Notes under the pieces: generated by a model | Told to the model about the DNA's origin: nothing | Databases searched by the model: none | What the model saw: the letters and a program-made list of their open reading frames with translations, nothing else | Program-made: the position numbers and the translations under genes | Assembly (NCBI GenBank): GCA_020353535.1 | Contig: CP070696.1 | Coordinates: 1,435,048-1,499,047 of the forward strand | Direction: 5' to 3' | DNA from: Spirochaetaceae bacterium | Lineage (GTDB): Bacteria > Spirochaetota > Spirochaetia > SZUA-6 > DRHE01 | DNA: 64,000 bases | In this document: positions 1 to 64,000 of the stretch, one piece after another | Numbering within the stretch: the stretch's first letter is position 1 | Layout: every line of letters starts with the position of its first letter

Positions 1-1
1 C

Positions 2-34
2 TGGCCGCTCACGCGGCTGGGTGGCATCCGCTAG
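2..34 (+). CDS. 3' end of upstream gene, possibly a second signal peptidase I
   Basis: The only frame closing just before lepB reads WPLTRLGGIR and then TAG, and the lepB ATG follows immediately. The downstream signal peptidase itself ends in YWPLSRTLKL, and many type I signal peptidases end in a similar WP-[FL]-[ST]-R motif. I infer that the gene cut by the window edge is a paralogous signal peptidase, giving a tandem pair. Only ten residues are visible, so this rests on one short match. Confidence 0.45.
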   Translation, partial: WPLTRLGGIR

Positions 35-784
35 ATGTATTCGACCTACGAACGTTACAGCTCGGGATTCGCTGCCCGTATGGGCAGGGGTCTTGTACGA
101 AAACTGGTCAAGCTGTTTATAGTCACGCTTTTACTTTATCTCATCATCTCCAGTATGTTCCTGGCGACTTTTCAGGTGGAATCCAGGTCCATGGAACCGC
201 TGCTTAAGCCAAAGGACCGCATCTTCGTTTCCCCCTTGATTTATGGAGCCAGGTTTCTCTTCTTTGCCGCCAAACTTCCCCCGGTACGCGATCCAGAGCG
301 GGGGGATATCGTGGTTATCCGTTCCCCCATGTATAGCCGTCCCGCCTTGCCCGTTTCGATTATCGAACCTCTTGTTCGTTTTTTCTCATTTCAACGGGGC
401 GGCGTGGTCCGGGACGATTCCGGAAGGCGAGTTCCGGCCTACATGATAAAGAGGATCGTGGCGGTGCCCGGGGACACGATTAAAGTCTCTGGATTTACAG
501 CCTACATTCGCCCCGACGGGGGCAGCACCTTCGCTGCTGAGCAGGAGCTGATCCCCCAAACCTATGAGGTATTCATCGGTTCTCTCCCGGAGGGGTGGGC
601 GAAGGAGTTCCCTTTTTCCGGAGAATATCCGGCTGTAACATTGGAAGAGGATCAGTACTTCCTTCTTGGGGACAACCGACAGGGTTCCAGTGACTCCCGA
701 TCCTGGGGACCGGTCACCCGGGATCAGCTTGTGGGCAGAGTGATCTATCGATATTGGCCGTTGTCACGCACCCTCAAACTATAA
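35..784 (+). CDS. lepB: Signal peptidase I
   Basis: Membrane-anchored serine protease that removes signal peptides from exported preproteins; 249 residues. One N-terminal membrane segment (about residues 25-48) is followed by the box B motif SRSMEPLL with the catalytic serine, then MIKRIVAVPGD with the general-base lysine, and box E LGDNRQGSSDSRSWGPV near the C-terminus. About 50 extra residues between the serine and lysine boxes are within family variation. The ATG directly follows the stop of the preceding gene with no strong SD; an internal ATG at 80 is possible but leaves a shorter cytoplasmic tail. The 3' end overlaps the convergent histidine kinase gene by 6 bp. Confidence 0.93.
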   Translation: MYSTYERYSSGFAARMGRGLVRKLVKLFIVTLLLYLIISSMFLATFQVESRSMEPLLKPKDRIFVSPLIYGARFLFFAAKLPPVRDPERGDIVVIRSPMYSRPALPVSIIEPLVRFFSFQRGGVVRDDSGRRVPAYMIKRIVAVPGDTIKVSGFTAYIRPDGGSTFAAEQELIPQTYEVFIGSLPEGWAKEFPFSGEYPAVTLEEDQYFLLGDNRQGSSDSRSWGPVTRDQLVGRVIYRYWPLSRTLKL

Positions 785-3304
785 GCTCGCTTCTGTTTCT
801 ACCGCCTGAAGGTCGCTCTCACTGATATCGCCGCTTTTCAGTAGACCATCGATGAAGGCCTTGATCAGGGTGGGATCAAACTGGCTGCCGCTGTGCTTGA
901 GTAGCTCCCTTGCTGCGGTGACCGGGGAGAGGGCTTTTCGGTAGGGTCGGTCGCTGGTCATGGCATGATATGCATCGGCGATGGCGATGAGCCGGGCATA
1001 GAGCGGTATTTCCTTGCCCTTCAAACCGTTTGGATAACCCGTGCCGTCGAAATGTTCCTGGTGAGCCAGCACGATTCGACTCACCTCTTTGTACGACTCA
1101 TGATTACCCAACAGGTTCGCCCCGAGCTCGGAATGCGTCTTCATAACAGTCCATTCCTCCTCCGACAGTCCGGATTCTTTCAGTAAAATCCGGTCCGGGA
1201 TGCCCAGCTTCCCGATATCGTGGAGTAGAAGGGAATCCCGTAGAACCTGATCCACCTCCAGACCGATCTCATCGGCTATCATCGTGCCTAAGGCAAGCAC
1301 ATCCCGCGAATGCCCTGCGGTCTTGAAATCCCGCATTTCGAGGGACTGGGAGAAGCTCATGCTCAGCTCCTCCATGCGCATCTTTAATTCTTCTGTGTGG
1401 GCGAGGGCGAGTTGAAACTTCCGCATGGTAAGGAGGTTCTTGATGCGGGCATCCAACTCCCGAATGTTAACAGGTTTGGACAGGTAGTCGTCTGCTCCTG
1501 TTTTCAGCCCTTGAATTTTAGAATCCAGTTCGTGCTTGGCGGTGATGAGAATAACCGGGATATGCATGGTATTCTCATCTGATTTCACCTTGCTCACCAA
1601 CTCGAAACCGTCCATGCGAGGCATCATTACATCGGAGACGATAATATCCGGTTGCTCATTGCGTACGCGGTGCCAGCCGTCCAGTCCATCCTCGGCGGTA
1701 ATCACGCCATGCCCGAAGCGTGTGAGCATCTTGCTGATGTAGTTGCACAGGTCCGCATTGTCTTCCACTAGCAGTACCACGTCGCTCGCTGTCTGTACGT
1801 CCGTTTTGCTTTCCAACTCCTCCGCAGGCTCTAGAGGGTACAACTCCTTCTCGATCAAGGCCAGATCGTCCAGCGAAACCTTGGCTAGATCCGCTTTTCT
1901 GCGGTCTTCAATTCTGCGCTCCTGGCCCTTGAACGTGAGGCTCAGCTTGCGTCGTTCATCCATTCTGCGTTCGATGAAGGCGTCAGGTACGATTTTGTCG
2001 AGATTGTCCGGAAATTGCATAACGAAGTGGGTTCCCTTGCCCTCTTCGCTGAACACCTCGATCGATCCTTTCATCAGGTCAATCGCTTCCTTGACGATGG
2101 TCAAGCCCAGACCGGTACCCTCATATCTCCTGGTACTCGAGGTATCCACCTGTTGGAATCTCTTGAATATATGAGGTAGATGGTCCTTCGGAATGCCGAT
2201 GCCAGTGTCTTCTACTTCGATTACTATAGATCCTTGTTTTTTGCCCGTGCGTATGGTTACTGAGCCGCTTTCAGTGAATTTTATGGCGTTGCGCAGCAGA
2301 TTCATGAGAATCCGCTCAAGCTTGTCAATATCGAGATAGAGAGGTCGGATGTTGTTCTCTCGCACATACCTGAGATTTATCCCTTTTCGTTCCGTGACAT
2401 CCTCGAATACCGCTATGATATCCCGTATCGTCTCATCCAGATCCACCGGTCCGAGGCGCAGTTCCATCTTGCTGGCTTCGAATTTGGAAAAGTCGAGCAT
2501 CTGGTTGATCATATCCAGAAGTTTCAGGCTGTTTCTGTACATCTGGCTTATCAGCCTTGCTTGTTCCGGCATCAATTCGCCCATATCACCCTGATAGAGA
2601 CTCTGAATCGGACTGATCACGGAAGTCAGCGGGGTACGAACCTCGTGACTCACATTCGCGAAGAACTGGGATTTGAGAATATCCAGTTTCTTCAATTCTT
2701 CGTTGGCCTCGGCCAGGCTCTGCCGGGCGCTGAACTCCCGAAATCGTATCTGAGTGCCGAGATAGGAGCTGAGAATGACCAGTGCGATCGTACACAACAG
2801 AAAAAAGTTGTTGTTCAGTAGAATAGCCAGATCATCGATCGGTTGCCTGAGTAGGATGGGTACGATATAGGCAGCGTAGATGATTGCGCAGATGATGATT
2901 GTTCTCCTGGTATCCAGAGGTAGGATCGAAATGAAGGCCAGCAACACGAGATTGATACCGGCGTAGTAAGGTGAGAGATACCCACCCACCATGTGGACCA
3001 TCACGGTGATAGACAGACCGCAAACAAGGTACTCAATCATTGCGATCTCTCTTGGGAATCGGGCACCAAATCTGGTTCGGATCAATAGATACACAATCAA
3101 ATTTGCGATGACAACCCCGACTCGAATCAGAATGAGTCGAACGAAGTAATCCGGATACAGAGCGAAATCGAGAAGCCCGAAAAGTGAGAATGCGATACTG
3201 GCTACAATAGCAGTGTTTTTTGTGTCACGGATGGCCTTTTCGCAAGTTTCAACAATAAACTGCTTTTGGAGTTGTTCATGTAACGAACGGTTTCTATCGG
3301 TCAT
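779..3304 (-). CDS. Membrane hybrid histidine kinase with REC and HD-GYP output
   Basis: 841-residue signalling protein and last gene of the five-gene cassette. Residues ~30-185 hold about six hydrophobic segments (membrane sensor). A HisKA domain follows with SHEVRTPLT (phosphoacceptor H220), then an ATPase with N box NLLRNAIKFT, G1 VEDTGIGIP and G2 GTGLGLTI. A basic linker leads to a receiver domain with VSDVMMP (D558) and K610. The C-terminus is an HD-GYP domain: H665, HDIGK (695-699), HQEHFDGTGYP (748-758). HD-GYP domains hydrolyse c-di-GMP, so the inferred role is a membrane signal lowering c-di-GMP through phosphorylation. The second His of the usual HHE is Gln here. It follows the radical SAM gene by 34 bp and is probably co-transcribed. 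Family calls are firm; the ligand is unknown. Confidence 0.93.
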   Translation of the reverse strand: MTDRNRSLHEQLQKQFIVETCEKAIRDTKNTAIVASIAFSLFGLLDFALYPDYFVRLILIRVGVVIANLIVYLLIRTRFGARFPREIAMIEYLVCGLSITVMVHMVGGYLSPYYAGINLVLLAFISILPLDTRRTIIICAIIYAAYIVPILLRQPIDDLAILLNNNFFLLCTIALVILSSYLGTQIRFREFSARQSLAEANEELKKLDILKSQFFANVSHEVRTPLTSVISPIQSLYQGDMGELMPEQARLISQMYRNSLKLLDMINQMLDFSKFEASKMELRLGPVDLDETIRDIIAVFEDVTERKGINLRYVRENNIRPLYLDIDKLERILMNLLRNAIKFTESGSVTIRTGKKQGSIVIEVEDTGIGIPKDHLPHIFKRFQQVDTSSTRRYEGTGLGLTIVKEAIDLMKGSIEVFSEEGKGTHFVMQFPDNLDKIVPDAFIERRMDERRKLSLTFKGQERRIEDRRKADLAKVSLDDLALIEKELYPLEPAEELESKTDVQTASDVVLLVEDNADLCNYISKMLTRFGHGVITAEDGLDGWHRVRNEQPDIIVSDVMMPRMDGFELVSKVKSDENTMHIPVILITAKHELDSKIQGLKTGADDYLSKPVNIRELDARIKNLLTMRKFQLALAHTEELKMRMEELSMSFSQSLEMRDFKTAGHSRDVLALGTMIADEIGLEVDQVLRDSLLLHDIGKLGIPDRILLKESGLSEEEWTVMKTHSELGANLLGNHESYKEVSRIVLAHQEHFDGTGYPNGLKGKEIPLYARLIAIADAYHAMTSDRPYRKALSPVTAARELLKHSGSQFDPTLIKAFIDGLLKSGDISESDLQAVETEASL

Positions 3305-3338
3305 TTTTCATGTCTCTCTACATATGAACTACGTCCGA

Positions 3339-4655
3339 TCATGAAACCAGTTTCTCACAGATTTTCCTGAAGTAGCGGCTCCGCCGGTTGTTGCTATCTT
3401 CGTTATAGACGGCTCGGTAGATTTTCAACAGATTGGTTTCCAGTTGTTCCGGAGCAAAAAAGGGATGGCGAATTACTGCATTCCAAACTGTATACCACTT
3501 CCAATCGTTATGGAGAATCCTGTTTTCTTTTTCCAAGCGCTCTCGCAATCGGCTTCCGGGAAATGGCGTAAGAATAGTTATTTGAGTTCCCAGAAGGTTG
3601 TGATGATTTATAAAGTCGATGGTTTTCCCTATCGTCTGGTCGTTATCGGCATCAAAGCCTATTATGAATGAACCATATACTCCGATGCCGTTGCGTTGAA
3701 TTCTCTCTATGTACTCGCCGTAGCGCCTGAACCTTTTCGCTTTCCACTGGTCCTTATTCAAACTTTGGACGTTACTCTCGAGCACACTTTCCAGTCCGAT
3801 CAACAGAGTGCGGCATCCGCTTGCATGCAGGTTCGCAAGGAATTTTTCAGAGGTCGCGACTTCGATGTCACAAACAGCAAACCAAGAGAAGTTGAGATCT
3901 TTAAATGCTTCGACAAGCGCCTCTGAAAACTTGCGATTGACAAACATATTATCATCGGCGAAACCAATCTGGGCCAGCTGCCAATATTTTTTTACCTCCC
4001 GCACCTCTTCAAGAACCTGGGATACGTTTTTATGTTTGTACCTCTTTCCGTATATGTTGGAGGCCACACAGAACTCACAATCATGTGGGCATCCACGGGT
4101 AGTTTGGATATAGACAACAGGATATTTGTACTTTGCCAACAGATCGTAGCGAGGCAAGGGAGATTTTGTGATATCGACGGCGGGATAGCGCTCCTGGTCG
4201 TATACGCTGCCAGGGAAGCCTTTCATGAAATCATCTACAAAACACGGCCAGGTATATTCCGCCTCCCCTATAAACACCGTATCTGCATGTTTTATAACCT
4301 CATCACTTTTCACCGATGCATGGATACCACCTATCGCAACGTGACACCCACGTCGTCGAAACTCTGCCGAAATTTCATAAGCCCGGTTAGCCTGCTGAGT
4401 CATAGCGGTGATACCAACGATATCATAGGGCTGGTCGAAATCGATTTCCTCTCGGTTTTCGTCGATTACCGTCACCGCGTGTATATCTGGCGTCAAAGCC
4501 GCAATCGTCGGTAAGGCTACTCCGATGCCATTCCAAAAGTGCAGAATGGTCCTCATTTCCCTGGAGGTAGTCACGAATTCGGCAAACTCACGGTTCTTGC
4601 AGAGGAACTCTCCCTTCGGGGAGATGAGGGCTATGTTGAGTTTACCCTTATCCAT
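3339..4655 (-). CDS. B12-binding-domain radical SAM enzyme
   Basis: 438 residues. The N-terminal ~140 residues form a cobalamin-binding-like Rossmann domain (DIVGITAMTQQANRAYEIS, then GCHVAIGGIHAS), without an obvious DxHxxG axial-histidine motif. The radical SAM core follows with TTRGCPHDCEFC, giving C189, C193 and C196 for the [4Fe-4S] cluster, then GFADDNMF, LLIGLESV and GSFIIGFDADND strands typical of the TIM barrel. Relatives include BchE-, HpnP- and HpnJ-like enzymes that methylate or rearrange unactivated carbons. It overlaps the ACP gene by 8 bp, so the substrate could be an ACP-bound acyl chain or a lipid; that is inference from context. The reaction cannot be assigned from sequence alone. 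Confidence 0.9.
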   Translation of the reverse strand: MDKGKLNIALISPKGEFLCKNREFAEFVTTSREMRTILHFWNGIGVALPTIAALTPDIHAVTVIDENREEIDFDQPYDIVGITAMTQQANRAYEISAEFRRRGCHVAIGGIHASVKSDEVIKHADTVFIGEAEYTWPCFVDDFMKGFPGSVYDQERYPAVDITKSPLPRYDLLAKYKYPVVYIQTTRGCPHDCEFCVASNIYGKRYKHKNVSQVLEEVREVKKYWQLAQIGFADDNMFVNRKFSEALVEAFKDLNFSWFAVCDIEVATSEKFLANLHASGCRTLLIGLESVLESNVQSLNKDQWKAKRFRRYGEYIERIQRNGIGVYGSFIIGFDADNDQTIGKTIDFINHHNLLGTQITILTPFPGSRLRERLEKENRILHNDWKWYTVWNAVIRHPFFAPEQLETNLLKIYRAVYNEDSNNRRSRYFRKICEKLVS

Positions 4656-4926
4656 GGGTTTTCCTATAGAGGACCTCGATGAGATTCAAAAAATCAGCGA
4701 CTGTTTCGATATCTGCGAAGGCGGTTTCATCGATTTCTATATCGAGATGCTTTTCACACGTTGCGATGATTTCCATTGCCATTAAGCTGTCTATTCCCAA
4801 TTCCTCACGGATTATGATGTCATCGGCAAACTCCTCCGGGTCGATTCTGGATATGCGAGATACGATCTGTTTTACGCGCTGCCTGATTTCCGCTGAGGTG
4901 ATCTGTTTTGTGCTTTGCGGTTCCAT
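4648..4926 (-). CDS. Acyl carrier protein
   Basis: A small acidic carrier protein of 92 residues from this start. The motif ELGIDSLMAMEII contains the DSL serine that receives 4'-phosphopantetheine, and the flanking helices (RVKQIVSRISRIDPEEF, ETVADFLNLIEVL) match the four-helix ACP fold. I prefer the ATG at 4926 because AGGA lies six bases upstream. Two upstream starts, ATG at 4950 and GTG at 4953, overlap the ligase stop codon and would add 8-9 residues with a poorly spaced SD. It sits between an AMP-ligase homologue and a radical SAM gene, so it is more likely a dedicated pathway carrier than the fatty-acid synthase ACP. No phosphopantetheinyl transferase is nearby. Confidence 0.9.
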   Translation of the reverse strand: MEPQSTKQITSAEIRQRVKQIVSRISRIDPEEFADDIIIREELGIDSLMAMEIIATCEKHLDIEIDETAFADIETVADFLNLIEVLYRKTHG

Positions 4927-4949
4927 CAAAAATCCTGGTGGTTCGAACA

Positions 4950-6356
4950 TCACCCTGGATCGAGCGAGATTTTAGGGATTTTATACGGCGCCAACAACTC
5001 TTTCAAAGAGGTAGCAAGCTCCTTCGTTTTTCCCGGGGTGATTGCCTTCCGGCTTGCACGGCAACGAGCAAACAAGGCATTGTTCTTATAGTGTATATCG
5101 ACTTCAACAATTTGACCATCCAGCAGGATTGCCTTTCTGATCTCATTGAGATCGACCATATTTCCGTTGATTTTTCGTGTTTCCTTCAATTCCTCAGAGA
5201 AAACAAGATGATTCCCATCAAAATATCCGCGATCCCCGGTTTTAAACCAATCGCCATCGAAAGCCTCGCGTGTTTCCCGCTCCCTGTCTAAGTACGTTTT
5301 CGTCATATAGGGTGTATTGAGAAGAATTTCACCCGATCCAATTCCGGTCGAATCGTCAATCCGGCACTCGATCTGGTCGCAGATAGGTCCGATGGTACCA
5401 CCCTTGGGCTCTCCCCGAATGTTTCTGCTGACGGGGGTGCACTCCGTAAGACCATACCCATGAAGGACTTCCACTTCAAAGCCCTGCGATATTTTATGAT
5501 AGTCTTCGACCGTCAACAGACTGCCACCGCATACGAAAGCCCGAAGGGATCTCAATTTTTGAGCTTTTTCTTTAAGACGAAGCAGCAGCAAATAGTAATG
5601 GGGAACAGAAGTGAGATATTCAATAGAATAATCCCTGATTATCTGGAATATGATTCTTGGATGGAACGTTTGGGCAATCACTCCCGTCACGTTATATAGG
5701 ATCGGAACGGCGATACAACCTACAAGTGTGAATATATGAGACATTGGCAATGTGATCAGCATTTTCTCGCCGGGATTGGCTTGAAGACCCTTCTGCAGCG
5801 TTTTGGCACCATGAAGATATTGCCGGTGAGGGACCTCTGCGCCGATGGGATAGCCGTATCCCCTGTAGGTGTAGTTTACCGTGGCGATATCCTCGGACAC
5901 TTCATGTGATTCCCGAGAAGAAATCTGGCTCTGAACAAGCCGAAGACCTGCCGATGATCGTTCAATCACCACGACATCCTTCAGATATGATCTGATAAAT
6001 GGCAGGTGGTTGGTTTCAGTGATAACTGCCTGGGGTTTGCAGTTTTTGAAGATCTCGGCCAATGCGAGTTTTCGGAACTCCAACTTCACCATCACCGGAA
6101 TTGCCTGCAGTTTCATCAGGGCAAGCAGGCTCGTGATAAACTCTACGGAGTTGTACAGGAATATGGGAACCAGGAAGCCCTTCTGAATCCCCCACCGTGC
6201 GAATTGTTCGGTTCTTTCTTGTATGCGCAGTCGGAGTTCCAAGGCGGTGACTGGTACACCCTTGCCGTGGGGACTGCATTCGATGAAACAGGGATTGTTC
6301 TTCCATTCCAGCAACGACGTGTCTATTCGCCCATTTAAGGTCAAGTCAACCGACAA
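4950..6356 (-). CDS. AMP-forming ligase homologue (acyl/ANL superfamily), atypical active site
   Basis: 468 residues of the acyl-CoA synthetase/adenylation superfamily, probably supplying an acyl group to the neighbouring ACP. Recognisable motifs are A5 (GYGLTECTPVSRN) and A7 (FKTGDRGYF). The phosphate-binding A3 loop, normally Ser/Thr/Gly-rich, is replaced by YTYRGYGYPIG at about residues 162-172. The protein also stops at PYKIPKISLDPG, before the usual A10 lysine. Shorter than typical members (500-550 residues), so it may work with altered chemistry. The start is TTG with GGAG seven bases upstream; no in-frame ATG occurs before residue 81. It lies 51 bp after the PilZ fusion gene and is coupled to the ACP by overlapping stop and start codons. 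Confidence 0.85.
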   Translation of the reverse strand: MSVDLTLNGRIDTSLLEWKNNPCFIECSPHGKGVPVTALELRLRIQERTEQFARWGIQKGFLVPIFLYNSVEFITSLLALMKLQAIPVMVKLEFRKLALAEIFKNCKPQAVITETNHLPFIRSYLKDVVVIERSSAGLRLVQSQISSRESHEVSEDIATVNYTYRGYGYPIGAEVPHRQYLHGAKTLQKGLQANPGEKMLITLPMSHIFTLVGCIAVPILYNVTGVIAQTFHPRIIFQIIRDYSIEYLTSVPHYYLLLLRLKEKAQKLRSLRAFVCGGSLLTVEDYHKISQGFEVEVLHGYGLTECTPVSRNIRGEPKGGTIGPICDQIECRIDDSTGIGSGEILLNTPYMTKTYLDRERETREAFDGDWFKTGDRGYFDGNHLVFSEELKETRKINGNMVDLNEIRKAILLDGQIVEVDIHYKNNALFARCRASRKAITPGKTKELATSLKELLAPYKIPKISLDPG

Positions 6357-6407
6357 CGAGGTACTCCGACATATGAGATAACCGTGTATATCGTGAAATA
6401 TATGCTG

Positions 6408-9400
6408 TTACGAACGTCCGCCGGTATTTTCATCGCCCTGTAGAGGTTTTTGGGCAACAAGGACATGTGCCTGGGGCGGATTTCCCAGTGATTGAAATAT
6501 TCTGATGGATTGGAAACCGCAGTTTTCGCATAAGCCGATCAGTTCTTCCGCAGTAAAGAACCTGAAAAATCCTTCCTGTTCGAGCTCAAACAGACTGGCT
6601 GCCTCATTGAGCATATCCGTGGCGGCGAGCCGTTTGTCTGAATTCCTGAAAGCGTTGGGCTGTCCACCAGATTCGTTCAATTTTTCAATATAATTCGTAA
6701 AAATCACAGAGACGTCGCTGTCTGGCTTCATCGATGAAATCAGTGCTGTTCCACCAGGTTCGAGTATTCGGTAGAACTCAGCCACTGCGTATTGAGGATT
6801 GAATAAATAGGACAGGAATAGGCTGGCAACCAGCTTGTTGAAGGAATTGTTCTCAAACGGGTAGAAAAGGGTGAGCCCTTGATTTCCTAAACGCAGTTGA
6901 TCGAAATCAGGTAACGACGTTGTTGTTGAGGTGAGCCCTGTTGGTACAATCCCGCCGCCGCTGCTCAACCTTTGATTCGCCAAACTGAAAAAGCCGAGGT
7001 TCTCACGAAGGAACCGCGCCGCCTTGTTGAACTCCACTATCACATGGTAGCATTCTTGTCCCAATTCATACTTATAATTCAAGGAGGTGGAGGGCAAAGG
7101 TATTTCACCCTTCATGATTGGTAGTAGCTCCTCCCAATCCGAGGCGATCAGCTTATCGATATAGGAGTTTTTCAATCCTTGTATTTTGTTGCGTAGATAG
7201 TTGAAATCGAGTTCGGGATTGCAGACATACTCACAAATAGGTAGCCAGCGGTTTGGTTCCAGGTTCGTGGCAGAATAATTTATATGCACGGAGGCTAGAT
7301 TGGGGTATCGCGCCAGAAGGCGGGTACATTTCATTTTTACTTTTTCTAGTGCTTCAGGCACCAGATCTACCGCCACCAACTCAGCGTGGTCCTCGTGCTG
7401 GAATTGTTTCTTTGCCTCCTTGAGGATTGATTGTAATAGCAATCCTGTACCACATCCCAGATCTATTAACCGGTCTCCTGGTCTGAGATCAATGAGGCGG
7501 GCTTCGAGGTCCATGAACTGGCGAAACTCTGCAAAATTGTCATAAAAATCGTAACCAGGATCCGAGATTTTATTTCCAATTAGGTAGCTTTTCCAGTAGC
7601 TTTCGGCATCGATTCCTTTCTCATTTTGTAGCCGTTCTCGCTCATAGGAAATGAGACGTATCATCTCATCGTGGTTCGGATCCACCGTGTTCATGCTTCT
7701 ATTGTGGAGCCAACGAAAGATACGGGAAGTGATGATTCGATATACCTTGAGCGCATCGTCACTGGTGTGTAAATTGTGCCCGGCGGGAACCTCAATGACT
7801 TCCCTGTTGGAATACGAGTTAATACTCATAATGTCGCTTACTTCCCCCACATCCACCCATTTATCGTATGTACCGTAGATCCATAAGGTGGGAATGGAGA
7901 TCCTCGACATATCTCGACGGGAATCGGTCATGTATGCAAATTTGTTCTCCACAAGACCACGAGCAAGGCTATCCATGTCGATAAGGTGCCCAAGTATACC
8001 CATGATACCGTTGTTGTTACCCATCTTGTAGTTGCCAATAACATCGAGTCCGCCGAGTATTTTCTGAAGAGTGGATTGGGCGGAAGGGACACCCATTGCA
8101 CTGATCCAAAGGTCGATCCCGTGATTTGGCCTTGTAGCCAGATATCGTCGGGCGTCGATCGAGGACATGCTGAAGGATACGAGAATGACCCTCTCCGGCG
8201 TGAACCAAGGGTTGGAGTAAACGTACTCTAGAGTCGTTTCGAGATCATCGATTCCCTGATTGGCCGTATAGTGCAGCATCTCATATCCCCGGCTGACTTT
8301 CTTTGCACAGTTGTAGCTCTCTCCGGGTTTATTAATACCGTCGTAGCGAATGGTAACAATATCTTTGTTTTGCACCGAAAAATTGGCGAGCAAGGTAGCT
8401 ACTAATGGAGCCAATACCTCTTTCTTTTTACCGAATCCGGGGGGCATTATCACGACCGGTGCTTTTACGAAAAAACGAGTCGCGTTGATCAAGGCTCTAA
8501 TGCCCTGTTTATCTCTATTCGTGTACTCTACAACGCGGCACTCGCATCCTGAGGAACGCGCCTTCTCCACATTTTCTGAAGCCCGATCCCATTCGATCTT
8601 TTCAACTTTGCTGAACCGGTAGACGCTGCGTTCAATACCTGCTTCGAGGCCGAGATGTAGAACGATTTTCTGCTCGTGCAGCGCTGATTCCTGTAGACGT
8701 CTAATTTGTCCCTGGGTGCCTAATCCCCAGCGTTCGTCCATCTCATAGCGCACCATCTGCCCGATACAAAACACACCGCGCATACTTACCGGTAGCTCGA
8801 CCTCGCAGAGGAAACCGTTGCGACTGATATCAATCAATCTCCCCTCGCATATCTGTCGAGAGCCGTTTTCAGGATGTGGGTGCAGCAGAACTGTTACACC
8901 AAGATCGGTCGAGAGCACCTTGCGCTGGTGCGACCTTTTCTCGCTTTGGAGCACTACCTGAGGAAGCTTGAAGGCCAGTCTGTTTTTTTGGTTTCTCGCG
9001 ATTGTCGTTTTGAAGTAGTGAGCTCCTCCGTTGGTATATGTGAAATAAGCGGTTAGCCCGGGAACCGGCAGGTCCTGTTTGGTTGATAAAAATACGATCG
9101 CCTCAAACTCCTTTTCCCTCGTGTTTAGGAGTTCGAGTCTGGATTCGTAAATGGCCAGTTGGCCCTCAAGCAATACGTTTAGTACCGTACCATCGTTTAG
9201 CATGTCTTGAAACATTCCCACGATGCGTTCGCGGTTTTTAATACTGTATCCTGCCTCGGTACCGCATTGTATGAAATCGTCACAGAGATATTTTATTGCA
9301 GAGCTTGATGTTGAGGCGACGATGTAGTTACGAATACGTGCCTGGACGGTTTCCTTCGGATCCACAAACCTGAGCCCGGCACTTCGGGGTAGCTGAAATT

Positions 9401-10028
9401 CGTTACGGATCGTGTAGGTAATGTATCCGGATATCTGTATTCTACGTTTGTCTCCCGGCAGGGAGAAGGTCAATTCGATGGGTTCGTCAGGATTTAGATC
9501 ACCTTCGAAGCTGATTAGAAGCCCTTCAGTGGAGATGTTGTCGATGGAGACTATCCGAAGCCCAGACTTGTTTACCGAGATATCCCGAATCGAGCAGTCT
9601 GCACGCGGGATCTGCCGCATCTCGGAGTGATGTGGAGTATCGGCCAACTCCTTTTTCTTCATCTCCCGGATGTAGTTTTCGATGAGCAGAAGTTGGGCCT
9701 CCCCTTGGTAGGAGAACTCCAGGCCCAGGATGTTGGACTGCTCGTTACCATTGCCCGATTCGTAGCGGACGATTCGGCAGGGAAGCTCTAACGTGTGTTC
9801 TGAGTTGGGAAGGGTGAACGTGATCGATCGAACGGATTCGTAGGAATCGGGGAGGTTTACGACCACCTGCATGCCGGTGCGGCTGAGGTTGATTGCCTGC
9901 CCCGAAAATCGCCGGCCCTCGCCGACTAGTTGCACCGTTCCGCTATGTTCGATTCGGATATGCCTACGCTGATCCCGGTTTTCTACATTCTGGGGCTGCG
10001 CGAGATGTAAGCGATCCTCAGAAAACAT
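6408..10028 (-). CDS. Triple-PilZ / LuxD-like hydrolase / SAM methyltransferase fusion
   Basis: A 1206-residue cytoplasmic protein, first gene of the cassette. PilZ-1 has RRHIR (21-25) and NLSRTG (47-52). PilZ-2 has RQIPR (138-142) and NISTEG (164-169). A YcgR-N-like segment (~240-360) precedes PilZ-3 with RSHQR (365-369) and DISRNG (400-405). All three keep both c-di-GMP-binding motifs. Residues ~523-775 are an alpha/beta hydrolase: oxyanion region MPPGFG, nucleophile elbow SFSMS with S620 (as in LuxD-type acyltransferases rather than GxSxG), and plausible acid and base D722 and H751. Residues ~840-1200 are a class I methyltransferase with IDLGCGTG (855-862) and FYRILEPGG, separated by an unusually long insert. 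I infer a c-di-GMP-controlled enzyme releasing and methylating an acyl product. Domain calls are strong, the reaction is not. Confidence 0.88.
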   Translation of the reverse strand: MFSEDRLHLAQPQNVENRDQRRHIRIEHSGTVQLVGEGRRFSGQAINLSRTGMQVVVNLPDSYESVRSITFTLPNSEHTLELPCRIVRYESGNGNEQSNILGLEFSYQGEAQLLLIENYIREMKKKELADTPHHSEMRQIPRADCSIRDISVNKSGLRIVSIDNISTEGLLISFEGDLNPDEPIELTFSLPGDKRRIQISGYITYTIRNEFQLPRSAGLRFVDPKETVQARIRNYIVASTSSSAIKYLCDDFIQCGTEAGYSIKNRERIVGMFQDMLNDGTVLNVLLEGQLAIYESRLELLNTREKEFEAIVFLSTKQDLPVPGLTAYFTYTNGGAHYFKTTIARNQKNRLAFKLPQVVLQSEKRSHQRKVLSTDLGVTVLLHPHPENGSRQICEGRLIDISRNGFLCEVELPVSMRGVFCIGQMVRYEMDERWGLGTQGQIRRLQESALHEQKIVLHLGLEAGIERSVYRFSKVEKIEWDRASENVEKARSSGCECRVVEYTNRDKQGIRALINATRFFVKAPVVIMPPGFGKKKEVLAPLVATLLANFSVQNKDIVTIRYDGINKPGESYNCAKKVSRGYEMLHYTANQGIDDLETTLEYVYSNPWFTPERVILVSFSMSSIDARRYLATRPNHGIDLWISAMGVPSAQSTLQKILGGLDVIGNYKMGNNNGIMGILGHLIDMDSLARGLVENKFAYMTDSRRDMSRISIPTLWIYGTYDKWVDVGEVSDIMSINSYSNREVIEVPAGHNLHTSDDALKVYRIITSRIFRWLHNRSMNTVDPNHDEMIRLISYERERLQNEKGIDAESYWKSYLIGNKISDPGYDFYDNFAEFRQFMDLEARLIDLRPGDRLIDLGCGTGLLLQSILKEAKKQFQHEDHAELVAVDLVPEALEKVKMKCTRLLARYPNLASVHINYSATNLEPNRWLPICEYVCNPELDFNYLRNKIQGLKNSYIDKLIASDWEELLPIMKGEIPLPSTSLNYKYELGQECYHVIVEFNKAARFLRENLGFFSLANQRLSSGGGIVPTGLTSTTTSLPDFDQLRLGNQGLTLFYPFENNSFNKLVASLFLSYLFNPQYAVAEFYRILEPGGTALISSMKPDSDVSVIFTNYIEKLNESGGQPNAFRNSDKRLAATDMLNEAASLFELEQEGFFRFFTAEELIGLCENCGFQSIRIFQSLGNPPQAHVLVAQKPLQGDENTGGRS

Positions 10029-10039
10029 AGCAGTGCAAT

Positions 10040-10067
10040 AGTATCGTTACTAGAAAAAAAATTTCAA
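10040..10067 (-). promoter_or_regulatory. Predicted sigma70-type promoter of the PilZ cassette, near-leaderless
   Basis: On the minus strand TTGAAA (-35), a 16-base spacer rich in T, and GATACT (-10) lie just ahead of the 1206-codon gene. Only 11 bases separate the -10 from the ATG, and no SD is visible, so the transcript would start within a few bases of the start codon. Prediction from consensus only. Confidence 0.5.
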
Positions 10068-10073
10068 TAGTGT

Positions 10074-10108
10074 AAAAAAAAAAGTTACTGTCGGGCTGAG
10101 AGCCCGGA
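10074..10108 (-). terminator. Hairpin with T-tract upstream of the PilZ cassette
   Basis: Read on the minus strand, CGGGCT-CTC-AGCCCG (6 bp stem, 3-base loop) is followed after eight bases by ten T residues. The gap between stem and T-run is longer than in classical terminators. It sits between yebC and the cassette promoter, so it could stop antisense transcripts from the right, or act as an attenuator if a further promoter lies upstream. Confidence 0.35.
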
Positions 10109-10163
10109 TGGAGTCGGAATCCGGAGCTTTACGCGCTCAGACGCATCGGTCAGCCCACTCAGC

Positions 10164-10192
10164 TTGACACCCCAATGAGGGGCGTGTTAAAT
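10164..10192 (+). promoter_or_regulatory. Promoter of the yebC-ruvCAB-queA operon
   Basis: A perfect -35 TTGACA, a 17-base spacer and TTAAAT (-10) precede yebC, with GAAGGAG as ribosome binding site further down. The spacer contains CCCC-AATGA-GGGG, a palindrome that could be an operator. Strong by consensus; the regulator is unknown. Confidence 0.7.
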
Positions 10193-10216
10193 TCACCGAC
10201 GAAGGAGAAATAACCT

Positions 10217-10960
10217 ATGTCTGGCCACAGCAAGTGGGCCTCTATAAAGCATAAAAAGAGCGCCGTGGATGCCAAACGCGGCAAAGTGTTCACGAAAATT
10301 ATCCGGGAAATCAGCGTAGCCGCCCGTGCGGGCGGCGGGGATCCGGATGCCAACCCTAGATTGCGTACAGCCCTTTTAAAAGCGAAATTGTCCAATATGC
10401 CCAAGGACAACATCGACCGAGCCATCAAGAAGGGCACGGGAGAGATGGAAGGAGCCGAGTATTCCGAGCTGACCTACGAAGCCTACGGTCCCGGTGGAGT
10501 GGCGATTCTGGTCGAGGTGCTTACGGATAATCGGAACCGCACCGCTGCAGAACTTCGCCATGTTCTATCCCGAGCTGGGGGGAGCCTGGGGGAGAGTGGC
10601 AGCGTGGCCTACCTGTTCAAGCGCAAGGGCCTGATCGTGTACGATGCTTCGGAGTACTCGGAGGATGCGATCCTCGAAGTCGCTTTGGAAGCGGGAGCCG
10701 AGGACGTGAGTAAAGCGGACGGTGAGATCGAAGTCATCACAGAACCGGATGACTTCGAATCTATCCTGGAAGCGCTGGAGCAGGGCGAGTTCAAGCATCT
10801 GTCGGCGGAGGTTACCATGATCGCCGATGCGCAAGTTGCGGTACCCGAAGACAAGCTCGCGCAGATCCTCCGACTTATAGACACGCTGGAGGACCACGAC
10901 GACGTACAAAATGTCTCCACAAATCTGGATATTCCAGAGGGTTTCACCCTGGATGAATGA
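10217..10960 (+). CDS. yebC: YebC/PmpR-family regulatory protein
   Basis: 247 residues, usual family length, opening with the signature SGHSKWASIKHKKSAVDAKR. YebC proteins are conserved three-domain cytoplasmic factors. They have been called transcription regulators and, more recently, linked to translation of proline stretches (established knowledge, not visible here). The acidic C-terminal third (DTLEDHDDVQNV) is typical. It leads the Holliday-junction operon, overlapping ruvC by ATGA, an arrangement common in many bacteria. The start is ATG with a GAAGGAG site. Confidence 0.96.
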   Translation: MSGHSKWASIKHKKSAVDAKRGKVFTKIIREISVAARAGGGDPDANPRLRTALLKAKLSNMPKDNIDRAIKKGTGEMEGAEYSELTYEAYGPGGVAILVEVLTDNRNRTAAELRHVLSRAGGSLGESGSVAYLFKRKGLIVYDASEYSEDAILEVALEAGAEDVSKADGEIEVITEPDDFESILEALEQGEFKHLSAEVTMIADAQVAVPEDKLAQILRLIDTLEDHDDVQNVSTNLDIPEGFTLDE

Positions 10961-11469
10961 AAGTAATCCTCGGTATTGATCCGGGATTGGCCTCAACGGG
11001 GTATGGTGTCATTCACTGCTCTGGCAGCCGATTCCGCTGCATAACCCACGGCACCGTCCGAACATCTCCTAAAGAGGGAATGGGCGAGCGGCTGGTGAAG
11101 ATTCATCAGGGCATCATGGATATCATCACCACCTACGATCCTGAAGAAGCAGGCATCGAGACCGTATATTTTTCAAAGAACTCGAGAAGCGCTATTCCGG
11201 TTGCTCAGGCCAGGGGGGTGGTGCTTTACACCCTGGCTACCCGGGGTGTGCCTTTCGCCGAATACACGCCCCTGGAGCTCAAGCAGGCTGTTGTGGGTAA
11301 TGGGCGGGCGGAAAAGATTCAGGTACAAAAAGTGCTCAAGATGATCTTCAACCTCAAGGAGCTGCCAGCCCCGGATCATGCTGCCGACGCTCTGGCCGCA
11401 GCCTTTTGTCATGCCAATTTCTCGGGTTTTCGAAGTCATCTCACAGATTCGGGGACCAGACATGTTTAA
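10957..11469 (+). CDS. ruvC: Holliday junction endonuclease RuvC
   Basis: 170 residues, standard for the family. RuvC cuts four-way junctions after RuvAB branch migration. Acidic active-site residues are visible: the Asp in ILGIDPG (D8), the Glu in GIETVYF, and the Asp pair in DHAADALAAAFCH near the C-terminus. The ATG overlaps the yebC stop by four bases, and the 3' end overlaps ruvA by eight bases, indicating tight translational coupling. Confidence 0.96.
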   Translation: MKVILGIDPGLASTGYGVIHCSGSRFRCITHGTVRTSPKEGMGERLVKIHQGIMDIITTYDPEEAGIETVYFSKNSRSAIPVAQARGVVLYTLATRGVPFAEYTPLELKQAVVGNGRAEKIQVQKVLKMIFNLKELPAPDHAADALAAAFCHANFSGFRSHLTDSGTRHV

Positions 11470-12124
11470 CAGCCTCAGCGGTGAGATTACCTACAAGGAC
11501 GAAGAGCGCATCTTTCTCTCAAGCGGTGCGATCGAGTGGGAGATCTTCGTCAGTCGGAGCAGCAGCGACGATCTTCCGGAGGAAGGGCAAAATACCAAGG
11601 TATTTGTGTATTTGTACCATCGGGACGATCAGGTTCGTTTGTACGGATTTTCTCAAAGCTTGGAACGGGATGTTTTCCTGGATCTACTCAAGGTCGAGGG
11701 TGTAGGCCCCAGACAGGCGCTGAGAATCCTCTCCGGAGTGGAGGTAAGCCGTTTCATCGAAGCCCTGGAGGGGGAGGATCTGGAGCTCCTGTCGACTATT
11801 CCCGGAGTCGGTAAAAAAACTGCCCAGAAAATCATGCTGAAACTCAAGGGTAAGTTGCAAGTGTCCACGCCCGCGGGGATATCCCTTGAAGAGGATATCG
11901 TCAATGCCCTGGTAGGCATGGGATTCGACCGACGTGGAGCCAAAAGCGCCGTAGGTGCTGCGGCCCGCGGTCTTCGGGATAGTGAGCTTAACGCCGAAGA
12001 GCTGGAGCGGGAGCTGTTCAAGAATGCCCTATCCCAGCTCTCAGGGGGTTCCCAAGCCCCCGCCGGCGCGGCTGAGACCGGTTCTTCGAGGGCGAGTGAA
12101 CCGCGCGCCGGAGGGGCGTCGTGA
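11462..12124 (+). CDS. ruvA: Holliday junction DNA-binding subunit RuvA
   Basis: 220 residues from the ATG beginning [14 protein letters not shown]. An upstream extension that remains open within ruvC is not plausible for this family. The OB-fold domain is followed by paired helix-hairpin-helix motifs ([15 protein letters not shown] and [15 protein letters not shown]) and a C-terminal RuvB-contact domain ([21 protein letters not shown]). RuvA tetramers clamp the junction and load RuvB. The Ala/Gly/Ser-rich last ~20 residues are a non-conserved tail. The end overlaps the ruvB GTG start. Confidence 0.96.
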
Positions 12125-13146
12125 AGGATAACAGGGTCACTGCGGGAACCTTTCATCCCGAACAAGATCAGGAGGAGTACACCCTGCGTCCCCGAAAGCT
12201 CAAGGAGTTCTTGGGTCAGATGCGCCTGAAGGAAAACCTGGCGGTGTTCATCCAGGCCGCCAAACAGCGGCAGGAGAGCCTGGATCACGTGTTTTTCTCC
12301 GGTCCTCCAGGTCTGGGGAAAACGACCCTGGCCGGAATCATCGCCAATGAACTGGGGGTGCAGTTTCGAGCCACCTCGGCTCCCGCGCTGGAAAGGCCCG
12401 GTGATTTAGCAGCCATCCTGACAACGATCGGTGAAAACAACGTTTTTTTCATCGACGAGATCCACCGCTTGCGCCCTATCATAGAAGAAATGCTCTACAA
12501 TGCCATGGAGGACTTCGAAATCGACGTGGTGATGGGGCAGGGTCCCGGTGCCAGAACCATCAAGATCCCACTGCCTCCCTTTACCCTTGTGGGCGCCACG
12601 ACAAAGACCGGTCTGGTATCCGGTCCCCTGTACTCCCGCTTCGGCATCACTTCCCGTTTGGATTTCTACACGGATGAGGATATCGAAAGCATCATCCATC
12701 GCTCCGCGGGAATTCTCACCATAAAGCTCGAGGAGGCTGCATGTACCATGATAGCCTCGCGTTCTCGGGGAACCCCCAGGGTCGCCAACCGCCTGCTGCG
12801 CCGTATGCGCGATTTCGCCCAGGTGTGGGCGGACGGATTGGTCACCGCTGAGATCGTCATGCGCGGGATGAGCTCCCTGGACATCGATTCGCTCGGCTTG
12901 GACAAACTGGATCGGGATATTCTGAAAACTGTCATCGAAAATTACAAAGGAGGGCCGGTGGGCTCGGAAACCCTGGCGATATCCATCGGCGAAGCCGTGG
13001 ACACCTTAGAGGATGTCTATGAGCCTTATTTGATTCAGAAGGGACTTATACAGAGAACACCAAGAGGAAGAACGGCTACGCACCTGGCCTACGAGCATTT
13101 GGATCTCAAACAGCGGGAAAGTGAAGACCAGCAGCTTCTCTTATGA
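12121..13146 (+). CDS. ruvB: Holliday junction branch-migration ATPase RuvB
   Basis: 341-residue AAA+ motor. It shows Walker [11 protein letters not shown], Walker [10 protein letters not shown], sensor 1 LVGATTKTG and the arginine-finger segment YSRFGI, then a winged-helix C-terminal domain ([16 protein letters not shown]). The start is GTG within the ruvA stop (GTGA overlap). The reading frame runs 26 bp into queA, so the two are coupled. Confidence 0.97.
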
Positions 13147-14194
13147 TCTTCCCGAAGAGTCGATCGCCCAGCAACCGAGCCCCAAGAGGGGCGGCAGCCG
13201 GTTGATGGTGGTCAATCGGGACAATCGGCAAATTATCCACAGCCGCATCGATCAGCTGTCCACCTACCTGGAAAGCGGCACCGTGATGGTGCTGAATAAA
13301 ACCCGGGTGATCAATGCCCGCATTTATGGCACGTCTGTGGACAGCGGAGCGCGGGTGGAATTCTTGCTTCTCAGCGAGCTCCAACCGGGATTGTGGAGAA
13401 CATTGGCCGCCAAAGCCAGAAAACAGCTGCCGGGTAAGTGTTTTAAGTTTCCCGCAGGTATCAAAGCCCAGATCGTAGCCGAATCGGATCTGGAGACCGA
13501 ACAACAGAGTGATCGCTCCGGATTCCCCGCAGATGAAGGCTTTCGGTATCTGCGTTTCACTCCCCCGATCGACATCGACTATTTGGAAACCCATGGGCAT
13601 GTGCCGCTGCCCCCCTATATTCGCCGCAAGGACACACAGCTGGATTCCGAACGCTACCAGACGGTGTATGCGGAGGATCCGGGTTCCGCGGCTGCCCCGA
13701 CGGCGGGACTGCACCTGACCAGGGAACTGCTGGAAGGGCTGGGACAAAACGGCGTGATTCCTGTCAAACTCACCCTTCACGTGGGCGCCGGCACCTTTCT
13801 GCCGATTCGTGCCGAGAAGATCGAAGAGCACAAAATGCACGAGGAGAGCTACCACATCCCGCCGGAAACCGCAGAACTGATCAATTCGGCAATGAAGGAG
13901 GGTAGAGCGATTCTGGCTGTTGGTACCACCGTGGTTAGGGCTCTGGAATCCGCCTACGACCCAGATCGTCCCGGGGTAGCCGCAGGATCCCGGCGAACTT
14001 CCCTGTTTATCTATCCGGGGTATCACTTTAAAGTCGTCTCTCAACTGCTAACCAATTTCCACACACCCCGATCAAGCCTTCTGGTGTTGGTGTCCGCCTT
14101 TGCCGGCAGGGAGCGAATTTGGGAGGCTTATGAATCCGCTGTCCGGGAGGGCTACCGCTTCTTCTCCTACGGAGACGCTATGCTGATCCGTTGA
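13121..14194 (+). CDS. queA: tRNA preQ1(34) S-adenosylmethionine ribosyltransferase-isomerase
   Basis: 357 residues. QueA transfers the ribosyl moiety of SAM to 7-aminomethyl-7-deazaguanine in tRNA, making epoxyqueuosine. Family hallmarks are the N-terminal [41 protein letters not shown] and the C-terminal [17 protein letters not shown]. It starts at GTG inside ruvB. The partner enzyme tgt lies about 35 kb away in this window, so both queuosine steps are represented. Last gene of the yebC operon; no convincing terminator follows. Confidence 0.95.
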
Positions 14195-14262
14195 ACCAGG
14201 CCGCCGGCAGGCAAGTGGCGGTGACGCTGCTGCAGACGATCAGAAAAGAATAGGCGGATAGC

Positions 14263-14859
14263 CTAGTAGGTGTTTTCGTCCATCGATAGGAACTGCTGAC
14301 GAACCCGCTGCAGGCGGTCCAGATGAGTGCCGATGATCTCCCCGTAATCCAGATCTCCATTCCAGATGCGGGCTCGTTCATCCTCCCAGATCTGGATTTC
14401 CTCCAGGTTATGATGCAGCCAGGGCAGCCTGGCGGCCCAGCTGCGGGCTTCCCGCCAATACAACAGGGCAACCTGGTAGGCCTGCTCGGCCAGTTCAAGG
14501 CTCTCCAGGTTCTGCTCTCTCCAAGGCGCGTTGTAGAAATAGGCGGTCATCTTGTCGTACTTGCTACCCAGCGTTAGGTACAGTTCGACGAGCTTCAAGT
14601 TGACGTGCATCTTGAATAGGGCTCGGTACTGCGCCCACTGCTCCTCGTTCCGGATTTCCGCCAGGGCGTACAGCGGATTGGCGAAGTCAGCCTTCAGAGC
14701 TTGTTCTAAGTAGTAGATGTTTTCCATGGTATCATCGGGATACTGGTAGAAGTGCAGATGGTACAGACGGTAAAACTGTTCGGCGTAGAGAATCCTGTAG
14801 GCAAACAGGTTCGTCGTACAGAGCAGAAGGAGAAGGATCAGGGAAGCGCTTTTCCTCAC
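14263..14859 (-). CDS. Exported protein of unknown function
   Basis: 198 residues with a clear signal peptide (RKSASLILLLLLCTTNLFA, cleavage near residue 20). The mature part is rich in Tyr, Leu, Glu and Trp, mostly helical in appearance, with repeated aromatic-containing helices; I see no catalytic motif. It overlaps the end of tmk by ATGA, so it is translated from the same mRNA. Its function is not recognised; a periplasmic or surface helical protein is the most that can be said. Confidence 0.75.
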   Translation of the reverse strand: MRKSASLILLLLLCTTNLFAYRILYAEQFYRLYHLHFYQYPDDTMENIYYLEQALKADFANPLYALAEIRNEEQWAQYRALFKMHVNLKLVELYLTLGSKYDKMTAYFYNAPWREQNLESLELAEQAYQVALLYWREARSWAARLPWLHHNLEEIQIWEDERARIWNGDLDYGEIIGTHLDRLQRVRQQFLSMDENTY

Positions 14860-15539
14860 GCTTTAACAATCGGCAGGGTGGTGAGAATGCTCCAGAATTT
14901 CTCGAAAACGAGTTCGGGATCTTGACTGCCGTCCAGCCTGTGAAGCTGCATCTCCGTGTTGGCGAAGCGCATGAAACTCCGTTCATAGGCGGCAAGGATA
15001 GCCTGCTGGATCTCCCGACCGTCGTACAGTTCCGGACCCCCGGCGGCGCGGGTGGCCAAGCGCTGCTGGCTCAAATCCACGGGCGTATCGAGGAACACCA
15101 GATGCCGGGGGAGGGGGAAGCGGCAGTTCAAGGAAAACACGAACTGGGGATCGCAGGCCAGGGATTGGTAGGCCAGGCTGGAGAACAGGTATCTGTCGCA
15201 GACAACCAGCCGATCCCGGCCGAGATGGGCAAGAATTCCATCGTTCTCCGCATACAGATGTTCGCTCCTGTCCGCGGCGAATAGCAGGGCCACGGTATCG
15301 GGGCGGGCTTGAATTTGCCTTTTTAGTATTTGTCGGATGATGAGGCCTACCGGACCCCGAGTGGGTTCTCCCGTACAAAAATGGGGTATGCCCCGATCTT
15401 TCAGTCTTTCCTCGGCCAGATGAAGCTGGGTGGTGGTTCCGGACCCATCCAGGCCCTCTATCACCACAAAATTTCCCAAAACCTCCGGCGGAAGGTCGGA
15501 CCGTCCACTACCGCTGCGCCCGCTTTTCTCACCTCCCAA
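14856..15539 (-). CDS. tmk: Thymidylate kinase
   Basis: Phosphorylates dTMP to dTDP. The P-loop is VIEGLDGSGTTTQ, the DRY-type motif is CDRYLFSSLAYQ, and FLDTPVDLSQQRL carries the usual late strand. The start is uncertain because the frame is open well upstream. TTG at 15539 has GGGGAGG five bases before it and gives 227 residues. The ATG at 15581 adds 14 residues with no SD and would run through the divergent promoter. Either way a low-complexity Gly/Ser stretch (GEKSGRSGSGRSD) precedes the core, which is unusual for Tmk. Confidence 0.92.
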   Translation of the reverse strand: MGGEKSGRSGSGRSDLPPEVLGNFVVIEGLDGSGTTTQLHLAEERLKDRGIPHFCTGEPTRGPVGLIIRQILKRQIQARPDTVALLFAADRSEHLYAENDGILAHLGRDRLVVCDRYLFSSLAYQSLACDPQFVFSLNCRFPLPRHLVFLDTPVDLSQQRLATRAAGGPELYDGREIQQAILAAYERSFMRFANTEMQLHRLDGSQDPELVFEKFWSILTTLPIVKA

Positions 15540-15555
15540 TTCCACCTCCCCACCC

Positions 15556-15584
15556 TGGACGAAAGAATCGAACCTTAGCATAAT
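15556..15584 (+). promoter_or_regulatory. Predicted promoter for the outer-membrane/exb-tam-bam operon
   Basis: TGGACG (-35), 17-base spacer, CATAAT (-10), 19 bases ahead of the ATG of the barrel protein, which has AAGG as a weak SD. It overlaps the upstream end of the divergent tmk frame. Consensus-based prediction. Confidence 0.5.
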
Positions 15585-15603
15585 CAAATCCAAGGTTTTT
15601 GTC

Positions 15604-17220
15604 ATGGTTCTGCTCGTATTCGCTGTGCTTCTGAACCTGGTAGCACCTGCAGGAGCTCAGAGCACGCTCCAACTTCCCGATGTGACTCTCTTCGGCGAGT
15701 TCACCCTCTATCTCGCGGCTCCGGAACCGAGAACCTGGGTGGTGCCCGCGGCAATGGGATTAAGCGACCGTCGCCTCAATTATCCCCGCTCCCGCTATAA
15801 AATGCTCCTGGCCCCGCCGGCACCTCCCGGCATCTATTGGCTGAGCATACCCCCCTGGCGGCGTGCTCCTGCAGGACTGCTGCCCGAACCGTTTCCGGAT
15901 GATCCGCCTTTACAGCAGGGGGCTGGGCCATCCTTCTCTCCAAGCGGCTGGCAGACCAGCATCGACTATATCCCGGGCAGCACCGTGGTGTCAGTGCTGA
16001 ACACGACTCGATCCTCGGGTGTTTGGGATCTGTCCGCGGATCTGCGCTTCGATCTGGCGGACGGGTGGGTATCCAGCCCGCCGAGCTCACCGACGGATCT
16101 GATTTTCACCGTGCAATCGGGCCGTCGCAGCGTGGCACTCAACATCGATGCAGGCGGAGGATTGGGAGCGTTCTACGGTACCGGAGCATCTTCGCTGTAT
16201 ACCCTGGACGGATCTGCCGAATTGTACGGAGAAGCCGGGATTTTCCAATGGCGGGAGGGGACCCATTTTGTCGGTGTCAGCGGAATGGACGGCGGCAGCC
16301 CTCCGGCGGATGCGGACAAGCAGCGGGGTGCCGTAGAACAGGATCTGGGGATCTCTTTGGCCGGTTCCCGGTTTGATCTCTCCCTCCAGACCGTCGCAAT
16401 CCTGTCCGCCGGCGTACCATCGCTGAACACGGAGCAGCAGGGTCGTATTCTTCTGGAGCTAGGCTGGCGTCACCCTTCATCGGTCCTGCGAATGTGGGCT
16501 GGAGCAGCGGCACTGTACTACGACGATTCACTGGCGTTGTATCCCAGCGGCGGTCTGGAGCTGTATCCCACGGCTTTCCTGTCCCTGCTGCTCCGCGCCG
16601 CTCCATTTGTCCGCCTGCCGGCGCAGGTCGACGCTCTATGCTCCCTATCCGCAATTCAGGCTGATTCGGGGCTGGCTCGATTCGAAATTGAGGGGGGGTA
16701 TTCCCTGCTATCCGAACTGCGTTTTGATCCGGCCGCCTCCTTCGGTGCCGCGTTGACGTTCCAGTGGATCAAGGGAAGCATCTACTTCCTCGAAGGTTCG
16801 GATCTGGGATTTGGATTCGCGAGCACAAACCAGGGTGTACTGGCAGGGGATCTGATCTGGCAAATCCGGCCGGGGCGGCCGGGGATTCGCCTCAATTTTA
16901 CGGGCGAGCTGGCCGTCGACCTACCGATAGTTGAAACACCGTGGGAGAACCCGGTGTACAGCTACGCGGGGATGGTGTGGACAACCGACTTTCACAAACT
17001 GCCGCTAGAGTTTATAATCAAAGCACTGATCGGGGATTACTTCGACGACGGTTCTCAGCCGTTTTTATTTACAAATTGGGAGATTGTTTCAGGGCTGACG
17101 ACCAGCATCGAGGGGAACTGGAAGATAGGAAAATACGGAACCGTGCATACGGGTTTCGAGGCATTTCTTACTCCCAACTTCAGCTTTCGTTTTCTGATCG
17201 GGTATGGCATCCGTAGATAG
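15604..17220 (+). CDS. Predicted outer-membrane beta-barrel protein
   Basis: 538 residues with a signal peptide (MVLLVFAVLLNLVAPAGAQ, cleavage after AGAQ). The mature chain alternates hydrophobic and polar residues, is rich in Gly, Ser, Tyr and Leu, and ends in an amphipathic strand (FRFLIGYGIRR), consistent with a barrel, although the final residue is not aromatic. Just after cleavage comes LPDVTLFGEFT, which resembles the start of some TonB-box regions. The gene lies 32 bp upstream of exbB. Family not recognised; the outer-membrane location is inferred from composition. An upstream extension of the frame is open but begins before the promoter. Confidence 0.7.
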   Translation: MVLLVFAVLLNLVAPAGAQSTLQLPDVTLFGEFTLYLAAPEPRTWVVPAAMGLSDRRLNYPRSRYKMLLAPPAPPGIYWLSIPPWRRAPAGLLPEPFPDDPPLQQGAGPSFSPSGWQTSIDYIPGSTVVSVLNTTRSSGVWDLSADLRFDLADGWVSSPPSSPTDLIFTVQSGRRSVALNIDAGGGLGAFYGTGASSLYTLDGSAELYGEAGIFQWREGTHFVGVSGMDGGSPPADADKQRGAVEQDLGISLAGSRFDLSLQTVAILSAGVPSLNTEQQGRILLELGWRHPSSVLRMWAGAAALYYDDSLALYPSGGLELYPTAFLSLLLRAAPFVRLPAQVDALCSLSAIQADSGLARFEIEGGYSLLSELRFDPAASFGAALTFQWIKGSIYFLEGSDLGFGFASTNQGVLAGDLIWQIRPGRPGIRLNFTGELAVDLPIVETPWENPVYSYAGMVWTTDFHKLPLEFIIKALIGDYFDDGSQPFLFTNWEIVSGLTTSIEGNWKIGKYGTVHTGFEAFLTPNFSFRFLIGYGIRR

Positions 17221-17252
17221 GTTAAACCAGATTCGTTCCAGGGGAGCATAGA

Positions 17253-17882
17253 TTGATCTCATTTCTTATTCAGGGCGGTGTGGTCTTGATACCGATATTG
17301 GCACTTTCGGTGATCGCAGTCGCCCTCATCATCCAAAAGAGCGTATTTTTCATCCACATCCGCAACAGAATCGAGGATCTTGGTGCCTACGTTATCGAAG
17401 GTTTGAGAAGCGGTAGAGCCAGACAGGTTCTCACGGAGCTGCAGCAGATGAATTGCCCCGAGGCTCGAGTTCTGCTGGCCGGTTTGCAGGCCCGTAAGAC
17501 AGGCCAATCCCAGGAGTTGATCGGCCTGCACATGGAATCTATTGCCATGCGCAGCGCCGACCAGCTGGAAAAGTTCGTTCCGTACCTGGCCAGTATTGCC
17601 AACCTGGCTACGCTGTTGGGTCTTTTAGGCACGGTAACGGGCATGATCGTTTCCTTTCTCAATCTTAAAGTATCCGGAGTTTCGGATCCGGCACTGTTAG
17701 CCGGTGGAATATCCCAAGCTTTGATTACAACTGCTGCCGGATTGACGGTTGCCATCCCCTCACTCCTGTTTTTTCACATTTTCCGGCAGAATGTGAACAG
17801 AACTCTGGCCCGAATGGAAATCGCCGCCTCCGAACTGCTGACATTCTTCTCCAGACAGAAGCGATCCGGTGGTAACGTTTAG
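17253..17882 (+). CDS. exbB: MotA/TolQ/ExbB proton channel subunit
   Basis: 209 residues. Three membrane segments: ~6-28, ~117-140 (LATLLGLLGTVTGMIVSF) and ~158-185. The conserved GLLGTVTGMI and the final LITTAAGLTVAIPSLL segments are diagnostic of ExbB/TolQ. With ExbD it uses the proton gradient to drive a TonB- or TolA-type protein. The start is TTG with GGGGAG nine bases upstream. ExbD and TonB homologues lie downstream, after two intervening CNNM genes. Confidence 0.92.
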   Translation: MISFLIQGGVVLIPILALSVIAVALIIQKSVFFIHIRNRIEDLGAYVIEGLRSGRARQVLTELQQMNCPEARVLLAGLQARKTGQSQELIGLHMESIAMRSADQLEKFVPYLASIANLATLLGLLGTVTGMIVSFLNLKVSGVSDPALLAGGISQALITTAAGLTVAIPSLLFFHIFRQNVNRTLARMEIAASELLTFFSRQKRSGGNV

Positions 17883-17885
17883 AGT

Positions 17886-19142
17886 ATGGACGTTGCGCTT
17901 CTTCGTCTACTGATCCCCCTGGCCGCGCTGCTGCTGCTGTCAGCGTATTTTTCGGGATCAGAGGCGGCCTTTTTTTCTCTCAGCACATTGGAGCAGGACA
18001 GTCTCAAACGACGATCCGGTACCAAGCTGGCTGCCATCCTGTCGCGGATTTTTGCCTCCCCCGATGATATTCTCATCACCCTGTTGACGGGGAACATGTT
18101 CGTCAATGTTTTTGCCAGCTCCCTGGCTGAGGCGATCGGCGAACGGATCTTCCCGTTCGAGACCGAGTTGTTCTCGATCATCTCCATGACCGTACTGCTG
18201 CTCATCTTCGGCGAGATGGCGCCGAAGAACATAGCGGTTCGCAGCGCTCCATCCTTGAGCCGCTTCAGCGCAGTACCGCTTCATTACCTCTCCGTACTGC
18301 TCACGCCGCTACGTTGGTTCTTCAATCTGTTCAACAGGCTGGTGAACCTGCTTATACCCGCCCGTGAAGCCGACGAGCAACGCTTCAAACACAGCATCAT
18401 CCGCTCAGCCGTGCAAATAGGCTTCAAAGAGGGTATTCTCGATAGATCCGAACTGGACCTGGTAGAGTCGTTCTGCGATTTCCGGGAAAAACAGGCAGAA
18501 GATCTCATGATCCCCAGAACCGAGATCAACGGGGTGGATGTGAGCCGGGGAATCTTCAATCTGATCGCCGATGGCACGTTGATGGATGAATCGAATGAAG
18601 CCGCTCTGTTGCCCGCTTTTGATCAGGATCTCGATCATCTGGTCGGTTATATCGCCTTTCGTGATCTGTTGCCCTACAAGTTCCGGTTCAAAAAGGATGC
18701 CCGCCTGACGGAAATCGTTAGAACAGCGATCAGTGTCCCCGCCACGAAGAACTGTGCCGACCTGTTGGTAGAGATGCGGGAATCTAACAGCGAGATGGCT
18801 GTGGTCATCGATGAGTATGGGGGTACCGCCGGGATCGTTACCTTCAAAGATCTGGTCGAGCAGCTACTGGGGTACTTCTATCCGACCACAGAGAAACAGA
18901 TCGTTGAGTTGCCGGATGGAGGCTTCCGTATCGCCGGACAGGTGAAGATAGAGGAGCTGGTTGCGCTGCTTGGTCAAGAGATCCTCAGCGATAGTAACAC
19001 CGTAGCGGGACTGATTATTGACACGCTGGGGGAGATACCCGCCGCAGGCACCAAACTGATCATCGGTCAGATAGAGTTCACGGTGAAACGCATCGGCAAG
19101 ACCAGGATCCTTGAGCTGGAGGTCAGGAGGGTGTCCCGGTGA
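17886..19142 (+). CDS. CNNM/CBS-domain transporter-like protein (first paralogue)
   Basis: 418 residues. A DUF21 (CNNM) membrane domain with about three or four hydrophobic segments occupies the N-terminus (LLLSAYFSGSEAAFFSL, then IFGEMAPKNIAVR), followed by two CBS domains (~residues 195-315) and a CorC_HlyC C-terminal domain (DGGFRIAGQVKIEEL). Family members such as CorB take part in Mg2+ export; the older haemolysin label is not supported. The gene starts three bases after exbB and overlaps its paralogue by four. Confidence 0.9.
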   Translation: MDVALLRLLIPLAALLLLSAYFSGSEAAFFSLSTLEQDSLKRRSGTKLAAILSRIFASPDDILITLLTGNMFVNVFASSLAEAIGERIFPFETELFSIISMTVLLLIFGEMAPKNIAVRSAPSLSRFSAVPLHYLSVLLTPLRWFFNLFNRLVNLLIPAREADEQRFKHSIIRSAVQIGFKEGILDRSELDLVESFCDFREKQAEDLMIPRTEINGVDVSRGIFNLIADGTLMDESNEAALLPAFDQDLDHLVGYIAFRDLLPYKFRFKKDARLTEIVRTAISVPATKNCADLLVEMRESNSEMAVVIDEYGGTAGIVTFKDLVEQLLGYFYPTTEKQIVELPDGGFRIAGQVKIEELVALLGQEILSDSNTVAGLIIDTLGEIPAAGTKLIIGQIEFTVKRIGKTRILELEVRRVSR

Positions 19143-20398
19143 CCTACCTGATTCTTCTGCTTTGCACGATCAGCGCGGCTTTTTTTGCGGGTCTGGAGAC
19201 GGGCCTCCTGGCGGCTGATCAACTGACCCTATATCTCAAGAAGGAAAAGGGGATCTATTACGCCCGGGCTGCGGATTATCTCCTGTTACGCCCTGAGAGG
19301 CTGTTGGGAACTACGTTAATCGGTACGAATATCTCCGTGGTTACGGCGGCCATTGTCGTCGCCAGCGCACTGCGGGAGCAGGGATTCGAGTCCGTCGCCT
19401 GGATCGGGAGCCTGGCTCTGAGTGTATTCCTCCTGATCTTTACTGAAATCATCCCCAAAACCTTTTTCCGCCGCCGCGCCGATACCATTGCCGTTCGACT
19501 GGCACCGATTCTGGCGATCTTCCATTTCCTTCTCCTTCCGCTGGAGCTAGTTCTTAATGGCGTCATCAAGACGATTCTGCTGATTTTGGGTCGGAAAGCC
19601 GTCCGCAGCAAACTTCCCCAATCCCGGGATGATCTACGTCTGTTGGTGCGTCTGGGATCTCGAGAATCGGGGCTGGGCAGGTCGGAGCACAGAGTTTTCG
19701 AGGACATCTTCGACTTTCGCACCACCCTGGCCCGGGAAGTGATGATCCCGCTGCACGAATATCCTGTGTGTACCAGCACCGCGACCATTCCGGAGGCGGT
19801 CGAAATCAGCTACACGAACAGCATTCGCTTTCTGCCGGTGTTCGAGGGTAGGGCTGACAACATCATCGGTTATCTGGACGTCGAGAGTCTGCTGCGGCTG
19901 GAAATTATATCGAGTAGCAAACCGAGAATCCGGGAGCTAATGACCGAGGCGGTGTTTTATCCCGACGTGAAGAGAATTCCCGATCTGCTTCTGGAGATGA
20001 ACCGTCGCAAGATCGAAGTTGTTTTTCTTTCCGACGAATACGGGTCAGTTTCGGGCTTGATTACGCCTGCAGAAATCGCCTCGGAGATCGTCGGTTTCGT
20101 GCCGGGGGAGGTGTTCCAGCTGACGGAGGATATAGAGGTTATTAATTCCGGTCACTATGTGGTCGCGGGGACAACGGATATCGAAGATCTATACCATGAG
20201 ACCGGGATTCCTTTGAAGAAGCGTAACTACGATACGGTAGGAGGTTTTATCTGTGAACACCTGGGGCGGATCCCCCAGGTTGGAACGATCTTTGAACATG
20301 GCGGCTATCACTTTCAGGTTTTGGACAGCGATGACCGGCACATCATCAAGCTCGAAATAACACGGGGGGACGCAGATGCGACTAAAAAGAAGGCTTGA
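19139..20398 (+). CDS. CNNM/CBS-domain transporter-like protein (second paralogue)
   Basis: 419 residues with the same layout as the preceding gene: DUF21 membrane domain (AAFFAGLETGLLAADQL, FTEIIPKTFFRRRA), paired CBS domains, and CorC_HlyC tail (NSGHYVVAGTTDIEDL). The pair looks like a tandem duplication that has diverged considerably. GTG start within the stop of the first copy; the end overlaps exbD by 23 bp. Two such proteins could form a heteromeric transporter; this is inferred from adjacency only. Confidence 0.9.
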   Translation: MTYLILLLCTISAAFFAGLETGLLAADQLTLYLKKEKGIYYARAADYLLLRPERLLGTTLIGTNISVVTAAIVVASALREQGFESVAWIGSLALSVFLLIFTEIIPKTFFRRRADTIAVRLAPILAIFHFLLLPLELVLNGVIKTILLILGRKAVRSKLPQSRDDLRLLVRLGSRESGLGRSEHRVFEDIFDFRTTLAREVMIPLHEYPVCTSTATIPEAVEISYTNSIRFLPVFEGRADNIIGYLDVESLLRLEIISSSKPRIRELMTEAVFYPDVKRIPDLLLEMNRRKIEVVFLSDEYGSVSGLITPAEIASEIVGFVPGEVFQLTEDIEVINSGHYVVAGTTDIEDLYHETGIPLKKRNYDTVGGFICEHLGRIPQVGTIFEHGGYHFQVLDSDDRHIIKLEITRGDADATKKKA

Positions 20399-20786
20399 GG
20401 AGGACGGCGGTCTTGTGCTCACACCCCTTATTGACATGGTCTTCCTCGTGGTTATTTTCTTCATGTTGAATACAACCCTTTCTATTAATCCAGCGATTAC
20501 CGTGGATCTGCCCGAAGCCTACACGTCCCAGGCAGTGATCGCGGAAGAAATTGTTGTAACGTTGACCGAGGCCGGGGAGATTTATATTGGGAACCAGACA
20601 ATCCTTCGGGATCGATTTGCTGCGGAACTGAAAAAAGAGATGGTGCGCCTGCAGAGGAACAATATCATTCTTCAGGCTGATGCCCTGCTGCCCTATAGGG
20701 ACGTTGTGGAAATCATGGATCTTGCCAGGGTGACCGGAGTTGATTCGATTGCCCTAGTGACAGCACAGAAGAGCCTTCCTGAATGA
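20376..20786 (+). CDS. exbD: ExbD/TolR-family protein
   Basis: 136 residues with the canonical short N-terminal tail, then one membrane helix beginning LTPLIDMVFLVVIFFML, whose Asp is the essential proton-carrying residue. A periplasmic domain follows with ILQADALLPYRDVVEIMDLA. It is the partner of the upstream ExbB. The start lies inside the second CNNM gene, and the stop overlaps tonB by four bases. Confidence 0.94.
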   Translation: MRLKRRLEEDGGLVLTPLIDMVFLVVIFFMLNTTLSINPAITVDLPEAYTSQAVIAEEIVVTLTEAGEIYIGNQTILRDRFAAELKKEMVRLQRNNIILQADALLPYRDVVEIMDLARVTGVDSIALVTAQKSLPE

Positions 20787-21523
20787 GGGAAAACGCCCGT
20801 CTTTACCTCCTGATCTCTCTCGGCGTGCATACCTGCCTGGTGTTTCTGCTGTTCCTGTTTGAGGGACCACGAGTGTCGGAGGTGATTCCGCGCAGGGTGG
20901 TGATCGAGTTTGCTAAGAGCCCGGAGCGGACGCCGGAGGTAGTTTCGCCGGAGCGCAGCCGACTCCCGGATCTGGAGCCGCGGGAGTTGGCGGAAAGTCT
21001 GCAAATGCAGGGGCCGAAAACCCTGTCCATCCCGGGTGCCAGACCGGCGGCGGATTCGCAGAAACAGAGATTGCCCGGAGGAGGTGAGCGATTGGCCTAC
21101 ACCCGAACGGAACGACCCCTCGTACCGGAGCTTACAGCCCCCGCCGCGGTCCCGGCGCTGCCACCGGAGCTGTTGGCCCGGGAGATCGAAAGCCCGAAAA
21201 TCACACCCACGGAGGAAAGTGGATTTAGTGAGGCCGGTGCGCTAGAATGGAGGGGTAGGGAGCGAAAATTGCTCCGAGCCGCGGGGATTGTGTTCCCGGA
21301 CATACTTCTCGAGGAAGGTCTGGAGGTAGATGTGGTGGCCGTTTTCACCGTCGCAGCGAACGGGCAGGTCATCGACGTGGATATCGTACGCAGCTCCGGT
21401 TATGCCTCCGTGGACAGAGCCGTAGAGCGAACGATTCTAAGCTACCTGTTCGAACCTTCCGAGAATGCGGGTGAAGATGTCTGTCAAATTCAGTATCGTT
21501 TCAGATTGGAGAGGGGTGATTGA
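20783..21523 (+). CDS. tonB: TonB-like energy transducer
   Basis: 246 residues: one N-terminal membrane anchor (YLLISLGVHTCLVFLLFLF), a Pro/Glu/Arg-rich periplasmic spacer of ~120 residues, and a C-terminal TonB fold (VDVVAVFTVAANGQVIDV, RSSGYASVDRAVERTI, FEP). It transmits ExbB/ExbD energy across the periplasm to an outer-membrane partner. That partner is not established: the barrel protein at the head of the operon and the TamB/BamA genes downstream are candidates. A TolA-like role is an alternative. Confidence 0.88.
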   Translation: MRENARLYLLISLGVHTCLVFLLFLFEGPRVSEVIPRRVVIEFAKSPERTPEVVSPERSRLPDLEPRELAESLQMQGPKTLSIPGARPAADSQKQRLPGGGERLAYTRTERPLVPELTAPAAVPALPPELLAREIESPKITPTEESGFSEAGALEWRGRERKLLRAAGIVFPDILLEEGLEVDVVAVFTVAANGQVIDVDIVRSSGYASVDRAVERTILSYLFEPSENAGEDVCQIQYRFRLERGD

Positions 21524-24500
21524 GCTCACATCCGATTCAGCTTAAATGGCGATTCCTCGAGATTCTGCTGCTGCTGGTGATCGTGTCACTAGGGGCACTT
21601 TTTGTGCTCCGTATCGGCATGCGCGTGGATCGCAGAATGGAGGAGCTCAAAACCGAAGTTGTACACGTGCTGGAGTCCAAGATCGGACGCAAGATAAGTT
21701 ATGAGAACATTTCGCCGTCCGTCTTCGGCTATCTGGGCATTCGCGGACTGGTGATCTACAGTCTGGATGATCCAGATGATGTAATGCTGCAGATCAATCG
21801 GGTAAAGGTGTACTACAATCTGTTTCGATTCCTCTTCATCCGGACGCCTGTGCTGGCCGTATCTGAAATCCAGATCGCCAATTCCAATTTTGATATAGAC
21901 TACGAACGGGACAGGGAACTGTTGGAGCTGCTCGATTCATTAAGAACAGGCAGCAGCGCTTCCGGCGGTTCGTTGCCTTCGTTTCTGGGCCGGTCAACTC
22001 CCAGGGAAGCGGCCTATCCACAAATCGATATAAGCGGCACGAATATCACCCTGCGCTACAGCTACGCGGACTGGCAGGTGGAAGTGTCGAACCTCTTTTT
22101 CACCGTCACGAATCAGCAGGATCTGTATGACCTCGCGGTACGGGGTCACATCCAGGCGCGACATACAAGACGGGAATCTCCGCTGCCGGCCTGGTTGTCC
22201 ACCAGGGTGAAAATAACCGGTACTTTAGACAGGTTTTTTACTTGGTCAGACCTGGCGCTTCGGATCTACAGTCTTTCCACCGACACCATCAATGTAAAAC
22301 GCCAGACTCTCCAGGTAAGCTACGACTCGAAGGGTTTCGAAGTCAGAAAGATACAGGACCGAGCCCCTCTGGATGTCCAGGTGAGCTACGATACGCTTAG
22401 CAAAGACCTCCTGGTTCGGTTCACGGCTGAGGAATTCCGTCCCGCCGACCTTTTTCAGCTGACAGGTTCTCTGGAACATTTCAACCCATACCTGTTGAGC
22501 TCTGTAAGCTCCTCGGGATCGGTAGCTGTGAATATAGACGAGCTTCACCTTAAATACGCGGCGGATCTTCGCATCGTAGCGCCTGCAGAGGTCGTGCCCT
22601 TCGATATATCCATCGTCAGCCATTTCAGCGGAAATGAAGAGATTCTGTATCTCAGTCCGTTCGCTCTGGAATCGTCAAGGGGCAGGGTGGAGTTCGTGGG
22701 CAACGTCCTGGTCGGTAATCTCCTGCCATCCGGTCTGCTCCGGTTCGATGATTTTGATCCTCTGGGGGGAAAGAACCTGAACGCCACCCTGCGCATCGAG
22801 CGAGATGTTCAGCTGCTCACCGTGGAAAGCAGCACCCTCAGTCTTGGACAGACGAGTTTCGGACGCTTCACCCTCAGCATGACACCTGAAGCAAAAAACC
22901 TCGGTTTTGCGATGGATGCGGCACTGGGGGCGGATCCGGATCTCGGTTCATTTGCCGCCATCGGGGAATTCGGGTGGGAATCCGGACTAACTCTGAATAC
23001 CGAAGCCCGCCTGAACAATCTGCCCCTCGATACCCTCTACGAATTGCTCGTTCCAGAGATCCAAGTCTCCCCCCGCCTGCAGCAGCAGCTGACCCGTTAT
23101 TCGCTGTCCATGGCTGCAGAGGCATCGACGGATTTCGTTGATTTCACTCTCTCATCCGATCTTTTCGAGATCGTGGAAAAGGACCGCCCGCAGAACTTCG
23201 TTCGCCTCCAGGCACTGATGAACAGAGACACCGTTGAGCTGAGGGATGTTCGATTCCAGTGGGAGGACTACTCTCTGAACGGGGATGTTGAGGTTGAACG
23301 GGTCGAGGAGACGCTGGAGCTATCCACGCTTTTCTGGTTCGAGGAGATCCCGTACCAGCTCGACATAGATTTCCTTCCGCGGAGATCGGTACGATTCAGT
23401 GGCTCCTACGGGCTGGAGGGGTATTACCTATTGAATCAGACCGCGGCTCCCGTATTGCTTTCCGGTCGGATTACACAGTTGTGGGGCAATCCGTTTCAAC
23501 TTCGCAGTGAGAACCTGCCGATCGCGTTGACAAAGGGAACCATTTATGCATCGGTAGATGTGAACGGTCTGGTTGGCTCAGGCGGATCGATCTACACGAC
23601 CGCTTCCACGGCACGAGTGCGCAATCTCCCGTTCTCCACGATCAAGAAGAACACCCTCGATGTAGAGTTTGCGCTCTACGACGATCAGTTGTTCCTCAAC
23701 CGCATCGCCTATCAGGATGAGTTTTCTTCTTTAAGTGGGAGCGGCAGCGCACAGCTTCAAGATCTGTTGCCGTTTGCAGCGAGCGGATCCATCGACCTGC
23801 GGTCCCCCGAAGGCGAAGAGGCGTACACAAGCAGTGCCAGTATCGAAGCGAATCGTATCGACGGCCGATTCGAGTTTATCCGGGCGCCGATCGAACGTTT
23901 GGGCATCCGAGCGGTGATCGGCAACATCTCCGGATCGATTACCATGGAGGGAACCCTGCCGAGGCCGGACCTGTCGATCCTCCTGTCTCTGAACAACGGC
24001 CGACTCAACTTGGATCCACTGGGATTGAATCTGGCCGCCACCTATTCGAGGGATGCAGTGCAGCTTAGTTCACTTAATGCCTCTCTGCTGACCCATCGCA
24101 TCGAAGGAGGAAACGGCCATCTGGATCTTGAAACCGGAGCCTTCCAGTTTCAGTCAGGCTACAGATCCGAGTACTTCGAACGGGTAGTCAACACGCAGGT
24201 AGACTTGCAGGGAAACATGGAAGGGCTGCCCTGGCCGCTCACACTGGAACAGGTTCTGAAGAACGATATCAGGGGCGTGTTAACGTTGGGTGACATAACC
24301 CTTGATGGCCTGGAGCGTCCGGACTGGATCGTCGACCTGGAGGGTGTGGCGGGTGTGCTCGCTTTTAACGGGGGACCGGGGGATTCGATTGAAGGGACCG
24401 TTGGACGGGACGGAAGCTTCACCCTGAATCTAACGGAGCCTTTACCCATCCAGGGTCGGGCCAAGGGTCGGATCATTCGCAACCAGCTGGATTCGGATTT

Positions 24501-25902
24501 CGTGGTCACCGCCCTCGACATGCGCATGATCAATACGATGACTCCGACGACTGATGTTTTCACCTTTACCATGGGTACCGCGCGCGGGAGTTTAAGGATT
24601 TTTGGTCCGATCAATGATCCGGATCTGGTGGGATATCTCGATGTGGTTGATGCCGAATTGCTATTCGAGCCCTCCCCCGATCCGGTCAAACCGATCAATG
24701 GCCAACTGGTCTTCGAAGGGAAAAGCTTCACACTTCCGCGCACAACCTCTTACAGTGGGGACACAAAAATCGAGGGGGAGGGATTTTTTTACATCGATCA
24801 CTGGGTACCCGAAGGGGTGGAATTGATTTTCTACGCCGACGAGTATCCCGGAGTCCATATCGCTTACGCCTTTGATCCGATCTTTGTCGACGGCTACGCT
24901 ACCGGTGCGGTTCGCATTCGTGCAGACACAACAACCTCGAAACTAGACGGCAAGATCCAGGCAAATTCCTGCAGAATCGCCCTGCTGAGAGAGGAAGAGC
25001 AGCAGGCTCCATCCAACTCCGTACCCCCTGTTCCCATGTCCGTGGACATGGACATAACGACGGGTAGGAGTGTCGAGTTTTTCTGGCCCGCTATGAACTT
25101 CCCGATCGTGCGTACCTTCGCCAGGCAGGGGGAGCGGGTTGCCCTCTACGTCAACGAGGAAACTTCTGAGTTCTTCATGGAGGGGGAGGTGGAGATCCGT
25201 GGCGGGGAGATATTCTACTTCGATCGCAGTTTCTATCTGAAACAGGGAAGTATCTCCTTTGAAGAGAGGTTCGACGAGTTTGATCCCTGGATCTACGCCC
25301 TTGCGGAGATCAGGGAGAGAGACCTAAACAACGAGGAAATAAAGATCTATCTGGAGGCGAACAACAAGATCAGCCTCTTTTCGCCACGATTCTACTCCGA
25401 ACCCTCCCGACCCGATGTTGAAATCCTCAACCTGATCGGCGGCACGATTCTCAACCGCTTCGAACAGACAGATTTCGGCACAGCCGCCGTGATGTTGACC
25501 AGCGACATCATCAGTCAGTTCGGCATTCTAACCCCTTTCGAGAGAGCCGTTCGGGAAGTTCTGAATTTGGATCTTTTCACCGTCCGCACACAGTTCCTGC
25601 AAAATGTGCTCCTCGGTAAGATAAGAGGAGAGAATTTGGTGGAGAACAGCTTCAATCCCCTTGACAATACCACCCTGACTCTTGGAAAGTATCTGGGAAC
25701 TGATCTGTTTCTGGAGGCTCTGGTGCGATTTCAGACTGTGGACGATTTCACCACATCGAGCAATATCAGAACGGAAGGAGAGCTGAACCTGGAGTGGGTA
25801 ACACCGTTCTTTCTGCTCGAATGGACATTTACCCCCACACATCCCGAAAACCTGTTCCTGTCCGACAACAGCATCGGGTTGAGCTGGAAATACTCCTATT
25901 GA
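21520..25902 (+). CDS. tamB: TamB/YtfN-type AsmA-like envelope protein
   Basis: 1460 residues, close to the size of TamB proteins. An N-terminal membrane anchor (about residues 11-31) is followed by very long beta-rich repetitive sequence with alternating hydrophobics, the pattern of the lipid-transport groove of the TamB/AsmA family. The conserved C-terminal TamB domain contains DVEILNLIGG and FGILTPFERAVREVL. These proteins bridge the periplasm and help outer-membrane assembly or phospholipid transfer. The start is TTG overlapping the tonB stop (TTGA). It is followed directly by bamA, as in other spirochaetes. Confidence 0.9.
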   Translation: MSSHPIQLKWRFLEILLLLVIVSLGALFVLRIGMRVDRRMEELKTEVVHVLESKIGRKISYENISPSVFGYLGIRGLVIYSLDDPDDVMLQINRVKVYYNLFRFLFIRTPVLAVSEIQIANSNFDIDYERDRELLELLDSLRTGSSASGGSLPSFLGRSTPREAAYPQIDISGTNITLRYSYADWQVEVSNLFFTVTNQQDLYDLAVRGHIQARHTRRESPLPAWLSTRVKITGTLDRFFTWSDLALRIYSLSTDTINVKRQTLQVSYDSKGFEVRKIQDRAPLDVQVSYDTLSKDLLVRFTAEEFRPADLFQLTGSLEHFNPYLLSSVSSSGSVAVNIDELHLKYAADLRIVAPAEVVPFDISIVSHFSGNEEILYLSPFALESSRGRVEFVGNVLVGNLLPSGLLRFDDFDPLGGKNLNATLRIERDVQLLTVESSTLSLGQTSFGRFTLSMTPEAKNLGFAMDAALGADPDLGSFAAIGEFGWESGLTLNTEARLNNLPLDTLYELLVPEIQVSPRLQQQLTRYSLSMAAEASTDFVDFTLSSDLFEIVEKDRPQNFVRLQALMNRDTVELRDVRFQWEDYSLNGDVEVERVEETLELSTLFWFEEIPYQLDIDFLPRRSVRFSGSYGLEGYYLLNQTAAPVLLSGRITQLWGNPFQLRSENLPIALTKGTIYASVDVNGLVGSGGSIYTTASTARVRNLPFSTIKKNTLDVEFALYDDQLFLNRIAYQDEFSSLSGSGSAQLQDLLPFAASGSIDLRSPEGEEAYTSSASIEANRIDGRFEFIRAPIERLGIRAVIGNISGSITMEGTLPRPDLSILLSLNNGRLNLDPLGLNLAATYSRDAVQLSSLNASLLTHRIEGGNGHLDLETGAFQFQSGYRSEYFERVVNTQVDLQGNMEGLPWPLTLEQVLKNDIRGVLTLGDITLDGLERPDWIVDLEGVAGVLAFNGGPGDSIEGTVGRDGSFTLNLTEPLPIQGRAKGRIIRNQLDSDFVVTALDMRMINTMTPTTDVFTFTMGTARGSLRIFGPINDPDLVGYLDVVDAELLFEPSPDPVKPINGQLVFEGKSFTLPRTTSYSGDTKIEGEGFFYIDHWVPEGVELIFYADEYPGVHIAYAFDPIFVDGYATGAVRIRADTTTSKLDGKIQANSCRIALLREEEQQAPSNSVPPVPMSVDMDITTGRSVEFFWPAMNFPIVRTFARQGERVALYVNEETSEFFMEGEVEIRGGEIFYFDRSFYLKQGSISFEERFDEFDPWIYALAEIRERDLNNEEIKIYLEANNKISLFSPRFYSEPSRPDVEILNLIGGTILNRFEQTDFGTAAVMLTSDIISQFGILTPFERAVREVLNLDLFTVRTQFLQNVLLGKIRGENLVENSFNPLDNTTLTLGKYLGTDLFLEALVRFQTVDDFTTSSNIRTEGELNLEWVTPFFLLEWTFTPTHPENLFLSDNSIGLSWKYSY

Positions 25903-25925
25903 GCGAACCAGGAGCTAACACGAAT

Positions 25926-28547
25926 ATGTCGTCAAACATCAAACGTAGAAAAGACCGTCTACGCGGTCCCTCCGCGCGAATAGTCCGCAGCCTACTTCTG
26001 GCTGCTCTTTTTATTCTCTGCTCCCTGCCGCTGTCGGCACAGGAAGATTGGTACATTGGTAAGCCCATCGCGGATTTCACCTTCATTGGTCTGGACACCG
26101 TATCGGAGAATGAACTGGTGCCCCTGGTGCGACCCTATATCGGTATGGAGTTCAGTCTGGAGGTATTTTGGGAGGTCCAGGAAATCCTCTATGCCCTCGA
26201 CTACTTCGAAGCGATTGAGGCAAACGCCGAGCCGGGGGACGATGCCAGAGAGAGCGTGATCATTGCCTTCACCGTGCAGGAAAAGCCGAGCGTAGAGGAA
26301 GTGGTGCTGGAGGGAAACCGTCGCCTGCGAAAGGGGGAAATTCTGGAAAATGTTCTAATCGCCCCCGGGGATATGATTTCGGATATCCAGGCCGATCTCG
26401 ATGCGCAGGCCATCACCGACCTCTACATCGAGAAAGGATATATCGATGCGACCGTAGAGGCGGTACTGGAGCCGGGTGACCAGGAAAATACAGTCGTAGT
26501 GAAGTTCCTCATCAGCGAAGGCACGCAGACCGCTATTAAAGCTATCGTCTTCTCGGGTAATACCTTCGCCTCCGAAGGGACCTTGCGACGACAGATGAAA
26601 ACCAAGCCGCAGTCCCTGTTTTCGCCCGGCGTGTTTCAAGAGCTGAAATTCGAAGAAGACCGACAGCGCATTCTGGATTACTACACAGAACGGGGCTATA
26701 TCGATGCCAAAATCGAGGAGGTCGAGCGTACCGTCGAAAAAGACCCGGAGGAGGGGAAGAATTACCTTATCATCACGATCTATATCGATGAAGGGCAGCA
26801 GTGGACATATGGAGGAATGGATTTTGAGGGTAATACGATTTTCAGCGACGAAGAGCTCCTGGAGCTGGTGCGCCAGCAACCGGGTAAGATTTTGGACAAG
26901 CTGAAGCTGGAGGCGGATACCCAACGGGTAGCGGACCTGTATTATGAAAATGGATACATCTTCAACGTCATAAACCGGGAGGAACGCCGGAATCCGGAAA
27001 ATCAGGAGATATCCTACACGATTCGCATCGTGGAAACGGATCGGGCCCATATAGAGAACGTCATAATCAAGGGGAATGAGAAAACTAAGGATTATGTGAT
27101 CTACAGAGAACTGCCCTTCGAGGAGGGAGACATCTTCAGCAAGGCCAAGGTGCTCGAAGGTCTGCGCAACCTATACAATCTCCAGTATTTCTCAAGCATA
27201 CAACCGGAAACACCGCCGGGAAGCGCGGATGGATTGATGGATCTGGTGATTAATGTGGAGGAAGGCAGCACGGCCAACATCAACTTCGGAGTTATGTTTG
27301 CCGGCGGAGACTACCCGATATCGGGGATGCTCAAGTGGGAGGAGAACAACTTCCTGGGCAGGGGGCAGGCTCTCGGCATCAACGCCGAGTTGTCGACCCT
27401 GCGTCAGTTGATCTCGCTGAGCTTCGAGGAACCCTGGCTGCTGGGGCGGCGCTGGCTGGGTGGCGTGAGCATAAGCTTCGAGCACGCCATCGTGCCCAAC
27501 GTAAGCACGGACAGTCTCTTTCCCGTCTTCAGCGGCAGTGAAGAAAACGCCGTTCCGGATCCTTACCTCGGCTACTGGGTGGATCCGGATACGGGCCTGC
27601 CGATCGACTCCAGCGATCCGAATTGGGACAACCGGATCACAGATTATCAATACGCTCTCAGCCAGGGGGTATCGATTCCCGATCAGTATCTCATGGACTA
27701 CACCCTTTGGAAATTCGGCCTTGGTTTTACCATGGGGTACCGTCACCCGACGCCTCTAGGCTGGCTGGGGGTCCGTTCCGGGATCAGCACCAGTTTGGAA
27801 CAGCTAACCTACGATGCCGGTCTTTTCCGTCCTTTCGATCCGGAGCTGCGGGCGGGGCACGAGGCCTGGAAGAATGTGAACAAGCTGGGCATTACGCTGT
27901 ACTGGGACAAGCGGGACTTCTTCCTCAATCCCACCAAGGGTTTCTATATTGCTCAGGGGGTAACCTTCGCAGTCGGTTTTCCGCTGGGAACCCGGGAGTA
28001 CATCAGAACGGATTCCACCCTGGAGGGTTTTCTGACTCTGGTGGATGTCCCCGCCTTCGAGAATTGGAACTTCAAACTGGTTTTGGCCGCGCACACATCC
28101 TGGTCCTTCATCTTTCCCCAATTTTGGCGGAGTGAGGCGCTGACCATCGTCAATGACGAGCTGTACATCGACGGCTGGAACATCGCCAGGGGTTGGCCGT
28201 TGGAGAGGGAACTGAAAACCGTTTGGGACAACCGACTGGAGTTGCGCATGCCGATCTCACAACAGCTGCTCTGGTGGGTGTTTTTCCTGGACGGTGTAAT
28301 CGGTGCCCAGGAGATCTCGGACCTGCGTACCTGGGCTGAGAATAAGCAGTTCCTGGAAAATTTTTACTTCAGCATAGGGGGCGGGATTCGCTTTACCATC
28401 CCCCAATTCCCGATCCGTCTGTATCTGGCGAAACGCTTTAAGTACGACAGCGTCGAAGGATGGCAATGGCTGGACGGGGACCTGCCGTTCTTCTTCAACT
28501 CGACCGTGGAGTTTGTCATCTCCCTGGGCGGAGACACCTTCTTTTAG
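25926..28547 (+). CDS. bamA: Outer-membrane protein assembly factor BamA
   Basis: 873 residues from the ATG at MSSNIKRRKDR, chosen for its AGGAG site; the frame is open further upstream inside tamB. A signal peptide ends near LPLSAQ. Five POTRA-like repeats cover roughly residues 40-430 (for example VEEVVLEGNRRLRKGEI, IKAIVFSGNTFASEGTL, YGGMDFEGNTIFSDEEL, IENVIIKGNEKTKDYVI). The C-terminal 16-strand barrel ends ISLGGDTFF with a terminal Phe. A loop with several Asp/Pro residues (PDPYLGYWVDPDTGLP) looks surface exposed. Essential for inserting barrel proteins. Confidence 0.96.
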   Translation: MSSNIKRRKDRLRGPSARIVRSLLLAALFILCSLPLSAQEDWYIGKPIADFTFIGLDTVSENELVPLVRPYIGMEFSLEVFWEVQEILYALDYFEAIEANAEPGDDARESVIIAFTVQEKPSVEEVVLEGNRRLRKGEILENVLIAPGDMISDIQADLDAQAITDLYIEKGYIDATVEAVLEPGDQENTVVVKFLISEGTQTAIKAIVFSGNTFASEGTLRRQMKTKPQSLFSPGVFQELKFEEDRQRILDYYTERGYIDAKIEEVERTVEKDPEEGKNYLIITIYIDEGQQWTYGGMDFEGNTIFSDEELLELVRQQPGKILDKLKLEADTQRVADLYYENGYIFNVINREERRNPENQEISYTIRIVETDRAHIENVIIKGNEKTKDYVIYRELPFEEGDIFSKAKVLEGLRNLYNLQYFSSIQPETPPGSADGLMDLVINVEEGSTANINFGVMFAGGDYPISGMLKWEENNFLGRGQALGINAELSTLRQLISLSFEEPWLLGRRWLGGVSISFEHAIVPNVSTDSLFPVFSGSEENAVPDPYLGYWVDPDTGLPIDSSDPNWDNRITDYQYALSQGVSIPDQYLMDYTLWKFGLGFTMGYRHPTPLGWLGVRSGISTSLEQLTYDAGLFRPFDPELRAGHEAWKNVNKLGITLYWDKRDFFLNPTKGFYIAQGVTFAVGFPLGTREYIRTDSTLEGFLTLVDVPAFENWNFKLVLAAHTSWSFIFPQFWRSEALTIVNDELYIDGWNIARGWPLERELKTVWDNRLELRMPISQQLLWWVFFLDGVIGAQEISDLRTWAENKQFLENFYFSIGGGIRFTIPQFPIRLYLAKRFKYDSVEGWQWLDGDLPFFFNSTVEFVISLGGDTFF

Positions 28548-28556
28548 GAGCGAGGT

Positions 28557-29114
28557 ATGAAAAAAATCGCCATCGGAGCACTCCTGCTGCTTTTCCTGAT
28601 TGCGTCCGGGATACCCCTGTTTGCCGATCAGATTACCAGGGTAGGAATACTGGATATAGAAAAGGTCTATTCGATCTACTTTCGGGAGTCCAAGGCGGTT
28701 AAAGAGCTGCAGCAGCTGCGGGCCGATGTTCTGCGGGAGATAAGCAGAATCGACGAGGAAATACTGCTCCTGGAGTCTCAAAAACTCGACGCGGAGAGCA
28801 GGGGCGACGGAGAGGCGGCCCTGCGGTTGGACAGAGAAATCTTCCAGAAGAAACAGTACCGGGACGACTACCGACGGATCAAGATGGACCAGATCCGCAA
28901 ACGCTCGGAGACCCTGTATAAATCCGACGAATTCCTGGATGAGCTGTTGCAGGCGATTGAATATGTGGCTGAAAGCGAAGGCTTTTCATTGGTACTCAAC
29001 TCCAGCGGCCAGTTCTCGCAGTTCTTCTTCTTCTATACGAAGGAGGTGGATATTACCGAACTGGTCATTCAGGAGTTGATGCGGCGGGCCGGGCAGAGTT
29101 ACGACGGGCAGTAG
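28557..29114 (+). CDS. skp: Periplasmic chaperone Skp/OmpH
   Basis: 185 residues with a signal peptide (KKIAIGALLLLFLIASGIPLFA). The N-terminal strand VGILDIEKVYSIYF is characteristic, followed by long charged alpha-helical arms (~residues 45-125) that form the tentacles of the Skp trimer, and the closing strand GFSLVLNSSG. Skp carries unfolded outer-membrane proteins to BamA, whose gene ends nine bases upstream. Confidence 0.92.
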   Translation: MKKIAIGALLLLFLIASGIPLFADQITRVGILDIEKVYSIYFRESKAVKELQQLRADVLREISRIDEEILLLESQKLDAESRGDGEAALRLDREIFQKKQYRDDYRRIKMDQIRKRSETLYKSDEFLDELLQAIEYVAESEGFSLVLNSSGQFSQFFFFYTKEVDITELVIQELMRRAGQSYDGQ

Positions 29115-29115
29115 G

Positions 29116-29532
29116 ATGAGCAGGATTCTATCGGTCGATTTGGGCACCAAGAGGGTTGGACTGGCTATGACAGATCCGCTGCGGATGATTGCCTCGCCGT
29201 ACAAGACACTCCACTACAGGTCGGATCGACAGCTGATTGCCGATGTACTGGCTATTGTCGAGGCCAACGCCGTGGAGACAGTGGTCATCGGTCTTCCCCT
29301 TCATGAAAATAGTTCCGAGAGTGAAGGCAGTCTACGATCTCGCACTTTCGCCGCTAAATTGAATCGCCGTGGGGTGGATACGGTACTGTGGGACGAACGC
29401 TATACCAGCCGGGATGCAGAGGAGAGCCTGCGACGCTGCGGACTCGACCGTAGACGAGCACTAGCCAAGATAGACAGCATCGCCGCTTCCCATATTCTCG
29501 AGGATTACCTGTCCGAGATTCGCAAGAGATAA
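29116..29532 (+). CDS. ruvX: RuvX/YqgF RNase H-fold nuclease
   Basis: 138 residues, normal length. SVDLGTKRVGLAMTDP carries the first catalytic Asp, TVVIGLPLH the central strand, and WDERYTSRDAEESL the second acidic pair; LAKIDSIAASHILEDYL is the conserved C-terminal helix. The family processes 16S rRNA or resolves Holliday junctions. It starts one base after the skp stop and is the last gene of the envelope operon. Confidence 0.94.
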   Translation: MSRILSVDLGTKRVGLAMTDPLRMIASPYKTLHYRSDRQLIADVLAIVEANAVETVVIGLPLHENSSESEGSLRSRTFAAKLNRRGVDTVLWDERYTSRDAEESLRRCGLDRRRALAKIDSIAASHILEDYLSEIRKR

Positions 29533-29552
29533 AGATTCGGCCGCGGGGGTGA

Positions 29553-29816
29553 TCAGACGAAGATGTCTACGATCCGTTCCAGATTCTCCACCTCCGGAGG
29601 CCTATGTCGGTCCTCCGACGGCGGGGGGGGCTCCGGCGTGCTTTGAGGCGGCGGTGCCTCAGACGGTGGCTGCGGAGGTGGGACGTAGCTCTGATCTATT
29701 CGCTCTATTTCCATTTCACTGGTCCTTACGACCCGGTATCGCTTCGCAATTCCCGATAGAATTGCGTTGTAACCTAGACCCTCTTTAAATATAATCGACT
29801 TATATGCCTCCGACAA
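29553..29816 (-). CDS. Small proline-rich protein, doubtful
   Basis: 87 codons on the minus strand between ruvX and mutS. The N-terminal half looks like folded protein (YNAILSGIAKRYRVVRTSEM); the C-terminal half is a Pro/Glu/Ser stretch ending EVENLERIVDIFV. The start would be TTG with only a poorly placed G-run before it, and it overlaps the mutS start by 13 bases. No homologue is recognised. The region would otherwise be an unusually long gap, which favours a real gene, but a spurious frame cannot be excluded. Confidence 0.4.
   Translation of the reverse strand: MSEAYKSIIFKEGLGYNAILSGIAKRYRVVRTSEMEIERIDQSYVPPPQPPSEAPPPQSTPEPPPPSEDRHRPPEVENLERIVDIFV
29745..29766. promoter_or_regulatory. 22-bp palindrome at the mutS promoter
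   Basis: CGCAATT and AATTGCG form a perfect 7-bp inverted repeat separated by eight bases. It ends at the base immediately before the predicted -35 element of mutS, a good position for a repressor or activator. Its arms also lie inside the doubtful minus-strand gene. The binding protein is unknown. Confidence 0.4.
29767..29795 (+). promoter_or_regulatory. Predicted mutS promoter, leaderless
   Basis: TTGTAA (-35), 17-base spacer, perfect TATAAT (-10). The mutS ATG begins nine bases after the last -10 base and no SD is present, so transcription would start at or within two or three bases of the start codon. Confidence 0.6.
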
Positions 29817-32404
29817 CCCCCATGATGCGGCAGTACCGCAGCATCAAGAGCAAGCATCGAGACGCGATTCTGTTCTTCCGACTGGGTGATTTCTATGAGA
29901 TGTTCGAACAGGATGCCGCCGAAGCCTCCCATCTGCTCGATCTGACACTCACCAAGCGAAACGGTGTGCCCATGTGCGGGATCCCCTATCATGCCTCGCA
30001 GGGCTATATCTCCAGGCTGCTCAAGGCGGGGAAGAAAATTGCGATCTGTGAACAGACACATATTCCAAAAGCCGGCCTGGCCAGCCGGGAGGTGGTGGAG
30101 GTGATCACACCGGGTACGGTGGTCGATGAGAATATGCTGGACGCCACGGTGAACAACTATCTGGTCAGCATGGCTCGATCCGCCTCTATGATCTCGATCG
30201 CCTACATCGATCTTTCCACCGCGGATTTTGCAGCCAGCCATTTTCCAAAAGATCAGGGATACGAGCGATTCAAGAAGGAGCTTCTCAGTCTGTCTCCGCG
30301 GGAGCTCCTGATCCAGGAATCACTTTTGTCCGACGATCCCCAGCTTGATGACCTGCTCCGGGAGCATGAGGGGCTGGTGATCAACCGCCTGCCCGATTGG
30401 AGTTTCGATCTTCAAGCCAACAGACAGCTGCTCAAAGATCAGTTCCGGGTCACCAGTCTGACGGGTTTGGGATTGAAGGAGGATTCACCGGAAATCCTCA
30501 GCGCGGGTGCTCTGCTGTCGTACCTGGGAGATACTGCGAAAGGCGTGCTCAGCCATATTCGCAATCTGCAGATCCATGCGGATGCCAGCCATCTCGGTCT
30601 GGATGAATCCACGCTGAAAAACCTGGAGCTCACCCAGAATCTAAACGACCGCTCAAAACGGTATACGCTGCTCGAGGTTCTGGATCAGTGCAGAACCGCG
30701 ATCGGTGCCAGGAAATTGAAGCGCTGGCTCCTCAAACCATTGCGCGATGTTGATCGGATAGAGCAACGGCTCGATCTGGTTGAATTCTTTCACAAGAATC
30801 AGATTCTCCTCTCGAAAATCAGAGAGCATCTGGGAGGAATGTTCGATCTGGAGCGCCTGAGTTCCAGGGTGGCTCTGGAAAAGGCCCATGCTAAGGATCT
30901 GCTTGCCTTGAAGAGCTCCCTTTCCACCGCCGCTGAGATTGCCGAACTTTTAGAAAAGCATCCCGAAGTCAACACTCAATTTACCGTGCTGACGAGCAAG
31001 TCTGGCACACTCGCACCTCTGGTCGATCTTGTGGATCGGGCTATTTTGGAGGAACCGGCAATCCTGATCAATGAGGGCAATCTCATAAAACCGGGTTTTG
31101 ACGGTGAGCTGGACCGCATGCGGGACGTGAAGGAGAACGCCCGCAAGCTGCTCAAGGGCTATCTGGAGGAGGAGAGGAAAAAGACAGGCATCTCTTCTTT
31201 GAAGCTCAAGTACAACAGAATCATCGGGTATTTTCTGGAGGTGAGCAAATCCAATCTGAGGTCCGTTCCCCCCTATTTCATCAGACGGCAGACCCTTGTG
31301 GGAGGCGAGCGTTTTTCAACAGAAGTGCTGTCGAATATGGAGAGCGAGATCCACAACGCCTCGGAGCAGATCATCGAACTGGAGCGAAAGCACTTTCTCT
31401 CGATACGCGCTGCGGTGCGGGAGCAGTTGGACCCCATCCTAACAATCTCGGAGATCGTTTCCGAGATAGATGTCCTGCAGTCTTTTGCCTTTACCGCAAC
31501 CCTATATGCCTACACGCGACCTAAGATTACCGATGCCCGGATTTTGAAGATCCGGGAGGGAAGGCATCCGGTCGTGGAGGCTCATCTACCGGGGGGAAGC
31601 TTTGTGCCCAATGATCTGGAGCTGAACAGCGATGACAAGCGCTTCGTGCTGCTCACTGGACCTAATATGGCGGGAAAATCGACGTTCCTGCGCCAAAACG
31701 CTCTGATCGTCCTTATGGCTCAGATTGGATCGTTCGTGCCCGCCTCCGCTGCCACCGTAGGTCTGGTGGACAGCATCTACTGTCGGGTAGGGGCAACGGA
31801 CAACCTGGCTCGTGGGGAATCGACCTTTTTGGTAGAGATGAGCGAGACCGCCAATATTTTGCGCTCGGCCTCGGAACGGAGCCTGATTATCATGGACGAA
31901 GTGGGACGAGGTACGGGTACAAAGGATGGTTTGGCCATCGCCTGGGCGGTTACCGAGTACATTCTCGAACAGGTAGGGGCGTTTACTCTGTTTGCCACCC
32001 ACTATCACGAACTCACCGCCTTGAAGCACAGGCGTTTGAGGAATCTATCCATGGCAGTTTTGGAGGGCGACGGGGAGATCGTTTTCTTAAAACAAATTCG
32101 AGAAGGACCGACGGACAACTCATACGGCATCCATGTAGCCCAGCTGGCCGGGGTTCCACTGGAGGTTGTGCGCCGGGCTGACCAGATGCTGGGCGAGCTC
32201 AAGGAGAATGGCTCATCCGGCCCTTCGCCGCAGCAGCGTGATAAGTCCTCGGACGAACCAGCACAGCCGCTGCTATTTTCCCCTGAACAGGTGATCCGGG
32301 ACGAGATACGGTCTCTCGATCTATCCAGAACGACGCCCCTGGAGGCGCTGAACCGAATTGCGGCCTGGCAGAAGGAGCTTCGCGAAAGATCTGAAGAGCC
32401 ATAG
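29804..32404 (+). CDS. mutS: DNA mismatch repair ATPase MutS
   Basis: 866 residues, typical length. The mismatch-binding motif is FFRLGDFYEMF (Phe-x-Glu reading head equivalent). The ATPase shows Walker A TGPNMAGKSTFLRQ, Walker B SLIIMDEVGRGTG and the following ATHYHELTAL. The C-terminal ~60 residues carry the usual dimerisation tail after a low-conservation linker (SSGPSPQQRDKSSDEP). The start at MPPTTPMMRQY fits homologues, whose N-terminus reads TPMMxQY. It appears to have its own promoter and no SD; mutL is not in this window. Confidence 0.97.
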   Translation: MPPTTPMMRQYRSIKSKHRDAILFFRLGDFYEMFEQDAAEASHLLDLTLTKRNGVPMCGIPYHASQGYISRLLKAGKKIAICEQTHIPKAGLASREVVEVITPGTVVDENMLDATVNNYLVSMARSASMISIAYIDLSTADFAASHFPKDQGYERFKKELLSLSPRELLIQESLLSDDPQLDDLLREHEGLVINRLPDWSFDLQANRQLLKDQFRVTSLTGLGLKEDSPEILSAGALLSYLGDTAKGVLSHIRNLQIHADASHLGLDESTLKNLELTQNLNDRSKRYTLLEVLDQCRTAIGARKLKRWLLKPLRDVDRIEQRLDLVEFFHKNQILLSKIREHLGGMFDLERLSSRVALEKAHAKDLLALKSSLSTAAEIAELLEKHPEVNTQFTVLTSKSGTLAPLVDLVDRAILEEPAILINEGNLIKPGFDGELDRMRDVKENARKLLKGYLEEERKKTGISSLKLKYNRIIGYFLEVSKSNLRSVPPYFIRRQTLVGGERFSTEVLSNMESEIHNASEQIIELERKHFLSIRAAVREQLDPILTISEIVSEIDVLQSFAFTATLYAYTRPKITDARILKIREGRHPVVEAHLPGGSFVPNDLELNSDDKRFVLLTGPNMAGKSTFLRQNALIVLMAQIGSFVPASAATVGLVDSIYCRVGATDNLARGESTFLVEMSETANILRSASERSLIIMDEVGRGTGTKDGLAIAWAVTEYILEQVGAFTLFATHYHELTALKHRRLRNLSMAVLEGDGEIVFLKQIREGPTDNSYGIHVAQLAGVPLEVVRRADQMLGELKENGSSGPSPQQRDKSSDEPAQPLLFSPEQVIRDEIRSLDLSRTTPLEALNRIAAWQKELRERSEEP

Positions 32405-32435
32405 TCCTTCGTCGAAACCGCCGTATGGGATCGAA

Positions 32436-32462
32436 GGATCGCCGCCGACGGCGGTGCTATCC
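32436..32462. terminator. Hairpin between convergent mutS and the minus-strand gene
   Basis: GGAT...ATCC flank an inner CCGCC-GAC-GGCGG stem, giving a strong hairpin in the 52-bp convergent gap. There is no T-run on either strand, so it is at best a weak or Rho-assisted bidirectional terminator. Confidence 0.3.
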
Positions 32463-33008
32463 CAACAATTCGAGGACGTTTTTACCCTCCAGCTTCAGCA
32501 GCTGATCCCCTTCGCTTCGAATCCCGACCAGGATGTCCGACAGATCGGCACTGCTGGCGCCTAGGCTGCGGCTGTTCTGTTCGGCGGTTTCCAGCCGGCT
32601 CAATTGAACGGCGAATCCGTGGATTTCGTTGCGGGCATTATCGATCAGCCTTTGAAGAGCCGATCGATCCTCCGCTTGCAGGATCCTGTGCAGTTCAACG
32701 CTGAAAGGTTCCAGCACGGCTTCACCCCGGTATACGATCCGGCTGATGTAGCGAGAAGCCTCGTCCGCGGCTGCTCCGGCTTCCAGTAAGGGCCGGAATC
32801 CTTCAAAGCCGCCCAGGATGCTCTGGTAGCGCCCCAGCGATCGTTGAACCACCATGATTTGTTTGCGGATTTCCGGTACCGGATTGTCGGCAGCATGCGC
32901 AGGTTCAGCGCTCCGGGTTGTCTGTTCCCCGCCGCGTACGACCGATCTGTCATTTAAACGGTCACGCGATACCTGTCCGGCGGTGTTTTGCCCTGGGTAG
33001 ATTTTCAT
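32457..33008 (-). CDS. Helical protein of unknown function
   Basis: 183 residues, no signal peptide or membrane segment. The first ~45 residues are polar and probably disordered; the rest is predicted helical with heptad-like spacing (EIRKQIMVVQRSLGRYQSIL, IDNARNEIHGFAVQLSRLE). It has a strong promoter and a GGGAGGGG binding site, so it is a genuine expressed gene. Its size and helical build resemble small chaperones or structural adaptors, but I do not recognise the family. Confidence 0.7.
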   Translation of the reverse strand: MKIYPGQNTAGQVSRDRLNDRSVVRGGEQTTRSAEPAHAADNPVPEIRKQIMVVQRSLGRYQSILGGFEGFRPLLEAGAAADEASRYISRIVYRGEAVLEPFSVELHRILQAEDRSALQRLIDNARNEIHGFAVQLSRLETAEQNSRSLGASSADLSDILVGIRSEGDQLLKLEGKNVLELLG

Positions 33009-33038
33009 AGCTCCCCTCCCGTGAAGAGTTACCCTGTG

Positions 33039-33067
33039 ATTTTAAACCATGAATCTGTACCTGTCAA
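33039..33067 (-). promoter_or_regulatory. Strong promoter of the 183-residue helical protein
   Basis: On the minus strand TTGACA (perfect -35), 17-base spacer, TAAAAT (-10), followed by a short leader and GGGAGGGG before the ATG. Confidence 0.7.
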
Positions 33068-33147
33068 ACCATAATCCGGAGGAATTGGCAGAGCCTGGGA
33101 ATTTAAATCCGGTGATAACAAACTGGCTGTCCGGCTGTAGGGCGGTA

Positions 33148-33153
33148 TATAAT
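33148..33153 (+). promoter_or_regulatory. Possible -10 element of comF
   Basis: A perfect TATAAT lies 16 bases before the preferred GTG start of comF. No good -35 is found at the right distance, so the assignment is weak. Confidence 0.3.
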
Positions 33154-33169
33154 GCAGCGGGAGCCAACA

Positions 33170-33910
33170 GTGATTCGTGAACGCGCGGGCCGAGTGGAGA
33201 GATTGGGAAGGCCGTTATTGGAGATTCTCTTTCCCGGACTGTGCGTGTGTTGTGGGGAATCTCTTATGTTTCGAAGCTCCCTGATCTTCCCCGTCTGCAA
33301 TTGTTGCCAGGAGGCTCTTTCCCCCATACAAGCTGAGCATCGCTGTGTCGTGTGCAGCGTACCGCTGATTTCGGAGCTGCGATGCTGTACCCGCTGCTCC
33401 ATGCGTAACTTTTCTTTTGCCTCCAATTTCTCGCTGTACGAGTATAGGGGACTGGTGCGGCAGATCATCTCGCAGTTCAAGTTCTCCAACCGCAGGTCCC
33501 TGGCTCCATTCGTCGCCCGCCTTCTTTGCCCGGAATTGAAAACGCGTCATGGGGGGCTTGCCGTGGTTCCGGTACCCGGCAGCCGTCGCTCGGTTCGACG
33601 GAGAGGTTGGGACCCGATGATCGAAGCAGCCAGGGCACTGCAACGGATATGCGCAGTAGAGGTGCTCCTGCTCCTGAAACGCCGGAGAGGAGGACCGCAA
33701 AAGGGGCTGCACTACCAGGACCGCGTGGAGAACATTCGGGGTACGATCGAGCTTTGCGCGACCGGCAGAACAGCGGGGAACATTCCCGAACGGGTCGTGC
33801 TGATTGACGACATCTTTACCTCAGGGGCTACCTCGGATGAATGCGCCAGGGTGCTGCAGCAGGCTGGCGTCCGGCAGGTACACGTTCTTACCCTGGCCGT
33901 TGAAGTGTAG
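33170..33910 (+). CDS. comF: ComF-family phosphoribosyltransferase-like protein
   Basis: 246 residues from the GTG preceded by GGGAG six bases away; the earlier ATG at 33152 overlaps a TATAAT and lacks an SD. The N-terminal zinc-finger-like part has cysteine pairs (CVCCG, CNCC, CVVC, CCTRC). The C-terminus is a phosphoribosyltransferase fold with VVPVPGSRRSVRRRGWD and the PRPP loop VLIDDIFTSGAT. ComF proteins are tied to DNA uptake in competent bacteria, yet most bacteria encode one regardless. It is monocistronic. Confidence 0.9.
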   Translation: MIRERAGRVERLGRPLLEILFPGLCVCCGESLMFRSSLIFPVCNCCQEALSPIQAEHRCVVCSVPLISELRCCTRCSMRNFSFASNFSLYEYRGLVRQIISQFKFSNRRSLAPFVARLLCPELKTRHGGLAVVPVPGSRRSVRRRGWDPMIEAARALQRICAVEVLLLLKRRRGGPQKGLHYQDRVENIRGTIELCATGRTAGNIPERVVLIDDIFTSGATSDECARVLQQAGVRQVHVLTLAVEV

Positions 33911-33966
33911 TTCGAAAACACTGCAACGATTTTTCACATGCCGTTAGAAACATGTTGACGAGGACT

Positions 33967-33995
33967 GTCCGGATTATCATATACAAATACCGGAC
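33967..33995. promoter_or_regulatory. Inverted repeat upstream of the VOC remnant
   Basis: GTCCGG and CCGGAC are perfect 6-bp arms separated by 17 AT-rich bases. A TTGACG lies six bases before the left arm, so the repeat would straddle the -10 region of that promoter. It may be an operator or a hairpin in the leader. Confidence 0.35.
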
Positions 33996-34020
33996 GTAAC
34001 AATTACCAGAAGGAGGTAAG

Positions 34021-34230
34021 ATGGGTTCTGGTTTTCCACTATCGGGCATGGAACTGACCCATATCCTGGCCGTCAAAGACCTGGAACGGGCTAAGAAATT
34101 CTACGGAGATGTGCTGGGAACAGCGGTTCACCATTCTTTGGATAAGACGTGGATACCGAACCGTTTTGACAATCCCGGCGGCCGACCGTTGACAATTGCG
34201 GAGAGGTTTGTTATTTTTAAAGTACCTTAA
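34021..34230 (+). pseudogene. Truncated VOC/glyoxalase-family gene
   Basis: 69 codons. The first half, MELTHILAVKDLERAKKFY followed by GDVLG, is the standard first strand-helix unit of vicinal-oxygen-chelate proteins, including the metal-binding His position. After that the sequence no longer matches the fold and stops, whereas members have ~120 or more residues. An excellent AGAAGGAGGT ribosome site and possible promoter remain, so the fragment may still be translated. Either a decaying gene or a minimal one-module VOC protein; decay is more likely. Confidence 0.65.
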
Positions 34231-34257
34231 CAATATACAGCGTACGCTTGAACTTAA

Positions 34258-34284
34258 GGGTCGATCAATCGGCTCTTTTTTTTT
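34258..34284 (+). terminator. Rho-independent terminator before rimP
   Basis: GGGTCGA-TCAA-TCGGCTC forms a 7-bp stem (two G-U pairs) with a 4-base loop followed by nine T residues. It ends 12 bases before the rimP ATG. It terminates the VOC remnant transcript; if an rimP-nusA transcript starts upstream it would act as an attenuator. Confidence 0.7.
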
Positions 34285-34296
34285 AAGGATGCTTGG

Positions 34297-34737
34297 ATGA
34301 ACACCGAGCTGCACGATCAGCTGCAGAGCGAGGTGGAGCCGATCGTATCGGGTATGGGATTCTCCCTGGTGGAGCTGCGGCACAGCCGCAGCAAAAACCA
34401 GAATCATATAATTCTGGTCGTATACCGCTCCGAAGGTGTAGGGGTAGACGATTGTGCGGCAATCTCCAAAAACCTCTATCCCCGCCTCGAGCTGATTGAA
34501 GGACTGGAGAACCTGCAGTTGCAGGTCAGCTCACCGGGATTGGATCGGGTTCTGAAGAGCGAATCGGAGTACTCCATATTCCTCGGAAGAAACATCAAGG
34601 TAATGCTCACCGGAGAATCGGAGTGGATCCGAGGCTCGATCGAAAGTGCGCAACCGGGGGTAATCATCCTGAGTTCAGGCGGGACGAGGAAGAGATTTTT
34701 GACGGCGGAGATCCGCAAGGCGAAATTGGATTCTTGA
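34297..34737 (+). CDS. rimP: Ribosome maturation factor RimP
   Basis: 146 residues. Features include the N-terminal alpha/beta domain (VEPIVSGMGFSLVELRH), VDDCAAISKNLYPRLE and the signature LQVSSPGLDRVLKSE, then a C-terminal Sm-like barrel. RimP binds the 30S subunit and aids maturation. An AAGGA lies ahead of the ATG. It leads the rimP-nusA-infB cluster, the usual position. Confidence 0.94.
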   Translation: MNTELHDQLQSEVEPIVSGMGFSLVELRHSRSKNQNHIILVVYRSEGVGVDDCAAISKNLYPRLELIEGLENLQLQVSSPGLDRVLKSESEYSIFLGRNIKVMLTGESEWIRGSIESAQPGVIILSSGGTRKRFLTAEIRKAKLDS

Positions 34738-34754
34738 GGAGGAGAGTGAGAAAG

Positions 34755-36413
34755 ATGGCTTCGAAGATGTCGGACGCGATCAAGCAGTTGATTCAGGAAC
34801 GAGGAATCTCTGAAGATCTGGTCCGAAAAACCATAGAGGAATCGCTTCTGGCTGCATATAAGAACAAGTACGGTTCCATGGATAACGCTGTGGTGCGCTT
34901 CAGCGATGACGGGAACGAAGTGACGGTGTTTTCACGCAAGAAGATCGTGGAGGAGGTGGAAGACCCTGTCAGGGAGATTTCCCTTTCCGATGCCATCGAG
35001 TTCAACGAGGAAAGCGAGATCGGGGATGAACTGCTGATCGAGGTCAGTCCGAAAGAGTTCGACCGCAGCGCTGTGCAGAGCGCAAAACAGAAGACAAAAC
35101 AGACCCTGCGGGAGATCCAGCGGAATACCCTCTACTCGGAGTTCAAGGAACGGGTAGGCGAGATGATCATCGGCTACTACCAGAGGGAGCGCAATGGGAA
35201 TATCTTCGTGGACCTCGGAAAAACCGAGGGAATCCTTCCCAAAAAATTTCAATCTCCTCGCGAAGTCTACCATCCCAGTGACCGCATACGAGCGTTGATC
35301 TACGAGGTGAGCAAATCTCCGACCGGTCTTCAGATCGTGCTGACTCGCACCCATGGGGATTTCGTCAAGAAAACTTTCGAGCTGGAGGTTCCGGAACTGT
35401 ACGACCGCACGATCGAGATATACAAAATTGTGCGGGAACCCGGTTATCGTACCAAGATGGCCGTGTACTCGAATCGTGAAGATGTCGATCCGGTCGGAGC
35501 TTGTGTAGGTTTAAAGGGAGTCCGCATTCAGGCGGTGGTAAGGGAGTTGGAGGGCGAGAAGATCGACGTATTGCGTTATGATCCGGATCCACGGATTTTT
35601 ATCAAGAACGCCTTGCTCCCCGCTGAAGTGAAGCAGGTAATCATCGTGGATGAATCGAAAAAATCCGCCCTGGCAATCGTTGCAGACAACCAATTCTCCC
35701 TGGCAATTGGCAAGCAGGGATTGAACGTTCGTCTGGCCAATCGGCTGGTCGATTGGAATATCGATGTGAAAACCGAACAGCAGTTCGCCGAGATGGATCT
35801 ATCCGCTGAAACCAAACGAGCCGTTTCCGCCTTGTTCGGGGAAGCTGAGGAAGAAGAGATAGAAAAGATCAGCGAACTGCCGGATATTCCCGAGAACATC
35901 GTGGAAGTCCTTAAAAACAACGGGATCGAGATGATCGAGGACCTGGTTTCCATGACCAAGGAGGAGATCTCGGCTTTGGACGGCATTGGTGCGGAGGATG
36001 CGGCCTTGATTTCCAAGATCATCGATGAGAATGTAGAAATCGTCGAAGAGGAAGCAGAAGCCGTCGCGGAAGCCGCTGCAGAAAAAGCCGTAACCCCGCC
36101 GCAGGTAGCTGCCGTGAAAGGCGAGTCCACAGCGGCCGAGACAGCGGCAGCCGAATCTACGGTGAGCGAAGAGACCACAGCCGAGTCCACGGCGGCCGAG
36201 TCCACGGCGGCCGAGTCCACGGCGGCCGAGACAGCGGCAGCCGAATCTAGGGCGGCCGAGTCTGTTGAGACAGAGGCGCCAGAAGCCGACACGGAAGGTC
36301 AAGAGGAAGAGACCTACGAATGCCCTGAGTGCGGCGCACCCATCACTACGGACATGACGGCTTGTCCAAACTGTGGCGTTGGTTTAAGCTTCGAAGAGGA
36401 AGAGGAAGAGTAA
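34755..36413 (+). CDS. nusA: Transcription factor NusA with extra repeat tract and zinc ribbon
   Basis: 552 residues from the ATG at MASKMSDAIKQ, which has GGAGGAG upstream. Standard parts: RNA-polymerase-binding N-domain (ISEDLVRKTIEESLLAAYKN), S1 domain, KH domains (VGACVGLKGVRIQAVVREL, LAIGKQGLNVRLANRL) and an acidic helix-hairpin-helix segment. Beyond the usual end comes an Ala/Glu/Ser/Thr tract of ~75 residues made of AESTA-type pentads. A zinc ribbon (CPECGAPITTDMTACPNCG) and an Asp/Glu-rich tail close the chain. NusA controls pausing, termination and antitermination; the zinc ribbon is not part of standard NusA and its partner is unknown. Confidence 0.94.
   Translation: MASKMSDAIKQLIQERGISEDLVRKTIEESLLAAYKNKYGSMDNAVVRFSDDGNEVTVFSRKKIVEEVEDPVREISLSDAIEFNEESEIGDELLIEVSPKEFDRSAVQSAKQKTKQTLREIQRNTLYSEFKERVGEMIIGYYQRERNGNIFVDLGKTEGILPKKFQSPREVYHPSDRIRALIYEVSKSPTGLQIVLTRTHGDFVKKTFELEVPELYDRTIEIYKIVREPGYRTKMAVYSNREDVDPVGACVGLKGVRIQAVVRELEGEKIDVLRYDPDPRIFIKNALLPAEVKQVIIVDESKKSALAIVADNQFSLAIGKQGLNVRLANRLVDWNIDVKTEQQFAEMDLSAETKRAVSALFGEAEEEEIEKISELPDIPENIVEVLKNNGIEMIEDLVSMTKEEISALDGIGAEDAALISKIIDENVEIVEEEAEAVAEAAAEKAVTPPQVAAVKGESTAAETAAAESTVSEETTAESTAAESTAAESTAAETAAAESRAAESVETEAPEADTEGQEEETYECPECGAPITTDMTACPNCGVGLSFEEEEEE
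36132..36249 (+). repeat. Direct repeats within nusA
   Basis: Three exact tandem copies of CCGAGTCCACGGCGG start at 36181, and a 28-bp segment at 36132-36159 recurs at 36222-36249. The 15-bp unit equals five codons, so copy-number changes keep the frame and only lengthen the Ala/Glu/Ser/Thr linker. Confidence 0.9.
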
Positions 36414-36428
36414 GAGAAAAGGGGTTCT

Positions 36429-38768
36429 ATGTCGGACGAACAGAAAAAGCCTAAAGCGACACTGATTAAACATAAAAAACCCATCCCGAGCGCCGAAACG
36501 AAGGGCAAGGACGAACCGGAGAAGAAAAAGATCGTCGTCGTTAAAAAGAAAAAGGTCGTAGTCAAGAAAGCTGCGGTTAAAACGACCAAGCCGGAGATCA
36601 CGAAGGCTGCGCCGACGGTGGAACGGGTTCGTTTGCAGGACAGGCCGACCACGCAGGATCGCAGGCCGGCCCCGGCGGCTCGAGATCGGAAACCGATACC
36701 CTCCCGAGATCGTCCGCCTTCGCGGATTTTCAAACCCAGGGAGACCGAGGCTGACAGCAGACGGCCGCCCCGAACCTCCCGAAGGCCTGGAGCACCAGCT
36801 CCCACCAAGCCGACTCCGGCCGCCCAAAAAGAGGAAGCGGCCAAACCTGCGGGTAAAAAGTTCTTCAAAAGCAAGAAGAAGGACGCCTTCGCTAAAGCCC
36901 GGGAGAAATTTGAGGAGCACCAGGAAAAAATCTTCGCGCAAGCCAAAAAGAAGACCATGCAGAGGGCCAATCCCGTCCCCAGGGAAATCTCTATCATGGA
37001 AAACGTTACCGTCTCGGAGTTGGCGCGCAAGATGAACCTGAAGGCGGCGGATCTTATCTCCAAGCTCATGAGCATGGGGATGATGGTCACCATGAACGAG
37101 CAGATCGATTCGGAGACCGCCTCAATCCTGGCCCAGGAGTACGACTGCAAAGTCAATGTGGTATCTCTGTACGACGAGACTATCATCGAGAAGGAGGAAG
37201 ACAGGGAAGAGGATATGGCCAGCCGGCCGCCGATCGTCACGGTGATGGGACACGTCGATCACGGAAAAACCAAGCTCCTGGATGCGATTCGAGCCACCAA
37301 TGTAGTGGACACCGAGTTCGGCGGTATAACCCAGCACATCGGCGCCTACAGTGTTGAGTTGGAGCAGGGAAAGATCGTATTTCTGGATACTCCGGGCCAC
37401 GAGGCCTTCACAACCATGCGTGCGCGGGGTGCCCAGGTCACGGATATCGTGGTCCTGGTGGTGGCTGCCGATGATGGGGTGATGCCCCAGACAGAAGAGG
37501 CGGTGAGCCATGCAAAAGAAGCAAAAGTACCGATTATCGTGGCAATCAACAAAATCGATCTTCCCGATGCGAATCCGGACCGGGTGAAACAGCAGTTGTC
37601 CGAGCGAGACTTGGTACCGGAAGACTGGGGAGGAAATACCCAGTATGTCCAACTGTCCGCCCTGAAGCGAACGGGCATCAAGGAGTTGCTGGATGCAATC
37701 CTCCTGCAGGCGGAGATCCTCGAGTTGAATGCGAATTATATCTGCCGGGCGGAAGGGAAAATCGTGGAATCGAAGATAGACTTCGGCCGCGGAAATGTAG
37801 CTACCGTGCTGATCCAGCGGGGAACCCTCAAGGTCGGTGATCCCTTCGTGGCCGGTGTATTTTCCGGCAAGGTGCGAGCCATGTTCAATGATAAGGGAGA
37901 TAAGGTCGAGGAGGCCACGCCTTCCATCCCGGTAGAAATACTCGGCTTTTCGGGTATCCCTAATGCGGGAGATCCCTTCCAAGTTACCGAGAGTGAAAAG
38001 GAAGCGCGGCAGATCGGCGACAAGCGCCAGGAGCTCCGACGCCTGGAAGACGCCCGGAACGTGCGGAAAATAACTCTCGACAATATCTACGAACAGATAA
38101 AAGAAGGGGAGGTTCTGGAGCTGAAGGTGATCATCAAAGGAGATGTGCACGGTTCAGTGGAAGCTCTGGAGCACACCTTGGAACGACTCAGCACCCCGGA
38201 GATACGCCTGAACGTGATTCATGCCTCGGCTGGAGCCATCAACGAAAGGGATGTAATGCTTGCCTCAGCCTCCAACGCCATTATCGTAGGTTTCAACGTG
38301 CGGCCCACCCCAAGTACCCAGAGCCTTGCGGATCAGGAAAAGGTGGAGATCCGGAAATACAACGTGATCTACGAAGTCGTTGATGACATCAAAGCTGCTA
38401 TGGAAGGACTGCTGGCTCCCGAGATCTCGGAGCGGACTATCGGAACAGCGGAGGTGCGGAACCTGTTCAAGGTTCCCAAGATTGGTGTCGTGGCAGGCTG
38501 CTATGTGACTTCAGGAAAAATCCGGCGTAACGCTACGGCCAAGGTCGTTCGAGACGGAAAAGAGGTTTATGCGGGGAAGGTATCCTCTCTGAAACGATTC
38601 AAGGATGATGCTCGGGAAGTTGAGGAGGGATACGAGTGCGGTATTGGCATCGAAAACTTCAACGATATCAAAGCCGGGGATATCATAGAAGCCTTAGAGC
38701 AGGTCGAGCTGGCCAAAACGCTGGAAAGTGTGAGCTCCGATGGCGGAAGTAAGGCTGAAGAAGGTTGA
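36429..38768 (+). CDS. infB: Translation initiation factor IF-2
   Basis: 779 residues. A lysine/proline/arginine-rich N-terminal extension of ~190 residues is followed by the IF2_N domain ([18 protein letters not shown]). The GTPase core has [16 protein letters not shown] (G1), DTPGHEAF (G3), NKIDLPD (G4) and SALKRTGI (G5). Domains II-IV include the initiator-tRNA-binding C2 region ([18 protein letters not shown]). It positions fMet-tRNA on the 30S subunit. Start ATG with AAAAGGGG; the 3' end overlaps rbfA by 29 bases. Confidence 0.97.
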
Positions 38769-39087
38769 AAGCCTCCTCAAAGAGGAAATTAGCGGTCTGA
38801 TCAGCCGGAGAGTAATAAAAGATCCCCGCTTGGCGCCTATGACCACCGTCACGGAGGTCGAGGTTTCCCGGGATCTGCATTACGCCAAGGTTTATATCTC
38901 CTTCTACGGAGATAGCCAGATCCGCACCCAGAGTGTCGAGGCTCTCAACCACGCTTCGGGATTCATTCACGCCAGACTGAAAGATTATCTGCGACTGCGC
39001 ATTATCCCGAGATTGACTTTTTATGCCGACGATTCAATCGAACGCGGGGTGCGTCTGACCAACAAGATCAGGGACCTCAATCGTTGA
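38740..39087 (+). CDS. rbfA: Ribosome-binding factor A
   Basis: 115 residues with the RbfA KH-like fold: [17 protein letters not shown], the conserved [15 protein letters not shown], and [18 protein letters not shown]. It matures the 5' end of 16S rRNA in the 30S subunit. It starts inside infB and overlaps truB by four bases, so expression is coupled. Confidence 0.95.
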
Positions 39088-39953
39088 GTACGGACGGACT
39101 TACCCTGCTTGACAAACCGGCGGGGATGACCTCCTTTACCGCACTGAGCGCTTTGAAGAGCAGGCTGGGTACCCGACGGATCGGGCACACCGGTACTTTG
39201 GACAAATTTGCTACCGGGCTGTTGGTGGTTTTGGTCGGTAAATACACCAGACTGGCCGACCTGTTCTCCGGATTGGACAAATGCTACCGGGCTACGATAG
39301 TCCTGGGCAGAAGAACCGATACCCTGGATCCGGAGGGCCGAGTGATAGAGGAGGGATTCGTTCCCGATCTGGCGGCAATCCAGGAAGCTGCGCGTAAACT
39401 GACCGGAACGATCGATCAAATTCCGCCGATTTATTCGGCCGTGCACGTTCAGGGACGTCGAGCTTATCGGATTGCCCGCTCCGGCGGCGAACCTGAGCTT
39501 GAGCCCCGGCGTGTCAACATCTATCGTATCGAACTCGTAGCATATCGGGCTCCCAAGCTCGATATCGAGGTGGAGTGCTCTAAGGGAACGTACGTGCGAG
39601 CCCTGGCCAGGGACCTGGGCGAAGCCGCTGGTTCCTGCGGGTATGTGCAAACACTGCGGCGGACAAGAGTAGGACCTTTCGCAGTGGAGGAAGCCGTGGT
39701 CCCCGATTCGTTTTCCGGGGTGGGGGCGCTGGCCGATTCTCCGCAGCGTTTGCTGCGGCTTGATGGAATCACCGCCCTGACGGTCAAAGATAAATCGATG
39801 AGCAGAGTGCAGAAAGGACAGGTTCTGATGGATTCGTGTTTTACCCGTGCACCCAAAAGTAACGGTTTGTATGCTCTCTTTGATCGCCGGGGTAACCTTC
39901 TTGGGATGGCATTCCGAGACGGGGGAGGGTATCGGTACAGGATGGTTTTGTAA
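39084..39953 (+). CDS. truB: tRNA pseudouridine(55) synthase
   Basis: 289 residues. LLDKPAGMTSF and the catalytic segment GHTGTLDKFATGLL (Asp nucleophile) identify TruB; YSAVHVQGRRAYRIAR and SKGTYVRALARDLG are further family motifs. It makes the universal T-loop pseudouridine. The TTG start overlaps the rbfA stop (TTGA). A C-terminal PUA-like segment is present but short. Confidence 0.96.
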   Translation: MSTDGLTLLDKPAGMTSFTALSALKSRLGTRRIGHTGTLDKFATGLLVVLVGKYTRLADLFSGLDKCYRATIVLGRRTDTLDPEGRVIEEGFVPDLAAIQEAARKLTGTIDQIPPIYSAVHVQGRRAYRIARSGGEPELEPRRVNIYRIELVAYRAPKLDIEVECSKGTYVRALARDLGEAAGSCGYVQTLRRTRVGPFAVEEAVVPDSFSGVGALADSPQRLLRLDGITALTVKDKSMSRVQKGQVLMDSCFTRAPKSNGLYALFDRRGNLLGMAFRDGGGYRYRMVL

Positions 39954-39962
39954 GAACAGATT

Positions 39963-40739
39963 ATGCGTGTTGTTAATTGGCGGGAGTTCTCGGAGGAACG
40001 AGGTCCACCCCTCGCGGTGGCTCTCACCATCGGAACATTCGACAGTCTGCATGTCGGACATCAAAGACTGATCCGTGGTGTCGTTGACAACAGCTATGGA
40101 GCGGTGGCCGCTGTATGTACGTTCACCCAGAATCCAGCAGAAGTGTTGGGCAGTCGTCCCTTCGCGGGCAGCATTCTCAGCCTCTCCCAAAAGATCGACA
40201 AGCTTGAAGGGCTGGGAATCACCCTAGTGGTGCTGATTGACTTTTCTACTGATATTAGTAAACTGACTGGAAAGAGTTTTTTGGATCTCCTGGCGAGTCG
40301 TCTCGATATTAAGAAACTCGTTGTTGGTTATAATTTCCACATGGGTCAGGGACGGGATACGAACGCACGGGAGTTGGTCGGGATCCTTACCGGATCCGGT
40401 ACCGAGTTGGAAATCATTCCGGCCACCCTGTATCGGCAAGAGGCGGTCAGTAGTTCGCGGATCAGGGAATCGATCCTGCGGGGGCATTTTGTCGACGTAA
40501 AGAACATGCTGAAGGATGATTTCCGTCTGGATTTGCGCGGTGTTTCGATTCGAAGACGGGAAGGCGGTTCTTGGGTACGGAGGTCCGAGATCGGGCAGAT
40601 TCTTCCTCGAATTGGGGAGTACCGGGTGCGCTTTCTCACAGAGGATCGCGAGGTTTCGGGTATTTTAACAGTCGAAGAGCGTCAGCTATCCTGGCAAAAG
40701 GAGTTTGCCGGAACAGAGATTGAAATAAGATTTTTTTAA
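39963..40739 (+). CDS. ribF: RibF-type FAD synthetase, riboflavin kinase part degenerate
   Basis: 258 residues, about 50 fewer than a usual bifunctional RibF. The N-terminal FMN adenylyltransferase domain is intact: TIGTFDSLHVGHQRLI, VVGYNFHMGQGRD and SSSRIRESILRG. The C-terminal ~75 residues do not show the riboflavin kinase hallmarks (the GFPTAN motif and following Gly/Asn-rich strand). The protein is therefore probably able to make FAD from FMN but not FMN from riboflavin. It lies in the usual truB-ribF-rpsO order, nine bases after truB. Confidence 0.88.
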   Translation: MRVVNWREFSEERGPPLAVALTIGTFDSLHVGHQRLIRGVVDNSYGAVAAVCTFTQNPAEVLGSRPFAGSILSLSQKIDKLEGLGITLVVLIDFSTDISKLTGKSFLDLLASRLDIKKLVVGYNFHMGQGRDTNARELVGILTGSGTELEIIPATLYRQEAVSSSRIRESILRGHFVDVKNMLKDDFRLDLRGVSIRRREGGSWVRRSEIGQILPRIGEYRVRFLTEDREVSGILTVEERQLSWQKEFAGTEIEIRFF

Positions 40740-40768
40740 GATGTGAGTAAGGAAAGAGGAGGCAACGA

Positions 40769-41038
40769 ATGTCGTTGACTAAGGATAACAAGCAGGATGT
40801 GGTTAAAGAGTTTGGCAGAACCGATAAGGATACAGGATCAGCCGAAGTGCAGATCGCACTGTTGACCCGGCGAATCGAGGATCTTACCGGTCACTTCAAG
40901 TCCAATCCGAAGGACCACAACTCCCGACGGGGTTTGCTGAAGATGGTCGGGCAGAGGCGTAAGCTTCTTAACTACCTGAAGCGAAAAGATATAACCAAAT
41001 ATCGGGAGATTTTAGATAAGCTTTCACTACGCAAGTAA
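40769..41038 (+). CDS. rpsO: Ribosomal protein S15
   Basis: 89 residues, standard length, with [39 protein letters not shown] and [12 protein letters not shown]. It binds 16S rRNA early in assembly. AGAGGAGG lies ahead of the ATG. The 29-bp gap after ribF is too short to hold a pseudoknot leader of the E. coli type. Confidence 0.98.
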
Positions 41039-41064
41039 ATACAAACAAATAAGGAACAAAATAA

Positions 41065-43278
41065 ATGATTCATCAGGTCAAATTTAAGATAGGCGAGGAA
41101 GACCTGATTCTGGAAACTGGAAAAATCGCCAGACAGGCCAATGGCGCCGTGTTTGGCCGTTATGCGGGCTCTGCAGTGCTGGCCACAGCCTGCTGCTCCG
41201 CTCAGGATCTTGAAAACCTCGACTTCATACCGCTGCAGGTGGAGTACAACGAGAAGTACTACGCAGCGGGTAAAATACCCGGCGGGTTCATAAAAAGGGA
41301 AGGCCGCCCGAAGGACAAGGAGATCCTCGTCTCTCGACTGATCGACCGTCCCATGCGCCCGCTGTTCTCGAAGAAATTTAAAAGGGAGATCCAGGTCGTT
41401 CCCACGGTTGTTTCCACTGATCAGATAAATCCTCCGGATGTCATCGCCATGGTCGCAGCCTCGGCGGCGGTAACGATCTCCGATATCCCCTTCGACGGTC
41501 CGGTAGGGGCGATTCGTATCGGTTACCTGGACGGCTCATTCATTGTGAACCCGACATACGATCAAATCGAGAGGAGCCTTCTGGATATCGTTGTGGCCGG
41601 CACCAGGGACGGAATCACCATGGTGGAGGGCTCGGGCGCGGAGATCAGCGAAGAGGTCATGATTGAAGCCATTGAAGAGGCTCACAGGTGGATCAAGGAG
41701 CTCTGCCGCATCCAGCTGGAGCTGGCGGAAAGCGTGGGCAGGCAGAAAATCGACCTTTCCAAGGTCGAGGAGGACAGCTTAGAGCCAGCCGTCAAAGAGG
41801 AGCTGCTCCAATGGGCAATGCCGAAAATGGAGGAGGCCTGCTTCGTTCGCGGTAAGATGGACCGAAGTGCCGCTATAAAAGCGATCCACGATGAAGCCAT
41901 GGAACGGGTAGCGGAGAAGATTCCGGAGCAGCAGATCAAACTGGTGAGAGAGCTGCTGGAAGAACTGGAGTATACAACTGTGCGGCGCTCGATTCTCGAT
42001 AAAAAGATTCGTACCGACGGCCGGGGGCCGAAAGACATTCGCCAGATAACCTGCGAAATCGATGTTCTGGCTCGGACACACGGCTCGGCCCTGTTTACGC
42101 GGGGGGAAACCCAGGCTTTGGCCGTGACTACGCTGGGAACGGTTTTCGACGAACAGATGCTCGACGACATCGAGGGAGACGCGCGCAAAGCCTTTATGCT
42201 GCACTACAACTTTCCTCCCTTTTCAGTGGGAGAAACAGGCAGACTGGGGCCCAACCGCAGGGCGATTGGTCACGGCCATCTGGCGGAGCGGAGCCTGAGC
42301 GCAGTCATTCCGAGGAAGGAGGATTTTCCCTACACGATCCGGTTGGTGTCTGAGATACTGGAATCCAACGGCTCCTCCTCCATGGCTACGGTGTGCGGCG
42401 GGTCCCTCGCTCTGCTAAATGCCGGCGTCCCGATCCACAAATCCGTCGCCGGAATCGCCATGGGACTGGTGCAGGAGGATCAGAGCTTCGTGGTCCTCAG
42501 CGATATCCTGGGCGAAGAGGATCACCTCGGGGATATGGATTTTAAGGTGGCCGGAACAGCTCATGGGATCACGGGTTTTCAGATGGACATCAAAATCGCC
42601 GGTGTGGGTGCAGCGGTAATGTCGGAAGCCCTGCAGCAGGCCAAAGAGGGTCGATTGCACATCCTTGGAGTTATGAATGAGACGATTGCGGAGCCGCGGG
42701 ACAGCATATCAGAGTTTGCCCCGAAAATTATCAATCTCAAAATTGATCCGGATAAGATCGGCGCGGTGATCGGTCCCGGGGGTAAAACCATCAAAGGGAT
42801 CACAGAAAAGACGGGCGCCACTATTAACGTGGAGAACGACGGTACCGTAACCATCTACAGTCGGGAAAAGACGAAAGCCGAAGAAGCGGAAGCAGCTATC
42901 CGGGGATTGGTCGAAGAACCGGAAGTGGGAAGGTGGTACATCGGTACGGTCCGGAGGATCATGGATTTCGGCGCCTTCGTCGAGTTTTTACCGGGTAAAG
43001 AAGGTCTTGTCCACATCTCGAGGATGGCGGAGGAGCATGTGCACAGTGTACAGGATGTGGTGCAGGAAGGTCAGGAGGTTCGGGTAAAGCTATTCGAGAT
43101 TGACCGCATGGGCCGAATGAACTTGAGCATGATCGAAAATCCCGAATCCCGTAGCCGGTCGGACTCTAGATCAGGTGATGGCTACAGATCGGGGGACGGT
43201 CGCGGATCGGGAAGACCCCGAGGTCAGGGCCGTTCGGATAGATCCGGTCGGCATGAGGGAAGACCCAGACGGAGCTAG
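41065..43278 (+). CDS. pnp: Polyribonucleotide nucleotidyltransferase
   Basis: 737 residues. Two RNase PH-like cores, a KH domain ([17 protein letters not shown]) and an S1 domain ([26 protein letters not shown]) in the usual order. The last ~40 residues form an Arg/Ser/Gly/Asp-rich tail, likely an RNA-binding extension. PNPase degrades RNA 3'-5' by phosphorolysis. It follows rpsO as in most bacteria. A weak AAGGAAC precedes the ATG. Confidence 0.98.
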
Positions 43279-43280
43279 GA

Positions 43281-44540
43281 TTGATCCAGTCTATTGAACT
43301 GGACAGCGGTGCCCGGATCATCCTGGAATCCGTCGACAACACGGATGTCGCCTCTATAGGCTTGTGGCAGTTGAGCGGCTCCCGGGATGAGGGTGACAGC
43401 GAAGCCGGATACACTCACTTCCTCGAACACATGCTCTTTAAAGGGACGGCCAGACGCAATGCGTATCAGATCGCCCAGGAGGTGGAGCGGGTTGGGGGCT
43501 ATCTCAATGCCTTCACGGAGAAAGAGGTAACCTGTTTCTATTGCACACTGCCGGGAGAGCATCTGGACCTGGCCATGGACGTGCTCACCGACATGTACTT
43601 CTCCAGTCTTCTGGAGGAACAGGAGTTGCACAAAGAAAAGGCCGTTATCGTCAACGAAATCAAGACCATTGAGGACAATCCGGAGGAGAAGGGGCAGCAG
43701 ATCTATCTGGAGGGTCTCTGGAATAGACATCCCCTGTCGCGCAAGATTACGGGAGAGGTTCATCATGTCGAGGCTATCGACAAGCAGCGACTGCTGGATT
43801 TCTACAAACGGCACTACCTCCCGGTAACAACCGTGATCACGGCCAGCGGCAAGATTGATCCGGATCGATTGAGAACACTGCTTTCGGATTATTTTGCTAC
43901 AAACGGCGGCCGGCAGGTTCCGGCGGCACGTAAGTTTCCAGCTTCTCAGGTACGCTGGCAGGCTGTTCCCGATAAGTTCGAACAGGTACACCTTTACACG
44001 GGCACCAGTTACCCATCTTCCACCGAAATCGGGGAGTACTATCAGGATCTGGTGTTTAATACATTGTTCGGCGAATCCATGAGCTCCCGTCTGTTCCAGC
44101 GGCTGCGGGAGGATCGGGGATTGTGTTATTCCGTGTCTTCCTTCCGAACCTACTTCACCGACGTGTCACTCTGGACGATCTATGCCAATACGGTTCCCTC
44201 TCTGTTGCCGAACCTGGTGGAGGCGATTAACGAGGAGTTGGCTCGTTTGCACGAGGATCCCCCTTCGGAGCAGGAGATCGCCGACGCCAAGAGTCAGCTC
44301 AAGGGAAACATGATTCTGGCTCGGGAGGATATGGAGAACAGGATGAAGCGTCTGTTTCGCCAGTATCATTTGACCCACGGCGTGGTCGAGTACGGCACCT
44401 CCCTGGAGCTGTTGGAAGCGGTGGGACGCAGGGAAATCCTGTCCATTATAGAGAAGCGGATTCAACCGGACCATTTCAACCTCTTGGCCTACGGGAGCAG
44501 GAAGCTTAAAAGGCTTCCCCGCAACGCATACTCTTTTTAA
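43281..44540 (+). CDS. M16-family zinc metallopeptidase
   Basis: 419 residues. The inverted zinc motif HxxEH is in FLEHMLFKGTARR (preceded by the first His), and the downstream zinc-ligand Glu is in KAVIVNEIKTIEDNPEE. The C-terminal half is the inactive-type clamp domain with YYQDLVFNTLFGESMSSRLFQ. Such single-chain peptidases resemble mitochondrial processing peptidase; PqqL- or YmxG-type proteins are relatives, and a similar gene often follows pnp. TTG start two bases after pnp. The substrate is unknown. Confidence 0.94.
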   Translation: MIQSIELDSGARIILESVDNTDVASIGLWQLSGSRDEGDSEAGYTHFLEHMLFKGTARRNAYQIAQEVERVGGYLNAFTEKEVTCFYCTLPGEHLDLAMDVLTDMYFSSLLEEQELHKEKAVIVNEIKTIEDNPEEKGQQIYLEGLWNRHPLSRKITGEVHHVEAIDKQRLLDFYKRHYLPVTTVITASGKIDPDRLRTLLSDYFATNGGRQVPAARKFPASQVRWQAVPDKFEQVHLYTGTSYPSSTEIGEYYQDLVFNTLFGESMSSRLFQRLREDRGLCYSVSSFRTYFTDVSLWTIYANTVPSLLPNLVEAINEELARLHEDPPSEQEIADAKSQLKGNMILAREDMENRMKRLFRQYHLTHGVVEYGTSLELLEAVGRREILSIIEKRIQPDHFNLLAYGSRKLKRLPRNAYSF

Positions 44541-44987
44541 ATGACGCGAATCGCAGTCTCCTGCACCTCTTCATCCCCCGATCTGCTACCCCGCTACCAG
44601 TCTGAAGTGTCCTCCGGAGCGGATCTGTGCGCGGACATTCCCCCCGGAGAGAGGATTACGATCGAACCCGGGCGGTACCAGCTGATTCCTACCGGCCTTC
44701 GCCTCGAGATTCCCGTTGGTTATGAGGCGCAGGTACGGCCCCGTTCCGGCCTCAGCCTGAGGCACGGGATAACCGTTCTTAACACGCCCGGCACAATCGA
44801 TTCCGACTACAGGGGGGAGATCCAAGTAATCCTGATTAACCTGGGAAACGAGCCGTTTCAGGTGGCCAGAGGGGAGCGAATCGCCCAAATCGTATTTACA
44901 CCGGTGGTTCAGGCGGAATTTCATCTCCGGGATAGCCTCCAACGGAGCAGGAGAGGCGAGGGGGGATTTGGTTCAACGGGTACCTAA
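44541..44987 (+). CDS. dut: dUTP pyrophosphatase
   Basis: 148 residues of the trimeric dUTPase family. All five motifs are visible: SSGADLCADI, RPRSGLSL, NTPGTIDSDYRGEI, RGERIAQIVF and the terminal RGEGGFGSTG arm. It hydrolyses dUTP to dUMP, keeping uracil out of DNA. It begins immediately after the M16 stop codon. Confidence 0.97.
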   Translation: MTRIAVSCTSSSPDLLPRYQSEVSSGADLCADIPPGERITIEPGRYQLIPTGLRLEIPVGYEAQVRPRSGLSLRHGITVLNTPGTIDSDYRGEIQVILINLGNEPFQVARGERIAQIVFTPVVQAEFHLRDSLQRSRRGEGGFGSTGT

Positions 44988-44993
44988 GAAACG

Positions 44994-46553
44994 ATGAAGT
45001 GCCAGCCTCGAATATTTCCGCTGGGGAGCCTTTGTGCTGCAATCCTGCTTTTCGGTTGTTCCAGCAAACCACCGGCAAGGGAGCGGATTCCTGACTTGCG
45101 GGAAATCCCGACTGCGGCGGAGCGGGCAACCGCAGAGACAGAAGAACAGATCCTGCAGCGGCAATTGGCATCGGCCCGCGCCGCATTTCAGGAGGGTCGC
45201 TACGATCTGTCCAGGGATATCCTGCGGGAGGTTCCCGACCCTGCTGATGTCCAGGTCCTGTATCTGCAAGCCCAAATTGCCCTGGCTCAAGGTGATCCCG
45301 TGCTGGCGACTTTTTACCTGAAGAGAATCGAAGAAAGCGGACCGGAGCAGCTGGAAACGGGACAAAACCGTGCGCTGCACCGTACGCTTGCAGATTTGAG
45401 CTACGAGACCGGGGATCTCGATCAAGCCTATCGCTACTACCTGCAAACTGTAAATCTGTCCGGGAACCCGGTGTCGGCTGATATCTGGCTCCGCTTGGCG
45501 GAGATCGCCCTGTTCCGTCGTTCTGATGCGGAAGCGGCCAGAAACTTCCTGCTCAACTATCGAAGTTCGGTGGGTGCCCAACGATCCCAATCCGAAAGCA
45601 GCCGTCTCCTGGATCGGTTGTCCAGGCGTTTACGCTGGAACACGCTGGCACCGGAGCAGTTCGGTTTGGTGGACGCCAACATTTCAGCGCTGCAGGCCGA
45701 TGGGGATGATCTCTGGATCGGGACCTGGAACGGGGGAATCTGCCGATATTCCCAGGGCCGCCAGGAATCGACTGTATTCGAAAGTGGAGGGGAGAGCTTG
45801 ATCCCCAGAACGGTACGCAGTATAGAGGTCAGTGCCTCGAGGGTTTGGATCGGAACCTACCAGGGTTTATTCCAATACACAAAGTCGAGCTCCCGCTGGC
45901 AGAGGATTCCCTTTTTTGATGAAAAGGTTGAAGCCCTCTGTTGGGTAGAGGGGACTTTGTATGTGGGAACTCTGGGACGTGGTTTGTGGCGATCCGTCGA
46001 CGGAGGCTGGGAGAGGATCGGTTGGGGCGGCCTTCCCGGAGATTTCATAAATTGCCTCGTTGCCAGCGGAGATCATCTGCTGATCGGGACATTGAATCTG
46101 GGTTTGGTGATCCTGAATTTGACTACGGAACGAATTCACAGCTTCGACAGTCTCAATCCGAACCTGGCAGCCCGCAATGTGATCAGCCTGCTGGTCGAGG
46201 ATGATAACACCCTCTGGATCGGGACCTACGGGGAGGGATTGTACCGTTGGAGGCGGCAACAGAACACAATCGAGCACTTCAGCAGGGCTTCCGGCCATAT
46301 CGCTGATGACTGGGTGCTGTCCGCGCAGCGGGCGGAAAGCGGCCTGTACTTCGGCACCTTTGGCGGCGGAGTATCCCGTTACCTGCCGGAGGAAGATTCG
46401 TGGCAGCGAATCGGGCTCAGCCAGGGACTTGCTGCCCTGGACATCAGCACCGTAACCTATACCGCCCCACACCTGTTTTTCGGAACGCTGGGATCGGGAA
46501 TCTCCGTCTTGGATGAATCCCTTGTCCAAGACCACACAAGCGGAATAAAATAA
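44994..46553 (+). CDS. Lipoprotein with TPR-like repeats and a seven-bladed propeller
   Basis: 519 residues. The signal peptide ends in a lipobox (LLFGC), so it is probably anchored in the periplasm or outer membrane. Residues ~45-215 are TPR-like helical repeats. From ~220 onward seven blades each carry an [IVF]GT-x(2-3)-G signature: LWIGTWNGG, VWIGTYQGL, LYVGTLGRG, LLIGTLNLG, LWIGTYGEG, LYFGTFGGG, LFFGTLGSG. This is the two-component-regulator propeller family, usually the sensor of hybrid kinases, but no kinase is attached here. Function unknown; a ligand-binding envelope sensor or scaffold is inferred. Confidence 0.85.
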   Translation: MKCQPRIFPLGSLCAAILLFGCSSKPPARERIPDLREIPTAAERATAETEEQILQRQLASARAAFQEGRYDLSRDILREVPDPADVQVLYLQAQIALAQGDPVLATFYLKRIEESGPEQLETGQNRALHRTLADLSYETGDLDQAYRYYLQTVNLSGNPVSADIWLRLAEIALFRRSDAEAARNFLLNYRSSVGAQRSQSESSRLLDRLSRRLRWNTLAPEQFGLVDANISALQADGDDLWIGTWNGGICRYSQGRQESTVFESGGESLIPRTVRSIEVSASRVWIGTYQGLFQYTKSSSRWQRIPFFDEKVEALCWVEGTLYVGTLGRGLWRSVDGGWERIGWGGLPGDFINCLVASGDHLLIGTLNLGLVILNLTTERIHSFDSLNPNLAARNVISLLVEDDNTLWIGTYGEGLYRWRRQQNTIEHFSRASGHIADDWVLSAQRAESGLYFGTFGGGVSRYLPEEDSWQRIGLSQGLAALDISTVTYTAPHLFFGTLGSGISVLDESLVQDHTSGIK

Positions 46554-46563
46554 CCTGCAATTC

Positions 46564-47849
46564 ATGATCCGCGTCCCCGGAGTTCGGACAATCGATGTAT
46601 ACATCCTCAACGAGTTTCTCATATCCTTCGTCGTAGCTTTTCTATTTTTCTTTTGCACCTTCTTCATCAACCAGCTGCTGGTACTGGCCGAAGAGATTTT
46701 CTCCAAGAAAGTTCCCTTTGGAGATGTAATTCGCTTCGTCGTTTTTTCCCTGCCCTCGATCTTGGCACTCTCACTGCCGTTTGGGGCCCTGGTCGGTGCT
46801 CTCATGGCCATGGGCCGGTTTTCCTCGGACAACGAAATCTTGGCGTTTCGCGCCTGTGGAGTAGCCCAGAGCCGCATCCTGCTGCCGCTCCTGGGCATCG
46901 GGGTGCTCCTGTTCCTGGTATCCTTCGTCATGAATGACTACTTCTTGCCTCTGGGAAACATCAGGCTGGGCAGCATGTACAGAAAGATCCTGTACACCAA
47001 TCCCGGCATAGAGCTGGAGCCGTATTCTGTGAAACGTTACCAGGATACGGTGATCGTGACCGGGGATATCCAGGCTAATGTGATCAACAACATCACCATC
47101 ATCGACAAGACGGAGGATCAGGAGAAGCGCGTCATTACGGCCCGGTCCGGATTTTTGGAGGAGAGCCGCAATCAAAAAGGAGTGATTTCCATCCGGCTGA
47201 ATGAGGTGTTCAGCCATGTTCCGGACGCTGCGGTCACGGACAGGTACGAGTTTACTACCTCCGAATCGATGATTTACAACATACTGTTGAAAGATTTCAG
47301 CGCCAGTTTCATCAATCCGGGACCCAGGGAGATGCGCTCGATCGATGTCTGGAGGGAAATCCAGGAGATGGACGAGCAGTACAACCGGCAGGCAGCCGAG
47401 CAGAGCAAAAAGACCGACGCTCAGCTCTTCGACCTGACCATGGAACTGCGTTACCTGCGGGATTTCGCCCCTGCACGTCCGCAGCTGTACCGGACCCGGC
47501 AGGCGAATCTGTCCAGCGTGTACACCATTTACACCCGCAGTAGGGACAGAAAATTCGTAGACCGTAACCTTCAGCTGTATCGCCTGGAGTTCCATAAGAA
47601 GTTCTCGATTCCCTTTTCCTGTGTCGTTTTCGTGCTTTTCGCCTTTCCCGTCGGCATGTTGGCTCGAAAAAGCGGAAAGGCCGTGGGTTTCGGAATTGGC
47701 CTGCTCATGGCGTCCCTGTACTGGTGGTTGTTGCTGATCGGTCACACCCTGGGTATCCGGCTGGAGCTGCCCCCCGCTTTTGCCATGTGGTTCCCCAACC
47801 TGGTTGTGTTTATCGCCGGCCTCACCTTGCTGCTGGTCAGGACAAACCG

Positions 47850-47853
<4 letters not shown>
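46564..47853 (+). CDS. lptF: LptF/LptG-family permease (LptF-like)
   Basis: 429 residues with membrane segments near the N-terminus (FLISFVVAFLFFFCTFFINQLL, then ~60-85 and ~105-125) and three more at the C-terminus, enclosing a periplasmic beta-jellyroll-like domain. Proteins of this family pair with an LptB ATPase to lift lipopolysaccharide from the inner membrane. The coupled second permease downstream supports an LptFG pair. Some spirochaetes lack classical LPS, so the transported glycolipid may differ. The end overlaps the next gene by four bases. Confidence 0.88.
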
Positions 47854-50100
<2,247 letters not shown>

Positions 50101-50101
50101 T

Positions 50102-51709
50102 TTGCCGAATATGAGACTGGGCGAATTGGAACAGCACACGAGGGAAGCGCAGACTATCGACAAAACCCGAAGCAGTACCGTCGTAACCGTACTGGTCATG
50201 GCCTGTACGCTTCTGTCCAGGCTGCTGGGATTCGTGCGCATCGCCGTGATCGGCGCACTTTTCGGGGCCTCAGGTACCGCCGATGTCTGGAACGCCGTGT
50301 TCACCATTCCCAATAACCTCCGCAAACTCATGGCCGAAGGAGCCCTCTCCTCAGCCTTTATCCCCTCTCTGTCGGCAAGCTTGGTGGAGGACGACTCCGG
50401 CCTGGAAGCCCGCCTGATAACCCGAAAGGTTATCTCCCTGCAGCTGTTGATTCTGGTGCCCCTGGTAATCCTCTGTGCCCTGTTCGCCCGTCAGGTGGTG
50501 GGGATTCTGCTGGCCTTTCCGGATGCCCAGAAGATGCAGCTCTCCGTCAGTCTGTTCCGCTGGGTGTTCGCCTATCTGTTTTTCATCAGCCTGAGCGCGG
50601 TACTGATGGCCGTGCTCAACTCCCACGGTATCTTCGTGATCCCCGCCCTGGCTCCGATTCTATTCTCCGTGTGTGTCATCTCCGCCACCCTGATTTTCTA
50701 CCGCCTGCTTGGCATATATTCGATGGTGGTGGGGGTTTTAGGCGGCGGAATTGCCCAGATTCTCTGCCAGCTGCCCCGCTTCTTGAGGATGGGCTACGAT
50801 TTCCAGCCGGATTTTGTTTTTCGGCACGAACGATTCCGAGGAATCCTCAAAGCCTGGCTGCCCGTACTGGGCTCCGCGGCGATCTTCGCGGTGACCCAGC
50901 AGATTGCGGTGTTGTTTGCCAGCGGACTGGAGGACGGCAGCACTTCCGCCTTGAGCTATGCCCTGGTATTCTTCCAACTGCCCTTCGGGATCTTCTCCAT
51001 CTCCATCATCACCGTGCTCTTCCCGCGCATGAGCCGGCAGGCGGCGCGCAGAGACACCGAGGGCTTGAGCGAAAGCGTGAGCTACGGGCTGCGCTACCTC
51101 ATGCTTCTGCTCGTCCCGGCCGCCTTGGCCTATATTCTGATGGGAGAGCAGATAATCACCGTCGCCCTGCAGAGACGGGCCTTCACCGCAGCCGGAACTC
51201 TAAGGACCTCTCGGGTTCTGACCGGCTACTCCCTGGGCCTGTTCAGTCTGGGAGGATTCACCTTCCTGCAGCGCTTCTTCTACTCCAAGCACGATTTCAA
51301 AAAGCCCCTGATCGGTGCACTTGTGGTCAGCGTATCCGACATACTATTGTCACTGTGGCTGAAAGAAACCCGCCTGCGGGTCACCGGCCTGGCCGTGGCC
51401 AACTCCATTGCTTTTACGGGGGGATTCATCCTGCTGCTGGTATGGACCCGCATGACTCTGGGAACCCTGCGGCGGCGGGCTATATTTCTGACTGTGGGCA
51501 GGATGGCCGCCTCCCTGCTGCCTTTTGTGGCCTTCATCCTGCTCTACAATCGTTTCTCGCGACAGTTCTGGACTCCGGGCAGTTCTTTGAGGAACCTGTT
51601 CCTGCTCCTGGCGCAAGTGCTGGCTGGGGCCGCAATCCTGCTGGGCATGTATTGGCTGCTCGGGGTAGAAGTGGTCAAAGACCTCAGGAGACGAAAGGGT
51701 AGGTCATGA
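50102..51709 (+). CDS. murJ: Lipid II flippase MurJ
   Basis: 535 residues from the TTG that has GGGGAG six bases upstream; an in-frame ATG at 50087 lies inside tgt. Thirteen or fourteen hydrophobic helices and the family motifs STVVTVLVMACTLLSRLLGF, FVRIAVIGALFG and LRKLMAEGALSSAFIPSL near the N-terminus identify the MviN/MurJ flippase, which moves lipid II across the inner membrane for peptidoglycan synthesis. The stop overlaps the next start by four bases. Confidence 0.95.
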   Translation: MPNMRLGELEQHTREAQTIDKTRSSTVVTVLVMACTLLSRLLGFVRIAVIGALFGASGTADVWNAVFTIPNNLRKLMAEGALSSAFIPSLSASLVEDDSGLEARLITRKVISLQLLILVPLVILCALFARQVVGILLAFPDAQKMQLSVSLFRWVFAYLFFISLSAVLMAVLNSHGIFVIPALAPILFSVCVISATLIFYRLLGIYSMVVGVLGGGIAQILCQLPRFLRMGYDFQPDFVFRHERFRGILKAWLPVLGSAAIFAVTQQIAVLFASGLEDGSTSALSYALVFFQLPFGIFSISIITVLFPRMSRQAARRDTEGLSESVSYGLRYLMLLLVPAALAYILMGEQIITVALQRRAFTAAGTLRTSRVLTGYSLGLFSLGGFTFLQRFFYSKHDFKKPLIGALVVSVSDILLSLWLKETRLRVTGLAVANSIAFTGGFILLLVWTRMTLGTLRRRAIFLTVGRMAASLLPFVAFILLYNRFSRQFWTPGSSLRNLFLLLAQVLAGAAILLGMYWLLGVEVVKDLRRRKGRS

Positions 51710-53037
51710 AAATGCTCTTTATCGTGGTTGTGATCGGATTCCTCACCGGGTTGCCCGTGTCGGCCGGCTGGTGTCAGGAGGATAAACCGATCGTGGAGCA
51801 GTGGCGGGATGTGCTGCGCTTCGGTATTGACACCGAGGTGTTGAAGGTCATCAAGAGTATAGCCGAGGCCGAAGAGCAGGCTCTGAATCAGGAACTGACC
51901 GTGCTGTTCGCCGAATCACTGAACTTCGAAGTGCGTAAGGCGGTGCTGGACTACTTTTCCGAGCAGAAGATCCGGGATGCGGAAGCCGCATCCTTCGCCG
52001 TGCTGAATGAGGAGCTGCTCGACGACAGCCGCTTGATAATGGCCTGTATCCGCTATCTCACGGCTCTTGGATCACCCGGACTGGAGACGCGCCTGCTGGA
52101 ATACGTGGATCACCGGGATGCACTGATCGCGGAAAGCGCCATTACCGGTCTGGGGGAGATCGGCGGGGTGAGCAGCGGTGCGTCTCTGGTGGAGCGGCTG
52201 CAGGATCCGGAATACCCGGCGGAACAGAAGCCGGAGATCATCCTCGCTCTCGGCAAGATGAAGTACAGCGGCGCGCTCGATACTCTGATCGCGATCGTGG
52301 ACAACCGGGATGAAGACCGCATATGGCGCATGTACGCGGCAGCTTCCCTGGGGGAGATCGGGGAGCAGCGGGCCATTCCCCACCTGCGTGCGCTGTTTAC
52401 AGAATCCGACAGTCTGCTCAAGGCCTACGCCGCCTCGGCTCTGGGGCAGTTCGATATGGCCGAGGTGGAAAACCTGCTCCAGCAGGGATTGCGGGATTCA
52501 AACGTTCGTGTCAGGGTTGCGGCGGCCAAGGGTCTGGCCAACGAACAGGCTAGGGGCAGCGTCGACATCCTGATCTACAAGGCAAAGTACGATCCTGAGC
52601 GTCAGGTTCGTCTGCAGGCCATCGAGTCGCTCGGAGCCATCGGCACGGCCCAAGCCTTCGACTACCTGCGAGAGCTGTACGCGGATAAGATCGCCCTGCT
52701 TCTGTACAGGGAGGCGGCCTTCACGGCTCTGTGTGAAAACGCCCTTGGTGAAAACCTGGATACCTTCCGCGGAGTAATCGAGCAGGAGTGGGGCAGCAAG
52801 GATCAGAAAGTGGTGGAGTTCACGGCCAAGAAGCTCTCCGTCACTGAAGCCCCCGGACTCAAGTGGTTCTACGAACGGTTTCTGGACAGCCCGAGCGTCT
52901 ACGTGCGTATCTATGGCCTCAGGGGGATTGAGAGAAACAGACTGCGAATCCTACGGGAAAAGGTGGAGAAGGTATCGGAGAGCGATCCCTATCCCGCCGC
53001 CCGCCAGGTAGCCCTATCGGTTCTATCGCGGCTGTGA
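51706..53037 (+). CDS. Exported HEAT-repeat protein
   Basis: 443 residues. A signal peptide (FIVVVIGFLTGLPVSAGWC region, first ~24 residues) is followed by at least eight HEAT/armadillo-like units of ~32-35 residues, for example LIAESAITGLGEIGGV, MYAAASLGEIGEQRAIPHL, AYAASALGQFDMAEVE and RLQAIESLGAIGTAQAF. Such solenoids are protein-binding scaffolds. The ATGA overlap with murJ suggests a periplasmic job near cell-wall synthesis; that is inference. No enzyme motif was seen. Confidence 0.85.
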   Translation: MKMLFIVVVIGFLTGLPVSAGWCQEDKPIVEQWRDVLRFGIDTEVLKVIKSIAEAEEQALNQELTVLFAESLNFEVRKAVLDYFSEQKIRDAEAASFAVLNEELLDDSRLIMACIRYLTALGSPGLETRLLEYVDHRDALIAESAITGLGEIGGVSSGASLVERLQDPEYPAEQKPEIILALGKMKYSGALDTLIAIVDNRDEDRIWRMYAAASLGEIGEQRAIPHLRALFTESDSLLKAYAASALGQFDMAEVENLLQQGLRDSNVRVRVAAAKGLANEQARGSVDILIYKAKYDPERQVRLQAIESLGAIGTAQAFDYLRELYADKIALLLYREAAFTALCENALGENLDTFRGVIEQEWGSKDQKVVEFTAKKLSVTEAPGLKWFYERFLDSPSVYVRIYGLRGIERNRLRILREKVEKVSESDPYPAARQVALSVLSRL

Positions 53038-53046
53038 CCGTTAGCC

Positions 53047-54282
53047 TCAGTACAGAAGCTCCGCCCCCTTGCCCTGCTGGATCAGGGGAACGTAGCTCTC
53101 CAGCTCTTCGTTGACCTTCGGGTCGGTCAGATCGATGGTCCGGCCCAGCTCGTGGGCCATATAAGCGGCCATAACCAGGCGGATGGTCTCCAGACCGAAC
53201 TCCCAGTTGAAGGTTGCCTCCCGTCCTTCCGAAAACGCCCGCACCATGTCGCGGTTCTCATCGGTGTAGCCGTAGATGTCGGCCTCATTGTAGTGCACCG
53301 CGATCAGCCCGCGACTGGCCGTAGATTTTTCCATGGCCGTCTCCGCATCCGCAATGCTCTCTGCCGCTTCATCGCCGACAAACACGGTAAGGGGTGAACG
53401 CAAGGTGTTGAACTCGAAAGAATAGCCCGGTCCCAGGCCCTCCATCAACAGCCGTAAACCCACCATGTCGAACATCCAGGAGTTGGTGAACTGGGCGATT
53501 GTCTCCTGGCCGGTCTGGGGATTGCGGTAGCGGATGCTCCCCGTAGCGAAATCCTCCGCCGGAGTTTTTTTGTAATCGAGGCCGAAGCGATCTTTCAGCT
53601 GCCCTTGGTACTTGGGCTGACCCCACTTCAGGAGAGCCAGATTTGCCTGCACGGAAACCGGCTGCAGGAAAAGGGGATCCTGACCGGCCGGAGTCAGCAG
53701 ATAGCGCCCCACGGCTATGCTGTGACAGCCCATGTCGCTCAGGACGCCGCCGCCCTGGCGCACGGGATCCCAGAACCAGGCCTCGTGCGGACCGGAGTGC
53801 TCCTCCGCGGAGCGCACCAGGGTCATGGGCCCCATAGCCCTCTGCACAGGGGCCAGCTGGGCGCGCTGGCTCACCACGGGCCCCATGTACACCTGGTTCT
53901 CGAAGTAGGCGGTGGGTAGACCCACCTCTCGGGCCAGATCGACCAAGCGGCGGGCTTCACGGACATTGCGAGCCAGGGGCTTTTCGCAGATCACCCCCTT
54001 CAGCTGCGCACCGGCTTTCACCGCCTCCACGATCTCCTCCATCAGCTCGACCCGGATGGTGTTGGGTGCGTAGATTGCCAGCACATCCGTGTGCTCGGCC
54101 AGCTCCCGCACGCTGCCGTAGATCCCGGCCTCTCCCAGGCCGCTGTCCCGGCAGTAGCGGGCCAGAGCTTCGGCTCTTCTGCGCTTGAGGATCCCTGCGA
54201 CCTCCACACCCCGCACCTGAAGCATGGCGCGGGTTTGAAACCCGGCAATAAAACCGGCACCGATGATTCCTAATTGCAACAT
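53047..54282 (-). CDS. Gfo/Idh/MocA-family oxidoreductase
   Basis: 411 residues from the ATG with GGGAGG nine bases upstream. The N-terminal NAD(P)-binding Rossmann fold reads LGIIGAGFIAGFQ; the conserved catalytic-lysine motif is VICEKPLARN; GGGVLSDMGCHSI is the typical substrate-domain motif with the His. Family members oxidise or reduce sugars and inositols. No sugar transporter or kinase lies nearby, so the substrate cannot be named. It has its own strong promoter. Confidence 0.92.
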   Translation of the reverse strand: MLQLGIIGAGFIAGFQTRAMLQVRGVEVAGILKRRRAEALARYCRDSGLGEAGIYGSVRELAEHTDVLAIYAPNTIRVELMEEIVEAVKAGAQLKGVICEKPLARNVREARRLVDLAREVGLPTAYFENQVYMGPVVSQRAQLAPVQRAMGPMTLVRSAEEHSGPHEAWFWDPVRQGGGVLSDMGCHSIAVGRYLLTPAGQDPLFLQPVSVQANLALLKWGQPKYQGQLKDRFGLDYKKTPAEDFATGSIRYRNPQTGQETIAQFTNSWMFDMVGLRLLMEGLGPGYSFEFNTLRSPLTVFVGDEAAESIADAETAMEKSTASRGLIAVHYNEADIYGYTDENRDMVRAFSEGREATFNWEFGLETIRLVMAAYMAHELGRTIDLTDPKVNEELESYVPLIQQGKGAELLY

Positions 54283-54307
54283 TATGTTCCTCCCTCTTTT
54301 TATAATG

Positions 54308-54336
54308 AAAATAGGACCACGGTCAGGCACTGTCAA
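54308..54336 (-). promoter_or_regulatory. Promoter of the Gfo/Idh/MocA gene
   Basis: On the minus strand TTGACA (perfect -35), 17-base spacer, TATTTT (-10), then a ~20-base leader containing GGGAGG. Confidence 0.6.
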
Positions 54337-54346
54337 GTGAAACCTA

Positions 54347-54950
54347 TTGAACCTGATCGCCCGGTCTCCCAACATCAGCACGGACAGCGGCGAACCGTTC
54401 AGCACCATCCGAGCAAAGATTGAACGGTTGGTGACGGGCGCAAAGGTACCTTCTATAGCCGTCGCTGTAGCTCGGGATGGTCAGATCCTCTGGGAGCAGG
54501 GATTCGCCATGGCCGGCCGCGAAAAAAATATTCCCACCAGCGGTGACGACCAAGGCGGCCGCCGGCCAACCATTCATGCCTCCCCCGGAACTGGCTGGCT
54601 TGTAGAGCGGGTTGGTCAGTACCTATGAGGGGGAGATTGCGCTTGTTCTGGAGAGCGTGGAATCAGGAGAAATCTACACTCAATTGGCGAGACAGCCCCG
54701 TGTACCTCTATAGAATGTCAGTTACCGGGATACCCTTCCCCAGTTCCTGAATGCAGGTGGCGGACCTTACCTGCGTGGTTCGGTACAGGGTGAACTCGAG
54801 AGCCGAGACGTGAGGCGGGGACAACCCTGCATTCTTTATTTGGAGCTGAAGCTCCGGGGTGATGTGCTCACCGGTTCTCTGCTCGCCTTCTCACAGAGAG
54901 AGTTCTATACCGGCCCGCTGTCACTTTGGGTGAAGTTGGGAAAAAAGTGA
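54347..54950 (+). pseudogene. Remnant of a beta-lactamase-family serine hydrolase
   Basis: The 5' part encodes an N-terminal match to class C beta-lactamase/esterase proteins (VPSIAVAVARDGQILWEQGF), then loses the frame. The central catalytic core with SxxK, YxN and HxG motifs is missing. A C-terminal domain resumes in another frame from about 54621 (TYEGEIALVLESVE ... LYLELKLRGDVLTGSLLAFS) with an internal TAG at 54711 and a final TGA at 54948. Deletion, frameshift and nonsense change make function very unlikely. Confidence 0.75.
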
Positions 54951-54969
54951 AGGATCGATCAGCCCTCTT

Positions 54970-56040
54970 TCAATCATGCCTGCTCGCATAGCGCGTCTGT
55001 CTGGCTACACGGATCATGCTTTTCATGTTCTGGAGCGGCGTATCGGGGGGAACTTCGCACCCTGAGCCGAGAATGAAAACGCTTCGCTCTCCGGCATCTT
55101 CGATGGCCTGACGAGCTGCTTTCTCGACTGAATCGGCACTGCCCTGCAGCAGAACCGTGGTTGGATCGAGATTTCCCATCAGGCAGACCCTGTCTCCTAT
55201 GGTTCGACTGGCAAAATCGAGACGTATCTTCGAATCGATCTCCACGATCATGGCGCCGGTATCGGCCATCTCAGCGAGAATCCGCGAATTGTCTCCGCAG
55301 ATGTGGAGCAGAGAGAATGCATTGTACTCCCTGCATGCTCCGTTTACGGCGTCGAAGAAACTGCGTTCGAAGGGAAGCGCCCACCTGCGGTACATGCCGG
55401 GTGAGATCATGTCAGAGGAAGCCAGCGAATCCCCGGCCTGTATGATCCGGGCTCCGGCGTCCAAACAGGCCCGCGCAAAAACGATAAGGGCATGAGTGGT
55501 GAGTTGAAGCAGGTCTGTGAGAGCTATTTCGCTTTTCTCATCCGCTTCGAGCTCTAAAAGCCCGAGTCGTGTCAAAAAGACTTGCGTTCCCAGCAGATGA
55601 CCCGCTAGGGAGAACGGACCCGTACCGGGAGCGCGAACAATGGCCTGTCCATCTAACATCCCGTGGAGTCTGTCGATGGCTTCGAGGTAAACCGGCATTC
55701 TCCCGTCTTTCCGTGGATCTGGAACTCGAAGTGATAGAATATCTTGCAGGTTTTCAATCAGCGGGGCTCGTGCTGTCGGGGTGCCGTCTGTATGGTGTTC
55801 AACCTGGAGGCCGAATCCCTCGGCGATATAATAGTTGTCTGATTGGGCTACCAGTACATCCTGGGTACAGATCTGCCATGCCCGGTACTGGGCCTCAGCC
55901 ATCAACTTACCGGATGTGCAGTAGCGGTCAATGGGTACGCCCGCCAGCCGGGCACCGTAATTCCCCATGTAGGGAGCTACGGGTACGCAGTCAGGTTGCT
56001 CACCGCTGATCGCCGCCTCGATGCGCTGTGCTGAATTCAT
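54970..56040 (-). CDS. Uroporphyrinogen decarboxylase/MtaA-CmuA family protein
   Basis: 356 residues, TIM-barrel type. FSLLHICGDN supplies a His-x-Cys and the late GSGCEVPPDTP a Cys, matching the zinc site of methylcobamide methyltransferases (MtaA/CmuA) rather than true HemE; the N-terminal Arg-rich coproporphyrinogen-binding motif of HemE is absent. Members move methyl groups to or from cobalamin-linked carriers. There are no corrinoid-protein genes adjacent. No clear SD ahead of the ATG; 46 bp after the VWA gene, so it may be the last gene of that operon. Confidence 0.88.
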   Translation of the reverse strand: MNSAQRIEAAISGEQPDCVPVAPYMGNYGARLAGVPIDRYCTSGKLMAEAQYRAWQICTQDVLVAQSDNYYIAEGFGLQVEHHTDGTPTARAPLIENLQDILSLRVPDPRKDGRMPVYLEAIDRLHGMLDGQAIVRAPGTGPFSLAGHLLGTQVFLTRLGLLELEADEKSEIALTDLLQLTTHALIVFARACLDAGARIIQAGDSLASSDMISPGMYRRWALPFERSFFDAVNGACREYNAFSLLHICGDNSRILAEMADTGAMIVEIDSKIRLDFASRTIGDRVCLMGNLDPTTVLLQGSADSVEKAARQAIEDAGERSVFILGSGCEVPPDTPLQNMKSMIRVARQTRYASRHD

Positions 56041-56086
56041 GTTCGGGATAACTGCCGGACTCGCGATTGACGGCTCGTGGCCGCTC

Positions 56087-57703
56087 CTACGAACCGCCGC
56101 CCTTTAGGTCCGCTCCCCTGTGCTCCGCCGCGCTCTTCTCACCGGTCTGATGTTTCAACGGCACATCCCCGATGTGATACTTAGGCACGGAGCGCATAAG
56201 CCGGTTGAGCTCCTCCAGCGGCGAGATGTACTCGTGAAAGTGAAAAACCACCTCCCGGCCCCTGGAGGATACCGCCCGAATCGGTTTGTCCAGGCAATCA
56301 GCAAGGGGCTTGCTCAAATCGGGGAAGAACTCCGCTCGGGTAGGGATGAAGAGGTACTGCTTGCCGTCGTTGCGGATGTGACCGATGCGTCTGGGCATGA
56401 GGATGTAGTAGATCAGGAAGGTGGAGCCGTCGCCGCCCACACTCCGTCTGGAGCCAGGCGGCACTGGGTGGATGTTGCGGGTGCCTATGTTGGGATTCTG
56501 GGAGTCTACCTTCATAATCAGGGGGCGAAGGCTTCGCCGCCTTTTACGGGTTTCGGCCACCCCGGCAAACAGCCGGTCGAAGGCGGCCTCGTGCATGCGG
56601 TGTCTAATCACAAACACGAGCAGGATGATCACCCCGACAAGGATCAGGATTGCCAAAGCGTAGAGCAGGTAGGGTAGGGGTATACGCCGCAGGTCAAACC
56701 GCTCCCAGGCTATCCGCCAGCTGATAAGCGGTACATACTCGAAGGTGAGCGTACCCTGGAGGGGGGAAATCCGCAGCTGGGGATCAGCGAACGCGAGGGT
56801 CACATCTAAGCTCTGCTTGCCCGCCTCGATTCCACGAGCAAGGCGCAGAGGGGCATTTATCTCCGCGGTCTGTCCCGCGGGAATGGTGACCGTGACAGCT
56901 CGACGCAGCAGACCGCCGGCGGAACTTTCAATGTCCGTCATAGTGTATATTTGAGATTCTGAGGAGTTATTCTGTATGGCGAAGCTGGTGCTGAATCGGC
57001 GCCGGACACGCCCGAGGGGGTCCGGAAAGCGCAAGGTTGAAAAGCCGGTAAGCTGATCGGTCAGGCTCTCCTTTTCTACATCCTCATAGGCCAGGACATC
57101 GCTTTCCAGCTGTTCGGAGAGCTGATCCAACAGGTCCATCCCGGTGCCAATTTGACCGGGCGAGACCTCTGCGAGCTCCGTACCGGGCATGCGCAGGATA
57201 TGGACGTCCCAGCCTTCCCGCTTGATCTTTTCGCTGGACTCCAGCAGTCGGGCCAGAGCATCTGCTTCATCGAGCCGGTTCGGACTGCCCGGCGGTGGAT
57301 CATGAATCCCGTCGGTGAGCAGCAGAATCAGCTTCTCGTTCTGTTCCGGGATCCCTCGGGTGTAGCCGTAGAGAAAATCAACAGCTGCGATCAGGTCGGT
57401 GTATTGCCCCAGGGGTTTCAAAAGCAGGATCCTGTCGATCACATCGGTGATATCCGAACGATCCTCGATATCTATGCGGACCTCCTCCTCAGGCGTGTCG
57501 GCAAAGCTGAGCAGGTGGAAGGAATCCCCCGTGTGCAACCTGTTTTCAAGCAAATCCCTGAGAAGATAGGTGACCACGTCGTCAAACACGGGGAACATGC
57601 TTTCGGATATGTCCACCATGACAACCACGTCGATCCCGTCCGACCAGGCCGCGCAGGCAAGGCACAGCAGAACTACAATCAGCACATAACTATTGCGTTT
57701 CAT
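56087..57703 (-). CDS. VWA-domain membrane protein
   Basis: 538 residues. A signal peptide (SYVLIVVLLCLACAAWS) is followed by a von Willebrand A domain with an intact metal site, VMVDISESMF (DxSxS) and LLLTDGIHD. A mid-protein beta-rich segment and a transmembrane helix (~350-372, LYALAILILVGVIILLVFVI) follow, leaving a cytoplasmic C-terminal domain of ~160 residues. VWA proteins bind partners through Mg2+. It begins four bases after greA ends, suggesting co-transcription. Function unknown. Confidence 0.88.
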   Translation of the reverse strand: MKRNSYVLIVVLLCLACAAWSDGIDVVVMVDISESMFPVFDDVVTYLLRDLLENRLHTGDSFHLLSFADTPEEEVRIDIEDRSDITDVIDRILLLKPLGQYTDLIAAVDFLYGYTRGIPEQNEKLILLLTDGIHDPPPGSPNRLDEADALARLLESSEKIKREGWDVHILRMPGTELAEVSPGQIGTGMDLLDQLSEQLESDVLAYEDVEKESLTDQLTGFSTLRFPDPLGRVRRRFSTSFAIQNNSSESQIYTMTDIESSAGGLLRRAVTVTIPAGQTAEINAPLRLARGIEAGKQSLDVTLAFADPQLRISPLQGTLTFEYVPLISWRIAWERFDLRRIPLPYLLYALAILILVGVIILLVFVIRHRMHEAAFDRLFAGVAETRKRRRSLRPLIMKVDSQNPNIGTRNIHPVPPGSRRSVGGDGSTFLIYYILMPRRIGHIRNDGKQYLFIPTRAEFFPDLSKPLADCLDKPIRAVSSRGREVVFHFHEYISPLEELNRLMRSVPKYHIGDVPLKHQTGEKSAAEHRGADLKGGGS

Positions 57704-57706
57704 ACA

Positions 57707-60397
57707 CTAATCACCGGATAGACTGACTTTTTCGATTGCCTCAACTTGGTATTCGAAGTTCTGATCACTGATGATAAACTTTAATCGGTCACCGGCTTTG
57801 TGGTTCAACAGCTCGGCACCCAGAGGCGAGCGATAGGAAATGACGTTTTTGGCTGGGTTGGATTCCCACGGGCCGAGAATCGTGTATTCCTCCTTGGCAT
57901 CTTCGGCGATATTTTTCAAATGGACCCTGGTGCCGAAGGATATCGCGTCAGTGCTAACCTGCGAATCGGTGAAGATCTGCGCTTTCTGCAGCTCCTCCTG
58001 TATCTTCGCTGCCGTGGATTTCAGCAACTCCTGTCTCTCCAGGGCGGCTTTGTACTCCGCATTCTCCCGGAGATCCCCCTTGTCCATGGCAACACCGATC
58101 TCAGTGGAGTTCTGCGGAATCTGCACCTCGATGATATCCCGCAATTCCTTCTGCTTACTCTCGTAGCTTTGGCGGGTGGTGAGCAATCCCATGCTTACCG
58201 TTTCCTTCTCCTGATCACCGAGAAACTCATAGGAGGGGAAGTTACTCTTGATCTGCTGTTTCAAGCTGATACGAATCGACGGATCGAGCTCCTTCACGTC
58301 GTCTACAAGCGTATACAATCGGGTTATCGATTCCTCTCCCGTTTTCAGGATGTAGTTCAGGAGGTTCTTTTCTTTGAACAGGAAATCTTGCACCTGCTTG
58401 TTGATTTTCCGGTTGAAACTCACATCCCTTTTGTTGTTGATCTCCCGGAATGTGATATCCAGCAGATGAATCATGCCGATAAGCAGTTTCTCCTGGCTGA
58501 GCTCCATCTTGCTGAACCAGGGCTCGTCGAGGAGATTACGAGCGAGCCAGACAAAAGCTTCTCGATACTCCTTGAAATGGCTGAGAATCTGTTCGGTCAG
58601 GTCCTTGAGAGTATCCCACTTCTTGTCCCTCACCAGCTCGTCGATGATGAACTTGCTTTGATAGGTCAGAAACAATCGAGCGTACACGGTAGGCCAATTG
58701 GGATAGTTTTGAAACAGCTGCACGAGGAAGGTTTTCTTCAGGTCCGGATCGTCGATTTTTGAGAACAACTCTTCGATGTTCTCCACTCCCTGTATCAAAT
58801 CGGCAAAGGTGAACTCCAGGCCCGGGTTCAGATAGGGATATACTGAAACGAGCTGCTGGACAAGCATATAGCTGGATATGACCAGTTCGTTCACCGAAGC
58901 CGTAGATTTCAGGAAAGCCGTGAAGTAGGCAAACATCTCGGCGAAATAGTCGGAATCCGGTTCGGCATGTTCCAGGAAATCTCTCAATGTTTGGACTCTG
59001 TCGAAAAATGATTTTTGAGCTTTGAACTTATTAAAGGTTTTCTCCTCGAAGGAGATCGGCTTGTCCCGAACCGTGTAGCGGTCCAGCTTGTCGGGAACAT
59101 TTCCGAATATAGGATCGGTTTTCAGAATCTTCCGGGCTTCGGTACTCCATTTGGACCACTCTCCCGTGCTAAGTACCGCCGGGACCAGCTGTTCCTTGAT
59201 CGTCTTCATATCTGCCGCATTGTCGAAACTTCGAATCACGATTTTTAAAGCCCACACTGGATCGTTTTTAACTTGAGCCTTGAGCTGGTCCTTGGGCATA
59301 GTGTGGATCAACACCCAGATGTGATCGGAGCTGAGCACTTTCAATGCGCTCACAGCCATCTTCAGACTCATCCTGTGAGCCGGTTTCGAGGCGAAATCAA
59401 CGACAATGACATCGTTCTTAATATCTTTGATCTGACCGATCTTCCAGCTGGAGTGATACACGTAGTTGCCCATATCGAAGGAGATGTGTTTTTCGAAGTC
59501 GGCGATCGCGTCATGTACGTTTCGCCAGCTCTGGTTGAGGTTTGATACTCTCAGATACTCGTCAAGTTGACTGTGGTTGCTGTACTTTTGACGGAAGCAC
59601 TCCACGATCTCTTTCCGGGCTTCCGAGTTTTTCGGTTCGTAGGAGAGAATCCGCTTCAGCAGTTCGATAGCTGTATCCCAGTCTTTTTTCTCCTTGTAGT
59701 GGGGAATCAGGAAGGTAAGTAACTGGGCCGCCCGATCCCCGCTGAGGACCTTGACGATCTTTCTCTCCACGGAGAAGAAGAACTCCACGTCCTCCGGGGC
59801 GTATTCGATGATCTTCTCCCAAACCTCCCGCACGTTGGCAAACATCTTCTTGTTTATGAAACGGTGCAGAGCCTTTTTCCAGAACTCGACAGCACTTTCC
59901 GGGTCTCCCTCATGCTCTTTCTTGTCCGCCAGCAGTTTGACGATTTCCGCCTCTTCGTAATCGACCTTGATGTAACGTTCCCAGATCTGATACTTCAGAT
60001 CCTGCTCGTTCTTGTTCTCATGGACATCGGCAAGCGTTTTCAGGGCGAATTTATTTTCGCCGTACTCGAGAATTCTGTTGCACAGATACTCGACGATGTT
60101 CCACTTGTGGTTATCCATGAAGATATTTATAAGAATAATGAGGTTTGAATCGTCGACCAGCTGCCGGCTCAAGGAGATGACTCCGGAGATATAGAGCCCC
60201 ACGATGCTGTTTCGAGTGTGCTTGAGGTGCTCCTCGCACAAGCCGAGCACCTCATTTTCCGCACTTTGTTCTCTGGTCAATGCCACGATCTCGTCGAGTT
60301 CGGAAAAATTACTGATCGAGTAGCTATTCAGAGTCGCCCGCGTCCATTTTTCCTCGTTTAATAATTCTGTTACTTGTTTTACCAATTGCTCAGACAA
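57707..60397 (-). CDS. greA: Large spirochaete-type transcript cleavage factor GreA
   Basis: 896 residues against ~158 for ordinary GreA. The C-terminal ~165 residues are a full GreA: a coiled coil with the acidic tip MDKGDLRENAEYKAA, then the C-terminal domain (SFGTRVHLKN, YRSPLGAELLNHKAGD). The tip inserts into the RNA polymerase channel to rescue backtracked complexes. About 730 preceding residues are TPR-like helical repeats with a small beta domain near 310-350. As I recall, treponemes have the same giant form. TTG start with AAGGAG seven bases upstream. The upstream TPR gene probably shares its mRNA. Confidence 0.94.
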   Translation of the reverse strand: MSEQLVKQVTELLNEEKWTRATLNSYSISNFSELDEIVALTREQSAENEVLGLCEEHLKHTRNSIVGLYISGVISLSRQLVDDSNLIILINIFMDNHKWNIVEYLCNRILEYGENKFALKTLADVHENKNEQDLKYQIWERYIKVDYEEAEIVKLLADKKEHEGDPESAVEFWKKALHRFINKKMFANVREVWEKIIEYAPEDVEFFFSVERKIVKVLSGDRAAQLLTFLIPHYKEKKDWDTAIELLKRILSYEPKNSEARKEIVECFRQKYSNHSQLDEYLRVSNLNQSWRNVHDAIADFEKHISFDMGNYVYHSSWKIGQIKDIKNDVIVVDFASKPAHRMSLKMAVSALKVLSSDHIWVLIHTMPKDQLKAQVKNDPVWALKIVIRSFDNAADMKTIKEQLVPAVLSTGEWSKWSTEARKILKTDPIFGNVPDKLDRYTVRDKPISFEEKTFNKFKAQKSFFDRVQTLRDFLEHAEPDSDYFAEMFAYFTAFLKSTASVNELVISSYMLVQQLVSVYPYLNPGLEFTFADLIQGVENIEELFSKIDDPDLKKTFLVQLFQNYPNWPTVYARLFLTYQSKFIIDELVRDKKWDTLKDLTEQILSHFKEYREAFVWLARNLLDEPWFSKMELSQEKLLIGMIHLLDITFREINNKRDVSFNRKINKQVQDFLFKEKNLLNYILKTGEESITRLYTLVDDVKELDPSIRISLKQQIKSNFPSYEFLGDQEKETVSMGLLTTRQSYESKQKELRDIIEVQIPQNSTEIGVAMDKGDLRENAEYKAALERQELLKSTAAKIQEELQKAQIFTDSQVSTDAISFGTRVHLKNIAEDAKEEYTILGPWESNPAKNVISYRSPLGAELLNHKAGDRLKFIISDQNFEYQVEAIEKVSLSGD

Positions 60398-60495
60398 GGT
60401 ACCGCTCCTTATGTTCTATATCCCTCGATTGTTTTTTAAGGTTGATTTGCAACCTCGCTGTTGGCTTTCCGCTGCATAGGGCTTACGGTGCAGCT

Positions 60496-61446
60496 TCATG
60501 CTACGTATTCGCTGTAGATCTCGGGATCGAGTTCTTTGATCTTCGCCAGCACTTCTTCGATCTTCTGGCGATCTTCGCCGCTGTTCAGGTAGTGATCGAC
60601 GAGCCAGAAGTAATGATTGATCAGCCGCGGGGTCAGTCGGCCGCCGCGCTGTCCACCGAGCTCCCGCTCCAGTTGGTAGATGGCCTGCTTGAGTTTGCCC
60701 AGCTCCAGGGGCCGCAGCTCGCGCTTGACGTTGAACAGACCGAATATTGCTCCATAGACCGGAATCCAATCCTGGATTTCTCCTCCCGTCTCCCCGAATC
60801 TGTCTTTCAGCTTTTCCATCAAGCGCAGGATCATCGGCGATTCCAGGTAGGAAAGCTCTACGGCTTGAGGATCAAGGAAAAAAGCCTCCCGGAAGAAGAC
60901 CTTTGCCGCTCTGTCCTCGTTGACCAGAGAATAGCAGTCGGCCAGTTCCGCCAGGATCGCCGCATCTTCCCTCCGATACTGACTGGCTAGTTCAAGAAAA
61001 CGAATCGCATTCTCGTAGTTCCCCTGACACTTGTGGCATCGCCCGATTCGGAACAGGATCTCGGGATCGCTGAGATCGGATTCGTTGTACAGCGTCAAAT
61101 AGTGATCCAATGCTCTGCCGAAGATATAGTATTTCGTGTTGAACAGACAGCGTTCAGAGAGATGTTCCATGCGGGATATAAATCCGCTGAACACCTTCCA
61201 CTGGTTGAGATAATACTCACCCTTCTCATATGCCCCTGAAATCGCGGTCAGTCGATCCTCCCGTTCCAACCAGAAGTTTGCGCACTTCAAGGCATTGGTA
61301 ACGTCTGTTGATTCGAAATCGATCTCCAGCGCTTTCTCTAACAGTGTACTGGCCTCCTTGAATTGACCGTCCTTGAAGTTGAGATAGACCTTGTTCAGGA
61401 TCTGGATGATCTCGTTCTCCTTGAACGTCAGTTGTTTTTCTGCCAT
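60496..61446 (-). CDS. TPR-repeat protein upstream of greA
   Basis: 316 residues, cytoplasmic (no signal peptide). Several tetratricopeptide-like units are visible: VYLNFKDGQFKEASTLLEKA, LFRIGRCHKCQGNYENAIRF and ILAELADCYSLVNEDRAAKV. Such repeats bind partner proteins. The strong TATAAT promoter and the 98-bp gap to the large GreA, itself repeat-rich, suggest a shared role in RNA polymerase biology; that is inference. Exact family not recognised. A stem GCTGCA...TGCAGC lies in the gap but has no T-run. Confidence 0.82.
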   Translation of the reverse strand: MAEKQLTFKENEIIQILNKVYLNFKDGQFKEASTLLEKALEIDFESTDVTNALKCANFWLEREDRLTAISGAYEKGEYYLNQWKVFSGFISRMEHLSERCLFNTKYYIFGRALDHYLTLYNESDLSDPEILFRIGRCHKCQGNYENAIRFLELASQYRREDAAILAELADCYSLVNEDRAAKVFFREAFFLDPQAVELSYLESPMILRLMEKLKDRFGETGGEIQDWIPVYGAIFGLFNVKRELRPLELGKLKQAIYQLERELGGQRGGRLTPRLINHYFWLVDHYLNSGEDRQKIEEVLAKIKELDPEIYSEYVA

Positions 61447-61478
61447 AGAGTTTCCCAGGAAACGCCCAGTCTTCGCTA

Positions 61479-61506
61479 ATTATAGCAAGATGAACAGTTT
61501 AGTCAA
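61479..61506 (-). promoter_or_regulatory. Promoter of the TPR-greA operon
   Basis: On the minus strand TTGACT (-35), 16-base spacer, perfect TATAAT (-10), 32 bases ahead of the TPR gene ATG. It is divergent to the rpe promoter. Confidence 0.65.
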
Positions 61507-61540
61507 TCTTGATCGGTTGAAGCGAGGATTCTCCGGGTCG

Positions 61541-61582
61541 CCGGCTGCCCGTACGCCGGCCGCCCGTACGCCGGCTGCCTGG
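61541..61582. repeat. GC-rich 15-bp tandem repeat
   Basis: CCGGCTGCCCGTACG, CCGGCCGCCCGTACG and a partial CCGGCTGCC lie end to end between the divergent TPR and rpe promoters. The two full units differ by one base. Role unknown; it may be a protein-binding array or neutral slippage. Confidence 0.8.
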
Positions 61583-61590
61583 TTGACCCT

Positions 61591-61620
61591 TTGCAAGGGA
61601 AGATATCTTTCTGCTATGAT
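61591..61620 (+). promoter_or_regulatory. Predicted rpe promoter, leaderless
   Basis: TTGCAA (-35), 18-base spacer, TATGAT (-10). The rpe ATG begins seven bases after the last -10 base, so the transcript should begin at the start codon. No SD is present. Confidence 0.55.
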
Positions 61621-61626
61621 AATCCC

Positions 61627-62289
61627 ATGGCAGAAGGAAACAGGACGCTTGTTGCACCTTCGATTTTGTCTGCCGACTTCGGGCATCTGGCGGAGGAAGT
61701 GAAGCGGATAGAATCCGGCGGAGGGGATTGGATTCATCTGGATATCATGGACGGTGTATTTGTGCCAAATATCACCTTCGGTCCGCCAATGGTTTCGGCG
61801 CTGCGCCGCCACAGCCGTTTGCCCTTCGATACCCACCTCATGATCATCAATCCCGAGAAATATGTGTCAAAGTTCGTCGATGCCGGGGCTGATATCATCA
61901 CCATCCACTACGAAGCCACGGTCCATGTGCATCGAGTGTTGAGCCAGATCCGGGAATTCGGGAAAAAGGCGGGGATCTCCATCGTTCCCTCCACTCCTGC
62001 AGCCATGCTCACAGAGTTATTGCCCGAACTCGATTTGATCCTGGTGATGACCGTTAATCCCGGATTCGGCGGGCAGCAACTGATACCCCAAACACTGCAA
62101 AAGGTCAGTCAGCTTGTTGAGATGCGGCACAGGGGTGAGCATCGTTATCTTATCGAAGTGGACGGCGGGATTAACGGTGGAACCTGCAAACTGGCCATCG
62201 AAGCCGGTGCGGACGTGTTGGTGGCCGGCTCGGCGGTATTCGAATCTGAAAATATTGAAAAAGAGATTAATGCTCTGAGATGCCGATGA
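61627..62289 (+). CDS. rpe: Ribulose-phosphate 3-epimerase
   Basis: 220 residues. It interconverts ribulose 5-phosphate and xylulose 5-phosphate in the pentose phosphate pathway. TIM-barrel motifs: APSILSADFGHL, WIHLDIMDGVFVPNI, FDTHLMIINPE, MTVNPGFGGQ and VDGGINGGT, including the metal-binding His and Asp residues. The ATG of MAEGNRTLVAPS fits homologues; the open frame upstream overlaps the promoter. Confidence 0.96.
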   Translation: MAEGNRTLVAPSILSADFGHLAEEVKRIESGGGDWIHLDIMDGVFVPNITFGPPMVSALRRHSRLPFDTHLMIINPEKYVSKFVDAGADIITIHYEATVHVHRVLSQIREFGKKAGISIVPSTPAAMLTELLPELDLILVMTVNPGFGGQQLIPQTLQKVSQLVEMRHRGEHRYLIEVDGGINGGTCKLAIEAGADVLVAGSAVFESENIEKEINALRCR

Positions 62290-62342
62290 ACAATAATAGA
62301 TACAGTTTCTTTTTTCAGGAGTCGAAAAAAAAGAGAGTAGCA

Positions 62343-63290
62343 ATGCTTCGTCGATACTTATTACCAATCCTGCTTGTTCTCCTGCCGACACTCCTCTTCT
62401 CTCAAGTATCCTCCGGAAAGGATCAACTACGGGAGGGATTGCTGTTATTCAAACAGGAAAAATACCAGGACGCGATTCGTGTATTTCGGGTTCTGATCTC
62501 TGATGCCCAGGATGACCAGAGTCAGGAAGTGGTAGCGGACGCTTATTACTGGATATCCCGTGCCTATCTTGCTGTCGATAATTACGAGGAAGCTGCCAGG
62601 AACCTGGAGTATTTTCTGAGCAACTACGCCTCCCATCCGTACTATGCGGATGGATTGTATCAGAAAGGACGGCTGCTGTATCTGCAAGGCGACGCGGAGA
62701 GCGGCATCCAGGTCTTGGAGAGCTATGTACGGGAGTACCCCAATTCCGAATTCGTGGGCAGCGCTTATTTCTGGTTGGGGGAATGTCTGTTTTCGCTGGG
62801 ACAGCTGGAAGAGGCCGCCCAAGTATACAACAAAGTAATCGTGGATCATCCGAAAAGTGTAAAGCTGGAAGCCTCCCGCTACCGCCTGTCGATGATAGAA
62901 TACCAGAAACGAGAAAACGAGCTTCTCAAACTGTTAAAATGGAGCCACGAGGAAGCCCTGAAGTCCGTAGAGGAGTTCAAGCGGCGTGAAAAGGCCTACG
63001 AACAGGCGATCGACGTATATCAACGAAAGCTGTCTTCGGGTGCGGTTACGGCGGAAGAGAAAGCCGCGCTTGAACAACTGCGAAGTGAAAACGAGTCCCT
63101 GAAGAATAAGATCCGCGGCCTGGAGGCCCAAATCGCGGCTCTGTCCGAGGGGATTGCCGAAGAATCCGTGGAGCCCGGACGTCTGGAAACGATAGAATAC
63201 TTGGAGAAGGCCCTCCAGGTAAAAGCGGATGCTCTGGCCGTAAAAGAATCACTTCTGCAGAGATTGGCCGAAGAGCCGGAAGAAGAATGA
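62343..63290 (+). CDS. Periplasmic TPR protein, CpoB/YbgF-like
   Basis: 315 residues from the ATG of MLRRYLLPILLVLL, with GAGAG five bases upstream; an earlier ATG at 62280 overlaps rpe and would mask the signal peptide (cleavage near LLFSQ). Three or four TPR units follow (LREGLLLFKQEKYQDAIRVF, SAYFWLGECLFSLGQLEEAA), then a Lys/Glu-rich coiled coil (~190-275). In CpoB the coiled coil precedes the TPRs, so this is the reverse order. Probably an envelope scaffold; the partner is unknown. It is linked to the next gene by TGATG. Confidence 0.82.
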   Translation: MLRRYLLPILLVLLPTLLFSQVSSGKDQLREGLLLFKQEKYQDAIRVFRVLISDAQDDQSQEVVADAYYWISRAYLAVDNYEEAARNLEYFLSNYASHPYYADGLYQKGRLLYLQGDAESGIQVLESYVREYPNSEFVGSAYFWLGECLFSLGQLEEAAQVYNKVIVDHPKSVKLEASRYRLSMIEYQKRENELLKLLKWSHEEALKSVEEFKRREKAYEQAIDVYQRKLSSGAVTAEEKAALEQLRSENESLKNKIRGLEAQIAALSEGIAEESVEPGRLETIEYLEKALQVKADALAVKESLLQRLAEEPEEE

Positions 63291-64000
63291 TGAAATACTC
63301 GAGCTACAAAGGCCTCCTCGCGGTCCTGCTGTTGACCGTTGCCCTGTCCCCCCTCGCAGCCCTGGAGGTCGATTCAGGCCGAGTACGTCTGATTCTGCAC
63401 GAAGGTATCGGACGGTTTTCTCTGTACACTCGCTCTACCTCTGCCGATTATATACCCCTTTTCGTGGACCAGGATCCGCGGACATCAGGTCTCTCACTGG
63501 TCGTCAATGACAAGCTCTACAAACTCGGAGAAACTTCAGAGTTCGCCGAAAAAACAGCGAAAACAACAAATCCTTTGACGGCGCGCTTCGAGTGGACCTC
63601 GAGAGTCCTCAAGGTTGTACAGGAGTTCACCCCGGTTTCCTCCGGCGGTAAGATCGATGCCGAGGGAGTGCGAATGTCGATACGAATCACAAATCGCTCC
63701 CCCAGCCGGCTGTCGGTAGGCATGAGGCTTTGTCTGGATACCTATTTGGGGGAGGACAATTTGTCCCACTTCAGCTCCGACCGCCACAAGGAGATCCGCC
63801 GTGAGCTGTCGGTTACAGATTCTGATATGATTGGTTACTGGCTGTCCCCATCGGCCGACTCTCCGCAAAACATCGGACTGCTGTGCGTGACTTCCGGCTC
63901 GGATATCACCTCCCCGGACAAGATCGTGTTTGCGAACTGGAAACGGATCAGTGAAGCGTCGTGGGGGTATGAGACCTCGACCAATAGAAACTTCAACCTC
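63290..64000 (+). CDS. Exported protein of unknown function, 3' end outside window
   Basis: 237 codons are open to the window edge. The ATG overlaps the previous stop (TGATG). A signal peptide (GLLAVLLLTVALSPLAAL) leads into beta-rich sequence with repeated strand patterns (VRLILHEGIGRFSLYTRS, VRMSIRITNRSPSRLSVGM), consistent with a periplasmic beta-sandwich. No catalytic motif is seen and the family is not recognised. Coupling suggests it works with the TPR protein. Confidence 0.75.
   Translation, partial: MKYSSYKGLLAVLLLTVALSPLAALEVDSGRVRLILHEGIGRFSLYTRSTSADYIPLFVDQDPRTSGLSLVVNDKLYKLGETSEFAEKTAKTTNPLTARFEWTSRVLKVVQEFTPVSSGGKIDAEGVRMSIRITNRSPSRLSVGMRLCLDTYLGEDNLSHFSSDRHKEIRRELSVTDSDMIGYWLSPSADSPQNIGLLCVTSGSDITSPDKIVFANWKRISEASWGYETSTNRNFNL

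Follow-up and report, generated by a model that had tools for sequence, protein, structure and literature searches.

A five-gene spirochaete cassette joining c-di-GMP domains to acyl-carrier chemistry, in which sensor and enzymes appear to be exchanged together

An acyl signal, a hybrid kinase that senses it and an HD-GYP output are the elements of the Rpf/DSF system (RpfB/F/C/G): the acyl-chemistry genes, one of them encoding a fatty acyl-CoA ligase homologue (RpfB), lie beside those for the hybrid kinase and for a REC-HD-GYP protein acting through c-di-GMP (PMC3749722). In Ralstonia the acyl signal is made by a methyltransferase, PhcB, and has a dedicated membrane kinase, PhcS; the PhcB/PhcS types group strains by signal regardless of phylotype, that is, enzyme and sensor types co-vary apart from strain phylogeny (PMC11960443). 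Two peptide-signalling loci of Gram-positive bacteria combine hypervariable signal-making gene(s) and a hypervariable sensor half with a conserved output half: the hypervariable region of agr consists of the 3' part of agrB, agrD and the 5' part of agrC (PMC3673130), and in ComQXPA the N-terminus of ComP is variable, its cytoplasmic part conserved (PMC4008528). The six-helix domain of CqsS made an adenylate cyclase respond to CAI-1, from which it follows that six-helix membrane anchors can be receptors for such signals (PMC4821796). A spirochaete cassette with likenesses to Rpf, to Phc and to the variation pattern of agr and ComQXPA is described here.

The cassette occupies positions 779-10028 of the window (the whole 64,000-nucleotide stretch of a Spirochaetaceae genome that was analysed) as one operon on the minus strand, where all its features given below also lie. 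In order of transcription the genes are: gene 1 (PIL; 6408-10028, 1206 aa), a chain of two PilZ domains, a YcgR/PilZ unit, a LuxD-like hydrolase and a methyltransferase; gene 2 (LIG; 4950-6356, 468 aa, with a TTG start), an ANL (AMP-ligase) superfamily relative; gene 3 (ACP; 4648-4953, 101 aa), an acyl carrier protein; gene 4 (rSAM; 3339-4655, 438 aa), a B12-binding-type radical SAM protein; and gene 5 (HK; 779-3304, 841 aa), running from a six-helix membrane sensor through HisKA, HATPase and REC to HD-GYP. All five ORFs are confirmed at these places, with junctions of +51, -4, -8 and +34 bp. Rfam gave no match to a known cobalamin or c-di-GMP riboswitch in window 1-12000, and promoter and terminator scans did not rise above chance level. 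(A detail of the downstream end: gene 5 and a signal-peptidase-like gene at 35-784 are convergent and share six bases, window 779-784, where their stop codons meet.)

Conservation was searched within one phylum, presumably Spirochaetota. Gene 1 is rare in the larger phylum sample (6 of 393 genomes). Every one of the seven genomes sampled from the window's own family has it, two of them as pieces only; a second family has it in four of 20 genomes, and a third in one; a comparison with plasmids gave no match. (A 54-residue match at locus L007, found in a genome contig search by exact 8-residue words, was rejected as spurious.) In composition, the cassette genes have 45-51% GC over window 2001-10000, the remaining window ORFs 55%, and their GC3 is 52-62%, that of the other window ORFs 66%; this low GC is not taken as proof of horizontal origin, because every sampled genome of the family carries gene 1.

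Ten complete loci, from three families, could be compared: the window, L008-L011, L043-L046 and L129. At every one the five genes are contiguous and on one strand, and the arrangement, being so conserved, is not due to chance; wherever the contig was long enough, gene 1 was never seen without the other four. The order PIL-LIG-ACP-rSAM-HK holds at eight loci, the window's included, while L043 has PIL-LIG-rSAM-ACP-HK and L046 has PIL-rSAM-LIG-ACP-HK. Shuffling within a set that nevertheless stays together argues for a functional unit rather than for inertia. The window's family has yebC as one flank (in the window and L046; nearby in L044) and a signal-peptidase-like gene as the other; the flanks of the second family are inositol-monophosphatase-like and xseA-like genes (named by eye from sequence).

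Much of what the earlier note had read from the letters is borne out by these comparisons. ORFs and junctions agree with its minus-strand run of five genes with gaps or overlaps of at most 51 bp, and Pfam with its domain content in all but the hydrolase, which is weak in the window and is backed by homologues and by a LuxD fold. One conserved operon joining c-di-GMP domains with acyl-carrier chemistry is present at ten loci, with the c-di-GMP-binding and HD-GYP residues kept in all, one S-to-T change aside. At the ten complete loci the proposed co-occurrence holds throughout, the conserved order only outside L043 and L046; the opposite finding, genes standing apart without adjacency, was looked for and did not turn up around gene 1 on contigs long enough to show it. 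Nor did the literature searched yield a description of the five-gene set, of which the earlier note had known no described pathway.

Pfam recognizes three PilZ domains and a methyltransferase in gene 1. PilZ1 lies at 9663-9974, PilZ2 at 9294-9626 and PilZ3 at 8604-8963, directly preceded by a YcgR-N-like domain (8964-9293) that comes from the predicted fold. The predicted N-terminal half matches YcgR, MrkH and PP4397 as well as YcgR-N (5y6h), and the last of these matches makes the third PilZ domain, as modelled, one of the YcgR kind, preceded by a YcgR-N domain. The motif RxxxR is kept in all three PilZ domains at all ten loci, and (D/N)xSxxG likewise save for an S-to-T change in PilZ2 of L129; judged by motif, all three are thus putative c-di-GMP effectors. 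(A technical note: the structure models of gene 1 were built on shallow alignments, and that of the C-terminal half has a mean pLDDT of 69, higher in the domain cores.)

The alpha/beta hydrolase (7674-8471) is identified by its predicted fold and by Pfam in homologues: Acyl_transf_2 reaches only E 0.004 in the window protein and is matched in eight of nine gene 1 homologues (best E 8.8e-9). The best VIA-align match of its model is LuxD (1tht; Z 21.3, 241 residues, rmsd 3.1) of the LuxCDE fatty-acid branch; 1tht leads several esterases by just 0.4-2 Z, and the fold does not fix the substrate class. The modelled domain combines the LuxD fold with a Ser-Asp-His triad, S620/D722/H751, that is invariant at all ten loci. 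It differs from LuxD in being only about 16% identical, in its fusion to PilZ and methyltransferase domains and in having no LuxC or LuxE for company. (Stand-alone LuxD-like hydrolases occur elsewhere, at L062:6820-7746, with an Acyl_transf_2 match of E 2.7e-19, and at L063:4836-5762; in these two genomes, which belong to the same taxonomic order, each stands immediately after a MASE6-Hpt-HATPase kinase and small CheY-like genes, possibly a further pairing of an acyl hydrolase with a six-helix sensor.) The SAM methyltransferase that ends gene 1 (6441-7673; Pfam and predicted fold) aligns as a model with class I methyltransferases (Z about 18-20) and keeps its DxGCGTG motif at all ten loci. Its Pfam matches are split (residues 849-903 and 1055-1100) around an insertion of about 145 aa (6879..7313), by segment identities the fastest-changing part of the domain.

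Gene 2 is, at the level of the fold, a member of the AMP-binding family (PF00501, E 2e-43), and the level of detail is where it departs from it. Aligned to FadD13 (3r44) and MenE (5buq), whose P-loop reads YTSGTTGxPKG, it has the degenerate YTYRGxGxPxG (5841..5873), with T163, Y164, R165, G166 and G168 invariant in the ten cassette members. Nine of the ten proteins stop right after YKIP, before the A10 lysine, and that of L011 bears a short unrelated tail; the ATP P-loop (S/T-rich, GTTGxPKG) and the A10 lysine segment are accordingly absent at all ten loci, the MgATP and ribose/adenine-side motifs GYGLTE and TGD being kept. In ANL enzymes the P-loop and A10 lysine parts serve adenylation, and their loss puts ATP-dependent acyl activation by gene 2 in doubt. 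The claim that an AMP ligase here loads acyl groups is not supported as it stands: gene 2 is probably not a normal acyl-activating enzyme, and it may transfer or hold an acyl group instead. Cassette members are 41-45% identical to one another, other ligase relatives found in the phylum sample by the same search 30% or less. (A PEP-CTERM/exosortase-associated ligase-hydrolase cluster was also considered and set aside: NCBIfam models of that kind are not among the best matches listed for the five ORFs.)

Gene 3 is matched by PF00550 (E 4e-15), and its phosphopantetheine serine, S56, is invariant at all ten loci, as are the cysteines of the CxxxCxxC motif of gene 4 (C189/C193/C196). Gene 4 is matched by PF04055 (E 1.5e-15) and by the B12-binding PF02310 (E 9e-8), the latter a borderline match of 32.4 bits against a cut-off of 32.1. 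It is related to HpnJ, HpnR and the ladderane model and falls below every equivalog cut-off, scoring 116.6 of 577.6 bits with the nearest named model, HpnJ. The B12-radical SAM enzymes of HpnJ/HpnR/BchE type are thus the nearest named models, from which the cassette enzymes stand apart as a clade of their own that also takes in one protein from L033. (That contig, from another lineage, carries at L033:793-4792 an ACP, the cassette-clade radical SAM protein, 43% identical, a different sensor kinase and a response regulator; it is without genes 1 and 2, and the contig edge lies just upstream of the ACP/radical SAM set.)

Gene 5 falls into two halves. The output half (kinase, receiver and HD-GYP; 860..2692) follows lineage in its segment identities; HisKA, HATPase, REC and HD-GYP are fused in one protein in all nine members scanned with Pfam. 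The kinase histidine H220 and the receiver aspartate D558 are invariant at the ten loci, as are H695, D696, K699, H724, H748, H751, G756-Y757-P758 and D777 of HD-GYP, and the metal-binding and catalytic residues expected of an HD-GYP phosphodiesterase are thus, by alignment, in place. The sensor half (residues 12-195; 2720..3271) is a MASE8-like six-helix domain, its match weak even in the best member (E 3.3e-4); membership of the CqsS or RegB families was tried and rejected, neither giving a family-level match. Its loop motif HxxGGxxSPYYAG, with H104, G108, S111, Y113, Y114 and G116 invariant at ten loci, recalls the quinone motif GGXXNPF of the six-helix RegB kinases (PMC8191878); the two are similar and not identical, since S replaces N in the sensor's GGxxSPYY (or a variant of it). 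The resemblance keeps a redox or quinone cue in play, and a quinone may be the ligand. MASE8-like relatives in the same phylum sit on adenylate cyclase, SpoIIE, chemoreceptor and HD-GYP proteins: the sensor is a general module, of which the cassette versions make a close group. (At L117 and L119-L126 such sensors, on adenylate cyclase or SpoIIE proteins and often in tandem, lie beside small STAS-like and anti-sigma-like genes, named by eye; there too they look like a widespread signalling module.)

Set against the described systems, the cassette shares with Rpf a membrane hybrid kinase coupled to REC-HD-GYP, here fused and with its residues intact at all ten loci, together with adjoining acyl-chemistry genes and a ligase homologue. 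The differences are these: 1) the crotonase-family RpfF has no Pfam match in the five ORFs and does not appear among the NCBIfam matches listed; 2) synthesis would rest instead on an ACP, a B12-radical SAM protein, a LuxD-like hydrolase and a methyltransferase; 3) kinase, receiver and HD-GYP are fused, with no HPt domain such as RpfC has; 4) the synthesis protein itself carries fused PilZ domains, and the ligase is degenerate. Judged by its sequences, then, the cassette is not a member of Rpf, for want of RpfF, nor an ordinary adenylating ligase pathway, for want of the P-loop and A10 segment. The Phc system resembles it in having a methyltransferase and a dedicated membrane kinase but has a LysR regulator, not HD-GYP, as its output, and ACP, radical SAM, LuxD-like and PilZ domains are not described for it. 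With agr and ComQXPA, whose signals are peptides, it has no sequence relationship; what it shares with them is a pattern of variation.

That pattern emerges from pairwise identities among the ten loci. ACP, rSAM and the sensor half co-vary (r 0.60-0.70; sensor with rSAM 0.70, sensor with ACP 0.68, Mantel p 0.0004 for each). All three vary independently of gene 1 and gene 2 (r near 0), the sensor giving -0.04 with LIG, 0.07 with the hydrolase and -0.03 with the methyltransferase, and nearly so of the kinase output half, with which the sensor reaches about 0.4. Controlling for kinase output leaves the sensor-rSAM correlation at 0.69 (Mantel p 0.0005), and leaving out single loci keeps it between 0.66 and 0.85. 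(The pattern was found with nine loci; the tenth, added later, agrees.) Segment identities, Mantel and tree tests and breakpoints together mark out an exchangeable middle block, ACP-rSAM-sensor half (2720..4953); scanned in 60-residue steps, the breakpoints fall where LIG meets ACP and, within gene 5, near residue 190, where the sensor gives way to the kinase. L008 (f34) is the plainest case. Flanks, genes 1 and 2 and kinase output mark it as a member of the second family, with the kinase 80% identical to that of L009, of its own family, and 42% to that of L045 (f1). Its ACP, rSAM and sensor, in contrast, are 61%, about 65% and 55% identical to those of L045, against 36%, about 54% or less and 31% to those of L009. 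An assembly chimera is an unlikely explanation, because the block is just 55-65% identical to the nearest relative found. Between L043 and L045 the ligases are 67% identical and the kinase output halves 77-84%, as against 36% for the sensors, and L011 and L010 show the same pattern; for L043 and L011 either fast divergence or replacement may have produced it, and the sequences do not tell the two apart.

Co-inheritance of the block is imperfect. Against the gene 1 tree the sensor alignment gives AU p 5.6e-9 and against the kinase-output tree 3e-10, rejecting both, and it is only mildly at odds with the ACP (0.036) and rSAM (0.029) trees; the trees rejected by the rSAM alignment are those of gene 1, the ligase and the output half and also that of the sensor (AU p 3e-10), which is why perfect co-inheritance cannot be claimed. 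L008, L043 and L011 carry most of the mosaic signal: removing them together raises the sensor-output correlation to 0.97. Divergence is also uneven between congeners. The window and L044 agree at 90-91% in yebC and ruvC, 73% in ruvA, 76% in the signal peptidase and 85-92% in kinase output, as against 27-56% in PIL from PilZ2 on, 41% in LIG and 59% in the sensor. (A control for sensor divergence on other kinases of the window genome, against genome G296, recovered three ortholog pairs, not enough to build a null distribution.) Lineages thus appear, from their alignments, to swap the sensor half together with ACP and rSAM, apart from PIL, LIG and the output half. A sensor that evolves with ACP and rSAM and not with its own kinase suggests one that perceives the cassette's own product. 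The variation of synthesis genes and sensor half apart from the output half, carried mainly by three lineages, makes the cassette, by analogy, resemble a pherotype-type acyl signal system.

What might such a cassette do? The reading we favor, to which we give somewhat less than an even chance, is a self-contained unit for producing and sensing an acyl-type signal, of which the sequences show the architecture and the mosaic, and the chemistry, the ligand and the signalling role are what we infer. The substrate would be an acyl group that the LuxD-like domain of gene 1 draws from primary metabolism. Its holding or transfer would be the task of gene 2 and the dedicated ACP; on the ACP it would be modified by the B12-radical SAM protein; and gene 1 would methylate the substrate or the released product and see to release, presumably in that order. 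The product, or one made with it, possibly after leaving the cell, would be perceived by the six-helix membrane half of gene 5, whose His-kinase and receiver would control the HD-GYP phosphodiesterase, with a lowering of c-di-GMP as the likely sign; the three PilZ domains of gene 1 would read c-di-GMP and tune synthesis, closing the loop. The source genome, with 14 GGDEF and 12 PilZ matches, offers a setting in which this would make sense. Exchanging the ACP-radical SAM-sensor block as a unit would change product and receptor specificity together. Besides the limits of the mosaic and the quinone-like loop, two results count against the signal reading: no exporter or extracellular step was found, and no such cassette stands near the MASE8-like sensors on adenylate cyclase, SpoIIE and chemoreceptor proteins. 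The stronger proposal is of a kind of lipid-type signalling between cells not described before, with the structure of the signal set by a B12-radical SAM protein, an enzyme-receptor block traded between families, and c-di-GMP acting twice, as receiver of the signal (HD-GYP) and as control on synthesis (three PilZ domains). It is more speculative, and we advance it tentatively, as more probably wrong than right.

The same gene content would fit a regulated modified lipid or secondary metabolite that signals nothing: gene 5 would sense a cue from the membrane or from redox conditions (the state of the quinones, say), HD-GYP would set c-di-GMP, and PilZ would gate an acyl product destined for envelope or secretion. 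This comes close to the view of the earlier note, in which a signal sets c-di-GMP and so gates production; that is plausible and yet half the picture, given a sensor half that evolves with ACP and radical SAM. The RegB-like sensor loop (PMC8191878), the kinship of the radical SAM protein with lipid enzymes (HpnJ, HpnR, the ladderane model) and the generic use of the sensor family in the phylum all speak for it, and we regard it as possible, if rather doubtful, since it leaves unexplained why the sensor half is exchanged with ACP and radical SAM instead of being kept with its own kinase, and why synthesis genes and sensor are far diverged between window and L044 beside a kinase output and yebC/ruvC at 85-92%. 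Could the mosaic, on the other hand, mean nothing at all? In the common order ACP, rSAM and sensor are neighbors, and a single neutral tract of recombination could be enough to link them with no function involved: conserved gene ends, among them the strongly conserved kinase and receiver parts, would serve as anchors, the fast middle would be replaced at random, and the linkage of sensor with rSAM would be mere adjacency, in a signal that comes mostly from three lineages. A neutral tract should, however, take in LIG or kinase parts, whereas all three mosaic lineages switch at the LIG/ACP and sensor/kinase boundaries; and in L046 LIG lies between rSAM and sensor, yet both fall in the same broad range of similarity (one locus, and weak evidence). 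We consider neutral exchange unlikely.

If the signal reading is right, five genes would contain a full signalling circuit, with c-di-GMP serving as output and as control of synthesis, and this among bacteria for which the literature searched describes no lipid quorum-sensing system. B12-radical SAM enzymes would also turn out to help set the identity of the signal. The natural mosaics would then be ready-made allele swaps for testing receptor specificity. Even without cell-cell signalling, the cassette plainly shows c-di-GMP domains joined directly to a biosynthetic enzyme, and a conserved relative of the AMP ligases stripped of its ATP-activating parts.

Follow-up and report, generated by a model that had tools for sequence, protein, structure and literature searches.

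Introduction

In the Phc system of Ralstonia (PhcB-PhcS-PhcR/Q, with the signals 3-OH PAME/MAME), the gene for a SAM methyltransferase lies beside that for a kinase with a six-transmembrane (6TM) sensor domain. PhcB and PhcS in Ralstonia group by signal type, independently of the phylogeny of the strains (PMC11960443). Responses to CAI-1 or to fatty acids are described for 6TM domains of the adenylyl cyclase/CqsS class (PMC4821796, PMC12414865, PMC11606603). The Rpf/DSF system (RpfF-RpfC-RpfG) likewise follows a fatty-acid signal logic. Control of catalysis by a c-di-GMP receptor is seen in BcsA, which has one PilZ domain on a glycosyltransferase, and in MapZ-CheR1, where MapZ acts on a methyltransferase.

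The locus described here lies in a window of 64,000 nucleotides (GCA_020353535.1 CP070696.1:1435048-1499047) from the genome of a Spirochaetaceae bacterium, which is a single contig of 4.84 Mb. Its first gene encodes P3HM, a protein with three PilZ domains, a LuxD-like alpha/beta hydrolase and a class I methyltransferase. To our knowledge, no cell-cell signal has been established for the uncultured spirochaetes that have the P3HM operon.

The P3HM protein

The P3HM gene is on the minus strand at positions 6408 to 10028 and encodes 1206 amino acids, with an ATG start and zero internal stops. A sequence-only reading of the window had reported three intact PilZ domains fused to a hydrolase and a methyltransferase on one chain. 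All six motif halves are at exactly the residues given there, and the ORF is both intact and conserved. PilZ is found by Pfam as three stretches (E=1e-25). PilZ domain 1 (aa 18-125; 9654 to 9977, minus strand) has RRHIR at 21-25 and NLSRTG at 47-52, matching RxxxR and NxSxxG. PilZ domain 2 (aa 133-240; 9309 to 9632, minus) has RQIPR at 138-142 and NISTEG at 164-169, again RxxxR and NxSxxG, and PilZ domain 3 (aa 360-482; 8583 to 8951, minus) has RSHQR at 365-369 and, as its DxSxxG, DISRNG at 400-405. The segment before PilZ domain 3 (aa 241-358; 8955 to 9308, minus), which had been called YcgR-N-like, is beta-rich in the predicted model and is possibly PilZN/YcgR-N-like; the match by hhalign, made to a two-part PilZ protein of the same genome, is weak (probability 50%, 179 columns).

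The homologue alignment has 27 rows, one of them a duplicate, and so represents 26 distinct homologues. Both motifs of PilZ1 and PilZ3 are present in all rows that cover them, as is the RxxxR of PilZ2. The [DN]xSxxG of PilZ2 is kept in 23 of 26, with Q for D/N in two and T for S in one. This retention is more than chance would be expected to leave, and from it the PilZ domains are predicted to be c-di-GMP receptors. All of the support for the earlier proposal of three functional receptors comes from this motif conservation, and c-di-GMP binding stays a prediction. Cooperative or threshold sensing, also suggested there, is speculation. Three copies are inessential, because the homologues in Desulfobacterota manage with two, or with more divergent ones.

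The drift of the PilZ2 motif in three of the homologues and the variable number of PilZ copies would fit domains that are scaffolds or bind some other ligand, leaving the enzyme outside c-di-GMP control. This is very unlikely, given that no covered copy of PilZ1 or PilZ3 has lost either motif and that the constant neighbour of the protein is an intact c-di-GMP phosphodiesterase.

The alpha/beta hydrolase (aa 495-775; 7704 to 8546, minus) is weakly named by Pfam (Acyl_transf_2, E=0.0037, under the cut-off). It has the LuxD/Acyl_transf_2 fold in the AlphaFold2 model of P3HM (27-row alignment, pLDDT 76) and a putative Ser-Asp-His triad, S620-D722-H751, which is invariant among the homologues. The nucleophile elbow is FSMS or FSMA, so that S620 rather than S622 is the putative nucleophile. 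Other conserved motifs are PPxFGKKKE and RYDGINRPGES. The alpha/beta hydrolase fold is common to many esterases. The LuxD myristoyl-ACP thioesterase 1THT matches with Z 25.1 (268 of 293 residues aligned, TM 0.76), a score tied with those of other alpha/beta hydrolases, many esterases among them. The curated LuxD models score below their cut-offs (PF02273, 17.0 against 20.3 bits; NF052253, 17.1 against 420). A bioluminescence operon of LuxCDE type was considered and rejected, as the cassette is without LuxC or luciferase.

The methyltransferase (aa 800-1196; 6441 to 7631, minus) has an invariant DxGCGTG at 856-862, and the best match of methyltransferase families in Pfam to the C-terminal part has E=1.8e-9. 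In the predicted model it contains a partly helical insert of about 145 amino acids (aa ~906-1050), which is absent from the distant homologue L079.

Distribution

Full-length homologues of P3HM, at 35-46% identity, are found across uncultured Spirochaetota, and versions with two PilZ domains occur in Desulfobacterota. The gene is present in all 7 genomes of the host family (one or two of these are fragmentary, at contig ends) and in 6 of 392 genomes sampled from the phylum, these 6 belonging to more than one class. A scan of GTDB contigs gave 35 loci, nearly all from uncultured spirochaetes; two of the records carry the label Desulfobacterota. Whole-genome searches added the two-PilZ version in the large-contig Desulfobacterota-class genomes G531 and G593, and two distant homologues, L078 and L079. 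PilZ1 is absent from L041, L080 and L081. In a Desulfobacula MAG (L040) it is in a separate frame, at 9995-10435 with the remainder at 10408-13536, through a frameshift or an assembly error.

Hydrolase-methyltransferase relatives free of PilZ were not found when a profile that included the two most distant homologues was run on 291 genomes of the Desulfobacterota class and 392 of the phylum. A tblastn search of a plasmid collection found no homologue of P3HM or of the sensor described below. Many independent assemblies contain full-length homologues without interruption, which rules out a gene split by sequencing error, and on the same grounds an assembly or frameshift artefact or a chimera was rejected. 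The architecture, noted as unusual in the sequence-only reading, is conserved among the homologues and undescribed within the literature searched: no paper on a PilZ-hydrolase-methyltransferase architecture was found in the open-licence literature, and two papers there on spirochaete PilZ proteins contain no mention of a methyltransferase or hydrolase.

The operon

Although the boundaries of the P3HM gene had been placed correctly, the functional unit is larger, spanning 779 to 10028, and the operon context had been overlooked. It is these neighbours that suggest a likely function for the P3HM gene. Five minus-strand genes follow in the order P3HM, ligase-like protein, acyl carrier protein (ACP), B12 radical SAM enzyme and 6TM-HisKA-HATPase-REC-HD-GYP, with gaps of 51, -4, -8 and 34 bases. 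The AMP-binding ligase-like protein (468 aa; 4950 to 6356, minus) has the altered P-loop YTYRGYGYPxGA and ends right after YKIPK. The ACP (4648 to 4953, minus; start codon uncertain) has the phosphopantetheine site LGIDSL. The B12-binding radical SAM enzyme (438 aa; 3339 to 4655, minus) has HpnJ as its nearest named model, far under the cut-off. The last protein (841 aa; 779 to 3304, minus) has an intact phospho-acceptor His and intact HD and GYP motifs, and the HD-GYP catalytic motifs are intact in all complete copies of the family. No RNA element reached the gathering score in positions 1-14000, and promoter and terminator scans gave signals that were not above shuffles.

The synteny is constant. 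Among the 35 loci, the ligase-like gene is 3' of P3HM in all 25 contigs that extend far enough, and in the 19 that reach further the ACP and the kinase-HD-GYP are always present. The radical SAM gene is found in 14 of these 19, leaving five cassettes without it. The cassette partners are also retained in Desulfobacterota, where in L080 and L081 the kinase and REC-HD-GYP are separate genes, an RpfC/RpfG-like arrangement. In L078 the PilZ-hydrolase-methyltransferase protein is directly paired with a 6TM-HK-REC-HD-GYP protein, and ligase, ACP and radical SAM genes were not found nearby.

The usual P-loop sequence (YTYRGYGYPLGA) is gone throughout the family of the ligase-like protein, whose C terminus stops before the expected A10 lysine, so that the usual catalytic segment is missing. 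It is doubtful that it adenylates, and its role is therefore drawn only loosely here. The homologue family (alignment A3), with its rewritten P-loop and no A10 lysine, is possibly one of non-adenylating acyl-handling proteins.

The 6TM sensor

The sensor domain (aa 15-200; 2705 to 3262, minus) is PhcS-type by sequence and has the fold of an adenylyl-cyclase-type membrane domain. Kinase residues 1-215 are modelled as a 6TM bundle (pLDDT 95), the six-helix membrane fold of the adenylyl cyclase/CqsS class. The membrane domains of AC9, AC5, AC8 and ImcA match it with Z 13-16, the next unrelated structure with 8.9; ImcA is a diguanylate cyclase. The CqsS structure is not among the structure-match lists, which says nothing either way. 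No Pfam or NCBIfam name for the domain was significant.

A kinase in a Paraburkholderia plasmid operon has a sensor homologous to this one (96.9 bits, hhalign 98.9%), with no match from 20 shuffles or two other membrane proteins used as controls. That operon has the order methyltransferase, kinase, response regulator, response regulator, and is phcBSRQ-like by this order. The phospho-acceptor His of its kinase is at 233, against 230 reported for PhcS. A Pseudanabaena kinase that adjoins a methyltransferase matches with 69 bits. When the sensor profile was searched through the phylum, the best six matches, at 253-315 bits, came from the six genomes with P3HM and were their cassette kinases, several of them already within the profile; the next match had 145 bits. 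In the source genome the cassette kinase is the only match.

Related arrangements occur elsewhere. In three other spirochaete loci (L096 769-3518, L105 727-3560, L108 763-3529), the 6TM sensor is fused to a SpoIIE-type phosphatase directly 3' of a gene for a methyltransferase of about 460 aa, similar to that of the phcBSRQ-like Paraburkholderia operon; these may be Phc-like systems whose output is a phosphatase. Another pairing of a methyltransferase, a related one, with c-di-GMP is seen on rhizobial plasmids, where its gene is divergent from an EAL or GGDEF-phosphodiesterase gene (L115 1457-4921, L116 1664-4873, L117 1809-5092). A 399-aa protein with a PilZ-like start (L092 1-1198, minus) adjoins a methyl-accepting chemotaxis protein with a 6TM sensor domain of this same type.

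Co-evolution and exchange within the cassette

Mantel and partial Mantel tests on 18 complete cassettes show three blocks: PilZ-hydrolase-methyltransferase-ligase (r 0.82-0.91), ACP-radical SAM-sensor (r 0.69-0.80) and kinase-REC (r 0.80). A first test of the sensor against the ligase, hydrolase and methyltransferase was negative, and given the kinase the sensor does not track the ligase, hydrolase, methyltransferase or PilZ (partial r 0.02-0.09). It does track the radical SAM enzyme (partial r 0.75, p 2e-4) and the ACP (partial r 0.57, p 2e-4) given the kinase, in tests that were suggested by the data, having been chosen after a pair of genomes showed a swapped block. Given the sensor, no tracking of the radical SAM enzyme by the kinase is left (-0.03).

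The pair is L080 and L081, both Desulfobacterota-class. These are about 95-98% identical over the flanks, P3HM, ligase, kinase and HD-GYP, whereas the ACP is 44%, the radical SAM enzyme 51% and the sensor 29% identical; the remainder of the kinase is 97%, and for kinase and synthase together the figure is about 97-98%. The breakpoint is at the sensor/kinase junction, where identity steps from ~30% to 88-100%. A milder step is present at the same junction between the window and its congener L057. The swap is the pattern that would be expected if the sensor perceives the product of the tailoring enzyme. ACP, radical SAM enzyme and sensor may co-vary by recombination alone, since they are usually adjacent and moved in one event. 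The breakpoint at the end of the sensor argues for function, without proving it. The pair is also a natural experiment on receptor specificity.

These results bear on how the kinase is wired. An HD-GYP protein beside a PilZ enzyme is a simple control layout, in which the kinase could sense an unrelated external cue and lower c-di-GMP near the enzyme, with no sensing of the product; the synthase core and the sensor indeed show no correlation when the kinase is controlled for. The tracking of the tailoring enzyme and ACP by the sensor, and its homology to a methyltransferase-paired kinase, make this quite unlikely.

A regulated membrane lipid is the main rival. Here the product would be a structural or protective lipid under c-di-GMP control, and the 6TM kinase would sense the state of the membrane or the build-up of the lipid in the same cell, tuning c-di-GMP to demand. 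The genes of the operon and its lipid-type sensor also fit this reading, and ordinary fatty acids elicit a response from adenylyl cyclase membrane domains (PMC11606603). The nearest model to the radical SAM enzyme is hopanoid-type, and a sensor that monitors a lipid product would also be expected to co-evolve with the radical SAM enzyme and ACP. However, a clean swap of tailoring genes plus sensor between near-identical genomes resembles a switch of signal type and is harder to account for with a structural lipid, and neither a phospholipid acyltransferase nor a glycosyltransferase was found among the operon genes. A self-monitored lipid pathway is therefore improbable, although less so than the external cue.

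The proposed circuit

The best explanation of the operon, and one given a little better than an even chance, is that its genes specify both a synthase, gated by c-di-GMP, that makes an acyl-derived signal and the receptor for that signal. An acyl chain would be supplied by the ACP and ligase-like protein, and the hydrolase would remove it from the ACP via S620. The methyltransferase would methylate the acyl product, a methyl ester as in the Phc signals being the simplest guess, and the radical SAM enzyme would alter its structure. Binding of c-di-GMP to the PilZ domains would turn synthesis on or off. The product would then bind the 6TM sensor and change the activity of the HD-GYP domain, and with it c-di-GMP, closing a feedback loop. 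The product would be fatty and probably hormone-like, and the putative step of its leaving the cell is assumed.

Constant synteny, the ACP site, the thioesterase-like fold, sensor homology, co-evolution, the block swap and the intact HD-GYP favour this signal. Against it are the five cassettes without the radical SAM enzyme, a ligase-like protein that may not adenylate, and the lack of co-variation of the sensor with the hydrolase, methyltransferase and ligase. That the operon represents a new class of quorum sensing, with a PilZ-gated autoinducer synthase, a receptor that is a c-di-GMP phosphodiesterase, and a chemotype switched by exchange of ACP, radical SAM enzyme and sensor, is given somewhat less than an even chance. 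If so, second-messenger and signal-molecule control would be united in one protein, allowing a direct test of whether c-di-GMP gates signal synthesis allosterically, and a new product derived from an acyl chain, in whose making a radical SAM enzyme takes part, is predicted. The natural sensor swap could reveal ligands of 6TM receptor domains, a fold common to mammalian adenylyl cyclases.

Comparison with known systems

The hydrolase fold, the triad and an RYD-type motif are common to LuxD (with LuxC/E) and P3HM, and both have an AMP-binding protein as neighbour. Unlike LuxD, the P3HM hydrolase is under the curated cut-offs and is fused to PilZ and a methyltransferase, and the cassette has no LuxC reductase. 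Compared with BcsA, three PilZ domains rather than one are present, on a hydrolase-methyltransferase chain. MapZ and the chemotaxis methyltransferase on which it acts are separate proteins, whereas the PilZ domains of P3HM are fused to the enzyme they are proposed to control.

Like Phc, the operon pairs a SAM methyltransferase with a neighbouring kinase whose 6TM sensor is homologous, and fatty-acid-derived chemistry is proposed for it too; the comparison was made with the Paraburkholderia operon of phcBSRQ order, not with the Ralstonia sequence. The methyltransferase is not PhcB-type, its match to a PhcB-like profile (77% hhalign probability, 61 columns) being that of a generic class I methyltransferase, and it shares its chain with PilZ and a hydrolase. 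A degenerate PilZ at the N terminus of PhcB was unsupported by hhalign. REC-HD-GYP takes the place of PhcR/PhcQ-PhcA as the output, and ACP, ligase-like and radical SAM genes are added.

With Rpf/DSF the operon shares a hybrid kinase and REC-HD-GYP, separate in Desulfobacterota and fused in spirochaetes, and the fatty-acid logic proposed here. No crotonase-type synthase such as RpfF is among the cassette proteins scanned, the proposed synthase carries PilZ, and the likeness of the sensor rests on other families. The circuit thus resembles both Phc and Rpf and is filed in neither, because a PhcB-type methyltransferase and an RpfF synthase are absent. It is best read as a form of lipid quorum sensing in which the c-di-GMP feedback is of unusual design.
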